From assembly GCF_037975245.1 (NCBI RefSeq), contig NC_092576.1, positions 1,004,501 through 1,068,500 of the forward strand: a stretch of DNA of 64,000 nt, written 5' to 3'. Positions within the stretch are counted from its first letter, which is position 1. Each line of letters opens with the position of its first letter. Source of the stretch: Apostichopus japonicus. Taxonomy: Eukaryota; Echinodermata; Holothuroidea; Aspidochirotida; Stichopodidae. Shown one piece after another: positions 1-64,000 of the stretch. Below the pieces are notes generated by a model. The model was not told the origin of the DNA, searched no databases, and was given only the letters and a program-made list of their open reading frames with translations. The position numbers and the translations under genes are program-made.

Positions 1-865
1 GATCAATGCCATACTTTGTGGATGGGAGGTCAATAATGAGTTGATGAACGCTAGTGATTCGGTGCTCATATCATGAATATTAATGAGGTCACAGGGTCAA
101 ATGTCAAAATCTTCAAATTGCAATAACTTGGCAACCACAGGTTGGAGTTTCTTCAAACTTGGTATTGTGATATTGGTACACCACCTTTACATGCTGATGG
201 GTCTTGCAATTGATATCCATATTTTTGAGGAGGCGTGGCTGAGCATGAGAATAGTAACAAGTTTGTATGCATAATAATTAGACAAAAGAATAATTGATCA
301 ATGTCATTCTTGGTGGGTGGTCCAGTATGATTAGATGAACCCTATTGATGTTGGTGCTCATTCATGAATATTAATGAGGTCACAGGGTCAAATGTCAAAC
401 TCTTCAAATTGCCATAACTAGACAATCATAAGTCACAGTTTCAGCAAACGTGAGTGTGTTATTGGTAGGTAGCCTACACATGGTGATGTGTGTTGCAATT
501 GATAACATGTGTATTTATGAGGTGTTGCTTTGCATTACTTAGATTACAAGTTTGTATGATTAATAACTTCACAAGGCAATTATTGATCATTACCATGTTT
601 AGTGAATAGGTGAACCTAATTTGTTTGTGGTGCTCATATCATGACCAATGATGAGTTTTCCGAGTGAGGTATTATATATCAAATTGCAGTTACTCATGTG
701 AAAATCATATGTTTTTAACTTCAAAATTGGATCAGTGATATTTGTAGATAACAGACACATACTGATGTGTGCTACAAATGGTTCATGCATATTTAAGAAG
801 GGCCCTGGCTAGCATTATTTTGGTAACAACAGTTTGTTCACATAACTTAAGGTAATGCTTCATCA
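1..865. repeat. Degenerate tandem repeat, about 285-bp period, three copies
   Basis: Three head-to-tail diverged copies start at 1, 296 and 585, each opening with GATCAATG or GATCATTA and closing with GTTTGTATG-like sequence. The first two copies share the block AATGAGGTCACAGGGTCAAA. Spacing is about 290 bp. A related sequence recurs near 51540-51960. No coding potential is visible. It precedes the first LNX exon and is therefore intronic. Confidence 0.7.
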
Positions 866-946
866 TTACATACTTGGAGTGTTCCCTCTTTATTAAATCA
901 ATGAACAAGGAACTATGAAATGTTTTCATTTTTCTTGTCTCGATAG

Positions 947-1137
947 GTTGGAGATATCATTCTAAGTGTCAGCGGAACAGATTTGACAGATCTGAGGCAC
1001 ACAGATGCTGTCAAGGTGTTGAAGGCTAGTGCCAGCGCCAAATCTATCAGTTTTCGTATTATCGAAGCCGATGAAAACGAAGGCGTAACCGGCGCAAGAT
1101 ACGCTCCTTCTTGGTTGACGTGGTTGGCCCTGCCTCC
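947..1137 (+). CDS. LNX: LNX-type E3 ligase, exon with end of PDZ3 and linker
   Basis: Internal exon between a CGATAG acceptor and a GTAAGT donor. It encodes the second half of a PDZ domain (VGDIILSVSGTDLTDL, then DAVKVLKA) followed by the linker YAPSWLTWLALPP. LNX1/LNX2 are RING-type ubiquitin ligases with four PDZ domains that bind and degrade Numb. In vertebrate LNX the PDZ3-PDZ4 linker carries the same PSWxxWLxLP signature, which is why I place this exon there. The exon ends in phase 2 (CC) and joins exactly in frame to the exon at 1749. RING, NPxY and PDZ1-2 parts must lie left of the window. The identification uses remembered family features and no search was run. The multi-PDZ assignment is secure, and LNX specifically is very likely. 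Confidence 0.85.
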
Positions 1138-1748
1138 GTAAGTCGCTTGTTTTGAAGTAATTTTGTGAAATTTATTACAATTTCTACGTTTCAAAGCATG
1201 ACTGAGGTAAGGCACAAGATTAATTTTTGAGTTATCTTGTAGCCCACCAGAACACACTTATTAACAGTGCAGCTTGTATTTCCATAACACTTTTTCACAT
1301 TTCAGCTCTTGTCTTCATATATATACCCAGGCATTCAGGGAGTTTCAATCAGACTATTATTTTCAATTAACAGTAGTACTGGATTATCTGGTTATATGAT
1401 ATTTGCATTGAAAATGTGCTGCTTAAAAAAAAAAAAAAATTAAAATTAAACAAATAATAAAATAAAATGTGCTTCTTGAAGTGAAACGTCTGTAAACATT
1501 TCTCCCTGAGGTCCAATACAACATGGCTTGCTAAATGTGTGTAAGTGTGGTTGTTCTCTTGTGGGGGACTCTATCAAAAGTATAGTATTTACCAGGGTGG
1601 GGGGGTGGTAGGTCAGTACAGATGACATTTCAAATGAAGACTTTTATTTTTTTATTTTTTATAATTATTTTGTTTTTCTTTTGCGACAAGATTTAACCAT
1701 GGCGTTGATTAAACGGTTTCCCTTGTCAAACTTTCCTTTTCTCTCTAG

Positions 1749-1907
1749 AAATATACAAAAGACGAAAAAGTTATCGTTGGACAAAGGGAGATTAAAAAGC
1801 CTGGGATTCAGTATTGTTGGGGGTAAAGACAGCACCCACGGACCACAACCCATCTTTGTGAAGACATTGGTACCAAATGGAGTGGCAGCTAAAAGTGGAA
1901 AACTCAA
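1749..1907 (+). CDS. LNX: LNX-type E3 ligase, exon with start of PDZ4
   Basis: Acceptor CTCTCTAG, donor AA|GTAAAA. The exon continues the frame of the previous one. It encodes a basic stretch ([17 protein letters not shown]) and then the PDZ carboxylate-binding loop LGFSIVGG, followed by [18 protein letters not shown], the typical strand and helix A of a class I-like PDZ domain. In LNX this is PDZ4, the last domain. The donor is weak (GTAAAA), but the phase match on both sides supports it. The apparent stop just after position 1908 is intronic. Confidence 0.85.
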
Positions 1908-2796
1908 GTAAAAATCATTCTTCTCTTCATGCTTCTGTGTTTAGCCTTATTGCCTCTCTGAAATTTGGGGTTCAGTTTAAAAAGGTACATTTTGCAATAA
2001 CAAAGTGAACTGCGGGACACGAGCTCATGATGTGTGCACTTTATTCGTTCATGAAGGATTTACTGTTCTTCTCTTCTAGTTTAAAAGCCCCTTGGTGAGT
2101 TGACTTAGATACCTTTTTTCATTCTATGGGGGAGGGGGGGGGGGGGAAGCAGGGAAGAAAGTATAATAGGTCCCATAATCCCATAGGTCATTAACCGGAA
2201 TAATTATGTTTTTCATTTCAAATCGTGATTGAAGTAAAAGTAAAACATTTTTCCTTTTTTTCTTTTCTTCAATTTTAATTATATTTTGTAAAAAAAGTAG
2301 TTTGTTATATTACCATGAGAAGTGTCCAGGCTATGAGAAGTTCATTGAAATATAAAAATTCTCCCTACTGGCCTGGGAGCCACAATCAAGCTATCTTCTT
2401 TAAATATCAATTCCCAATGCAAAAGTGTACTAGAAAAAAACTAATTCCATGGAAGGTTCCATTCAACAACACTAAGAATGTTGCTATCCCTATACCTCTA
2501 TAATAATAATTATAGAACATCATTTTTATATAGCGCCAAACAAACTATGAAATAATTCTCAAGCTGCTTCTCTATGAGAATCTTGTTTTGAAAGCCAATC
2601 AGTTGCAGGTCAGGCTCTTCAGTGGCATCCCCATCGTAGGATGAAAGGCTCTGGGTTTTTGTATTGGACTGTACAGTCAACGTAGTAGTAAGATTGTGAC
2701 TCTAGGTTAGTAGGGAGAATTTTATAATGCTGGTACCCCTCACCTGTATACAGTGCTCTCTCTCTATCATGCTTGCAAGCAAACCTGTCGCATGAT

Positions 2797-3160
2797 TACA
2801 ACAGCACAGATACAACAGCGAGTGGAATTTTCCGTAAGTAGCAGCACAGGTACAAAAGCGAGTGGAATTTTCCATAAGTAACGGCACGGGTACAAAAGGG
2901 AGTGGAATTTTCCATAAGTGACAGCAAGGGTACAAGAGCGAGTGGAATTTTCGGTAAGTAACAGCACAGGTACAAGAGCGAGTGGGAACTTCCGTAAGTA
3001 ACAGCACGGGTACAAGAGCAAGTGGAATTTTCCACAAGTAAAAACACAGATACAAGAGCGCGTGGAATTTGCTGTAAGTAACAGCACAGGTACAAGAGGG
3101 AGTGGAATTTGCTGTTAGTAACAGCACAGGTACAAGAGCGAGTGGAATTTTAAGTATGAG
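2797..3160. repeat. 40-bp minisatellite in last LNX intron, about nine copies
   Basis: Roughly nine tandem copies of a 40-bp unit built around AGCGAGTGGAATTTTCC followed by GTAAGTAACAGCAC. Four copies contain the perfect 5' splice-site consensus GTAAGTA, at 2834, 2954, 2994 and 3074. Because 40 is not a multiple of three, long open frames arise on the - strand in all three frames. These are repeat artefacts. The array ends 60 bp before the last LNX exon. Confidence 0.9.
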
Positions 3161-3223
3161 AATAAGTGCTAGTAGTACCTTAACTCTTTCATGAGCATCC
3201 ATTTCTTTCTTCTCTCATCTCAG

Positions 3224-3359
3224 GTGTGGAGATCAGGTCATGGAGGTCAACGGACAGTCCCTCCGTAGTTCCACTCACAGCGCAGCAGTTTCGGTGCTGA
3301 AACAGGTCAGTCAAACAGCAGAACTACTGATCATCAGCTGGCCGGGAACTGTTGTCTGA
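3224..3359 (+). CDS. LNX: LNX-type E3 ligase, terminal coding exon (end of PDZ4)
   Basis: Acceptor TCTCATCTCAG. The first base completes a lysine codon from the previous exon, giving CGDQVMEVNGQSL, the PDZ motif GDxILxVNG, then helix B and the final strand. The reading frame stops (TGA 3357-3359) directly after ISWPGTVV. Vertebrate LNX proteins also terminate a few residues after a final SWPGT, so both the end of the domain and the end of the protein match the family. PDZ4 is complete and shows no frameshift. A first polyadenylation signal (AATAAA) lies 20 bases after the stop at 3379, and others follow at 4197, 5406 and 6213. Confidence 0.9.
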
Positions 3360-5503
3360 CCTCGAAGGTGTTACTGCAAATAAAAGAGAGATAAAAACTA
3401 CAATTTGATGAGTAAGCATGTAAAGTGCCTTGTACTTCTTCCAGGAATCTAGATTACAACGTCAAGCAGTCGATGCAATCGTTGTCTGTAGCGACGGACA
3501 AGGTTTGGAAAGGTCCAGTCTTCGTCCTCCCACATACTTGAGATATCTACAACATCATCAAAGGCAGTGGTTACCTTGACAACAACTTTCTCTGTGGATC
3601 ATTGCTGGTTATGTTCTACCGGCAAATGATGCCTGGGATCAAATATTAGAAGGGATGAAATATGGAAGACCTAGAAATAAGAAGAAGGGATGAAATAAGG
3701 AAGACCTAGAAATAAGAAGAAGGGATGAAATAAGGAAGACCTAGAAATAAGGAAGAAGGGATCAAACAATGAAGAAGAAATATTTCTTGTGGAGAACGGG
3801 CCAAAAGAGTTTTTAGTCGTCTTGTGATGTTAATCATGATGAACTGTTGTCGTTTGGAAAGAAGAATCAGAGTGGATGATAACTTACACACTCTCCAATT
3901 GGTTTATTAGTCTTCCCAGAGCATGTGCAGATTGATATCAGCACAGTATTTAACATACAGTGTATTTTGGATGTTTTGGTGTGTGTGAACAATTTTTTAT
4001 ATTTTTTTTTGTAGAAATACAAAAGTTGATATATTTCAGTATTCATTCTGTTGATGATAAATTTTTTTGACAGAACAACAACCTCAGAATGGTAAAATAT
4101 GAAGGTATTCAGTCTAAGTCAGTTTTTTTTTTGGCCACATCTTTTGAAAAACTGTTTGATTAGTATGATTAATGTTGTTTTCTTGTGTTATCTGGAAATA
4201 AAAGCTATACCTCACCAAACCTAAGTATGCAACTGGATCTCCCCAACTGCAGTGTATTCAGTAGGTAGTGCAGGAGGGATGCCATAATTTAAGTAATGCA
4301 ATCAGCCGAATTATGAACCAAAGCTTTAAAGCTGCTTTCGCTTTGTCTGTGTTACGTGTTGATGTTGTCGTAAACATGCTAGCATTGGTAGATCTTTCAG
4401 TTTTGTCAAACTGGCAGTGTATGCTTCCGTGGTAAATAGGTGTAATAGCCTACTTCTTTTATCCTAAAACACAATTCATAACATAAAACTCGGTACTGCC
4501 ATGATTGTTCAACTTGTTCACAGCTGTTGGTTACTCAAACCCTTGTCAGTCTGAATGGACCTCATAGCAGTATTTTATTGTCTCACATTCTTAAGGTAAA
4601 CATTCATTGAGCTGGTTTCGTTCGTGAGAGTCTAACCCTTCCACATTTTTTGGTGGTCAGTGGAAGAAAGATCGTAAACAAACGGGGTGCCACAAATGTG
4701 AGCAAACTCGACAGAGGGCGCTATCACATCCATACTATCGAATTATGCAAAACTTGGCATTCGAGCTGTTTCTGTATCATCGACATGGAATTACCCCGCA
4801 GTGGCGTAGCGGTGCCATGAGTTGATCGATAGAAAGTATACAGTAGTTAGATCTGAAGAACGGGTCTATTTAAAAATATGTATCGATCCCAAACTGTCAT
4901 TTTAAAATGTGTGTTTTCTAAAACAATGTTTTTTGGTTCAGGCAATACTGCCCAAGTGAAAACCTCGAGTAAATAATCCTGCTTGTCTGCAAACATTTTT
5001 GAGCACTTGCACGCGATGGTGTAACTTTGGTTTAAGAGATCTGTAAACACCTCACGCATTAGGACCGCTACAACAGCGCCCTCTGTTAAAATACTTGGCA
5101 GGCTCATTATTTCTCACCTGTAACGGGAAGTCGGCCATCATAGACATCTCTGTCATTTAATTATGTGATTTGTTATGGTTGCGTTTTGCTTACTGTTTTA
5201 AAGATTGGATCATTTACTGGAAGGAAGGTACTTCTAATGGACGTGTGTTTTCTATCTCCTCATGTAACTTTTAGAAAGTTTTTAAGCAAAGCAACCCAGC
5301 TTTGTAACTTGTTCTTTTCTTATTCCTTATTGTCATGTTCTTCAGCTAAAGCTACTCAAAACCCTCTTTGTTATTTGCTCGATTTGATAGTCTCTGCTAT
5401 GACCCAATAAAAATGAACTGCACTGCCATAATTGTTAAAAGGTTACTAGATTTAACTCTTGGTTATTTCTGTTAAAGTAAAATCAAAATGATGACCATTG
5501 CTT

Positions 5504-5538
<35 letters not shown>

Positions 5539-8087
5539 TTCAATTTTTGAGAAAGCATAACATGTTTGCTACTAAGAAGTGTATCAGATCACAAACACAT
5601 GTTAACAATGGTGCTGAAAGTTGAGAGAAGACCTATTTGGCAGCGAGTGGAAGTGTATTCTTTGACTAGAAAAATTCAGAAGAGAAATGAAAACATATTT
5701 TGATTCAAATAAGGTTGGTATAAATTAAGCTGATATGATAGCTTTCTTGTGACATTTAGTTTTTGTTCTATCGTTATTTTAGGTGTTTTTTTCTTCTTAT
5801 TTTTGAAGACACTTCTGCGTAGAAGACACTCGACAATAGTTCCCCAACCAAAGAAGTTTTCTTTTTATTACAGCTTTTTTTTAACCCCATTTATTCGTAT
5901 CTTGTTAGAAGTTAGAAACGAGAATGAATTGTCATTTTCTTTGAAACAGGTTTAGTGCAACTTTAAATTCATAAATATTATAGTGTTTGTTATGTAAATA
6001 GCATTGTGATAAAATTCAATTTATGAAATAGTGGATATTTGTGTGTATATTTAAAAACATTTACATTTATGTAAAAGTGATGTAACAGTGTATGGACTCC
6101 TTTCTTCTAGATCTACAATTTTTATTCTTAAGTTCACGGATAGCTTCTTTCCTTTATACTTGTTTGATATAAATTGATAGGACATATTTGTTGTAGCTCT
6201 TGAATATTCAGCAATAAAGAACCATGGTACAGGAAGTACGTTGACTTTTCATAAAACAATATTTTACTCGATTAAAAAACAGAAAGTTGTTTCTTTAAAG
6301 TACTACAGACACCTAGCCAAATTTGCCACATATTCAGTACATTTGTTGTGTGTGATAATCGCATTAAAAATCTGTTGAAATATGTCGATAAGCTTTTTTA
6401 TCGTTTCCAAGATATACACATTTGAAAGTTTGGTAAATTCTGGGGAAACTCATTAAACATGTGCAAACTATGACATGGGGTGTTGTGCTCATCCAAATTT
6501 CTTATTTTAGGCATTAAAAAGTTAACCCGTAATTACAAGCCCACATATATCATTTGAATAATGTGATGTTCCTCTTTTCAAAGAAGACAATCAAATTTTC
6601 AAAATATCACACTGAGGTCAGTGACCTTGAAAGGAAGGTTGTGAAAACAAAAGGATAAAATAACAGAAATTTAGGCAGTCATTCCCATTTACATCATCAA
6701 TACTCATAATACTCGTTCACTTTTTCTTTTCTAAATATTTTTATGATTTTATGACATATAAAAAAATAATACAATGAATTAGAAACTGGAAACAGCTTGA
6801 TTTGGTTTCAGGAATGAAGTTTTCCAAGCAACATTAAAAAACAGGAAAATATGTGAAATCACTCAAACCAGGAAGTATTGTCTCCACTAAGTCATAGGGA
6901 CGTTAAAATGCCTTTGCAAAGTGGCCAAATTGTCTACACAAATGACTGATTCATGGAGAGTATTTAAACACAGAACCTAAAATATTGGACACCACACAAT
7001 ATTTTAGATTTGTGAAACCTTGAAGTAAGACGTGTGCACCATTTACACACCAATATCTTTCAACTTTCATCACAACCTTTTTTGTTCTAATGTCTTTGGA
7101 TTTGAAAATAACCCTGCAAACACACACACACTCACAAATTGTCTATCTAGATCTGTGGTAACTTGGCACAATTGTGTAAAAATTGGGGGGAAAAACACTC
7201 GCAGTTACGAATAATTCTTGGTTTCCAATGTCGTATGCTCCATTAGAGGTAGTCCATGTCAACATATATGTCTTTAGTAACATGCCATTTTATTAAGTCT
7301 TTTAATTGTGATGTTAGAAAATATGATAGAAGTTGGTTTGATCCGCTTCTCAGCTTGCCGTGGTAACAGAGTAATAGTCGACATGTCTCAATAAAGTGTG
7401 CTAACAAGTTAAAAAATTACAAAATATGAAAAAAATGAAGAAAGTCTGACCAAATCCTTTAGCCTTAAAACAATTTTGCCTTCACATAGTACTCCCTTCA
7501 AAGGTGATATTCTTGTTCGTGAAAAAAAAAGGAAACTTTCTTTTTGAGAGCTTGTCTGCAACTATAACTTTGTGCTTGCTTTGTATGGAGATGAACAAGT
7601 TTGTCAAAAAGTGTTTCTTTACTTCTTTTCCATATTTTCATTGATTTTGCATTCATAGGGCATTGTTCAATAGTAGAGACATACAATCTAGATTAGAATA
7701 TCGGAAAATATACAATTTCCAATTTATGCAAAATTTCATGCACAGTAAGATTTTTAAATGACTGATATTTTCTATTTAAGCTTCTGATTTAGTTGTGCAC
7801 ATCAATTAACTCATTTAACTACAGTAAACAAGATTGGTAAACAAACTTGTGGTCACCGAGCTAAGTTGTCTTTTCTTTTTTATTGTGAAATTTATCATTT
7901 TTGGGGTATCAAATAAGCTGTTGCCTTAACAACCGAATATTATAACTTATTCCAAGCTATCAGCTCAGTATTCTCAAGTCTTTTGATACGGGTAATACTC
8001 ACTTGGTGTAAACCTCTGATATCTAAATCGGGGATCCACTGACTTTTTTGCAGATTGTGAACTGTCTAGAATCCTTGTAATAGTACT
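3360..8087 (+). other. LNX 3'UTR and downstream non-coding DNA
   Basis: No credible coding exon is seen. The transcript could end at any of the AATAAA signals at 3379, 4197, 5406 or 6213, so the 3'UTR may be short or up to about 2.9 kb. The stretch is AT-rich, with a T-run near 5510-5533 and a 35-bp minisatellite at 3651-3768. A pair of inverted ACAGAGGGCGCT motifs (about 4710 and 5075) suggests a small decayed inverted-repeat element. Open frames here are short and lack splice context or motifs. Confidence 0.5.
3651..3768. repeat. 35-bp minisatellite, about 3.3 copies
   Basis: Consecutive near-identical copies of a purine-rich 35-bp unit (GGGATGAAATAAGGAAGACC followed by TAGAAATAAGAAGAA) starting at 3651. 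The last copy decays after 3750. It lies just downstream of the LNX stop and may be in the 3'UTR. Confidence 0.85.
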
Positions 8088-8610
8088 ACATTGTCCTGAT
8101 AGTTTACAGAGAGGTAGTGCGCTATCTTTGCCTGTCAGTGAAAAAGATGGTATGGGTTGTGATTGTCCTGGAAGTTTAGAGAGAGACAGTCTGCAAACTA
8201 TACATGCCTGTCAGCGATGAAGATGTTATGGGTTGTGATTGTCCTGAAAGTTGAGAGAGAGTCAGTCTGCAAACTATATATGCCTGTCAGCGAAGAAGAT
8301 GGTATGGGTTGTGATTGTCCTGAAAGTTTAGAGAGAGACAATCTGCAAACTATCTTCGCCTGTCAGCGATGAAGAGGGTATGGGTTGTGATTGTCCTGAA
8401 AGTTGAGAGAGAGTCAGTCTGCAAACTATATATGCCTGTCAGCGAAGAAGATGGTATGGGTTGTGATTGTCCTGGAAGTTTAGAGAGAGTCAGTCTGCAA
8501 ACTATACATGCCTGTCAGCGATGAAGATGTTATGGGTTGTGATTGTCCTGAAAGTTGAGAGAGAGGCAGTCTGCAAACTATATATGCCTGTCAGTGAAGA
8601 AGATGGTATG
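8075..8610. repeat. 76-bp minisatellite, about seven copies
   Basis: The motif TATGGGTTGTGATTGTCCTG recurs at exactly 76-bp spacing (8151, 8227, 8303, 8379, 8455, 8531, and a variant at 8607), with a diverged first copy before 8151. Each unit also contains GAGAGAGTCAGTCTGC and ATGCCTGTCAGCG. Two subtypes alternate (GAAGTTTAGAG and AAAGTTGAGAG), suggesting expansion as a dimer. Short open frames across it are by-products. Confidence 0.92.
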
Positions 8611-9753
8611 TGTTTTGGCAATATAATGCCGATGGTTTGTCCTATGACCATTTTACTTGGCTCGGACAGTTTCACCTGGGTCAATAATTTGAAATATTCA
8701 AAACTTTTGAATGGGTATGATAGGATGCTTCAAAGGATACGTCACCCAAGGTAGAACCTTGAGCATGAAAAACTCCAATGGTAATTCTGACATAAATTAA
8801 TGGGATTACCAGATAAGATATACTCGGAAAATAGAGGGCAGCCTAAATCTGGTGGGTAAATCTTAACTACTGCTGGATTGGATGGGTGGATGGGATAGCA
8901 TATGTGGGTAGAGTTAAAAGAGTTTATGGGAAGGAGGAACAGGGTAGGATTGGCTACATGACCCAGAGATTAGGTTGGTGGGGGCGGGGGGAAGGGGGTT
9001 GGGGGGTTAAGGTTGGTGGCGTCCAATATTCTACCATTTTTCTGTTTGTGTGTGTGCAAGTCTCTGTGTGTTTGTCTGTGGAGTGTCTTTTGTTTCTGTT
9101 GTTTTCTCTGTGCACAGATGTTCTCATTTAATTTGTACATTGTTCTTTATACAGAGCAGTGGTTGTATTCTGATTTCTGATACACCAATTATTTCATTCA
9201 TGTTGGTCTGAGTACTACAATGTAAATAAATGTGCAATCAATTTTGATGAAAACTAACTGAAGTATTCTTTTATTTATCTTTTTATTTTTTTTATTTTTT
9301 TTATTTATGTGATCTTTTTAATGTATTTATGTTTTCTTTTTAATTAATTAATAATTTGTTTATTTATTATCTGTGGGTTATGATGCTGTGCAGAAAGGAG
9401 CACAGCAACATTTATTGTAGCCATCCTTGCCCCCCCCCCCCCAACAAATACATTCGTGGGAGCTCAGCCCCCTTCCCCACCCCCAGCAGCAGACATAAGA
9501 TAACCAAACGTATATACAGAACAAAATATACAGTGTGTGCGTTACAACAGTATAAAGTTATTCAACATCGTTCAAAAGTTGCAAAATATTGCACCATTTC
9601 GCTTTTAAGAACTGTGCACTTTACCCAACCCTTCTCAAAGTGGAGGGGCCACCAATTCCTTTAGAAGCCTCTTCCTGGACGACATAGCATCTAAACCCCC
9701 CCCCCCCGCCCAACTCATCCCCCATCTCTGCCCTACCCTGTGTAGAAGAAGTA
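8611..9753. other. Non-coding spacer with homopolymer tracts
   Basis: Nothing gene-like was found. The stretch has a G-rich segment at 8980-9010, T/A-rich low-complexity DNA at 9260-9360, and poly-C runs near 9430 and 9700 just before the hAT element. Confidence 0.5.
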
Positions 9754-9761
9754 GTGGTAGT

Positions 9762-11015
9762 CAGGGCCGTCTTAACGCATGGGCCCACTGGGCCCTGGCC
9801 CAGGGCCCCGCGATGTCAGGGGCCCCCGCAATCACAGTAACCCCGTGTCTTAATCTGGGAGGAAAACTTATTGAATAGGCCATTATGCCTGATTGAATTC
9901 GATACTTGACAACTTGTGACGAGAGTTGGTGAAACACTTGAGAGTTTGACATTAAATATTCAAATCTGAGTTGGCAACCCTGGAATATACAATGCCCCGA
10001 AGGCTTACACAGAGAAACTGTTACTCCGTAACTATAAGAAAGAGGAAATTGCCTCAGCCACGAAAGGCATAAAATTTGAAAACCGTGGGCAATACCTCAC
10101 TACCAAACCTAAACAAAAGTAACCACCACTTGTGTTCAAGCTCACCTTTACACCCCATATCAAAACCACGCATTTGAAAAAAAACACTTTAGAAACATTG
10201 GCACTTAATCTCGCAACACGCAACAATTATCCAAACTGTTTCCAAAAGAACCGATTCTAGCCTACAATAGGGCCCAAAATCTCAAAGATTTACTTGTTAA
10301 CTCAAGGTTTCGTACTAACGAAGAATCAGCTGACTCTCAAGGTTCACACGAAGCTCTTTTAGATGCTCTTATAGCTGCACCATGAGTCCATAAAAACTTG
10401 TGCACAGAAAATAGATGCATTTTGAGAATGAGACGCCCAGGCCGAATATAAAATATTCAAAGGCTACTACTGATGAAGCTCCTCCTATGAAGTTTGAAAG
10501 CAGAAACCGGTCTAGTTGGTCATAAGAACCTACGCTAGTCTCTCCTACTATTAACAGTACACTCAATTCACCTAATAGGTGCAATTATGTATCACCATGA
10601 GGAGCATGCTATAAGTTCATTTTCCTCGGGCCCTCCCTTAAAAATACTTCATGTTCTTGGCGACTACGTTGCGTTAAATAGTGTAAAACCGCCTGCACCT
10701 CCCTCTCAGTTGAAAGACTCAACACAAGGGTGTTACAAATGGTAAGTCCAGTATTGTTAGGGAAGGGATGGAGGGCAACTCGAAGATTTCTCTTCTATAA
10801 TGTATTTCATATTTTAGATATATCACGTATGTTATTCAGCTAAAGTTTTATGCTTTATGCGCGACATAGGGAGGGGTGGTAAATGCAGGCATGTCTATGC
10901 TTGAGCGATTGTCAAGGATGTCAATTTTTCACGCAACTTTTTGCGAACTCACTTGATTGATGGGCCCCGCTCCATTGCCGGGCCCAGGGCCCGGTGATCA
11001 CTTAAGACGGCCCTG
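9762..11015. mobile_element. Non-autonomous hAT-type DNA transposon, complete
   Basis: The ends are inverted repeats: CAGGGCCGTCTTAA on the left and TTAAGACGGCCCTG on the right, a perfect 14-bp match, followed inward by GGGCCC-rich inverted sequence. The element is flanked by the identical 8-bp direct repeat GTGGTAGT at 9754-9761 and 11016-11023. An 8-bp target duplication and CAGGG termini are hallmarks of the hAT superfamily. The 1254-bp interior encodes no transposase that I can recognise. It instead contains a decayed Penelope-type reverse transcriptase piece. Confidence 0.9.
10130..10540 (+). pseudogene. Penelope-like retroelement remnant inside the hAT element
   Basis: Read with frameshifts, this stretch gives FTPHIKTTHLKK, KHWHLIS and then LFPKEPILAYNRAQNLKDLL, the conserved thumb-region signature of Penelope-like reverse transcriptases (pattern PxxAYxRxxNLKDLLVxSxF). 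A weak LRMR string resembling the GIY-YIG region follows near 10420. Stops and frame changes show it is dead. About 60 bases further on, CTGATGA, a short hairpin and GAAA occur, similar to the hammerhead-like motif after the other Penelope copy at 40317. Confidence 0.6.
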
Positions 11016-11879
11016 GTGGTAGTGCAAGTGTGTGCAGTAGTAGTTCATCTGAGATCTGAAACCTTAGTATGTCACATTCGTGAATGAAGAGCAAAGAGTT
11101 CTGTTTTCCCCGTACATGTAAATCACACAAATTACTATCGGTTTGTGTGTATTTTTCACAATCATTATTGTTCCCAAGCCTGTCACGACTGTCTATATAT
11201 GAAGTGAATTTTGGCTTGTTATTACTGCAATGTTCTCAAATGCTGGCTGAGTTGAAGGAGCACAACGGGTTGTATTGTGATGGAAGGAGTTTTGGAAAGG
11301 CAAATACACAGGTCCAGGTATAAGGTGGGGGTTGGGGCGTTCAACTCCTCCCCATTTTCAACCCCAGCAACAACAAAAACTCAACTTAGAATTATTAGTA
11401 CAACTTTACATTTAGAACCTTACGTATAGCCTAAATATGCCTCAGAATTCAGGGTTTACATCTAAAATTTCCACTTATTTCGGAGGGGGGGTCCCCTAAC
11501 CCCTCTCTTAGTTGGATATAGGCTTCAACGATTATAAAAAAACTGACTGGGATCAATAGCTCCACTGGATTGCTGTGAAAACTTCCAAATGCAAGCCTGA
11601 GAGAATATATTTCTTATGGGAAATACAGATATCTAAAGCTAAGGATATCTCTACTTCACATAATATATTTCTGGCTTAAGTAAAAAAAATATATAAAAAA
11701 ATCATGGAATTGTGAGCCACATACTTCTCAATGTATGTGTATGCGAAATGGAAGAGAAAAGAATCTTTAACATGTTAATATAAAAAATTTAAAAAAAGTT
11801 GATAACACGAGTCAGGTTGTTGCTGCACGATCTGTACGGTCTGAAAGTATACATACGTACTGCAGTAGGTCACGCAAAG

Positions 11880-12219
11880 GCATTGAAGACTCGCCCCAAA
11901 CCGCGTGCCGCGCTCGGAAAAAGTAAACATTCCGTTGCTTGCAAATGACGTTTTCTTCTTGTCGCTACAAAATGCAGACAGTAATGAAACGTGATACCTT
12001 GTTATCTTTTATCTAGACCTGAGATGTCCTTGCGCCTGTGTTGTGGGTATTGACCGTAGCTGTATGTATTGACTGAACACTTTGTCTAATTACCGAAGTT
12101 AGCAAGCAGTGTGTGTATTTTCTGGGATGGATGATGGTGTCTAACACTTCTGTTACACCTCATTCGAAACTAGGTCAGATTACCGGTATGAGACGTTTCT
12201 TTGTGCGCGAGTGTTCACA
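11880..12219 (+). repeat. Inverted duplicate of 33513-33843
   Basis: Starts with CATTGAAGACTCGCCCCAAA and ends near TTTGTGCGCGAGTGTTCACA. The reverse complement of 33513-33843 matches over most of the length, including AAATGCAGACAGTAATGAAA, GATACCTTGTTATCTTT and TCTGTTACACCTCATTCGAA, with scattered substitutions and small indels. It could be a dispersed repeat or a duplicated promoter/first exon. Confidence 0.85.
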
Positions 12220-12224
12220 CCACT

Positions 12225-12260
12225 GATCTGTACACTAACACTTCAGTTAGTGTACAGATC
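12225..12260. repeat. Perfect 15-bp inverted repeat (hairpin)
   Basis: GATCTGTACACTAAC, a six-base loop, then its exact reverse complement. It sits at the edge of the segment that is duplicated at 33.5 kb. Confidence 0.9.
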
Positions 12261-14616
12261 ATGTGGTTCACACCCTTTGACGTTTTTTTCTGTTGTTGAC
12301 GGTCTTAATCTTAATCACATGTCATCTTGATGTCTCGGCTTCCGTCGTTTCAAAACTACGAGAGCCTCCAAAAGACATAGCATGTGAAACTATTGTTACA
12401 TGAAAATATATCGATCAACGTAAAGAAAGACGTTAATACATAGTTATGAGAGTTATAAATAAATACCGAAGTAAAAACCATCGAGGACTTTTGACTAGCT
12501 CGATTACATGGTTGTTCTTTCGTAAAACTTTTCATTTGCATTATTCTGTTATATCTGAAAGTGGTACATGTGATGCCTTGTTGGCTCTTCCGTACAAATT
12601 TAATCAGTACAATTCGTAAGTATGTAAGATCATGAGATACTTTATGATTTGAGTGTTCTGTTTACAACTTGATAGCATGCACGAGACATAAGATCTAGCC
12701 TACACTGAAACAGCAGCAGAGTGTCAGGATGACTAGACGTATTCTTTCAACCGGTCCTACAAATACATAACAATCAAACTAACAACTCAATAGTACTGTC
12801 AATAGGCAATTCCTGGCGAGGTGCTCTCTATTTTGCTAGCGTAAGCAGTGGAAGGATGAAGTCCCAAATAGGTACAGGTAGGCCCAAATATATGTAGGTC
12901 AAGGCTAAACCTGCATGTAACTTTCTTAGGTGCAGTTGACCATAGTGTAGGCCTTAGTATACATCCACTGACTTTGGATGCTGTTTGCTATGCTCTGAGC
13001 CTCTAAGCTTAGACAGGTTTGGTCCCACAGAGCAGTGGTAATATTTTGAGGTAATTTTTTTGTTACTTATAGGGAGTAAGATTTCCAAATGCCAAAAATA
13101 TGTGCAAAACTGGGGGGGGGGAGGGTTTTAAAAGCTTAAAAAAAGTTGATCAGCATACACCTGAAATGAATTCAAACTCATGAAATATGTAACTGCTTGA
13201 CTAAAAATTTTAGGTTGCCTGCTGTATCCGGTTGCTAGTAATATTTGAAGGTGCGTCAATTATGAAGTTCGGTCAATTATGAAGCCTTTACTAAACTGCT
13301 ACTAAGTACTAGGTGGTACAGTAACTAAGTTATACATGTAAGTATATTAGCCTAGCTCTACATACAAGTTACAGCATCCATTCCCATTGTTATACAACAT
13401 GGGATGTAGACGCTAGGGCCATGTCATAATGCTGAAGTTACCCAATAACAGATCACCCATAATTGTATCATTGAATTGGTACGAATGTTAAGTGTAAACC
13501 AGTCACGCCGGATGGTGTACAAAATTAACCTCAATTGCAGAATATCCTGCAACTATTGAATCTCATACTGTCACAGAGTATGACCGAGAGTCCCATAGTA
13601 AAGGCTAGCCTATACTAGTAAACAATGTATTGTCATGCTCAACAAGCGATTCATGTGTGAGATAGTTGTGGACTATTCTACAATTGCTCCAAAAATTAGG
13701 TCTAGGCAGAAGGCTAGTGTACTGTATATCAAACAGTAGCCTAGGTCCTCGGCTAAGCCTAGAAGTACAGTAGAACTTGTTTAATACTTGTAATATAAGT
13801 ACAGTACTAGTACGTATTAGAAGACTTTACTAATAATTACTGTAACTACATCAAAGACCTAGCCTACTGTAGGTTACATAAATATTGATTCAAAGCGTTG
13901 TTAGAGTTATTTTCAGGTTTCAAATAATGAACGTCCAAATTGGACTGATTTCTTAGCAGGTCTAACGTATAGGCCCCTTTGTTCATGATCAACTTGTGTT
14001 TCCTTAGTGAACCAAACGACTAATTATAACCCTTTGCAGTGCTGTGCTGGTACGGAAACATTTCAAGACCTCCTGTGCAGTAGAACCTGAAATCACAAGA
14101 TTCTGCTTGTGTACATAGAGATAACAAAGTATTGTATTATCATGTGTGCACTCAAACTTTATTACCGTACCTTTAAAGGCCTTGTTTACAACACATTTCA
14201 ATCATGGTGCGAAGATGTATTTGACTTGTTTCTGTAATATATCATGTAATATTTGAATCATTGTTTTGATGACAAAAAGTTATGAGTTGAGACAATTTAT
14301 AAATTTAGTACTAGGTCTTGTAGGGAGACGTTCTTATGTCGTCATTTAAGTAATTTAAGGGCCTCAACCAAATCAGTTAAAGTGCGGTATTTGTCTTCTT
14401 GCATTTTCTTTCTAGGCATTGTTTTACTTTACATTGATTTCCGAAATCACAGCGTATAAAGGGCCTCTAACATTTTCACAGACGCTATTTAAGGAAGTTA
14501 CAGTAGTATGCATTGCATGATGTCTAGGCTAGCATATTTATATGGTAACTACTGTAGTCCACAGCAGTCCTGCTTCAGAATTTGACAGTTATTTTGTTTT
14601 TTTATTTTTCTTACAG

Positions 14617-14675
14617 ACCTATCATTATAGGCTTCTGTTGTGCACGAATCAATGTGTTGTCAGGGGTCATTATAG
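14617..14675 (+). other. SLC46 non-coding 5'UTR exon (predicted)
   Basis: A 59-base segment bounded by a strong acceptor (TTATTTTTCTTACAG) and the donor GTAAGTATT. It has no useful start codon. It lies just upstream of the exon carrying the transporter start. The sequence around it recurs in diverged form at 56160-56390. Confidence 0.5.
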
Positions 14676-14921
14676 GTAAGTATTATGCGTTCCTGTGCAG
14701 GTATTTTATAGTGCATGTTTTCATGGAGAACTGCAGGGATACAAAGTTTTTATGAGCCTGATGCAAACATTTTCATGACATTGCGTCCAGCTTTTAATAT
14801 CCTAGTAATAACACTGCTCAGTATGTCTGTCTCCAGGGTTTAACTTATCCATGCGCATAGTCTTCAAGCTTCAAATCTACAAATCCTTGTCAAGTTTACG
14901 TGTTTTCTGTTCCTTTTACAG

Positions 14922-16018
14922 ACATATCGTGAATTTAACTCGGATCCAACAAGATACAGTACAGTACATAACCTTTTGAAGCTCAGAGAGTACAGTTATT
15001 CAAACTTCTATCCAGGGAAGTAAGATGTCTGATACGATTAACGAAACCACCCCACTCATCAAGGATGACCGTGACAATATCCCAAAGTCCAGGGGTGCTG
15101 TCCTCGCTTCTCGTAGATGGATCACCGTAGAGCCAATCATCATGGCAGTTGCGTTAGGGTATGGTATCCTAATGGTAGTCCAATCACAATATGTTCACCA
15201 TTATTTTACCAACATATATGGCGGAAACGTTTCCTACTCCCAGTGCTTGCCAAATATTTCGGACTCGCAGCTTCGGGTGAACGAAGAGATCCAGGCGGAG
15301 ACCACGCTATGGAGTATTTATATGACAGTGTGTGTCTCGATAGGGAGCATCCCTGTGGGGTTCGTGTTGGGATCGTACAGCGACCAAATCGGACGTAAAA
15401 TACCTCTGGGCATTTCCGTCTCGGGGATGTTTCTCTGCTCCTTGTCCAGTTTCCTCACCATCCTGTTTGAGCTTCCGCTCTGGTTCCTGCTGCTAGGGAC
15501 GGGTATCCTAGGTCTGAGCGGTGGGTTCATGCTGATGGTATCGGTGTGCATGTCCTACGCGGCGGACGTCACCGACGAGAACAACCGCATGATTCACATC
15601 ATCGTCCTGGATGTGCTGCTCTTCCTCATGGTCGGTGTTCCTCAGCTCGGAATCGGATTTCTCATAAAAAATGTTGGATATGCGGTACCGTTCTTGATCG
15701 TCATGACGGTGTCGCTGTTAGTGCTCGCGTACATCATTATACCAGGATTATTGCTGGAGACCGTGGAGAGGAACGTAGTGGGCGGGGTGAGGTCCCCCGT
15801 AAAGAAGACCTTCAGTGATGCCATGGGTATACTGAAGGTGAAAGAGAACAGACGGCACATCAAGATAATCCTCTACATGGTTGTCGCGTTTGCTATGACC
15901 GGTTTTGGGTCAGGTAGCTTCGCAGTAACTGTGCTGTATGGGATGGGGGCGCCATTGTGTCTGTCACCAGAAGATATTGGATTATTTCTCTTTGGTTCGC
16001 TCATGTCTGCTGGAGTTG
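14922..16018 (+). CDS. SLC46: SLC46-family MFS transporter, coding exon 1 (CDS starts 15025)
   Basis: The exon follows a TTCCTTTTACAG acceptor. The first ATG at 15025 (AAGATG context) opens 331 codons up to the GTAAGT donor at 16019. The product is a polytopic membrane protein. The N-terminus has an acidic dileucine-like signal (ETTPLI, residues 7-12) of the kind used for endolysosomal sorting. TM1 is near residues 33-52. A long first loop has possible N-glycosylation sites at N68 and N77. The MFS motif A, GSYSDQIGRKIPLG (about 116-129), lies between TM2 and TM3, and further helices follow to TM8-9. Length and layout fit SLC46 (proton-coupled folate transporter and relatives), which move folate or related organic anions. 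The substrate cannot be told here. It joins in frame to the exon at 16528. Confidence 0.9.
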
Positions 16019-16527
16019 GTAAGTATTACTAGAGTCTGTCTTTGTTTGTTTTTTTTTTTTTTAAACTTTGATTCACTAATTTGTGGTGACAAGCAAGCTT
16101 GAACGCACAGTTACGTTTTGCCAACTAACTGTTGAATCAGAAATGTGGATGTTTTATGTGAAACTTTGCTGAAGCATGGATTTGTACATTGAATCTGGAC
16201 AGTAGGACAACTGTACAGTACAGTATGTCCAAGCTCATGACAGGCTTCACTGTACCATACTTTTCCAGAAAATTTCTGAATGTGTGAACCTCAAAAAAAA
16301 ATGACCCACAAGGAGCTGCATAAACCCTAAATTGCATGTTGAATATCCCATCAAATAAACCACTTCATGTAGTCCAGACAGGTTTGTAATATGTTAACAA
16401 CAATCTAGAACGTGTTCTTTTCGTTTTGGATATCATCTTTCAAATATATGTACAAGTGGCTTCCAGTTGAACTGAGTTCATATCAATGTCATACATCTCA
16501 TTTGTCTTCTTTTTGCTTCAATGTCAG

Positions 16528-16659
16528 GTTCTATGATAGGGGGCGCTATACTTCCATTCTGCCTCAGCACCTTTGGTATGATGTATGTCTCCTACCTAAG
16601 TAACCAAGCAGCTTTCGTCGCAACAGCCCTCGCAAAGACTGAATGGTATTTGCTTCTTG
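16528..16659 (+). CDS. SLC46: SLC46-family transporter, coding exon 2
   Basis: Acceptor CTTCAATGTCAG, donor GTAAGTTG. It enters in phase 1, completing a glycine codon, and encodes SMIGGAILPFCLSTFGMMYV and a following loop ending TEWYLLLG, consistent with the ninth to tenth membrane helices. It leaves in phase 1, again splitting a glycine codon. Confidence 0.88.
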
Positions 16660-17711
16660 GTAAGTTGTATGTTTTGGTTAATTTTACGATTAGCCTCAAC
16701 TGGGGGTTGGTAGAGGGGAGGGGGTTGGCTGAAGGCAAATGGAGGGGTATGAAGGTTTAGTTGAAGAAAGGACTAATGGTAAGTGGTCACTTCAAGTTGG
16801 AATCAATGATTTTTAAAAAGACTATGCTTGGAGGGTGAAAACCTTGGGAAGGTTTTAGTAGCATGCTAGTACCATGAGTTGATCACTTAGAAGTAACTTA
16901 TGTAAAAACATTTGTAATAATTAAAATTTAGTTCATTTGAGGGCAATATCTGGATTCTTTGAGCGGGGAATAATTTATGCATCTTACCTTGACAGAGATG
17001 AAGCCGAAACACTAGAACCAGATCTGTTGATTGTTTGGTTTAACTTGGAACAATATATCCCAAGGATTAGAAAGCAAACAGAAGCTCAATTTGAAACCCT
17101 CTCCATACAGTATATATGATGATTGTGGATGAATACCAGGTTGTATTGAAAGCATTTCATTTTTTTGTGATGAGTGTTCAGAGAATCACAAGGCAGGATT
17201 GTAATTGTCACACCCATTCCTGCTCCCCATCTTAGGACAAGAGTTTACCACTGCATCTGACCACCACAAGTTTGGTTATTGCATTAAAAACTAGTACTGT
17301 ACATTTAAAGCCAAAATTTCATTTGGCCTTATTTTTATTCATTTTTAATTTTTGCTTGTTTTTTTTTTATTGATGGTTTTAGTGTAATACTTCCATGGTC
17401 TGGCCAACCGTGGTGATACATGTGTATGTTAGTAAGAGATCGCCTACACATGTAACTGTTTCTGAAATTCATAAATCCCTCACTAAGAAACCTCAGAATA
17501 ATCCCCTCCTCCTCAATAAGCCACCGACTGTCTGGTACTTACCCCATGTCCTTTACTCCAGGGGTTTTTCACTTACTTTCTTACGAGAATTCTTGCATTA
17601 TACTAATGTCTCAGATTCCATTATATACTTCTGTTGTGAGAGACAAGTTTTCTCAATGAATTCTGTGTTATTTCAGTCTTTTGTAATATATTTTTTTATT
17701 ACTGGTTTCAG

Positions 17712-17795
17712 GAGCATGCCTTGGTGCTTTTAGGTTGCTAGCTCTTCCCATTGTCAGGACTGACCTTTCCAAGATGGTGAAACCTGATGAACAAG
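17712..17795 (+). CDS. SLC46: SLC46-family transporter, coding exon 3
   Basis: Acceptor TTACTGGTTTCAG, donor GTAAGGAG. This 84-base exon encodes ACLGAFRLLALPIVRTDLSK and MVKPDEQG. The R-x-x-x-x-x-P-I-V-R-T-DLSKMV stretch is the typical cytoplasmic loop of SLC46 proteins before TM11 (K/R, then S-K-V/M-V, then D-E-Q-G). It is phase 1 on both sides, so the glycine of DEQG is completed by the GT that begins every repeat copy downstream. Confidence 0.88.
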
Positions 17796-18201
17796 GTAAG
17801 GAGAGAAAATCGTTACTTGAGGTCCATGATGATCACATTATCAAAGTCATCTCTGCTCTTTTTCTTGACCAAAGAAGGGTAAATTGATAACTGGACCAGT
17901 GGTAGCAATGAACAAGGGTAAAAGATCAGCCATCAGGACTTCTGGTCAAAGGTCATCTGAGGTCAAACTTGACTTCTAGGGGACACTTAATTTGATATCT
18001 ACTGCTCTCCCTGGGATTTGAACCCATGAATGTTGTATTTATAAATAATTGTTTGTCCATTTAATATCTGCACATTTTCAAGTCTTGAAACTGTGTCACA
18101 GTATAGTATTGCTGGTAACTTGTTGGCAGAGTTTGTTCATCAGGGGTTCATTAGCAATTGTCTTTCCACGAATTACTTGTATAGTTATGTTGTCTACCGT
18201 C

Positions 18202-19090
18202 ATGGCAGAGTTTGTCTTACTGGTGTCTTCTATAATTTCAACAATGTCCTTTCCTCAGCCAATTGTTGTCTTTTATTTGTCTTCTTCTACAGGTACGCTG
18301 TTCTCCATCATCGGTATTGTCAATAATTTGGCAGACTTTGTCTTACTGGTGTCTTCTATAATTTCAACATTGTCTTTTCCTCAGCCAGTTCTTGTCTTTT
18401 ATTTGTCTTCTTCTACAGGTACGCTGTTCTCCATCATCGGTATTGTCAATAATTTGGCAGAGTTTGTCTTACTGGTGTCTTCTATAATTTCAACATTGTC
18501 TTTTCCTCAGCCAGTTCTTGTCTTTTATTTGTCTTCTTCTACAGGTACGCTGTTCTCCATCATCGGTATTGTCAATAATTTGGCAGACTTTGTCTTACTG
18601 GTGTCTTCTATAATTTCAACATTGTCTTTTCCTCAGCCAGTTCTTGTCTTTTATTTGTCTTCTTCTACAGGTACGCTGTTCTCCATCATCGGTATTGTCA
18701 ATAATTTGGCAGACTTTGTCTTACTGGTGTCTTCTATAATTTCAACATTGTCTTTTCCTCAGCCAGTTCTTGTCTTTTATTTGTCTTCTTCTACAGGTAC
18801 GCTGTTCTCCATCATCGGTATTGTCAATAATTTGGCAGACTTTGTCTTACTGGTGTCTTCTATAATTTCAACATTGTCTTTTCCTCAGCCAGTTCTTGTC
18901 TTTTATTTGTCTTCTTCTACAGGTACGCTGTTCTCCATCATCGGTATTGTCAATAATTTGGCAGAGTTTGTCTTACTGGTGTCTTCCATAATTTCAACAT
19001 TGTCCTTTCCTCAGCCAATTGTTGTCTTTTATTTGTCTTCTTCTACAGGTACGCTGTTCTCCATCATCGGTATTGTCAATAATTTGGCAG
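18202..19090 (+). repeat. In-frame 126-bp tandem array of splice acceptor plus exon 4 start
   Basis: Seven copies of TTCTTCTACAG|GTACGCTG lie at 126-bp spacing, with GT at 18293, 18419, 18545, 18671, 18797, 18923 and 19049. A partial copy from 18202 and a more decayed one from about 18122 precede them. Each unit carries a pyrimidine tract, the exon 4 acceptor, and the exon 4 opening that encodes TLFSIIGIVNNLA, followed by FVLLVSSIISTLSFPQPVLV and FYLSSSTG. The unit is 42 codons with no stop, so the frame stays open through the whole array (18049-19207). Inner copies are nearly identical, differing mainly by Glu/Asp. The first and last share older variants (CCAATTGTTGTC). The last copy runs into the authentic exon 4. 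Confidence 0.95.
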
Positions 19091-19205
19091 AGTTGGTCTT
19101 CCCCGTGTCCTTACAAGTCATTTACGCAGCATCGTTGTCTTTCAATAGTCAGTTTGTCTTCTACCTTTCTGCTGGCCTTATATTGATTCCATGGGTCATC
19201 ACAGT
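19049..19205 (+). CDS. SLC46: SLC46-family transporter, coding exon 4 (minimal form)
   Basis: In the minimal model the exon uses the last of the seven repeated acceptors. It completes the glycine codon from exon 3 and encodes TLFSIIGIVNNLAELVFPVS (TM11) and then AASLSFNSQFVFYLSAGLIL plus IPWVITV (TM12), closely matching the end of SLC46 transporters. The donor is GTAAGTATTC. If an upstream acceptor is used (18293, 18419, 18545, 18671, 18797 or 18923), the exon grows by 42 in-frame hydrophobic codons per extra copy, up to 252. The repeat's coding segment itself resembles this exon (AEFVLL...FYLSS beside AELVFP...FYLSA), so the array arose from duplication of the exon with its acceptor. Confidence 0.87.
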
Positions 19206-20701
19206 GTAAGTATTCATCACTTTACAGACAGAATGGCAGAAAAAGTCATATACTGCCAACCCCCACCCCACCCAGACCCCTGTCCCATTAATTACAATCT
19301 GCCTCAACTTGTGGATAATCATGTATAGTTTGGCAGTGTGTGTGTGTGTGCTTAGGGCTGCGACTAATCAAGCCTTTGAAATTGCAAAGTCACGTCGGAT
19401 TCAGTCGGTAAACGAAACACTAAGCATTTTCCTAACCGGCAGTCAGTTGTGTGTGACAGTTTACGACCAGAGTGGCCTGGTCTTTTACAAATTTAGATAA
19501 ATAATCGAGGGAGAGTAATTTTCCATGCGGGCCTAAACGAGGAGCAGACCTTACCAGGTCAGTGGTGCAGTGTTTGCGGTGCTACGTCATTATCTGGTGA
19601 TAACTGACTCCCACTGATGTAACAAGAAAGAACGGGAAAGACTGACCAAACTATTACACCACAAATGATGGAATCAGCCATATTGTGTGCAAACAAAACA
19701 AATCAATTCAGTACATTTGTGGAACACAAACTTTCCCTGTTAGGTGTAACATAAATTTTTAGTTGTAAGGGGCAGTTCAAACATTTGTCATCAACAGACC
19801 TCTTCGATGCTTGTGTGTAATATTTCACTGCTTGGTAAGAGCTGTGACAAACTTACAAACAACTAAAAAATGCAGCTTTTAAGTTTCACTGTTTTTTTTT
19901 TTTAACTTTCAAAAAAGTTGTTTATTTTTTGCATGTCTTTTCATTTATATGGCATGAGTTTTGCTAAGTCATTTGGTGTTGAATATGCATCATTTTTGTG
20001 TCTCTCTCGTCATTGCATGTTGTTTCTTTGTGTTTGGTATTAAGGTTAAGACAACGTACCTATACCTTAGTTCTCTTTCACTTGTTTATTTTTGAGGCAT
20101 TATGAAATACTGTGTGACCTCCTGCATTCATGACTTACCCAGGTCAAGATGGGGCTGGGGAGGGGGGGGGGGAGGAGGGGAACAGAGACCTAGCTACATA
20201 CACCACAATATTGCAAGTCAGTTTCAAATGCTTACTTTCAAGTAATATTCCTTGGTCGTGGTGGTTTATTCAGTTTTAATCTGTTCGAAATGATATTCTG
20301 ACATGAACAGCAAGTCAGTAGAGGCTGTTATGAGGTTGTACCATATTAATTGCAGTCAGTATATATGATTATAATAGAGAAAATGCTGAGAGAAGAGGAA
20401 TGCAAGTAACACTTGCCAAGAAAGATTTGCCCATGTGTAATGATAAATTGAACATGCCATAACAGGAAGAGGAATGGTGATAAGCAAGGGGGGGGGGGGG
20501 GGGGTGGTGGGATGGTGGAGGAGGTAAAAGGAAAGTAGAAGAGGAAAAGAATGAATGAAAAGAGAGCTGTCTATGCATGATTTCTTGACACCTGTGGTCA
20601 CAAAAACCTTTGCAAATATTTCTCACACGTCTTATTTTCTCACCTCTTCTGTTTGGACACTTCATGGTTTCCATGGTAACTAATGCAATCTTTCTCTGTA
20701 G

Positions 20702-20804
20702 AATTCTTCACCTTATGAACTGTTCTGCACCAAGCACTTCCCACCAGGGATTACAAGCGTCTCAAGACAAGCTTCATTTAGCGTCAGAACCTTCCCAGGC
20801 TTAG
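20702..20804 (+). CDS. SLC46: SLC46-family transporter, terminal exon, form 1
   Basis: Acceptor TTTCTCTGTAG. The first base completes a valine codon split by the exon 4 donor. It then encodes ILHLMNCSAPSTSHQGLQAS and QDKLHLASEPSQA before TAG at 20802. This gives a 489-residue protein (994+132+84+157+103 coding bases, exactly 490 codons with stop), close to the usual 450-490 for SLC46. The tail is hydrophilic and cytoplasmic. A polyadenylation signal AATAAA is at 21224. Confidence 0.8.
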
Positions 20805-23638
20805 CCGTCCTATTTCGACATGATTTTGAGTTTTTGTTTCTTTTCTCTGTAAGTTTTTTTACTTTTCACATTGGTTCAATTTAATCGCAAGCTTTTTGGC
20901 ATATTCTGTCTTTTCTTTTATTTTTCTTTGCCATCGCATTATTTCACCTCATCATTTGACAACTTAAACTGCTCTTTCAGATCATCAAAACTTCTGATTG
21001 TTATATTCCCCAATATACAGTACTTACAGTACATTGGATGGTCATTTGTTTTGTCAAAATTTGAAGCCTTTGACAAATGCAGGATCGAATGATAATTAAT
21101 GCACAAAGTTCTGCGACTTAGCTGATTGCAGTTATTATCGTTCCTCATTCTTTGATTTTCTTAAAAATTTCATTGGTTGTTACTGTAATTGATGAACATT
21201 GCAAATATCTCAGTCTCATTGTTAATAAATATGTTGCATTTTCAACATGTCAATATAAGTTAAAGCCAATATAGCATTCTAGGAATTTTCAACCAGATTT
21301 TACTTTTGATGAAATTTAAATCCGCGAATTGAGTGACTAGACATTTTGTTGTTGTTTTTGTCTAGAACTACAGTGACTTCTGGGTCACAAGCACTGCACT
21401 CTACCAGCCAAGCTATCCAGCCGTTTGTTTATGGCAATCCTTTATATAGGTGTCATAACACAATTAATAGCTCCCATTGACTCACTTTTCAGAACTGCTA
21501 GAGAAGAGACAAGAAGTTTTCACCTGACATGTCCTACCCACCATACAGTATGATAGCTGATGGCTTGGGCTACCACAGCACATTGAAGTTTAAAATAGCC
21601 ACCATGACCGTGTAGAGTTTGAGCCAGAAGGGCTCAAACTTTATCATAGTGCTTCCGAACCCATCTGCCAGCTGTCTCTGCAGAATCTGCATGTTTCACC
21701 CAGGATTCTCTAAAAAACCTTAAAATCACCTTCAATCCTCCAGATATTTAGACCATCAGTAGTCTATTTCATCCTTTTCGACATCCAAGCATCAAAAAGA
21801 ATGACGATGACTCAAAAAAATACCAAAATACACCACTTACAGTACGTCACTTTAGGACTATTTTCCTGCCAATGGTTAACCTTCCAGGTGGATGTAGTCT
21901 CACCTTATTGTGGTACAGTACCTATATAGGTGGCCCCAGGAACTGAAATACTTTGGATACCATTTAACCTGGAATCACACATATTGTTTCAATATTTTCT
22001 TTTTTGTCTTATAAAACTGAAAAGAAGAAGTAACTACAAAAGCTTGTTCTATGTACCCCCCAAATTTCGGCTTATATATCTTACCAAAAAAAAATATGCC
22101 ACTGGTTGTGTGTATTTGAACAACACCTCATATACATATTGTCATTTGTGTAAAATTTTGGAGCAAAGTTATTCATTAATTTGAATGGTGGTTTCCAGTT
22201 CTATACGAGATCAATTATGCTCTGTCAGGTAACACTAAGTGTGATAATTTTTCGTCTTCACGTACACTGCAATTTACTGTTTGGCATCGCATCATTACTA
22301 TGTGATAATGCCTCATCTTCAGACAGCATCGTTTATATAGTCTTGCAGAACTTAATACAGTAGTTTACTTCACTGTATACAGTATGTGTACTCTTCACCT
22401 CAGAAAACGTTGCCAAAGTCAATGTTTCGTCTCAAAAATTGAGCATTAAAAGGATTTTCTGTTGACAAAAGTTGTATAAATTTAATATGTTGAAGAGAAT
22501 AATATTACATACTTCCAGTTGAAAACCCATATCAACATCTTCCCTCTAACTCGAAATATCGTTGATTGCATATAATCTATATCGACCGGCTTAACCTTCA
22601 ACTACTTCAGACAGAAAGTTGGATCAAATTTAGATGTCACCGTTTATGTATGAGAGACGGGTTGACAAGAAAGATACCAAGGTCTCGACTGGATAATTCG
22701 CATCTGTATTGCATCCTTGAAAATCTCTTTGGTACCTCTTAAAGTTATGCTGTATTGGCCCCTAATATGCTAGATATTCAAATATGGTCACCTTCGGTCA
22801 AAATTCTTAAACTATTTTATTACAACCTTTGAGGAAATTTTCCTCACTGGGACATTCAGTCAGCTTGTGTGTTCCTTAAATATGTCTGAGAACAATTTGG
22901 AGAGTAAAGACCTTCAGGAAAGTACTTTTTGAAAACTCCTAGCAATTATAGCGTGTTATAATTTGGGGCCTATACTGACTATCTTTAATCGTCACACATA
23001 CTACGCTGATAATACAAGGTTTCACTATTTCATGTGTACAGGCTGCCACACCCTGGCATATACGGAACAAAATAAATAGTTGAGGCAATGCTAAAAGTCG
23101 GTCATACCACTGAACCTACGCAGATCAAGAATGTGAATGAACCTTTGAACTGCTCTTTATACCAAGCAACCGAATGATGATGCAACAGAAGGCATTACCT
23201 TACCTGTATATGACCTGACCTACTGAATATAGATGAAGCACTCTTCTAAATAGGGCAAGAAGAGACTATGTATACATTCTCTTACATTTAGATAATAGCC
23301 AATTGTTGTGAATGTTGACTGAGGAGTCAAATTTTCTTGAATTGTCTCTTATGTGATGTTCATTTGTGCATGTACAGTTAGAATATTGAAACAGGGATTT
23401 CTTGGAGGCTTATGATCCTACATTAAATATCTGAAGCACCATTATGAATAAAGAGTGACCTACTTGAAGAGAAAAATGCATCTCCATTCCCCTCGAAAGG
23501 GAACAGATACTACACATGATATTAGCCAAAAGGCTCAGAAGCCCATCGATTGTCTCATTTCATCCCTTCTCAGAGGACCAAGCGGTATTGCTTAGAGAAA
23601 GACTAGTTTGCACCATATATAAGACATCCCAGACCCTT
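20805..23638 (+). other. SLC46 3'UTR (form 1) or intron, non-coding
   Basis: No coding exon recognised. It contains a dispersed repeat at about 22745-22985, whose inverted relative is at 52490-52732. If the second terminal exon is used this whole stretch is intron. Confidence 0.5.
22745..22985 (+). repeat. Dispersed repeat, inverted relative at 52490-52732
   Basis: Shares blocks such as GGTCAAAATTCTTAAACT, TCCTCACTGGGACATTCAGT and TATAATTTGGGGCCTATACT with the reverse complement of 52490-52732. A fragment of the same end (CCCCAACTATAGCACGC) occurs near 29105. Probably a MITE or SINE-like family. I saw no terminal structure. Confidence 0.75.
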
Positions 23639-23646
23639 CCCATCCC

Positions 23647-23848
23647 CAGGCGCGTAGCCAGGAATTTTGGCTGAAAATGCCTCCCAGATCACTGGAAATG
23701 GCACTTCCCAGGCCTTGTAAGTTGCATCGTAGCATTTTCTCTTTTGAAAATACTAGCGATATCATAAAAACATTAAAAATTTTTTTTTGTAAATATGCTC
23801 AAGGGGGGGCGGCTGCCCCCTTCGCCCCCCCCCTTGGCTACGCGCCTG
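23647..23848. mobile_element. hAT-type MITE, 202 bp, complete
   Basis: Termini CAGGCGCGTAGCC and GGCTACGCGCCTG are perfect 13-bp inverted repeats. The identical 8-bp direct repeat CCCATCCC flanks it at 23639-23646 and 23849-23856. It is the same family as the copy at 27270. The short open frame starting MPPRSLEMALPRPCK is part of the element and shared between copies. Confidence 0.92.
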
Positions 23849-24060
23849 CCCATCCCACTTGTTTCTCCTACCCAATACACATATACCATGACTTGTTATA
23901 TCTTTAAATACTGTACACCATAGGGTTTATCTCAGTGAATAGTTGTCGTTTCCCCCCTCCCATTCCCCCCCTCCCATTCCCACCTCACACTTCCCAAACT
24001 CTCAGCCGATGTAACTGCAAGAAGTCACATCAATATTTGTTCTCTCTCTCTTTCATACAG

Positions 24061-24130
24061 GTTCTTACATTCCGCCTGCAGGCATCAAGAGCCTCTTACA
24101 CTGATAGTCAGTGATGGAGACATCCAATAA
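24061..24130 (+). CDS. SLC46: SLC46-family transporter, possible alternative terminal exon, form 2
   Basis: A strong acceptor (TCTCTCTCTTTCATACAG) is followed by a segment that joins in phase to exon 4: the first G completes valine, then FLHSACRHQEPLTLIVSDGD and IQ, with TAA at 24128. Like form 1 it opens with V-(I/F)-L-H, then a cysteine and an HQ pair, so the two may be duplicated, mutually exclusive last exons. It would give a 478-residue protein. Support is splice-site and phase only, plus this short resemblance. Confidence 0.45.
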
Positions 24131-27100
24131 TATAGATTTTTCTATAAAAAAAAAAAACAAGTTGTTAACAGAAGGTAAAGGAAGTACATGCTAAGTTTTA
24201 TTTCATAATACTAGTAGTAAACTTTAGAGGTGAGGATGACAGAGAGGTTTATAGGAATGAATACGAACATCCTATCACCATGGTGACCTATCCACCAAGT
24301 TTCTCTTGGTTGGGAAAGGGGTTAAAACTTCAAACATCTCTAGAAACGACTCCATCGATGGCGGGGAAAAACTAAACATGAGATTCAGCGGGCCGCACGC
24401 CGGAACAATTATGACGAGAATGGACGTGACATTGTCTCAGGATGTTGTCACAGATTTATGAATATGTAGCATAGCGATATTGTCCCTGGCCGCAAATGCC
24501 AAACACCGATGATGCAGTTGGCTTACTGTGCAGATAATGGACGATTAAAATATGGATGCCTGCCGATATTTATATGTACGTAGGTGGTAACATCAGGATT
24601 GATAAAGTGTGCAGGAGAGATAGTTTGCATACTAAATGTTGAGGTGTATCCAAGGTCCAATTGGGATATGACACAGGATTTTAAGTGTCGAGATGGTTGA
24701 AGGTTTGATGCAAAATACAACTAGTTTGAGATGAATAAAAAGAAAATCTGATGCTACTGGAAATAGTATGCCAAGGTGGAGTATTTTAAGGGTTAAGATT
24801 GTTGAATGCATTGTTAGGTTATTATGCATATAGTAGTGTTGAGGTCGAGTGAACATTGCAGTTGGGACATGACACAGATGCTAATGTTGAGATGAGTAGA
24901 AAATCTGGCCGGATATAATGTGTGTGCTAATATTGGGCAAAGCTTTTATAAAGTTTTTTTCAATGTCAAACAGATTGTAATGTTGAGATTTTTACTAAGT
25001 GTTGTATGGATATGATGCAATTTTTTTATTCAATTTTTTATTCAGAAATTTCAGAAACAAGTTCCATTTGAAAAGTCTTTCTTCATCAACTGCATACTTT
25101 TTGAGAGCAAAGTTTAATTCATAAAATAATGGACCAAATTTTAAAATGACATAAATTATTCATTTATTTAAATGCGATGTTGTTAATTTTTGCACAATTT
25201 TTATTTTCTTATATAATTTGCTTTTGTAAGAGGCTATCCATAAGAGAGCTGTTTACAGGCTAAGGCTGTAAAATGAATTTTAAGGTACCACCAGAAAAGT
25301 ACCAATGATGAATGTGTATATGAATGTAAGAGACTGAATGTAAACGAATGTAAATATGAATGTAAGAGACTGACTTTGGTCAGCTTGCAGCTTTGATAAG
25401 CCAATGAGGCTTCTTCGCGAGTTCCAGCTTGCAGGAGGATCTAATATACATATATACATGATTATGATATTTAGTATCAGAAAGTAAAAAACAGTTATTG
25501 ATTTTTGCACAAATATATTTATTTTAACTTAAGTTTGGAAACCGAGCCATGATTGTGATTGTCTTTCACTGCAAAAGGACTTTTGTATGAAGAATTATTT
25601 ACCACGTCAACTACTGCAGTACAAACAGTTTAGCTAACTGAGACTTAACAGTGGTTTCAACACACAGAAGTGAAAACAGTGTAAAAAAAGTGAACGATAA
25701 CATGTTAGGCTAAATTGTACGCAAATGTAACCGATGAGTACATTCATGCGCAGTGCTTGATATTTTGTCTTCCTGTTAATACACCGGGTTTAGCTTGTAC
25801 CTATTTCCAATGGTCTTTTAACACACGGTAGTATTTTACAGAGTTATAGCAACTCCTTACTGGTACTTTCTAGTCTGACATAAATTAACCTTACTCCTAC
25901 ACGGTGTCATGAAGTTGCACTCATTGTACTCTGGACGTTTATTTGGAAATTTATATATACTAGTACAAGGTACCACTAATCATGTTATCAAGCCTTTTAC
26001 TGGTAGTCTAGAATGAGGTCAAATGTGATTTTCCAACATGCACGTTGAAATCATGTCTTCTATGCTAATGTGCCTATGATCACATTGATTTTTTTTTAAA
26101 TATTTTTTTCAATATATATATATTTTCCTTTTTCGGTTCTTCATGTTTTAAACAATCCAATTTTGTGAGAAAAACCCATCCTTATGAAACAGATTATGTT
26201 TATCAAACTTTGTCAGCGTTGGAAAGTCACTAGCAGTACAGATGGATGGATGACCATGGCTGGCTACTTTTGTATACTAGTTTTTTTAAATTATATTTTC
26301 CCACAATTCTGTTGCACATACAAAACTACATCATATTTTGCAAGCTGTGTTCATGTCTCAAACTACAGTATTGTATTCATGTTTATGAAGCACTCATGAT
26401 ATAATAATCTCAATTACAAGTTTTCAAATATCTTTAAACTATAGCAGTCTTTATCAAGTTTCATCTATTTGATATCTCTCTTCTACGCTCTTTTATAAAT
26501 TTATTTCTTGTGCTCCCTTTGAGGCAATTGTAGCCAATATTCTATTTCTATAGGATTTCTGGGAAATTAGTATTTTAATCTTATTTTAAATCAATTTCTT
26601 TCAAATTCATACCATCCAATGAGTTTATCCGATATGCCATTGTTTTTAACTAGAGTTAGTGTATGCTTTCACGTCCAAAGAGTTTTACGAAAATCAATTC
26701 TGAAAGTTTTCATGGAAGTTCGAACAATATTTAGTAGCATTGTGATGGGATATAATTCTCTGTTTTCTCTTTTATATAATGAGATCTTTATCTTGTACAT
26801 TAATTCATGCTTAAAGCGTAAACAAAACATTTGACTTAACCAAAATCTTGCAATTTAGTGCTTGTTTTGGTCTGTCGCCTTTCAACTCAAGAGTAACAAA
26901 ATTTTATTGTAGAAAAAACATAAAATTGTGATGCCAGTTTGAAATAATTCATGTATATAATATGTGCACTGCATTAATTTTTAATAGGCTGATGCTCTCT
27001 GAAAAGTCTACTTTATATATACAGCTATTCTAAACTTTCTTTGCATATTATTTATCTCAATACTTATCACATACAGTATTTGTAATGCCTCATGGCAACT

Positions 27101-27261
27101 TTTGTTTTAAGGGGGTTCTTTTGCCAGACATCTCAAATAATGTCTTGAAGTTTCTTAGATTGTTTACAAATGTTATTTATATGAGCGGCAGCAGGTATGA
27201 GGCAAGTTTGCGTTATGATTGGGTCTCCGGGGCACAATATCTGAAGCTGTGCCTAAATGTC
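24131..27261. other. Non-coding region downstream of SLC46
   Basis: AT-rich, with no convincing exon. A diverged tandem pair of about 200 bp is visible at about 24500-25020 (both copies contain GTTGAGGT followed by TTGGGAYATGACACAG). Short repeats of GAATGTAAGAGACTGA lie near 25320-25375. AATAAA at 24734 could serve terminal exon form 2. Confidence 0.5.
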
Positions 27262-27269
27262 AATGACAC

Positions 27270-27533
27270 CAGGCGTGTAGCCAGGAATTTGCCAAGGGAG
27301 GGGCGAAACTGTAGATTCGGCATTGCAAACTATCTTTTTTTTTATTTGGGCTGAAAATGCCTCCCAGATCGCTGGAAATGGCACTTCCCAGGCCTTGTAA
27401 GTTGCATCTTAGCATTTTCTCTTTTGAAAATACTAGCAAGATCATAAAAACATTAAAAAAAAGTAACAAAAATATGCTCAATGGGGGGGGGGGCGGCTGC
27501 CCCCTTCGCCCCCCCCCCTTGGGTACGCGCCTG
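27270..27533. mobile_element. hAT-type MITE, 264 bp, complete
   Basis: Ends CAGGCGTGTAGCC and GGGTACGCGCCTG (two mismatches between arms) with a perfect 8-bp target duplication AATGACAC at 27262-27269 and 27534-27541. The interior matches the 23647 copy over AATGCCTCCCAGATC and GGAAATGGCACTTCCCAGGC, but this copy keeps about 60 extra bases near the left end. Poly-C/poly-G tracts precede the right terminus. Confidence 0.92.
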
Positions 27534-27541
27534 AATGACAC

Positions 27542-30500
27542 AGTGTTCTAGTGATTCCACAGTACATGGTTTGTGATGCTAAACTGCTCTTAGCATCGTG
27601 TAGAAGAATGTTGATCATCAGTTGTATCGCCACACACAATTAGAGAGATTTCATTGAGAGAGTGAAGATTTAACTTGTGACTGGTTTATCTAATAGCTAA
27701 CGACAACTTCCAATAGATGGCGCTATATAGGAATATTACGGTGACGGCTTAGATAATAACAGTGAATATACTACATCATCCCACTTAGTATCAGGTACCA
27801 AGTTCAGAACTGACCAATAAGTTACTGACACAATTAACTGCACAATGATGTAACAGCCCTGCTAGTAACTGAACAATTCCTGACGTTTTACTTATTTTAT
27901 TTTAAATTCCTAACTTGCCAGTATAGTCTTGATATGATGGTCAAGACAGTTTTGAAATCAGAGCCAGAAGTTAACGAATTGTTCTCAATTAAAAATGGAG
28001 AACTGCTGGAAAAGTGGCATAGTACACCATTTAATACTGTTGTGATATCAAGGAAAGTTCAAAGTTCTTCTGTGGGTAGAGGGGAAGTCCTCTTTACACA
28101 AACTTAATTTTGTTGCTCTCAACTTTTAAGGTAGTTAAGGCATTTTTCTTGCCAGTTTTGTTGTGGAGTGATTTCATGTTATTTCTTATAGCATATGTAA
28201 GTGATGCTGCTTGCCTGGAATATTTGTTTAACAAACATGCTTAGAGTAACTTTCATGTTGAGATTTTTCCATCGTTATATCTGTGTAGGCTGTCTTATCT
28301 GATCCACATTGAAGCATGGCAGTGGTATTGGTATTCTGCAGCATTGCTGCACTAGTTCCAGACCTCAGAAATGCAGAGAGAGAAAAAAATTGGTGAACAA
28401 CTCATTTACACATTTTTAATAAAGGTTTAAAGCTTTCTGTAATCTAGTGTTAGTGTAAGTAATAAACTACCATTGTCCCCACCAAATCTATTTAATTTTG
28501 TTTCAATGTAAATCAAATTATTTTTGAAGGTGTCCAACTTTAATCCTCAAAATTACAAAAAAAATGCCACAGAATCACTTTTTCTGTTTCAGATCAAGTT
28601 TAAAGCTAACTTGCAGCATGTAAATAAACTAGAATAAGAAGTGCTTCATGTAAATGTTATAATGTAAAAGAAATTCTAGAAAACTTTATATTTCAATTAA
28701 GTATCAATCGTAATGCATTTACATCAGCTATTCAGTTGGTATGATCAAAATGTTTAATATTTATTACTAAAATCAAATGGCAGGCAATTGTTGCTTGATA
28801 TTGAAAAGAAATCCTGGACTGCCTTCAGGTTTCAAACACAAGTTTGTATTTGAAACCTGAAGACAGCCCAGAATTTCTCTTAAAAAAAATTACAGCCGCA
28901 TCTTTTACTTGCCATTGATCAAATGTTTAATTGCATTTAATACTGAACTCAGTTAATTGTAATTTCGGTTGAAATGTTCAAATTTCCTTTCCCATATAGT
29001 GACATGCAAATATCGATGAATTTACATTTGTCCAGTTTGTTTCAAGATAGCTTATATACTACTGAAGTACTTGATGTGCTCTTTAAAGGTCTGGTGTATA
29101 TAGACCCCAACTATAGCACGCAATCATGAAAAGTTTGAGATTACATAATCGACCTGCCTTGGTCTTAATATGACCTCTTTTCACCAATTAGTCTGCAATG
29201 CCTGCCACATATTTTTTTGCTTGTATGAGGGTCTTTGGGTGAACTTAGCATTTCCTTTACCATTATATTAGGTAACATTTGCTACTATTCAACCAGAATC
29301 CTGCACATTTTGTTCAAGTCAATGTACACTTACCTTTAACTTAAGCTGGTTTCTTCAATATCTTATTTCTCTAAGGACCTCTGCACTGTTCCCCATTTAT
29401 GTTTTGTTTTTCATGCTATGTAGAAGTATTCATAGCATCTTTCCTTTATCATATACCTTTCTTATCCTTACTTTTGCTGTTTTTCACCTTTGTTTCTTAT
29501 CATGTTCAACTGTACAGTACTTCAAGTAATACTTTTCTCTTTACAAGGCAAAGGCTGATATTGGTTGCACTCTCAATTAGTCAAGAGGGACGCTGAAGAA
29601 ACAGGCTTATGGTTGAGGCTTGAAATGAAGCTCATTTAGGCGCTAAATTAAAGCTGGCTAGTGTCTGGTGGGTGCAGGGGGGGGGTGGAGATTAAGAGTC
29701 ACCAAAAGGTTAAAAGTACAAATTCTGAAGAGGACAGGTCCTGGAAAACGGTAATATGGAATTCACAAAGCGTTTCCTGCCTTTAAACTTGTGATGCTGT
29801 CCAAAATTTTACTCTGTGGCAAAACTCTTATGAAATATATATTGTGAGTATATAATATTACTAAATCCGGATATATAATTGAAAATGTCAAAGTTCTAAC
29901 ATCTTTAGAATGGACATTTGGTTCTCTATGTATGTTTTCTCCATTTCTTTAATCCCTTTCGCAATTGTCGCTTGATTCCACTCTTTAATTTATCATCAGT
30001 GTTATTCATGTATTTTCCTCACTGAGCTGAGCTGACATCTGCAATGTCAAAGGTCGAGGGTGCATAATATAACATACGCTATAGATGCATGGCTATTGCG
30101 CATACCCTGATCCCCCCCACCCCCACCCTTTTAATGTTTTAAATGTACAGTGCAACAAAGTCTGTGAATAATGTTTACAGAAACCACTTCCAGAGAGTTT
30201 TCTAATCATGTCTTTTGAAAATGTAGAAATTTTAGATGGAATTTTTTTTTACTAAATACTGGTGAGATAAAGGAAATATATATATCTGCTAAAAATTAAT
30301 AATAAATAAATAAATGGTAAACATTTAATAATCAAATGATCTTGTTTCATTTTCAATTTGTTAAGGTATGTTCTCATGACCGAACAAGTTTGGGATGTGA
30401 TTGGAGTGATTATGTGGGGGGGGGGGGGGGAGGGTGTAACCAAGCTTCCACGGTTGCTCAAATGGGAGAAATCAACAGCATCATTTTTTTTTTAGTTGTC

Positions 30501-30770
30501 ACTATATACAGTATACACATAGAACCTTAAAATCCAGCTAACAGGCAACTATATGAGAGCAAGTGCCATTAACCTACAGAGATAGTATAGTACTATTGTA
30601 CAAAGGAACAAAAGCAAACAAAAATTGTACATAACCAATTTCTAAGTTTTGAAACTGTCATTCTCAGATTGTGTGAATAAGTTAATTTAACAGTTAATAT
30701 GTATTTTTGGGAATAAATGCTTACTTTTCTCATTAGTCCTGAAAAGTTTCCAATATTTAAGTACAAAAGA
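27542..30770. other. Non-coding region
   Basis: No supported gene. It holds an imperfect long hairpin (28772-28920), poly-G runs at 29670 and 30416-30430, and AT-rich sequence. Open frames are short and unsupported. Confidence 0.5.
28772..28920. repeat. Imperfect palindrome with about 70-bp arms (MITE-like)
   Basis: The left arm ATCAAATGGCAGGCAA...GGACTGCCTTCAGGTTTCAAA pairs with the right arm TTTGAAACCTGAAGACAGCC...TTGCCATTGAT around a centre at 28846. The inner 30 bp of the arms match well, while the outer part is more diverged. Confidence 0.8.
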
Positions 30771-31047
30771 GTAGGGGAGGAAATATCCTGTCACCTGTAT
30801 TGGTAGTAGGGGAGGAAATATCCTGTCACCTGTATTGGTAGTAGGGGAGGAAATATCCTGTCACTTGTATTGGTAGTAGGGGAGGAAATATCCTGTCACC
30901 TGTATTGGTAGTAGGGGAGGAAATATCCTGTCACCTGTATTGGTAGTAGGGGAGGAAATATCCTGTCACCTGTATTGGTAGTAGGGGAGGAAATATCCTG
31001 TCACCTGTATTGGTAGTAGGGGAGGAAATATCCTGTCACCTGTATTG
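30771..31047. repeat. 35-bp minisatellite, eight nearly identical copies
   Basis: GTAGGGGAGGAAATATCCTG recurs every 35 bases (30771, 30806, 30841, 30876, 30911, 30946, 30981, 31016). Only one copy differs (TCACTTG for TCACCTG), so the expansion is recent. Confidence 0.95.
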
Positions 31048-34000
31048 TTCCTTAAGGTTGATTCTATCCAATAAGGTTAGAAACTGTTTATACTGTCAGT
31101 AGGAGTGCTTTGGGGCATGATACTGAAGAACAGTGCAGAGTGGTAAATACTGTGGCATTAGAAAATGGTCCTAACAGGCTGCAAGGACGTAGTAACTTTT
31201 TCATTTAAAAGTGCATAACCAACATATATGGCAAAGAATAGGGAGTTGGGATTTACAGTATGGTGATTAAAAAATATTAACTTCGTCAACAACAAAAAAA
31301 AACATTGGATTCAGAATGTGTGATTTCATAGTAAACTTTTTATTTTAAACCATATTTTTCTTTACCAATTCAAAATGAAAGAAATCCCCTTTTACGACAA
31401 GGATTAGGTCAAACCAGACACCAAAGCAAAAATTGCAACGACAAAAAGACGACGACATTCAAATACAGGATTTCTAGATTCAAACATGAAGAGCATTTGC
31501 AATGCAAGTGTTGAGTGACTTGACATAAAGGGTACAAATTGACTAAGCCACTATTTCTGTAAATAATGTTAAAAGATTTGGAATTATTATTGCCATAGGC
31601 AACTCATCATGTATAGACCCTACCTGATGCACGGACCATAGGAATCTTGATGCTAAAATATTTTAAGGCCAGACGGTTTTATCTTTGGAAGTCTGATCTC
31701 AGAGTTGTAACGAGTTACTTCATTTCAAAGTGGAGTCAAGTTTAACCCTACTCGAGTGTAGTCGTGGACTCCGGTCACTGTGTTACCTTCATTTCACTGG
31801 TAGTCATGATTCGTGACAGCATTGGTGAATATAATTATATTTCTAAATTATACAGAATAATTTCAAGTTAATAGTTTCACCCCAGACTACACTTTAAAGA
31901 AACTTATCCACTTTTTCAATGGTAACCATGACAGCATGGTGACAAATGACATATTGGGCATGAAGAGGACCTTTTAACTTTGCATATAAACCAAAGAAAA
32001 GAACAAAAAAAACAGCACACAACAACAACAAAAGGAAAGAAAAAGAAAACGAGAGGAGAGAATAGTCTGCCAAGCTTTGAACAGACTCAAACTAAGACAA
32101 TGGAAAATATGGGATAACATGACCTTGGCAAAAGCTTAGAGGATGCACAAATCCAAATTAAAGTGCCTTAATATCCTTTATTAATTTGTTGGTGTTTTGG
32201 CCAACACATCCAAGTTAATAAATTGTTTGAAATGAATTAAACAAATTTGTGCACTGTAAAATGTACAGGTCTAAGCAGTGATGGTTGAAAAATTTGAAAC
32301 CTGTTAAACAAGGAGATATGTCATACTTTGAACAAACAAGCAGTAGTTACAGGAAAATAGCCCCTTTAGAAATATTCCAACACATCCTCCTGGGAAGGCC
32401 TACTCCAGAAACCAAATAAATTCCATATGGGGGTGAAGTTTGCTTCCACCTGATTACCGGGGTCCCTTTGGCACCACCATCTTACCTCTCTCCCGAAACC
32501 AAGTGGACTGCTAAGTGTCACAAGGCCATTCATTGACATGACCGACCCGACTAACCTTTCACCCAAAGGGATTTTGGGTTACCTTTATTCCAAAAGCGAT
32601 AACTTTGCCCAAGAATGGAATGATCAGTCATTTATGCACCTGTTTTTTTATGATATAGAAGAGGTTATGAAAATGGTAGAACAATTAACAGTAACACATG
32701 ACATACTGTACCCTTGAAAGTCCCCCTCCTCCCCCCCCCTCTCCCAAAAATAGAGAAAAAAGTAACATTTACACCCCTATCTTTTGAATAATAATTCTGG
32801 TGAGCCACATCTCCCACATCCCCTCCTCCTCCATGTCCCTGTGACCATTTTAACATGGAAGAAAAATAGGCTAGATTTTTACTTGAACGTCTACAAATTG
32901 TGGAAAACGCACAGTGTTTTCACAACTTTTTGTTTTAAATATATTATTTTTTAGAACAATGTTCAGATCCAGCATGTGGAATTGCAAATTTGACAAGTAC
33001 AGTATGTCACTTCCTGTGTACATTATGTATCTCAATTCGATAGTAAAATTCCCACACTTTATGTCTTTGTGCACAGTCACCGAGCAAACAAGTTCAAAAC
33101 GAGCACCTTATATCTACATGCGTACAGTTAATCAGTGGGCCACACAAGCATGAACTTCCCCAAATCCTTATGTTACAAGAGTGTATATTTAGCCACAGAA
33201 ACAAACAATATCTAGCACGGTTTAGACTTCTAAATTAAATATATGATCCAACTATAGTTATTTATGATTAATTAATCATTCATGAAAATCAAATCAAATA
33301 GTGGGTACATTATCAGGGTCCTTTTCAAGGCATATATTACTATTACTGGTTATTGGCATCCTGAATATTTTTATTCTTTCTTTTTAAGAAAAAAATTGTA
33401 CATCCATATTTCCATAACTTTCCGTACGAAAAACGTGTACCAGGTTGGCAGCTCTGCTCAGTACGAGGACATACCTTACCTTGCACTGATTTCTAAAATA
33501 TATTTAAAGGGTGTGAAGACTCTCGCAAAAAGAAACGTCTAATGCCGGTAATTTGACCTAGTTTCGAATGAGGTGTAACAGAAATGTTAAACACCACCAT
33601 CGACCCCAGAAAATACACACGCAGCTTGCTACCGTAGGTAATTAGACACTAGTGTACAGTCAGTACATACAGCACAGTATACAAAGGATACAGCGATGCT
33701 GCGATGGACATCTAAGGTCCAGCTAAAGATAACAAGGTATCAATTTTCATTACTGTCTGCATTTTGTAGCAACACTTGCAAGCAAAACAAAGTTAACTTT
33801 TTCAGATGGCCGCACGCGGTTTGGGGCGAGTCTTCAATGCCTTTAATAGATGGTGGAGTACCAATATGAGTAAAAATCCACATATCTGAATATATGTGTT
33901 TGGTTTGTATTCTGACAGAACTAGAACAAAAGAATTCCAGGTCCTCAGGTGTGATTTCCAAAGAATCGTCACGTCCTAGCAAGAATTATATTGTGAGGTG

Positions 34001-34804
34001 TATTATGTGGGTTTGAACAATGGAAAAAACAATGGGTCCTCAGTCAATGTAAAACACACCGGTGTGTGAACAGGCAAGTATGCTAGAATACTAGTACACT
34101 TTACTTCAAGTCCGGTGTGTAGCTCTCGCAGAAAAAAATTTATCAAAACCAAATCACCAAAATGAATAAAGAAGAGGAAACTACCAAGAAAAGGGACAGG
34201 AATAGCTATTAATGCTTGTAGAGCTCTCCAAAAACATACCTTGAATTCATGATACTGCTTCAGGGTAAATAGGTATGAACTTGGTCAACATATGGGATTA
34301 AACTGATGCAAATGAAGATTACTTTGAGATAATGTAACATACGTAACTGTTGAAGGAAACCCCTAAGTGAATACCACAGTCCTGATAATTTGTTAGTTAA
34401 TTTTCTTGGAGAATTGATCCTTCAGAACCGATACCTCCTCATTCCAATCTTGTCGCCCATCAGTATGATGTTGCTAAGAGATAAATTTATACAAATTTAT
34501 ACACACCACTGTATGCTGGGCAATTTCTAAAAACACACATGTACCTGAAATAGACTTTTGTATTCCCTGGCACGTTGGTGTCCTTGAGTTTTTGACACAT
34601 AGATGTTAGATTAATATCAAATCACACACTTTAAATTGCTTATAGGTTAAATCTTCCCAGTCAATTGTGTAGCAAAAAAAAACATATATACTGTTATTAT
34701 CAATATTTAGCTGGAAATACAATCAGGATTAAACAATGCAGGCTGATCCAATTGTAACAAAAACCCTTGGAAGTTCCTTGTAGACCTGTCCTTCTTCCAG
34801 AACA
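31048..34804. other. Non-coding region
   Basis: No gene supported. It includes the inverted duplicate described at 33513-33843 and A-rich stretches near 31990-32060. A 66-codon frame on the - strand ending at 32366 has no recognisable motif. Confidence 0.45.
33513..33843 (-). repeat. Inverted duplicate of 11880-12219
   Basis: On the - strand this begins GGCATTGAAGACTCGCCCCA at 33843 and follows the SLC46-upstream segment in order to its end near 33513. Several small gaps are present, for example one near the GACGTTTTCTTCTTG stretch of the + copy. No SLC46 coding exon follows it on the - strand. Confidence 0.85.
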
Positions 34805-34929
34805 TCACAATTCTTTGAAAACATTCTTCAACGGCATCAACTTCATTATCACATCGTTGCAGCTTGATCGCTGAATACCATCTTGAGGTGAACAGAGTAG
34901 ATGCCTGGAACCTGAACCTGCCATTTGAT
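34805..34929 (-). CDS. Candidate last exon of a small four-exon gene
   Basis: On the - strand a strong acceptor (TTTTTTTTCCTTTTTCAG) precedes 125 bases that continue the frame of the exon at 47990-48052: DQMAGSGSRHLLCSPQDGIQ, RSSCNDVIMKLMPLKNVFKE, L, stop (34805-34807). Joining it to the three upstream exons gives exactly 105 codons with stop. The intron would be 13 kb and contain the NUPR1-like gene. Another frame of the same exon (KWQVQVPGIYSVHLKMVFSD) is also protein-like, so a missing exon could change the frame. No family recognised. Confidence 0.35.
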
Positions 34930-36191
34930 CTGAAAAAGGAAAAAAAACATAATATTGTTTTTTTGGTCCATGTACTGTACTCTGCATCCTATATATGTAC
35001 AGTATGTATAGTTGCTTTAATGAGTGGATAGATGGTTCCAGACCAGGCCGGCTAAGGTATAGTGGGTTTTTCATGCCTGCAGGTGAAATACGCAGTTTTA
35101 CCGTCAGCAACGCTGAGGTCCAAATGGTAAATGCATCCAAATGAGATGACATGTACAGTAAAGTGGATAGCCACCCAGGCTGGTAAAATGTTAAGTTATA
35201 ATAAAAGCAGTTTTTGCACACAGGGCCCACGTAGTCTCTTATATAAGTGACACTTATTGAGAGCCGTCACAACTGCTACATAAAATCTGAACACTAAGTT
35301 ATTCGCTGTGCAGCACATGTTGCTGCTAGAATGTTATGAAATACAGTAACAGTAACTGTCATGTATTAACCAGTCTTTAAGCTTTGACTCAATTCATCAA
35401 ACAGCAAAGCAAACGAATTGTGATATTGCGCCGAACTTGCTCTACATGTACTCAGTAGGCAACTTTACATGCTGGCACTTTACATGGTCACCATACATAA
35501 ATCAGCAAACTAAGGAAGGGACAGAAGGGGAGTGTTACTTGCATATTAAAAACAAGGTGGAATTTTGAGACCCCTGATATGTAAAATGGTGGCAAGCACA
35601 TGTTATAAATTGGCTTAATAATGTATTATTTTACACTAACTTTGTAACACTTCTTAACAGACTCAGCTACTGTACATAGATGCTGGATTTTTATTAGTAT
35701 GTGTTAGGTGACAGTTTTACGACATCAAGTACGGGTCAAACCTGCCAGTTACAGGTCACTTTGGAGCTCAATGGTGGCAGTGTCTTTGCAATTTTCATGT
35801 TAGCTGTTGCCACAGCCTGCCACCACGAAAAGCATTGCTAGCCTAGTACAGTACAAACAGCATGCCATAAGAAATGTAGAACTAGCACTGACAGGCAACC
35901 AAACAGAAGTGCACTAACATATCGACTGGACTGAACACGATTGGGTAAGCACTGCCTAGGTGAACTAAACGAGTCGGTTAAACTTACAGAGTGGTGCATA
36001 GCCTACGTTGGTTCGAAAATATGGTGACTTATATCGAACGTACTATTATAATATAACTTAGCCTACGTTAGGGTGGGTTGGTACATTGCGTTGTAAGATT
36101 CTGTTGTGATACAACATTACAACAGTTAGAACTCCCTAGTCTACGTACCAGTTATCGGGCAAGTTCAGAAATAATCATTATTCTTTCTCAG

Positions 36192-36413
36192 TTAATCTTT
36201 GCTACTTTGCTTTTTAAGTTTTTCTTTTTGTTTCTGTTCAGCGTTGGTTATTTGATCCTCAACTTTGCGGCCTTCTTTGGTTGACTTTTTGTCCTCGAAC
36301 ATATGTTCTTTTTCGTGCAATTCCTTTTTTGATCTTCCTTTACCACTGGCCCCGCCTTTAACTGGTGCATCGTCGTAATTATACTCTTCATATCTGTCCG
36401 CCGAATCTGCCAT
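36192..36413 (-). CDS. NUPR1: NUPR1-like small basic stress protein
   Basis: An uninterrupted 73-codon frame, highly charged with no hydrophobic core, starting MADSADRYEEYNYDD and continuing GGASGKGRSKKE...GRKVEDQITNAEQKQKEK. NUPR1/p8 proteins are 60-100-residue intrinsically disordered nuclear cofactors induced by stress. They share an acidic Y-x-x-Y-(D/N)-x-D start, a GG/SGK-x-R-(S/T)-K-(K/R)-E basic patch and a GR/GH-x-RK-(I/V) stretch followed by N and lysines, and this frame fits that order, especially the insect form as I remember it. The start is the first ATG, and the stop is TAA at 36192-36194. No intron is needed, whereas vertebrate NUPR1 is split. It lies in the large last intron of the candidate gene on the same strand. 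The assignment rests on pattern, not on a search. Confidence 0.6.
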   Translation of the reverse strand: MADSADRYEEYNYDDAPVKGGASGKGRSKKELHEKEHMFEDKKSTKEGRKVEDQITNAEQKQKEKLKKQSSKD

Positions 36414-37334
36414 TATGAAAATTTGAAAATATTAAGAATCCTTAGCAGAATGGTGGTAAGAATTGCAGTAAAAATTCAGAATCTGTTCACCACAGCTCAG
36501 TCAGCATTAATGTTGGTGAGTATATATATCCACGTTGCAAGTTATGCAAGAACAAGTTCTGTGCCACACATGTCCTTCAGGAATAGCGACAACTGTATAT
36601 CTGGACTGCGTACTATGTGTAAGGAAGCGTACCAACCAAAGATGGTCATGTGACATGTTCTGCGGTATTTCTAACGTATCGTTGAGTGACCGGACTAGTG
36701 AACCTGGCAGGCAGAGTGGGTTACTGAACACACGAAACCAACGTACACGTTTAGTAGAGCAGCATATGGGACCACTTCTTTGTCCAATGTACAAGACAAA
36801 TATGCGTTTGCATGGTATTTCATGCAAAATATTAGTATCTAATCAAACTAGACCGTGCATGTTATTCGTACAGAAAAAGGACTACTTTTTAGTAAAGAAA
36901 AAATCTCAATAACGGTATATGATTTCATTTTGTAAACATCAGTTTCGCATATGAAATAACATTTAAGCCTGACATCTTCTAAATGAATGGCCATTATTAC
37001 TTCAGTGTGTTCATGTCAGGCCACAAAAGTTGGGACTTCGACTGAAATAGTGATCGGGTGTGGGGAGGGGGGAGGGTCGTTCCAAAAGTGATAGTTATTA
37101 TGCAAACGAAAAGTGCATATACCCCCATTAGGCCTATATTAAGTCGGGACGGATCATATGTCATGGAATATTATAATATTACAAGCTAGCAATTTCCGTG
37201 TAGTAAATTCGGCGGTAATTGAGAATTGAAGTTTGGTATATTTTGTCCGTCCGAATACATATTTTTGCGGTAAAGGGATGTTCGACCGCATACTATCTAC
37301 CGGGGGACAACATATACTGTGACAACTGAATTGA
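36414..37334 (-). other. Upstream region of the NUPR1-like gene, non-coding
   Basis: Probable promoter and 5'UTR side of the NUPR1-like gene. I see no clear TATA box. Overlapping open frames on both strands at 36507-36912 have no motif and probably arose by chance. Confidence 0.35.
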
Positions 37335-39420
37335 AACAGGCTCTGTGAAAGAGACTTGTGTTGCTAAGGAACAGCGAATCATATCGTATATTGATAACAG
37401 TACGTGAGTTCCATCTGTTGTTCGACAAAAAAACATCACTTTGCGGTAAAATATGAAACACATATACCACTTAGCTAAGTTTCAACTGCCAACTGGGCGG
37501 TCACAGCTATGCCATCATAACGTAACTCAGTGGAATCATTCTAGAAGAACAAGAGTTCAGTGCAAAAGTATAGAGCACGTCAAGTTGACACTCAGTAGTT
37601 TTATGGTTCTCTGCCTGCTCCGTATTTACATCAGTGGTCTAGCTTTCGGCTTCAAATGTCTATGTACAGCTGTTGCAAAGACACTATATGTGACTAATTT
37701 TAGCATGCTGTATTCTGCTAGAGAGTGAACGCTGTCAATTTGAAGGTATTAATTAGCACTGCCTTCAACCATAGAATTGTTACCCCCCCCCCCATCATTG
37801 ATCTTTTCTGATCGTTCTCATATGCACTTTTTCTGAATGTCCCCAGCCTTCCAATTATTTCAGACTTCGTCAAAATTCTTGGAAGATAACCAGTTGAAAC
37901 TTTTACGAAATTTGCATCAGTTACCCGCATTTGACTCTCTAGCACATTGTGGGGCGGACCTGTTACGGTGCACCGGTAACAAAGGACGATTGTTGCATAG
38001 TTCTGAATCACTGACTTATATAGGTGCAGATCCACGCCGAGGTGTATGTACCACCCTCCCAGTTTCAACCTAACACATCGGTATAAAAGTTGTTATAAAC
38101 ATGACATAGCATTTGAAATTATAATCGAATCAGCATCAGGTGCGTTAAATTATGTAGAAATTACTTGTTCTCAATGATAAAGCACCGTTCCTGTGCGAAT
38201 CAACCACTTTGGTCTCGTGATAAACAGCACATGATTTTTTTTACAACACTGTGATCATGTGAGCCTATGCCTTTCCAGACACCCATTGTTAAGTCGTAAC
38301 ACCAAATACGTGACCAAGTAGGCCTATTATTTTTGTTTTTTGACAGAATTTTACATAAAGGTCCAAACCGGATCATGTGTACAATAGTATGGTACCATAT
38401 GCCATTGGCGGCGATCATGGGAGGGGACGGGGGGGGGGGACATGTCCCCCAATATTTTAGGTGGAGGGATAGTATCTAATATCCCCCCAATATTTGGTGG
38501 CATAGTTTTTGTGTGTGGCTATACATTGAAAATAATGAGTGAGATTATGTATCCAAATCATATTTGGCGGTGGCTAAAACTTCATCCAACACATGCTGCA
38601 TGAGGTAAATGACTCTTCGTGGTCGTTTCTGTGACCGTATAGCATGTTGTCTTATCATAATATCTGTACATCTCTTGAGTATGAGTGTAAGTAGGTACAA
38701 ATATTATCCACATCGATATGGGTTCACTGGGTTTCCATTTGGCCTGTTTCCTACAAGATTTCTAACCGCAGGCGCGTAGCCAGGGGGGGGGGCGAATGGG
38801 GAGACCGCCCCCACTCGAGCATATTTTTTGTTGATGTCGAAGTTTTATAGCAGCCGTTATAAGACTTTTAATATTTATACACCAATAAATTAACTGTCTG
38901 AATTTTCGAAAATTCCCTGACCAACATTCTTCATCATACTTCCCTCTACTCGTGCAATTTTGACCGGTCTGTGAGGGGTTGGAGGGGTTTTTTCTATATT
39001 GGTTGTCCATAGATGAATTTTGTGCAACATTATGGGTATGTTTTGAAGTGAATTTATTATTCAAATTCTGAACAAATAATGGGCTTAAAACCTTGAAAAG
39101 TGGGGCTGACGGGTATTGTAGGCCGTTACGTAGTATTAGCTACAAAAGCAATGATCCACATGAGATGCAATGAGGTCGAACATGATGTGTGACTGGTGAC
39201 AATCTTGAAAAAGGTTATGAAAAAAACTATTGGGAAAAACTTGGTTCTCAGGCAAAAGTGTACATCTGGTTGGTCATTTTCAAGCCCGAGAAGTGCCATT
39301 TCCGGTGTTCTGGGGGCTATCAAAACCAGAAATTTCCTTGTACGCTGCGCGCCAACCAATGGTGGCGCTCCGCTTTGATAGTAATTCGCGTCCCCCGGGT
39401 TAGAAAATCCGGGATACGCT

Positions 39421-39421
39421 G

Positions 39422-39488
<67 letters not shown>
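39421..39488. repeat. (TA)n microsatellite
   Basis: About 33 uninterrupted TA units immediately upstream of the Penelope remnant. Confidence 0.98.
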
Positions 39489-39495
<7 letters not shown>

Positions 39496-39514
39496 ACATT
39501 GACGTACAAAACTC

Positions 39515-40165
39515 GTCAAACCAGTTCCAAAAGGGTACCATTGGTTACTGAATTCCACCCTGGTCTCCCACCACTGACTAATATTATTCAGAAGAATTTT
39601 CACCTACTTCAAGGCACCGAACGCCTGAAATCAGTTTTCCCAGAATTACCTGGCATCGCCTTTGAAAGACCCAACAACCTACGGGATATCTTAGTTCGGG
39701 CAGCCTTTCGGGATGACACCCCATTAGGGGAAAGCAAATTAACAGAAACTACAAAACCAAACCAAACGCACGTTCCAAATTCGGCACAAAATTAACTGCC
39801 TATTCAAAAATGTCATTTACCTCATCTACTGCAATATTTGTAACTTACAATACATTGGAGAGTCAAAAAACACTCTTAGAATGAGAATGACACAACATAG
39901 ATCGGCGATCAAAACAAAAAAGATCTACCAACCTGTTGCAAATCACTTCAATCTCCAAAATCATTCAATTGAGAATTTGCGTGTTATTGCCATTGACCAG
40001 AACGATTCTTGGACAGATAAATCTAGGAAAGCGAAAGAAAAGTTCTGGGAACTAAACCTAAAGACCACGGCACCATTCGGTTTAAACATCAGAAACGATT
40101 TGCCGTCCCAGATAAACCAAAACAATGCCTTTACAATTACGACGGAATCAATCGGATTAAAATAA
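39515..40165 (+). pseudogene. Penelope-like retroelement: RT thumb and GIY-YIG endonuclease, frameshifted
   Basis: The first frame (to the stop at 39793) gives FHPGLPPLTNIIQKNFHLLQ and then FPELPGIAFERPNNLRDILV, the C-terminal reverse transcriptase signature of Penelope-like elements. A +1 shift near 39790 opens the second frame: NCLFKNVIYLIYCNICNLQY, then IGES, LRMRMTQHRSAI, NHFNLQNHS and a final stop at 40165. YLIYC...QYIGES followed by an Arg-rich helix and H is the GIY-YIG nuclease that Penelope elements use for integration. It is truncated at the 5' side and broken by the shift, and it sits between two TA microsatellites. Confidence 0.85.
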
Positions 40166-40309
40166 TCCGACGCGGATTAAAATAATCCGAATTTCTAAAA
40201 CTTCTGCTCAATTCAGCAGAAATCAGTAAGTCGCTTTGCCTTTACAACCATGCCGACATCTTCTCTATCAAATAGTTTCAATTCCTGCTACTCCTTGTCA
40301 CTTTCGGTG

Positions 40310-40365
40310 ATCATGCACTGAAGAAGAGCTAGTTTTGCTCGAAAGCTCTGCAAAAACCAAACATT
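40310..40365 (+). other. Hammerhead-like CTGAAGA / hairpin / GAAA motif after the Penelope ORF
   Basis: CACTGAAGA is followed by GAGC, a short loop, GCTC and GAAA, matching the order of hammerhead ribozyme conserved core pieces CUGANGA, stem II, GAAA. One extra A separates the core from stem II, and I find no good stem III or cleavage UH, so activity is doubtful. Penelope-like elements are known to carry hammerhead motifs. Confidence 0.35.
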
Positions 40366-40469
40366 GGCTGTTTTACTGCCAATCACTTACCTAATTTAAT
40401 TATTGTATCTCACTCGAGATCCAGCCTTTCTCTAAATGCAGCATAGTTGTTAAACAGTTTTTCCGTTAT

Positions 40470-40591
<122 letters not shown>

Positions 40592-40651
40592 ATACTAGTT
40601 GAGACTAGTGGAACATTAGTAGTTGTAACTCGGAGTTTCACGCGTTATAGC

Positions 40652-40681
40652 GATCGTCAGACAACCAGTTGTCTGACGATC
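40652..40681. repeat. Perfect 14-bp inverted repeat
   Basis: GATCGTCAGACAAC, CA, then the exact reverse complement. It lies between the TA microsatellite and a (CT)n run, within the A-only insertion. Confidence 0.9.
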
Positions 40682-40746
40682 AACATATATTCCGCTCTGT
40701 CCACTGGACATAGAGCACTCTGCGCCAAGAAAGACGCCAACCAACC

Positions 40747-40748
<2 letters not shown>

Positions 40749-40796
<48 letters not shown>

Positions 40797-40797
40797 T
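40749..40797. repeat. (CT)n-(AT)n compound microsatellite
   Basis: About 17 CT units run directly into about seven AT units. Confidence 0.95.
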
Positions 40798-42461
40798 TTT
40801 TTAAACACGAACCACGCGAACAATTTCTGGGATGAAAGTTGCTACGCGCCTGCATCCGAACAAAATGTCCCCACCCCCAAATATTTGGAACAAATCGCCG
40901 CCCCTGCCATATGTTACCATTCTTTTATTCATTTAGTTATCTATTTATTTATTCATTCGCATTATATTGAAACTGTCTGGTTATCTCCCAATTGAATTTT
41001 GATATTATCCCCAGGCTATTGACTATTCTTTGGAACTAAGACTTGGGTTTCCTAAAAAAGTTCACTGTTGTATTTATTTTGTATTTTTCGGTCTTTCATA
41101 TAAACGGGCATAGGAAATTAACTCAGTATATATCTCAAGTTACTGTTCTTAACTTAATTTTTTGTGCGTGCCACAGCTAGAATGGTCATGTATGTTATGT
41201 TCCGTTGGTTCTTCAAACAGTGAAATATGTTAGAAACGAAAATATAGGTAAAACTGTACAGTAAAAAGATAATGAAGACCATGTAGACTTCTGTAATAAA
41301 GATTCTTTTAAATTATTCTGTTCCGACCATCTTTCTCATGGCCATACGTTTCAATTATCCTCCTGATTTTCTTGACATTACTTGTTGTAATATCTTCCTT
41401 CCTTTCAGACTGAATTTCCATTCAAATTCGAAGGCAAACTACCAAATTTGAAACAAGGTCCTTAATTATTTCAATTTTACATGTTTTGCTTCCTGTTCGT
41501 CCATTGTAGTAGCCTATATACAGCATCTTGAACAGGTGAGGCGGTCAGTGTTGTTTTCAAGTACAAATGTAATGTATACTCTTGGCCCACAGATAAATCA
41601 ATCTACATTCTTATTCATTAGCCCAAATGCAGCTGAACTTGGTTCGGAAGAAAAAAGGTCCCCCATCCCAAACAGGCTAAATAAACCTGGTATTGACTTA
41701 TGTAGGCAAGGGCAAGGCCACTTGTATCACATTTTAATATATGATCTTTCTTGTTGAAGGGTTTGATTGCGGTCACAATACCCATGCCTCAGGCGCGGTT
41801 GCAGGGATATCATTCCTTTTATTCTGTAGCCTTTAGAACACTTGATAAAAATACAAACAAAAGGATTTTTCCTGTTGGTTTTTCCCCCTCCCGCAAGGAT
41901 GGTCATAGCTAGGTCTATTGTCAAAATCAGAAGAAATCGACAGCCTCATTACGCCTACGGCGTCATGTTTTGAAATTGCCGGCCGTATCTTGACAACACC
42001 GTGAAATATCCGCATTATTCATCCTCCCCTTACACCCCTCCCCCATATCAATCGCAAAAAGTGCTCCCCCTGCCAAATTCCTGGCTACGTCGTTGGGATA
42101 TGTACATTGTTTCTATGGTATACAAATAAAACACTCAATGCTCATCTACGGAAGTTTAAAAGTGCCATCAACATAAGCAAAAACTTTGCCCCATAAGGTA
42201 CAAATGTTGTTGACGATTAGTACGGGGGGGGGGGGGGGGGGGGGTAAAAGGCAGCAGTAGGAATTTTCTGGCTCCAAAACCCATCCAATTGGAATTTCAG
42301 CCACTACACCCCCCCCCCCCCAATCATCAGGCCTTAGCTACGTCCCTGGACTCAGGAAAACTCATTTACTCGCTGCGCGATTCCTGGCGTCTTGTAATAT
42401 GCTCTACTTTTATCGTCAAGTTGCTCACGATTCATTTTCTGCGAAAAGTCCATTCACACTC

Positions 42462-42503
42462 CACGAATTCGTCGCGCACGTCTGTCGTGCACGACAAATC
42501 GTG
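42462..42503. repeat. Imperfect hairpin beside the foldback element (copy A)
   Basis: CACGAATTCGTCGCGCACG and CGTGCACGACAAATCGTG are near inverse repeats around TCTGT. The same hairpin is at 59170-59212 in copy B. It adjoins the left end of the foldback element. Confidence 0.7.
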
Positions 42504-42698
42504 AGGAAAGGACCACAACATATGATGATGTTACTGATGATCTTATTTTGTACGATCATGTACTAAAAACTTACGATCATGTACTAGAAATACAAGATCG
42601 TGTACTAACAATTTACGTTCATGTACCAAACAAATACGATCATGTACTAAAAGTATACGATCATGTTCTCAACATATCCGATCATGTACTACAAACGT

Positions 42699-43199
42699 CT
42701 ACAAAAGATTTGGGTCTCCAAAGGCATCTGTAAAAATAAGGCTATTCAAAACACTGGTACTACCGGTCCTACGATATGGATGCGAGACCTGGAGAAAGAA
42801 TAATGGGGATGAAAAGAAAAGCGATATTTTTCATAACAAATGCCTCAGGAGAGTACTAAGGATAAGATGGCAAGAACGAGTCAGCACAAAAGAACTGCTA
42901 AAGAGAGCAAAAATGGGACCACTAAGCATCGAAATTAAGAAAAGAAGATGGAAATTCACTGGGCATATATTGCGCCAAAACCCTAACAACGACAGCAACA
43001 TCAGCATGACTTGGGCACCAGAGGGCAGGAGTAAGAGAGGGCGACCAAAAACAACATGGCGCAGGGCAGTAGACAAAGAAAGAGAGGGGGCTGGTTGGCC
43101 ATCCTGGAATGAGGCCAGAAACGCAGCTGCCGACCCAGATAAATGGAGACGATCTGTGGAGGCCTTTTTTGCCTCTAGGCAAGAAGACAGATGATGATG
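42699..43199 (+). mobile_element. 5'-truncated LINE insertion with target duplication (copy A)
   Basis: Flanked by the 11-bp direct repeat ACTACAAACGT (42688-42698 and 43200-43210) and ending in an ATGATGATG tail, as in LINEs with microsatellite tails. It is open throughout to the stop at 43192-43194 and encodes the C-terminal part downstream of a reverse transcriptase: TLVLPVLRYGCETW, IFHNKCLRRVLRIRWQERVS, RRWKFTGHILRQNPNN, KRGRPKTTWRRAVDK and DPDKWRRSVEAFFASRQ. This arrangement (YGCETW, RRxLxIxW, GHxLR, RGRPxxTWRR) is typical of the region after the RT domain in many animal non-LTR elements. The catalytic RT and endonuclease are missing. The insertion lies inside the left arm of the foldback element. 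Confidence 0.9.
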
Positions 43200-43734
43200 A
43201 CTACAAACGTACGATGTACATCAAAACAAATACGATCATGTACTAATAATGTTATGTTCAAAAAAGTGGCGTCTGCATGCGCGTATGTATATTCATATGT
43301 GGCGTATGCATACGAGTATGAATATTCAGTGTAAACTCATTAAGAACCATTAGGGGCGGGACTTCGGTATCAACTTTGATATTCCTCGAGGTACAGTACT
43401 TTGTAATCAACGGGTATCATTCCACAGTATTTATTTAATGTGAGTAATAATACTGCACATAGAGTGCTACTGCTAGCTTAGCCTTAGGCTAGGCTCAAAC
43501 TCAAAGACCCATATCTCTCGTGCACAAAATAATTTCATGGCCCAGGTCACTTTATTCTCTATTTAGGTCCATTGGTGCCAACTGTGCCATATTCATCAAT
43601 CGCGCTGATCAGTACTATATATTTCTGGCAGATTCAGAGTGAGACTGAGAGAAAAGGGCTAATAATAATTAAAACTATGTAGGCTTAAATTAAGGCTGTA
43701 GTTTAGTCTTTAAGTCGCTCAAATAAAAGTATAC

Positions 43735-43985
43735 CGAGCAAACACAAAAACGTTTTTAAAACGTTTCACCCTTTGTTTTGATAACGTTATTTGTGGTGTA
43801 ATAAAACTGTCACAAAACGTTTTCAGGCTATTATTTCAAAACATTTTTTTTCGTTAAAACATTAATATAACATAAATATCTCATAAAAACGTTATGCCGA
43901 CGTTTCTATAACACCACATTTAACGTTATAAAAACATATTTTAGAGGCTCTTTTAAAAATGTTATGATAACGTTTCACCAGTTAC
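43735..43985. repeat. AACGTT-rich palindromic element present only in copy A
   Basis: Rich in AACGTTTT and TAACGTTAT. GATAACGTTATTTGTGGTGT near 43780 is inversely matched by AACACCACATTTAACGTTAT near 43910, so the segment folds on itself. Copy B has a different sequence here (60470-60665). Confidence 0.65.
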
Positions 43986-43989
43986 AGAG

Positions 43990-44142
43990 TGAAGTAACAT
44001 CCTTCTTCCTAATTCCCAAGGATGACCTAATGCGTTTCAAAGTTGTTACGCTTATATCGAGCATATCTGCCATTTCCTCATTAGTAAAGCCCATTTTAAC
44101 AACTCCTCTAATCGTTTTTCTGTAGCATCTTGGGAATCCGTT
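43990..44142 (-). pseudogene. Helix-turn-helix fragment, probably transposon-derived (copy A)
   Basis: The - strand reads NGFPRCYRKTIRGVVKMGFT and then NEEMADMLDISVTTLKRIRS, SLGIRKK without a stop. The F-T-x-E-E-M-A-x-M-L-x-I-S-x-T-T-L-K-R-I-R pattern is a helix-turn-helix of the kind found at the N-terminus of DDE/integrase-type transposable element proteins. The same 153 bases stay open in copy B (60677-60829) with only a few amino-acid changes. It lies in the core of the foldback element. No adjoining catalytic domain was found. Confidence 0.5.
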
Positions 44143-45058
44143 TCTTATAGCAAGTAGTAGTAAATTGTTTTATTTAAAAATCCCGCGTAGGCTAAGTTAG
44201 GTAGGCCTATATACTTAAGTATAGGCTAGCCCTATCGTTACATGTATTATTATTTCGACGAAAGTATATATGACTACGTGCGTTGAGACTAACCTTCGTA
44301 CCACGGAGCAAAATAATAGCGACCACGTGTATTCATTCAATATAAGCACCGCCCCAATAGACACTTACATATTGATATTCATTCGCGTATTCAAACGACA
44401 ATACTGGATGTTCATACGTCACTTTTTTGGTAAATTACGCTTTTTTATCATCATCACAAGTTTTCAGTACATGATCGTATATGTTTTGATGTACATCTTA
44501 AGTTTTTAGTACATCATCGCATGCTTTGATGTACATCTTAAATTTGAGTACATAATCGTATATTTTTGGTACATGATCGTAAGTTTTTTAGTACCTGAAC
44601 GTATAAAATGAGATCATCATATGTTGTGGTCCTTTTCGCGTTCCATACTAATGTGTACTACTATGGACAACGAACTAAAACTTTCTGTTGGATAATTAGT
44701 TATTCGTGAAATTTCCTGTGATAAAGAAATCTGTTGAAACCAGAATATATGTATACAGATTTTTGTCAGTATTTTTTATTATATCATTTTCACATCCTAT
44801 CAAAAGTGAGAATAATGCAATTTCCGTAATCTCGAGCATTTGCTGCTCAACCTTGAGAAACCCTATCACTGTTAAATGCATATCTTCATGAGTGCCTCCG
44901 AACACAAGACTACAAAATTCCCATTGTTTATGAGCAAAATACCTGAAACTATTCTCTCATAATGACAATACCAGCGCCGTTGGAAACAGGAGGTCGGAGG
45001 CGATTAGGAATCGATGATTTCATAACTCTATCGACCATCACACATAACTTTGCGCTGT

Positions 45059-45405
45059 CTCCTCTAGTCAGTTTACCTACCAACTGAGTGCGGGCGCCTT
45101 TCCCGATGTATCACGTGACTCTAGTTTAAGCGTTTCATCCAAACACACAGTAAATCAACAGAGTGACGATCTTTCCGAAGGTGAAATAGTTTATCTTTGA
45201 CGCTACTCTCACATGCATGGATTTTCGAATGGCTCAAGGAAACAACGGATGATGAACTCAGCTCTCTTGTGATTGGCTGAATAGCATCGCTCGTGTCTAT
45301 GCAAATTACGGATTTTTGAGAGCATGGTAAATAAAAAACTACGAGCTAGGCACACAGAACTGATTAATTTCTGTGGCTAGTTGCCACAGAAATTAATTTC
45401 TGTGC
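45059..45405. other. Segment present only in copy A, with hairpin and octamer
   Basis: Inserted relative to copy B between CTTTGCGCTGT and ATAACAAATAAAT. It contains GATTGGCTGA (inverted CCAAT core is ATTGG) at 45271, ATGCAAAT (octamer) at 45299 and a perfect 15-bp hairpin at 45363-45397 (ATTAATTTCTGTGGC, five-base loop). No target duplication was recognised. Confidence 0.5.
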
Positions 45406-47989
45406 TATAATTTGAATAACAAATAAATTTCGTTACAATATGAAGCCAGTAGCGGAGGTGGACTGTGATGTGACGTCATAAGTCTAATTGTCATATAACC
45501 AATCACACTGTTATAGTATATGCCAATCAGATAAGATGCTGGTTAGCCAATTACATCCCATGTATGTAATTATAAGTACAAATATACGCTACCGTACTAT
45601 CACTCTCCATGCTTGCTGCTACTCCTTGCGGATATACCCTACACATCATTGTTTATGGTTATTTACGTTACGTGAAATATATACATTCAAGAATCAAGAA
45701 TGACTCTTCCTTCATTAAATTGACGTCTTCCGGAACACATAATATGACAGTGGCTGCCACCATGTCAGCCAGAGCTCCAGCTAGAGATTTATCTAAATCA
45801 TGCGCATTAGAAACGTTTGCCATCTAATATAAGTCCCTCCTCCTTAACGAGGGAATTTCCAACTCCTTGAAACTGTGCATGAGCTTATCCGTGGGCCGAA
45901 GTAGGAAAAGTGATCTAAAAATGAAATTTCGTTGCAAAGTCACGGGGTCTACATGAAACCCATTATATTTTATTAGCAATATGTATTATTTTTCAAACTC
46001 AGTTGTTCCCAAGCGTCAATGTTGCACATTAATGTTTTTATGCCAAAATGGCGGCAATTCCCCCATACATTTCTGCACAAAATAGAATAGGCCATAAATA
46101 CCGTAAAATTGATCAGAAGGAGAATCTACCTTCATGTTGAGGTTCCGCCGCCTATTTTGAACATATGTGGAATGATAATTTGTTAAGTGTGGGGGGGGGG
46201 GGGTCTACTGAAAGGTCATAAAGCAATAAAAACAGAATAGAGGGCGCTGTCCATTTCAGTATATCAGAGCATTGCATACTGCTATGCGAAAAATTATAAT
46301 TAAAATTACTTCGCGATGCTTTTCTTTGTAATTACATGGAAAATCTGTCATAACCTTCTGATCATATGCCAAACATCATTCTCCCCAGCCCAAACCTATG
46401 CACTGCAATTCCCATACCTATGTTTGGTAGCTGGACATGGATATATTAAATGGTGCTTAAAATCCTACCCCTCTCCAAAATTTCAGAGATTGAAGCCCAT
46501 CTTGAATTGAAAATATTGAGGCAAAGTTAAGGGTTTGGGAATGTGTGGGGAAGGGTGAGGTGGTGAAAGGAGGGGATATGTGTAAATCTAGTTTATAAAT
46601 GAGGAAAGCATATGAGAGTGAGGCTCCAATGTAAACCATAAAGTGTTATGAAAAGAAGGCGAGAAAGGCGTGTTAGTTTCAGTTCTGAATTATATTATTA
46701 TCGCAAAAGATCTTTTTTATAATATTTTCTTTTCTTTTTACAGTTACTTTATAAGAGCCAATACCTTATGAATGGAGAAGTGTAACTAAAAACAAGCATT
46801 TAGCATATTTGGTCAACGGCATATATGAACAGTGACAGTATTCTAGTAATTGTTACACTTTTTCAAAAAGACAAGCAACATGCACTGAGTGAGTACATTA
46901 TGTGGTAAAATGATAATTATTTTTATATAATCATTCAGAGAGTCAACTGAGTTGGAGATTCCTTGGAAAACAAGATTTTCAAAGCTAACAACACTTTTGA
47001 CCGAAAGAGATTTAATAGGTGTGCCTACATGCAAGTTTGAAAATGTACTTAAATACTAAAATATACTGTAATAAAATATTATGTGTACAATCCAAGACAT
47101 CACAGGCACACACAATCACCAGTGCATAAATTTCTTTTTACCAATATTGTTAAACTGAAGTAACAATTGAAAACATTTACTATATATATCTAGTAGCTAC
47201 AGTATGTATACATTTTCATAGAACAGGACCTATGAAGTACATTGTAAATATTCATGAAAATTTGCAGGAATTTAGACATAGCAACTTTCCATCATGTCGT
47301 CTCTCATGCAGAATTGCAAATTTGAAGGTCTTGAATAATATAACTACTGGAGGCAGAATGTGGCCACTGTGTAGTGTGTGGATGGATCGCAGCAGCTTTG
47401 GGGCAGGTCCTTGATTCATTGATTCTGTTGACAGAGCAGATGAAGATTTATTTAAAATGTATTTGTGATACACTAATGGGCTACTTTACTTCACCTCAAG
47501 TAATTATGTTGCTTTCAATTACTTCAATGTTGCATAGCTGATAGATAGTTTAAAAAGAGATATGCAACTTTACAATAAATTTCCACATTAATAAAAACAG
47601 TGCCTGATAAAGCTGAAATAAAATATGCTAACTTATGCTGCATACCATGAGTTTTGCAAAATGATTATTCTATATTAATTTTTTACTTTACAATTCAAAT
47701 TATTTCCTCCCCTCTTCCCCTCCCTTATTTACGTTTAAACAGAACATGTACCTGAATTTACATTGAAATACATTTAAGTAGCAAGACGGTATGCATGTCT
47801 GTTTTACTTACCGAACCATGTGTCGTTTTTTCAAAGATATGTTCACAAATAGAAAGGGACTACAAGCACTTATGTATGTTAAAAGAGCAACGTTTTGCAT
47901 CATTACAGTATCATAAGTTTCCATATAGGCCTATATTCCAACACGTACATAATTGCACTTTATTTGAAGGCAACAGATGGAAATCTTAC

Positions 47990-48052
47990 CTGATTGATCA
48001 TTGTGTGAGAAGTCTCCAAAATCTGCAGTATCAGTTTGAGCTGGTAAATCCT
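47990..48052 (-). CDS. Candidate small gene, exon 3
   Basis: A - strand exon between a TTTCTGTCTTGCAG acceptor and a GTAAGATTT donor. It completes a Glu codon and encodes DLPAQTDTADFGDFSHNDQS. DFGDF-type acidic phenylalanine motifs bind clathrin adaptor ear domains in other proteins. Here this is only a suggestion. Phase fits both neighbours. Confidence 0.55.
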
Positions 48053-48581
48053 CTGCAAGACAGAAAATAAAGAAAGAGATTTTAACAACAGTTTTGTTGT
48101 ATTAAGCCTAGGATGACGATAATATATTTACTTTGTGATTACGATTACTTCAAGGCCTGTATCCAAGAAAAGGGTTGTAACTGTTCAGTTGGTTAAACTT
48201 GTATTAGTTCAAAATATATATAAACAAGGCATCTTCAACAAGAAATACAGCATATTTCAAAGACCATACCAAGGGGAAAAAACTTTGAATTCATTGCAAA
48301 GTTTTACCAGCACCAGCAACCCACTTCGTTCCTGTGACAAATTGTACACAGAACGTACACCCAGCCAACCTTTTTGTTTCAGCATAGCCTGGACTTTGAA
48401 TAACAGTTTAGTCAACGTTAGAAATTAGCTAGAGCTGTGTACATTTTTTACAGCGTAGGCCTAGGCTAGTTGAGAACGACTGTGGTTACTGTAACGGTAC
48501 GAACTCGAATGACGCAGTTTCCAGTCGAATATTTCATTCATTTTCAAAGTAATATTTCAAGAATACTTTAATACAACTCAC

Positions 48582-48695
48582 CAACTGATTGTGTAAGTTT
48601 AGATATAGTCCTGGAGATTTTGGATACGTCGGTAAACTTCATATAACATTGCCGATGATACCGGCACCTTGTTGAGTCCAACGTCAAGTTGAGGT
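48582..48695 (-). CDS. Candidate small gene, exon 2
   Basis: The acceptor is TTTCTGAAAATGCAG and the donor GTGAGTTGT on the - strand. It is open in the phase set by its neighbours and encodes LNLTLDSTRCRYHRQCYMKF and then TDVSKISRTISKLTQSV. There is no transmembrane segment or known domain that I recognise. The helical KISRTISKLTQSV stretch could form a short coiled coil. Confidence 0.55.
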
Positions 48696-48885
48696 CTGCA
48701 TTTTCAGAAAGAAATAGTATTGGCAAAATCCCTTAATTCTCCACCTCAACCCTCCATTCCTTAGCACATCTGATTACTTTAGCTTTGAAGATATTGGTTA
48801 ATGCAGTCACTTTCCCTGAGGCTGTCTTTGAAACATGGATAATGCATTCTAATTTCATTTTCGTTCTGCAGGTCCGCCTTATTAC

Positions 48886-48898
48886 TAGTTGACGCCAT
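48886..48898 (-). CDS. Candidate small gene, start exon
   Basis: The - strand ATG at 48898 opens MAST and one base before a GTAATA donor. The overhang matches the phase of exon 2. The start context AACATGGCG is good. If the donor is not used the frame runs on for about 40 codons to a stop, so this exon is the least certain of the three. Total product with all four exons is 104 residues. Confidence 0.4.
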
Positions 48899-51800
48899 GT
48901 TCAAATGTTGCCAGGTGTTGAAAAGTATTGCGCAAGCCTGTAGAGCGATTGTGATTGGTTACTCGTGACATCATACGCTGTATTTTCGCCTTATAAACTC
49001 TCTCCAAATTTGATTAAAATGGTAACGGTTATTAATAACAACTGCAAAAATGTGCACGTTAGACAACTAGGAACAATCGATAATGGTGATTTCATATTAT
49101 TTTCATAATTATAATGGCATTTGTTGGTAGTCCTCTCTCTGTTGCAACGAACTTAAACGATTTTGGATTTCGACCCACGGTCTATATGAGGAAGTAACCT
49201 GTTCATGTGCTTATAACACTACGTATATGAACTGATTTGGACGTAAGTTTCAGTTCCACGTGTGTTTCTGTTTGTCTGGATTGCACGTCCTTGGTAAGCT
49301 ATTAAATTATATCATGTCCAACTGTCACGGGATGATAACCCTTTCGCTGGAAGCGTGCATCGCTTAATTCGAGTCATTTTACGATACACGCATAGTAGGC
49401 TGTAGGCCTATAGACACACCCCGATTAGCATTCGCATAGGAATAGCCCTATCCTATACTATACCCTACACTCTAGCCAGCTGTAAAATTACGCCTACGCA
49501 AGCCTAGCAAGGTAATGAAAATACCATTCGAAGTTAGGCCTAGCTTACCACCCATTATTCTATGGCAGTAATGGAGACTTAGGCAAAAGAACAAGATCTT
49601 GCTTGGCCTAGTTTCGGAATATGTTAACATGTTAGGTCTAGGCCTAATTACTTTTTTTTTACAAATGTTGGATAGGTAATACATGGTCATTCCATATCAA
49701 ATCACCAGATTTTGGAGCATGTTGTAGTTCGAAATTTTTGAAAAATTCCCAAATATATTGTATGATTGGAACACCAGTCAGAAATCAGACTGCGACTTTT
49801 GACCGTTATTTCGCAATCATTAAACACTTCGCAAAACCGGTGAAATGCATTGTGGGAGTTTAGCCCACTATATTAGCTCACTATATTTCAGTACACTGCA
49901 GCTTGGATATCGTCTAAAAATCCGTTTTAATACATATTCGTAGAGCAGCAATCGAATTGCTTGAAGCAAAACTTTGAAGAAAAGAAGTTGAATATTCCTT
50001 AAATATCTGTTTGCGACTATGTCGGACTCACGATGTGGATGAAATTCGGAAATTTCTTTGCCTCGGCTTGAAAAATAAAAACGAAACGCCGTGAGTAAAA
50101 ACCTTTCACCTTTCGAATTGCACATTTAACGTTTTCAAGGAGATACTACCTCCATCGTCCGGTCGATGGTAAAAAACAAATTAAACAATGATTTGGGGCT
50201 AAATTCGGAGTTGTTCCAGCATTCTGGTTTGAATTAAAGTGACTTTTGTAAGGTTGCTCTTGATCACCGGCATCAACGTATCCTATCGTGGTTAAGTGCA
50301 AATGTACATGTGTATGCACATTACCATAGCGTGTAGCCTAGGGTTATAGTTTTAAGTATTCTACAGTGCAGTATATTAATATTATTGTGTTTATGAATTA
50401 TGATGTTAGACATTGTTTACGAATACAATGTCGTTTCCTTGAATTTTGGAGGACTTGAGCTGTTCAAAGTAGGGTAGTGCTAGTACTCTAGTGACTGAGC
50501 AGTAGGACCCTACAGTAAAACTACACAATACTAGACCTATGCTGGTATTATTAGTGTACTACTGACTTCTGCCACTGGTGGTTGTCAGCACTGACAATAC
50601 CTTCATGTCCAGTACATATGATAGTACTTGAAAATTAAATAAGCTTATATTAAAAAAGATACTGCCTTGGTCGGCTCTGGTTAGTACTAAGTAGTTTTAC
50701 CCTTGTGTGATTTAATCAGGTTTACCTAGATACATAGGCTCACCTGTTAATTCTGGATAAAGTCACTGTAGGCTACATTGCAGGTTGGTCGAGTATCAGT
50801 GACAAGTGAACATTGGTTCTCAATTTTGTCCAAAGGATAAGGCAAAGGATAAGTCTGCACTGAATTTTCCTTCAGTGTTCGCAATGCATTTTGGTGGTAT
50901 TCTTTTGTGTGTGAATTCTTATTGCAGTTATTTATTTATTTTTTGGTTGTGCATGTGCCTATTTCACTTTGTTTCGAAGTTCTTCACCCTGTACTGTATG
51001 TATGTCTCTGTCATTTTCAGAGAGAAAATGCATTTACAAGTTCCACTACAATGTTATGTAATATGGGCTTGTTGCAAGTAGTCTCTGCCTGTTGCATTTA
51101 AAAGCAATGTGAAGTCATTCGTCATGTGACTTTATATATTGTCTCCTATTATCCAACGTTCTGTTAACATTTATTTTTGTTTTCTTTCTTTTTCAGGACT
51201 CTTTCTGCATCTGCGGGTTGGATTCTCCTATGTGGGCACTTGGGATATAGTACATGTATCAATATTCGAGAAAATTGTAGCCTGCAATTACTTCAAGTTG
51301 CTTCCTTAATGTGTTTGTTTTTACAATATTCACAGTTTCAACAAATATGCAAAGTGTAAAATAAAAACCCAACCATATTATCTTCATTGTCTTACATCAT
51401 GTAGCAAATATTGATGGAATTGCATGTGGTTGTTTTTGTAGGTCCAGTTTGAAATAATGTTGCGGTGGACTGGAAAATCAATTGTGCATCTTTTGTCCCT
51501 TGCAGAAAGTACACGAACCTAAGCATGCAATAAGGCCCAGGTTGATGTTTGTGTTCATGCATATGTGACATCTACCTTCGATAATTCACTATGTAGCCAC
51601 AATCTAATGGGTATAAGTGACCTGTTGATCTTGCTACTTGGTCACAGGGTCAAACATGACAAATTTCAAATAATGACAAGTACCATTGTACTGGATCTTG
51701 GTGTGATCACTGTGATGTTGTTTGGTGATAATATGTACATGTTATAGGGAGTAAATAACCCTATTGTGTTGGTACTCATCACGAATACTAATGAGGCCAC

Positions 51801-52489
51801 AATTTCAAAGTTAATTCTTCAAAAATATAGTTAGTGCCAGCAATTGGTCTAACTGCATTGAGACATTGTGGTTGTTGGCTGATGACAGGTAAATGATAAT
51901 ATTTGGTATATTGATTATGTATATTAATGAGGGGATGTGTCCTAATACTAATTTGCAAAACTAAGATTGGGTGGCCCATTAACCCTATACAGTAATATGG
52001 CATATGTTCACCAAGGTATAATAAATATTTTAATTAAAGCTTGTTTCAACAGACTACTAATTAAGTCATTTCCAGTCAATTTTTTCCAAGTCAGATCAAT
52101 TTGCTGGTCCTTGAAGAAATGCAAGTCGAGAAATTGTGAAAGTTTTGCTATCGCACAGGTTGTTACACTGTTACTTCACCCTGAATTTCCTCGTTACATA
52201 TTTGCTGACACCTCATAAACATCTTAATGTGCTTGCTAAGAACAGAAGTACAATGCTAAAGTCAGTTTTGTCAATCTCACTCACATTAACCTACCAAACA
52301 ATTATTTTTTCATGAGTGTTTGTTCATTGAGCATGAAACATATAGCCTTTGCTTTGGCCATACCAAAACAGTTCATGGAAGACATAGTCATCCAATTCTT
52401 TCATTTCACCTTTTAACTTACATTTATGGAAAAGCGTCTTTACACTGAATCTTTCGTGTTGCTTTGAAGTGTTTCGAATGATATTTAAG

Positions 52490-52732
52490 GTAGTCAGTAT
52501 AGGCCCCAAATTATAGCACGCTATAATTGCTAGAAGTTTTCAAAAATTACTTTCCTTGAGGTCTTTACTCTCCAAATGGTTCTCAGACATTTTGAGGAAC
52601 ACAAAAGGTGACTGAATGTCCCAGTGAGGAAAATTCCCTCGAAGGTTGTTATACAAACAGTTTAAGAATTTTGACCAAAGGTGAACATACTTTAATATCT
52701 AGCATATTTGTGGCAAATACAGCATACCTCTA
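52490..52732 (-). repeat. Dispersed repeat, inverted relative of 22745-22985
   Basis: It reads AGGTAGTCAGTATAGGCCCC, then TATAGCACGCTATAATTGCT and on to GCATATTTGTGGCAAATACA. It matches the other copy in reverse with about 20% differences by eye. Confidence 0.75.
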
Positions 52733-53519
52733 ATGGTAACATGTATGTTTATGTGTTTCATATAAATTTAAAATAGAGGTTTCCTAATGAGCAACTATCA
52801 AAAGTATAGTGTGTTCATATATTAGATGAACAGCTTAGTACAAACTACTGAGTATTGTTTACCTTTTCTCTAATTTATGACAAAAGTAACTCTTTTTTTG
52901 TTTCTTTGTACATTTATTTTAAGGCAATCAGTCTTTAAGGTAAAAGACATTTTCCTCCAATAAAAGAGAAATTCCTTTACAATTGGTTTTCTATTTGATT
53001 CTTTGTTTGTCAAAGGTGTCAGATCTTGTACCTCATACCACATGTCCATAAGACTACTAATATTTACAGTTCCTTAAAGACAAACATGCTATTCTGCTCC
53101 TCTGTACCTTTAAATGCAGTCCCTTGCAAGAGAGTTGTTACAGATATGCAGTTGCACATACTTATCCATCCCTATGCAAGTTATGCTACAAGCGGATACC
53201 TCCTGTGGGTGTTGTGGGGGGGGGGTGTTCCAATCACTATACTTTGACTTCACCTCTCATGGGATGCTAAGGAATATGCAGTGCAATGTTACTATGATTA
53301 GGCTAAGCACATGAATTCGCTATAGTAACCACACGCCACTCTTTGAATCGCATTCTCAAGTTTTCATAAGGAGTGTGATGTAGTATGCTAAGCACATCAC
53401 TTGTCTGAGATCCCCCACCACATCCCCAGCACACACCATCGTTGAAACGTGCAATTGAAAACGAACCAGGTGTTTGATTATCGGCTGCTACGTAGTGCTT
53501 ACGAGTATCCCTACGAACC

Positions 53520-53950
53520 GTGGAAACGTGTTGAATGTAGAGCTGGATATGATGCTAACTTCGTTACAAATTCAGTGATAGTTGTCTAACATCACTCGCG
53601 CCGTGTGGACTGAATTTTGACGGGTTGTTTTCTAGCAAACTGAAATTTGACGAATGTTTTCATTTGTGGTATGGATTTATCCAAGCAAAAACCTATCTAA
53701 ACCTTTTACATCTGCTCAAATCGATGAAGTATGTACACTGGCTTCTGCGTTGTTTCATTCCAGCGCATACGCTGTGTTAAATTTAGAGCTGTATATATGA
53801 TGCTAACTTGTTAAAATTTCAAAGATGGCGGTCCGACATCACCCGCGATCATCGGAGACATGTGAAATGAATTGTGTTCGGCCGTTTTCAAGCAGACTAT
53901 GATAATTAACGGATGTTTCTATGTGTGGAATGAAATTATCTAACTGTTTG
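53520..53950. repeat. Diverged tandem duplication, about 245-bp period
   Basis: Two copies share TAGAGCTG(G/T)ATAT(GAT), ATGATGCTAACTT, ACATCAC(T/C)CGCG and GTGTGG-A-TG-A-TTTAT stretches in order. Non-coding. Confidence 0.6.
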
Positions 53951-56157
53951 TGAACATTTGGCGTTTGTTCCGGTATTTTAAGTCTTTTTTGAGTCGATTC
54001 ATGATCGGTCGCTGCGACTTTTGACCTAAAAAGTGTGACGTCACCAGAGCTTAATAAATTCCGGCGAACCCTGGGTCTGCTTCTCAACTGCACTATGAAA
54101 TAAGCATATTCAGAAAATTTCAGTTGCACTACTTCACAATTGGCCGACTTATCACACTTTGAAATTCCGCAATTTGTCGCCACCGTGGCATTTGGCATTT
54201 TTGTGGCTTTTGAGGTCTCATTTCTCAGCAATTAAACATCCTACTACCTTTCTATTACAGATGCATATAGAGTCTATCCCATAGAACAGGAATTTAATAA
54301 AAAAAATTAGGCTACAAACATATTTTCTTGTGGAGTTACGTCAACTTCAAAGTGTCAAAATAAGTTCGATTTTTGTACTTTTCACTCAAAAATTAGTGAT
54401 GAATTGCTCCTTAACCATTCCTTTAGGGTACTTTATTCTTTTAGAGGTTATTATTTCTAGTACAAAAAATACAAAATAATGATGACAATTCTTTCCTATA
54501 ATATATTTGCAAGTTGTGCAACTCTAAAGTTGCTATTTCATGCTGCGATTCATCTTGAGGAAGAGGTTTTGATGCCAAGTTTTTTACCAAAGTAACCATG
54601 TTAGAGCTGTCAGAGTTTCATACTTTAATTATAAGTATAAAGTTCTAACACCTTAACAAATTTCAGGGTTCTAGCTTTTCTCAATATTAATTTATGAAGT
54701 TGTTAAGTTGCTCCGATGTACAAAAGAGGTCGTCTTTGACAGCCAATAACTCTAAACGCGTCATGTTGAAAAAATCTGATATTTTTTTCTGGGAGAGATG
54801 TAGTACCACCCTGTTTGTACAAAAAATTTCAGGAGGGTGTTTTGCCTAATTTTGAAAAAAAAATCCACAAAATTTGCGATTTTTACAAAAACAACGTTTT
54901 GCCTGTTTTGATGTTCCACATGTTTTGAGCCTGGGTATTGTATTTCAAGGACCTTCAATTTAATACTGTGCAGTTTTTAATTTCATATAAACAAAAACTA
55001 TTTGCAATGTACCTGTCTGTTTCTGGTTTAATTCATTTAATTAAAAGACTTTACTATAAAATGAATATCAAACAGTACATACATGTACAGTGTGTACAGT
55101 ACATACATACATGTACTGGGTGTACATGCACAGTGTGTATTTAGTGTTATGTGTAAACATTGTCTTCTGGCACTCATTGTCCTTATCCAAATGCATCCCC
55201 ACCAAACATGATTGTAGCACAGCCTTTTACACTATATTATCGTGCAGATTTCAATGTCATATAATTTTTGGAGAGGGTGCAGCATCAGAGAGAAAAGTAG
55301 TGGCTCGAAGTTTGAAATACGTACCAACTCATCATTCCCTTACCAATGTTGGGACGCGGCCAAACGGGAGAGGGACGTACTGAGTAAGCCCGTCGGTAAA
55401 GATCGGTGACAACAATAAAGGCGACACTCTGATGTTAACGTTAACGTCTTCTTTATTTAATAAGGGAGGAAAAACAGCTTCAACCCAACAAGATCATTTA
55501 AGTATCGGATCCAGAGTAACGGATGACATCAGCCTAGCATTGAATGTTGGAGTACACAGAACCAAACATCTTATCTTACAAATCTTATTTCATATCGAAA
55601 CGCAAAACCTTCTCTTTGACTTCTGTTACGATATTTTCACTTTACTTTGTTTGTTTATTTGGAAACCCACGCTCGGAATGGCTGGGATGCACCACGCTAG
55701 CGTGCCTACCATTCAGCGGAGTGATTCAGTTCGCATCACTACCTACAAGCTGACGGAGTAATGTACATGTATACCATGCCGTTACTACATTAACTGCAGT
55801 ACGATACTATTATGTAGGGTGAAGAGGGTGTCCAGCAATTGGTCAATAGTGATACCCCCTTGAGGATATAGAAGTAGTACCAAGCTCTGAATATTCAAAA
55901 CTTCACCTCACTACACTAACATTGTCTATGTCACGGGTACTCCCGACATTTGTCATACAGTTATTACAAAAGAGAAAACCACGACACTGACACAGTGGTA
56001 GTCTAGACCTGGTCTAAGCTATACTGTAAAAAATAAAGTTTTAATTTAACGGTAAAATACCGGCTGCGAGGATTCCGGTGGGGCGACGTACTTTAACAGT
56101 TGCCAGTAGAAAACGTTAGGACGTTATTTTAAGAGTTAGGTTACAGCTTTCATCATA

Positions 56158-56395
56158 TGATTTTTTTCGTGCACATTAAAGAAATATCACTATAGTCTTC
56201 CATTGCGCACAAGCCAATGTTTTGTCAGGGTTCATTATAACTACAGTAAGTATGGTGCAGTCCCGTAGAGCTATATTTAAGTGCATGTTTTCATTGAGGA
56301 CTGTAGGGACGCAAGTTTTTCTGAGCAGATACAAATATTTTTAAGACATTGCGTCCCGCGGGCACAAAATTTAAAATCCTGGTAACCTAAGTTAC
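56158..56395 (+). repeat. Diverged duplicate of the SLC46 5'UTR exon region
   Basis: CAATGTTTTGTCAGGGTTCA, AGTGCATGTTTTCATTGAGG and GACATTGCGTCC correspond in order to 14650-14795 around the SLC46 5'UTR exon. The acceptor TTACAG and donor GTAAGTAT are altered (the donor region reads CTACAGTAAGTATGG). No transporter coding sequence follows. Confidence 0.75.
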
Positions 56396-58789
56396 CTTTG
56401 GTTGTGTACAAGAACCCGATTGGTTCTGGTGAAAGTCAAATGAATGTATTAGTGCAAGAGCATTACTGATCACTTGAAGATAGTAATGGCCAATACTTCA
56501 AAAATCTTGTAGGCAAATGAAATAAAATATAGCAACATTTACTGTAACAACTAAAGGAAACAGGCTCCGTGAAAGAGACTTGTGTTGCTAAGGACAGCGA
56601 ATCGTATCGTCTGATGCTATATGTGAATATGTATATTGATAACAGTCATATATGAAGAGTACGTGCGTTCCATCTGCTGTTCGACAAAAAACATCACTTT
56701 TTGTAAATGAATATTGCGGTAAAATATGAAAAATGTATACCACTAAGCTGAGTTTCACCGGGGCGGTCACAGCTATGCCGTCATAACATAACTCAGTGGA
56801 ATAATTCTAGAAGAACCAGAGTTCATTGCAAAAGTATAGAGCACGTCAAGTTGACACTCAGTAGTTTGTATGGTTTCTGCCTGCTCCGTATTTACATCAG
56901 TGGTCTAGCTTTCGGCTTCAAATGTCTATGTTCAGCTGTTGCAAAGACACTACCTGTGACTAATTTTAGCATGCTGTATTCTGCTAGAGAGTGAACGCTG
57001 TCAATTTGAAGGTATTAATTAGCATCACCTTCATAAAATTGTTAACCAACCCCCCCCCCCCCAGTAATCATTTCTGATCGTTCACTTTTCCTGAATGTTC
57101 CCAGCCTTCCACTTATTTCAGACTTCGTCAAAATTCTTGGAAGATAACCAGTAAAATCCTTTTCGGAATTTGCATCAGTTACACGTATTTGACTCTCTAG
57201 CACATTTTGGGGCGGACCTGTTACGGTGCACCGGTAACAAAGGACAATTGTTGCATAGTTCTGAATCACTGACTTTTATATGTGCAGAACCACGCAGAGG
57301 TGTATGCACCCCCCCCCCCTCCCCGTTTCAACCTAACATATCGGTATAATAGTTGTTATTAACATGACATAGCATTTGAAATTAAAATCGAATCAGCATC
57401 AGGTGCGTTAAATTATGTAGAAATTACTTGTTCTCAATTATAAAGCACCGTTTCTGTACGAATCACATGATTTTCTTTTACAACACTGTGATCATGTGAG
57501 CCTATGCCTAACTAGACAACCATTGTTAAGTCGTAACACCCACTACGTGACCAAGTAGGCCTATTATTTTTGTTTTCGACAGAATTTTACATATAGGTCC
57601 AAACCGGATCATGTGTGCAATAGTATGGTACCATATGTTACCATTCTTGTATTCATTTATTTATCTATTTATTTTATTCATTCATATTATTCGTATTATA
57701 TTGAAACTGACTTTTTATCTCCTAATTGTATTTCGATATTATCTCACACTATTGACAATTTTCTAGAACTTACACTTGGTTTTCTTAAAAAAGTTCACTG
57801 ATGTATTTATTTTTCGGTCTTTCATATAAACGGGGATAAGAAATTAACTCAGTATATCTCAAGTTTTAAACTTAAATAAGAAGACAGTTTGAAGTTATGT
57901 TACTGTTCTTAACTTAATTATTTTGTGCATGCCACAGCTAGAATGGTCATGTATGTTATGTTCCGTTGGTTCTTCAAATAGTGAAATATGTTAGAAACGA
58001 AAATATAGGGAAAACTGTACAGTAAAAAGATAATATAGACCATGCAGACCATACAGATTCTTTTAAATTATTCTGTTCCGACCATCTTTCTCATGGCCAT
58101 ACGTTTCAATTATCCTCCTGATTTGCTTGGCATTACTTGATATAATATCTTTCTTCCTTTCAGACTGAATCTCCATTCAAATTCGAAGGCAAACTACCAA
58201 ATTTGAAACAAGGTTCTTAATTATTTCAATTTTACATGTTTGGCTTCCTGTTCGTCCATTGTAGTAGCCTATATACAGCAGCTTGAACAGGTGAGGCGGT
58301 CAGTGTTGTTTTCAAGTACAAATGTAATGTATACTCTTGGCCCACAGATAAAGCAACCGATACATTCTTATTCATTAGCCCAAATGCAGCTGAACTTGGT
58401 TCGGAAGAAAAAAGGTTCCCCATACCAAACAGGCTAAATAAATCTGGTATTGACTTATGTAGGCAAGGGCAAGGCCACCTAAAGGATAACATTGTATCAC
58501 ATTTTAATATATGATCTTTCTCGTCGAAGGGTTTGATTGCGGTCACAATACCCATGCCTCAGGCGCGGTTGCAGGGATATCATTCCTTTTATTTTGTAGC
58601 CTTTAGAACACTTGATACAAATACAAACAAAATGATTTTTCCTGTTGGATTCCCCCCCCCCCACCCCGCAAGGATGATCATAGCTAGGTCTATTGTCAAA
58701 ATCAGAAGAATCGACAGCCTCATTACGCCTACGGCATCTTGCTTTGCCGGCCGTATTTTGATAACACCGTGAAATATCCGCATTATTCA

Positions 58790-59000
58790 TCTTGCAAAAA
58801 TTATGCAATTTTCTTCTGCTGTCAATTCCGTTAACAAGTTTGGAAAGTCTCTTTCTGAAGGAGCCATGGCCTTGGCCATTAATACGACCCTCTTCTTTCT
58901 GCGCCGTGGCCTTCGTCTTTTCATCAGAAGAAGCACGAATTGCGATGATGCTACAGCCTCCATGTCACACATATTTATTGCATACGACTGTCGTGTCGTG
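58790..59000 (-). pseudogene. Possible Harbinger (HARBI1-like) transposase N-terminal remnant
   Basis: The - strand reads LLMKRRRPRRRKKRVVLMAK and then SERDFPNLLTELTAEENCII. A run of arginines followed by a short linker and F-x-N-L-x-x-E-L-x-x-(D/E)-E resembles the start of HARBI1/ALP1-like transposases. It ends at stops, and no DDE catalytic part is found. It is present only in copy B. Could be chance. Confidence 0.3.
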
Positions 59001-59410
59001 TAAATGACAAGTTATTCAAATGGAACAACTTTCTAACTGTGCGTGATAAATCGTGCGCGACTCAGGAAAACTCATTTACTCGCTGCGATTCCGGGCGTCT
59101 TGTAATATGCTCTACTTTGCGCTTCAAGTTGCTCACGATTCAGTTTCTGCGAAAGGTCCATTCACACGCCACGATTTCGTCGCGCACGTCTGTCGTGCAC
59201 GACAAATCGTGAGAAAAGGACCACCACATATGATGATGTTACTGATGATCTAATTTTGTACGATCATGTACTAAAAACTTACGATCATGTACTATAAATG
59301 CACGATCATGTACTAAAAATGTACGTTCATGTACCAAACAAATACGATCATGTACTAAAAGTATACGATCATGTTCTAAACATATCCGATCATGCATGTA
59401 CTACAAACGT

Positions 59411-59933
59411 CTACAAAAGATTTGGGTCTCCAAAGGCATCTGTAGAAAACAAAAATAAGGCTATACAAAACACTGGTACTATCGGTCCTACTATATGGAT
59501 GCGAGACCTGGAAAAATGACCTGGAAATGAACAAGGGGGATGAAAAGAAAAGCGATATTTTTCATAACAAATGCCTCAGGAGAGTGCTAGGGATAAGATG
59601 GCAAGAACGGGTCAGGACAAAGGAACTGCTAAAGAGAGCATAAATGGGACCACTAAGCATCGAAATTAAGAAAAGAAGATGGAAATTCATTGGGCATATA
59701 TTGCGCCAAAACCCTAACAACGACAGCAACATCAGCATGACTTGGGCACCAGAGGGCAGGAGAAAGAGAGGGCGACCAAAAACAACATGGCGCAGGACAG
59801 TAGACAAAGAGAGAGAGGGGGCTGGTTGGCGATCCTGGAATGAGGCCAGAAACGCAGCTGCCGACCAAGATAAATGGAGACGCTCTGTGGAGGCCTTATT
59901 TGCCTCTAGGCGAGAAGAAGACAGATGATGATG
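59411..59933 (+). pseudogene. 5'-truncated LINE insertion (copy B), frame broken
   Basis: Same insertion as 42699-43199, with the same ACTACAAACGT duplication (59400-59410 and 59934-59944). Small insertions (for example GAAAAATGACCTGGAAATGA in place of the GAGAAAG stretch) and a TAA after AAGAGAGCA break the upstream frame. The downstream part (MGPLSIEIKKRRWKFIGHIL and on) is still open to 59928. Confidence 0.9.
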
Positions 59934-60676
59934 ACTACAAACGTACGATGTACATCAAAACAAATACGATCATGTACTAATAATGTTATGTTAAAAAAAA
60001 GTGGCGTCTGCATACGCGTATGTATATTCATATATGGCGTATGCATACGAGTATGAATATTCAGTGTAAACTCATTAAGAACCATTAGGGGCGGGGACTT
60101 CGGTATCAACTTTGATATTCCTCGAGGTACAGTACTTTATAATCAACGGGTACCGTATCATACTACATTATTCATTTAAGGTGAGTAATAATACTGCACA
60201 TAGAGTACTACTGCTAGCTTAGCCCTAGGCTAGGCTCAAACTCAAAGACCCATATCTCTCCTGCACAAATAATTTCATGGCCCAGGTCACTTTATTCTCT
60301 ATTAAGGTCCATTGGTGCCAACTGTGCCATATTCATCAATCGCGCTCATCAGTACTATATATTTCTGGCAGAATCATTCAGAGTGAGACTGAGAGAAAAG
60401 GGCTAATAATAATTAAAACTATGTAGGCTTAAGGCGGTAGTTTAGTCTTTAAATCGCTCAAATAAAAGTATAGTTCATCAAATGCCAAAAATGTCCTACT
60501 TGGTATAAATGCCTCTAGTTGTAACAAAAAAATAAATAAAAAATGACGTCATGCAGATTGCTACTACTAGTAGTAGGCTCCTAACGTGTTGTTAAGTAAA
60601 CTCTGTACTGTACGTAGGCGTTAGCTTAGGCCGTTACGCGCCCTAGGCTAGTTATACTATGCTCACCAGTTACAAC

Positions 60677-60829
60677 TGAAGTAACATCCTTCTTCCTAAT
60701 TCCCAAGGATGACCTAATGCGTTTCAAAGTTGTTACGCCTATATCGAGCATATCTGCCATTTCCTCATTAGTAAAGCCCACTTTAACAACTCCTCTATTC
60801 GTTTTTCTGTAGCATCTTGGGAATCCGTT
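60677..60829 (-). pseudogene. Helix-turn-helix fragment, probably transposon-derived (copy B)
   Basis: Counterpart of 43990-44142. The frame is still open. Substitutions give N for I, V for M and G for S at three positions. The NEEMADMLDI...TTLKRIRSSLGI core is unchanged. Confidence 0.5.
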
Positions 60830-60895
60830 TCTTATAGCAAGTAGTAGTAAATTGTTTTATTTTAAATATCCCGCGTAGGCTAAGTAAGGTAGGCC

Positions 60896-60915
60896 TATAT
60901 ATATATATATATATA
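60896..60915. repeat. Short (TA)n microsatellite only in copy B
   Basis: About ten TA units expanded after TAGGCCTA. Copy A has only a few bases here. Confidence 0.9.
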
Positions 60916-63900
60916 CACTAATTTAGTATAGGCTAACCCTATCGTTACATGTATTATTATTTCGACGAAAGTATATATGACTACGTACGTCGAGACTAAC
61001 CTTAGTACCACGGAGCAAAATAATAGCGACCCCGTGTATTCATCCAATGTAAGCACCGCCCCAACAGACACTTAAATATTGATATTCTTACGCGTATTCA
61101 AACGACAAAGATGGATATTCGTACGTCACATTTTTGGTAACATACGCTTATTCATCATCATCACAATTGTTCAGTACACGATCGTATATGTTTTGATGTA
61201 CATCGTTTTTAGTACATCATCGCATGTTTTGATGTTCATCTTAAATTTGAGTACATCATCGTATATTTTTGGTACATGATCGTAAGTTTTTTAGTAGCCT
61301 ACCTGAACGTATAAAATTAGATTATCATATGTTGTGGTCCTTTTCGCGTTCCATACTAATGTGTACTATAATGGACAACGAACTAAAACTTTCTGTTGGA
61401 TAATTAGTTATTCGTGAAATTTCCTGTGATAAAGGAATCTGTTGAAACCAAAATATATGTATTTGGATGTTTGTCAATATTTTTTATTATTTCATTTTCA
61501 AATCCTATCAAAAGTGAGAATATTGCAATTACCGTAATTTCGAGCATTTGCAGCTCAACCTTGAGAAACCCCATCACTTTTAAATGCATATCTTCATAAG
61601 TTCCTCCGAACACAAAGACTACAAAATTCCCATTGTTTATGAGCAAAATACCCGAAACTATTCTCTCATAATGACAATACCAGCGCCGTTGGAAACAGGA
61701 GGTCGGAGGCGAATAGGAATCGATGAGTTCATAACTCTATCAATCATGACACATAACTTTGCGCTGTGTATAACAAATAAATATCGTTACAATATGAAGC
61801 CAGTAGCGGAGGTGGACTGTGATGTGACGTCATAAGTCTTATTGTCATGTAACCAATCATACTGTTATATTATAGGCCAATCAGATAAGATGCTGGTTAG
61901 CCAATTACATCCCATGTTATAATCTCATGTATATATGTAAGTATAAAAACTCATGTAGGCTACGCTACAGTACTATCACTCTCCATGCTTGCTGCTACTC
62001 CTTACGGATATACCCTACACATCATTGTTTATGGTTATTTACGTTACGTGAAATATATACATTCAAGAATCATGAATGACTCTTCCTTCATTAAATTGAC
62101 GTCTTCCGGAACACATAATATGACAGTGGCTGCCACCATGTCAGCCAGAGCTCCAGCTAGAGATTTATCTAAATCATGCGCATTAGAAACGTTTGCTTAC
62201 TTATATAAGTCCCACCTCCTTAACGAGGGACTTTCCAACTTCCTGAAACTGTACATGAGCTTATGCGGAAGTAACCTGTTCATGTGCTTATAACACTTCG
62301 TATATGAACTGATTTGGACGTAAGTTTCAGTTCCACGTGTGTTTCTGTTTGTCTGGATTGCACGTCCTTGGTAAGCTATTAAATTATTTTCATGTCCAAC
62401 TGTCACGGGGTTATAACCCTATCCTTGAAGGGTGCACGCGTGATTCGAGTCATTCTACGATAAACGCATGGTAGACTGTAGGCCTATAGATACACCCCGA
62501 TTAGCATTCGCATAGGAATAGCCCTATCCTATACTATACCCTACACTGTAGCCAGCTGTAACATTTCGCCTACGCAAGCCTCGCAAGGTAATGAAAATAG
62601 CATTCGAAGTTAGGCCTAGCTTACCACTCATTATTCTATGGCAGTAATGGAGACTTAGGCAAAAGAACAGGAACTTGCTTGACCTAGTTTCGGAATATGT
62701 TTAACATGTTAGGTCTAGGCCTAATTACTTTTTTACAAATGTTGGACAGGTAATACATGGTCATTCCATATCAAATCACCAGATTTTGGAGCATGTTGTA
62801 GTTCGACATCTTTTGAAAAATTCCCAAATTTTATTTTTGATTGGAACACCAGTCAGAAATCAGACTGCGACTTTTGACCGTTATTTCGCGATCATTAAAC
62901 ACTTCGCAAAAGCGGTGAAATGCATTGTGGGAGCTTAGCCCATCACTATATTTCAGTACACTGCAGCATGGATATCGTCTGAAAATCCGTTTTAATACAT
63001 ATTCATAAAGCAGCAATCGAATTGCTTGAAGCAAAACTTTGAAGAAAAGAAGTTGAATATTCATTAATTATCTGTTTGCGACTATGTCGGACTCACGATG
63101 TGGATGAAATTCGGAAATTTCTTTGCCTCGGCTTGAAAAATATAAACGAAACGTAAGTAAAAACCTTTCATCTTTCGAATTGCACATTTTCCGTTTTCAA
63201 GAAGGTACTACCTCCATCGTCCGGTCGATGGTAAAAAACAAATTAAAAAATGATTTGGGGCTCAATTCGGAGTTGTTCCAGTATTCTGGGTTGAATTAAA
63301 GTGACTTTAGTAAGGTTGCTCTTGATCACCGGCATCAACGTATCCTATCGTGGTTAAGTGCAAATGTACATGTGTATGCACATTACCATAGTGTGTAGCC
63401 TAGGGTTATAGTTTTAAATATTCTACAGTGCAGTGTATTAATATTACGGGACCGTGCGTTTATGAATTATGATGTTAGACATTGTTTACGAATACAATGT
63501 CGTTTCCTTGAATTTTGGAGGACTTGAGCTGTTCAAAGTAGGGTAGTGCTAGTACTGTAGTGACTGAGCAGTAGGACCCTACAGTACAACTACACAATAC
63601 TAGACCTATGCTGGTATTATTAGTTTACTACTGACTTCTCCCACTGGTGGTTGTCAGCACTGACAATACCTTCATGCCCAGTACATATAATAGTACTTGA
63701 AAATTAAATAAGCTTATATTAAAAAAGATACTGCCTTGGTCGGCTCTGGTTAGTACTAAGTAAGTTTTATCCGGTGTACCTAGATACATAGGCTCACCGG
63801 CTAATTCTGGATCAAGTCACTGTAGGCTACATTACAGGTTGGTCGAGTATCAGTGACAAGTGAACATTGGTTCTCTACTTTGTACAAAGGATAAGGCAAA

Positions 63901-64000
63901 GGATAAGTCTGCACTGAATTTTCCTACAGTGTTCGCAACGCATTTTGGTAGTATTCTTTTGTGTGTGAATTCATATTGCAGTTATTTTTTTTTGGTTGTG

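Follow-up and report, generated by a model that had tools for sequence, protein, structure and literature searches.

A 126-bp tandem array across the intron 3/exon 4 junction of an SLC46-family gene in Apostichopus japonicus

An SLC46-family gene and the array at its fourth exon

Here, we describe a tandem array that lies across a splice junction of a predicted transporter gene in Apostichopus japonicus. The window, i.e., the whole stretch of 64,000 nucleotides that was analyzed (contig NC_092576.1 of assembly GCF_037975245.1), carries this gene on the forward strand as five coding exons between 15025 and 20804, with a predicted product of 489 aa if exon 4 is entered at acceptor 19049 (Table 1). 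By sequence similarity the gene is a member of the SLC46 family, with a predicted MFS fold and full-length similarity to PCFT/SLC46A1. Its product matches the Pfam family MFS_1 (3.7e-16), and among solved structures, sequence comparison singles out one relative, the proton-coupled folate transporter (7bc6; residues 34-460, E 1.4e-34); both matches bear out the assignment to SLC46 made in a first-pass annotation of this DNA.

The alignment to 7bc6 continues unbroken across the joint of exons 3 and 4 at EQG. The 84-nt exon 3 ends in a split Gly codon ahead of TM11. According to PMC2852677, the splice mutation p.Tyr362_Gly389del of human PCFT removes 28 residues, equal to 84 nt, which implies an exon 3 of 84 nt in the human gene as well, with a presumably equivalent Gly. 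A distant paralog in the same genome (L033, C16:43.58 Mb, 27% identity) likewise has an 84-nt exon 3 (boundaries read by eye) in the same phase, followed by a single exon 4 that also starts CAG|GT. As exon 3 has this length here, in the distant paralog and, by implication, in human PCFT, the position of intron 3 appears to be old. The single exon 4 of L033 and its CAG|GT start further indicate that the AG|GT joint is not specific to the array and that one acceptor is likely the ancestral state.

L033 was found in a genome search with the gene that gave at least ten matches, five of them its own exons and at least five in distant places at 23-27% identity. About 10 kb was inspected at three of five distant matches; exons 3 and 4 were recognized in L033 only, and the other two inspected loci showed no convincing downstream exons within about 10 kb. 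Intron 3 of L033 (C16:43580500-43590400) carries, some 70-300 nt before exon 4, a stretch of about 110 nt that is duplicated in tandem at 77% and is unrelated and dissimilar to the 126-bp unit. No close paralog and no tandem copy with a comparable array was detected by tblastn (1e-3) or blastn (0.5) in 200 kb of DNA flanking the window. A search of the genome (671.6 Mb, 35 contigs) with the array DNA, in which very common words were skipped, gave a single matching place; this does not support a dispersed element as the source of the unit.

No protein covering exons 2-5, with or without cassettes, was present among 7997, 2549 and 797 candidates. At least four of the 7997 candidates were scored as matches. 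One (P0001; 99% identity, 359 aa, 8 members) represents exon 1 read on into intron 1, and a second (P0002, 53%) likewise seems to run past exon 1 as judged by eye. With identities of 24% and 23%, P0003 and P0004 are distantly related proteins.

Table 1. Coding exons of the SLC46-family gene and units of the 126-bp array (positions in the window)
Feature	Position	Strand	Remarks
SLC46 coding exon 1	15025..16018	+	994 nt; ATG at 15025
SLC46 exon 2	16528..16659	+	132 nt; 7bc6 alignment passes through
SLC46 exon 3	17712..17795	+	84 nt; end ...GAACAAG|GTAAGG (EQ + Gly first base)
Degenerate weak unit match left of array (possible decayed copy)	18123..18202	+	
Unit 1, truncated left copy	about 18203..18292	+	tail + first acceptor; 2 differences from unit 7 over unit positions 37-126
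Unit 2	18293..18418	+	126 bp, GT...AG; exon start 18293
Unit 3	18419..18544	+	1 difference from units 2, 4, 5, 6; exon start 18419
Unit 4	18545..18670	+	exon start 18545
Unit 5	18671..18796	+	exon start 18671
Unit 6	18797..18922	+	exon start 18797
Unit 7	18923..19048	+	5 differences from units 2, 4, 5, 6; exon start 18923
SLC46 exon 4	19049..19205	+	157 nt; TM11-TM12; donor AGT|GTAAGT; first 46 nt = unit 7
SLC46 exon 5, coding portion incl. stop	20702..20804	+	

The junction of intron 3 and exon 4 sits within the array, which TRF delimits to 18203-19100 with a period of 126, 7.1 copies, 98% matches and 0% indels. In form the array is a minisatellite, as its highly alike 126-bp units stand head-to-tail in one assembly. 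Consecutive units abut without an intron between them, which departs from the anatomy of a cassette exon or a mutually exclusive exon array, where copies with their own acceptor and donor are separated by introns large enough to be spliced out. Six full units lie between the first and the last acceptor, preceded by one truncated left copy; the period and copy number agree with the about seven copies previously reported, which resolve into this six-plus-one arrangement. The previously reported stretch of 18122..19205 begins too far to the left, as 18122-18202 holds only an exact 14-mer and a weak unit match (score 30) outside the array proper. Shuffled sequences match the unit as well in 7/1000 cases for 18100-18202 and in 1/1000 for 18100-18210; when compared with the tail part of the unit alone, the left-flank match is not unusual (114/2690 window pieces score as high).

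Units 2, 4, 5 and 6 are mutually identical and unit 3 carries a single change, in line with the near-identity of inner copies noted before and with recent homogenization. The tail of unit 7 is most similar to the left-edge copy. Edge units that are alike around a homogeneous middle form the pattern of array amplification from an inner copy. All copies had also been described as sharing the same exon opening. This holds for the opening 46 nt of each unit, in which only a single C/G site distinguishes units 2, 4, 5 and 6 from exon 4, but identity to exon 4 is confined to this head and the likeness declines beyond.

Tandem arrays are frequent in the surrounding DNA. In the window plus 200 kb flanks (264 kb), 19 TRF rows with a period of >=30 and >=3 copies merge into 14 non-overlapping arrays, including arrays of 138 bp x 7 and 332 bp x 3.7. 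With roughly one array every 19 kb, a genome of this kind would be expected to contain further arrays that overlap exon edges. Within the window, a 40-bp minisatellite of 8.8 copies (2800-3151) lies just upstream of a putative last PDZ-like exon (near 3223-3357, by eye); several of its units contain ACAGGTAC and CCGTAAGT, so that acceptor- and donor-like words recur. A very recent 35-bp minisatellite is present at 30770-31047 (7.9 copies, 99%), and a 76-bp array at 8122-8614 has a higher-order period of 152 bp. A 217-aa ORF at 42541-43194, which by eye resembles the tail of a retroelement polyprotein, stands behind a 21-bp array whose consensus recurs at 59259-59394.

Acceptors, reading frame and GT...AG register

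The motif TTCTTCTACAG|GTACGCTG occurs seven times at an exact spacing of 126 nt and marks seven exon starts from 18293 to 19049 (Table 1). The frame is kept with all seven acceptors. When exons 1-3 and exon 5 are added, the successive choices yield 741, 699, 657, 615, 573, 531 and 489 aa, i.e., 42 further residues per unit. The earlier description of seven in-frame acceptors with 0 to 6 extra 42-residue cassettes, each of 42 codons without a stop, was thus correct, with open reading from all seven acceptors and predicted products of 489 to 741 aa.

This openness is not in itself unusual. A fraction of 0.56 of dinucleotide shuffles keeps the unit tail open, and the chance of openness together with a length divisible by three is about 0.19 (1/3 x 0.56), or about 1 in 5. 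The six sites that vary among the units and the left copy comprise 2 synonymous and 4 non-synonymous differences; of the 243 changes that the tail could undergo, 66 (27%) would be synonymous. The amino acid replacements at the four non-synonymous sites are all mild (D/E, L/M, V/I, L/V). The unit differences give no sign of coding constraint, although the number of sites is tiny. The open frame also extends about 244 nt further to the left, ahead of the first acceptor (18049-18292), a length matched by 0.025 of shuffles; for this we offer no explanation beyond chance, which fits less well. The cassette is hydrophobic and opens with the start of TM11, as had been proposed, but the proposed likeness to TM11-TM12 does not extend to the tail, whose protein similarity to the remaining part of exon 4 is reached by 654/5000 residue and 290/5000 dinucleotide shuffles and is not significant. 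In repeated cassettes the hydropathy peaks overlap and do not resolve into two clean helices per cassette.

Exon 4 opens with GT, and intron 3 is a phase 1 intron that splits the Gly codon as G|GT. Because of this split, each duplicated unit is a complete GT...AG module, and units with this structure could be removed one by one, a property that the first-pass annotation had missed. Any unit could be kept, adding 42 in-frame residues, or spliced out as a 126-nt intron. At each unit boundary an acceptor directly abuts the donor-like CAG|GTACGC, which agrees with 7/9 positions of the donor consensus. With a donor matrix that is not fitted to this species, this donor-like site scores 8.07 bits, compared to 7.22 for the donor of exon 4 itself and 8.98, 8.98 and 11.68 for the donors of exons 1-3; joining exon 3 to any of the acceptors recreates AAG|GTACGC, again at 8.07 bits under this matrix. 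The boundaries of the array therefore have the apparent anatomy of recursive splice sites, with an acceptor followed by a donor that would be regenerated after splicing.

Origin of the array and its likely fate in splicing

Beyond its exonic head, the unit could end in former intron or in decayed exon. At the DNA level the unit-7 tail resembles the remainder of exon 4, with a score reached by 0/1000 shuffles in local and 2/1000 in global alignment, by 0/2690 window pieces and, with each of four scoring schemes, by 0/4240 windows from the flanks (fitted p from 1.1e-4 to 1.7e-3). The inner-unit tail shows less likeness (2, 3, 5 and 5 of 4240 flank windows; p 0.0014 to 0.0054). The alignment to exon 4 contains gaps of 7, 4, 2, 3 and 5 nt, so that the tail, if it is an old exon, has drifted out of frame. 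The exonic head and the GT...AG register are present in the units whichever origin the tail had, and the simplest history would be a duplication across the intron-exon boundary, towards which we lean by a clear though not large measure. A 25-nt match between 18203-18227 and 19085-19109 (84%, E 0.21) may perhaps have primed this duplication, although it is short and weak.

We consider it likely that the array is a young minisatellite that has captured a splice junction and is normally removed together with intron 3, leaving the protein unchanged. Briefly, a segment spanning the junction, from the last part of intron 3 to about nucleotide 46 of exon 4, would have been duplicated in tandem, perhaps via the short match, and then amplified from an inner copy. 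In the definition of exon 4, its own donor after 19205 would favor the nearest acceptor at 19049 and with it an exon of 157 nt. The internal exons of this gene measure 132 and 84 nt, so that an exon 4 of 283 to 913 nt, the latter resulting from the first acceptor, would be exceptional here, compared with 157 nt from the last acceptor. The array would leave with intron 3 either in a single step or in recursive steps of 126 nt, and the protein would remain 489 aa long. Splicing to one of the earlier acceptors, expected as low-level noise, would lengthen it by 42 residues for each unit with the frame intact. Several observations could be held against this proposal, namely the likeness of the unit-7 tail to exon 4, which would fit an exon duplication, the open frame ahead of the first acceptor, the weakness of the putative priming match, and the homogeneity of the units, which might stem from selection.

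The stepwise mode of this removal, in which exon 3 is joined to an early acceptor and the regenerated AAG|GTACGC steps down to exon 4, with a mature mRNA usually free of cassettes, is compatible with the main proposal but in our estimate rather unlikely to operate. It is encouraged by the acceptor|donor-like boundaries and by the exon 3-exon 4 junction, which at 8.07 bits exceeds the exon 4 donor at 7.22 under the same matrix; PMC8605326 also describes such sites as functional in Drosophila and mammals. However, the array donor lacks the consensus A at +4 and T at +6, donor strength is insufficient to account for inclusion according to that same paper, and the last acceptor is directly usable without any steps. 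The alternative hypothesis of an exon-derived array, a different origin that would be compatible with the present behavior in splicing proposed above, is possible but doubtful. It proposes that most of exon 4 was duplicated in tandem long ago and that the copies decayed, gained acceptors from pyrimidine-rich codons (a Rogers-type AGGT duplication) and were later amplified. In its favor, the unit tail continues to resemble exon 4 in collinear order past the identical 46 nt. Against it, the gaps place the best alignment out of frame, pyrimidine-rich sequence is easily aligned, the protein likeness is non-significant and the inner-unit tail is weaker.

The first-pass annotation had interpreted the array as a length-variation device, i.e., a purposeful use of different acceptors that equips an SLC46 transporter with 0 to 6 extra 42-residue hydrophobic cassettes. 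The same acceptor motif in seven copies, all in frame and with 42 codons without stop, and a hydrophobic cassette with only mild replacements are what such a device would show. Yet the chance of an open frame, the 2 synonymous against 4 non-synonymous sites, the overlapping hydropathy peaks, the lack of a public protein with exons 2-5 (with cassettes or not) among the candidates searched and the commonness of minisatellites nearby (14 in 264 kb) leave this interpretation unsupported, and an insertion before TM11 of the MFS fold would probably upset packing or topology. We regard the device as very improbable. A ladder of seven acceptor|donor sites that gives rise to in-frame SLC46 isoforms of 489 to 741 aa, with a range set by the repeat number, is only slightly less so; if it were real, any polymorphism in the length of the array would be carried over directly to the length of the transporter. 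An expansion during assembly from a lower copy number, which had also been raised before, would account for the identity of units 2, 4, 5 and 6, but the array occupies 0.9 kb inside a 46-Mb contig, the window contains no N and the edge units carry private differences, which makes such an artifact extremely improbable.

Relation to known routes of intron gain and recursive splicing

Duplication across an intron-exon boundary has a precedent in the potato RdRp gene. According to PMC4974935, the new intron there consists of the exon piece of the upstream copy and the intron piece of the downstream copy, with acceptor, tract and branch site inherited, and is documented by 106 junction reads and by outgroups. 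By analogy, a segment with the 3' part of intron 3 and the 5' part of exon 4 would give a GT...AG intron in the SLC46 gene. The potato duplication has two copies, whereas the present array has six full units and a truncated one; here the GT stands exactly at the first base of the exon. Fission yeast offers multi-copy 24-bp AGGT exon duplications with an intron that spans several units (Zhu and Niu 2013, cited in PMC4974935). These share with the SLC46 array the several tandem AGGT units, but they are exonic units of 24 bp, whereas the present units measure 126 bp and have intron-like tails.

A tandem array adjoining an exon is also known from the VNTR in intron 18 of ABCA7, whose unit starts with a splice donor and for which retention of a single unit occurs (PMC5954066). 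The ABCA7 array lies on the donor side, has a 25-bp unit and shifts the frame upon retention, in contrast to the acceptor-side position, the 126-bp unit and the preserved frame of the SLC46 array. With ratchet points and RS-exons the SLC46 array has in common the juxtaposition of acceptor and donor and a donor that would be regenerated after the first step. According to PMC8605326, inclusion in recursive splicing in Drosophila and mammals is affected by the strength of the donor, by exonic sequence and by prior splicing (EJC proxy), and RS sites are described singly, in long introns or single exons, whereas seven candidate sites stand in tandem here, 126 nt apart and with a non-consensus donor.

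The most informative description of the array is, in our opinion, that of a many-copy variant of the known intron-gain route by boundary duplication. The intron gains born from duplication that were considered here are two-copy events, with the exception of the 24-bp arrays of fission yeast (PMC4974935). The SLC46 array would show intron gain at a stage with many copies, as six in-frame GT...AG units are potentially removable.

The locus would also be a natural tandem-acceptor test, in which near-identical 3' splice sites compete at fixed steps of 126 nt. Classic tandem-acceptor experiments were reportedly performed by Kuehne et al. in 1983 and by Reed and Maniatis in 1986. RNA from one animal would discriminate between first-come acceptor choice, exon definition and stepwise recursive splicing. 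For the SLC46-family gene, the arrangement suggests that a phase 1 intron that splits a Gly codon as G|GT predisposes its junction to become a self-removing repeat.
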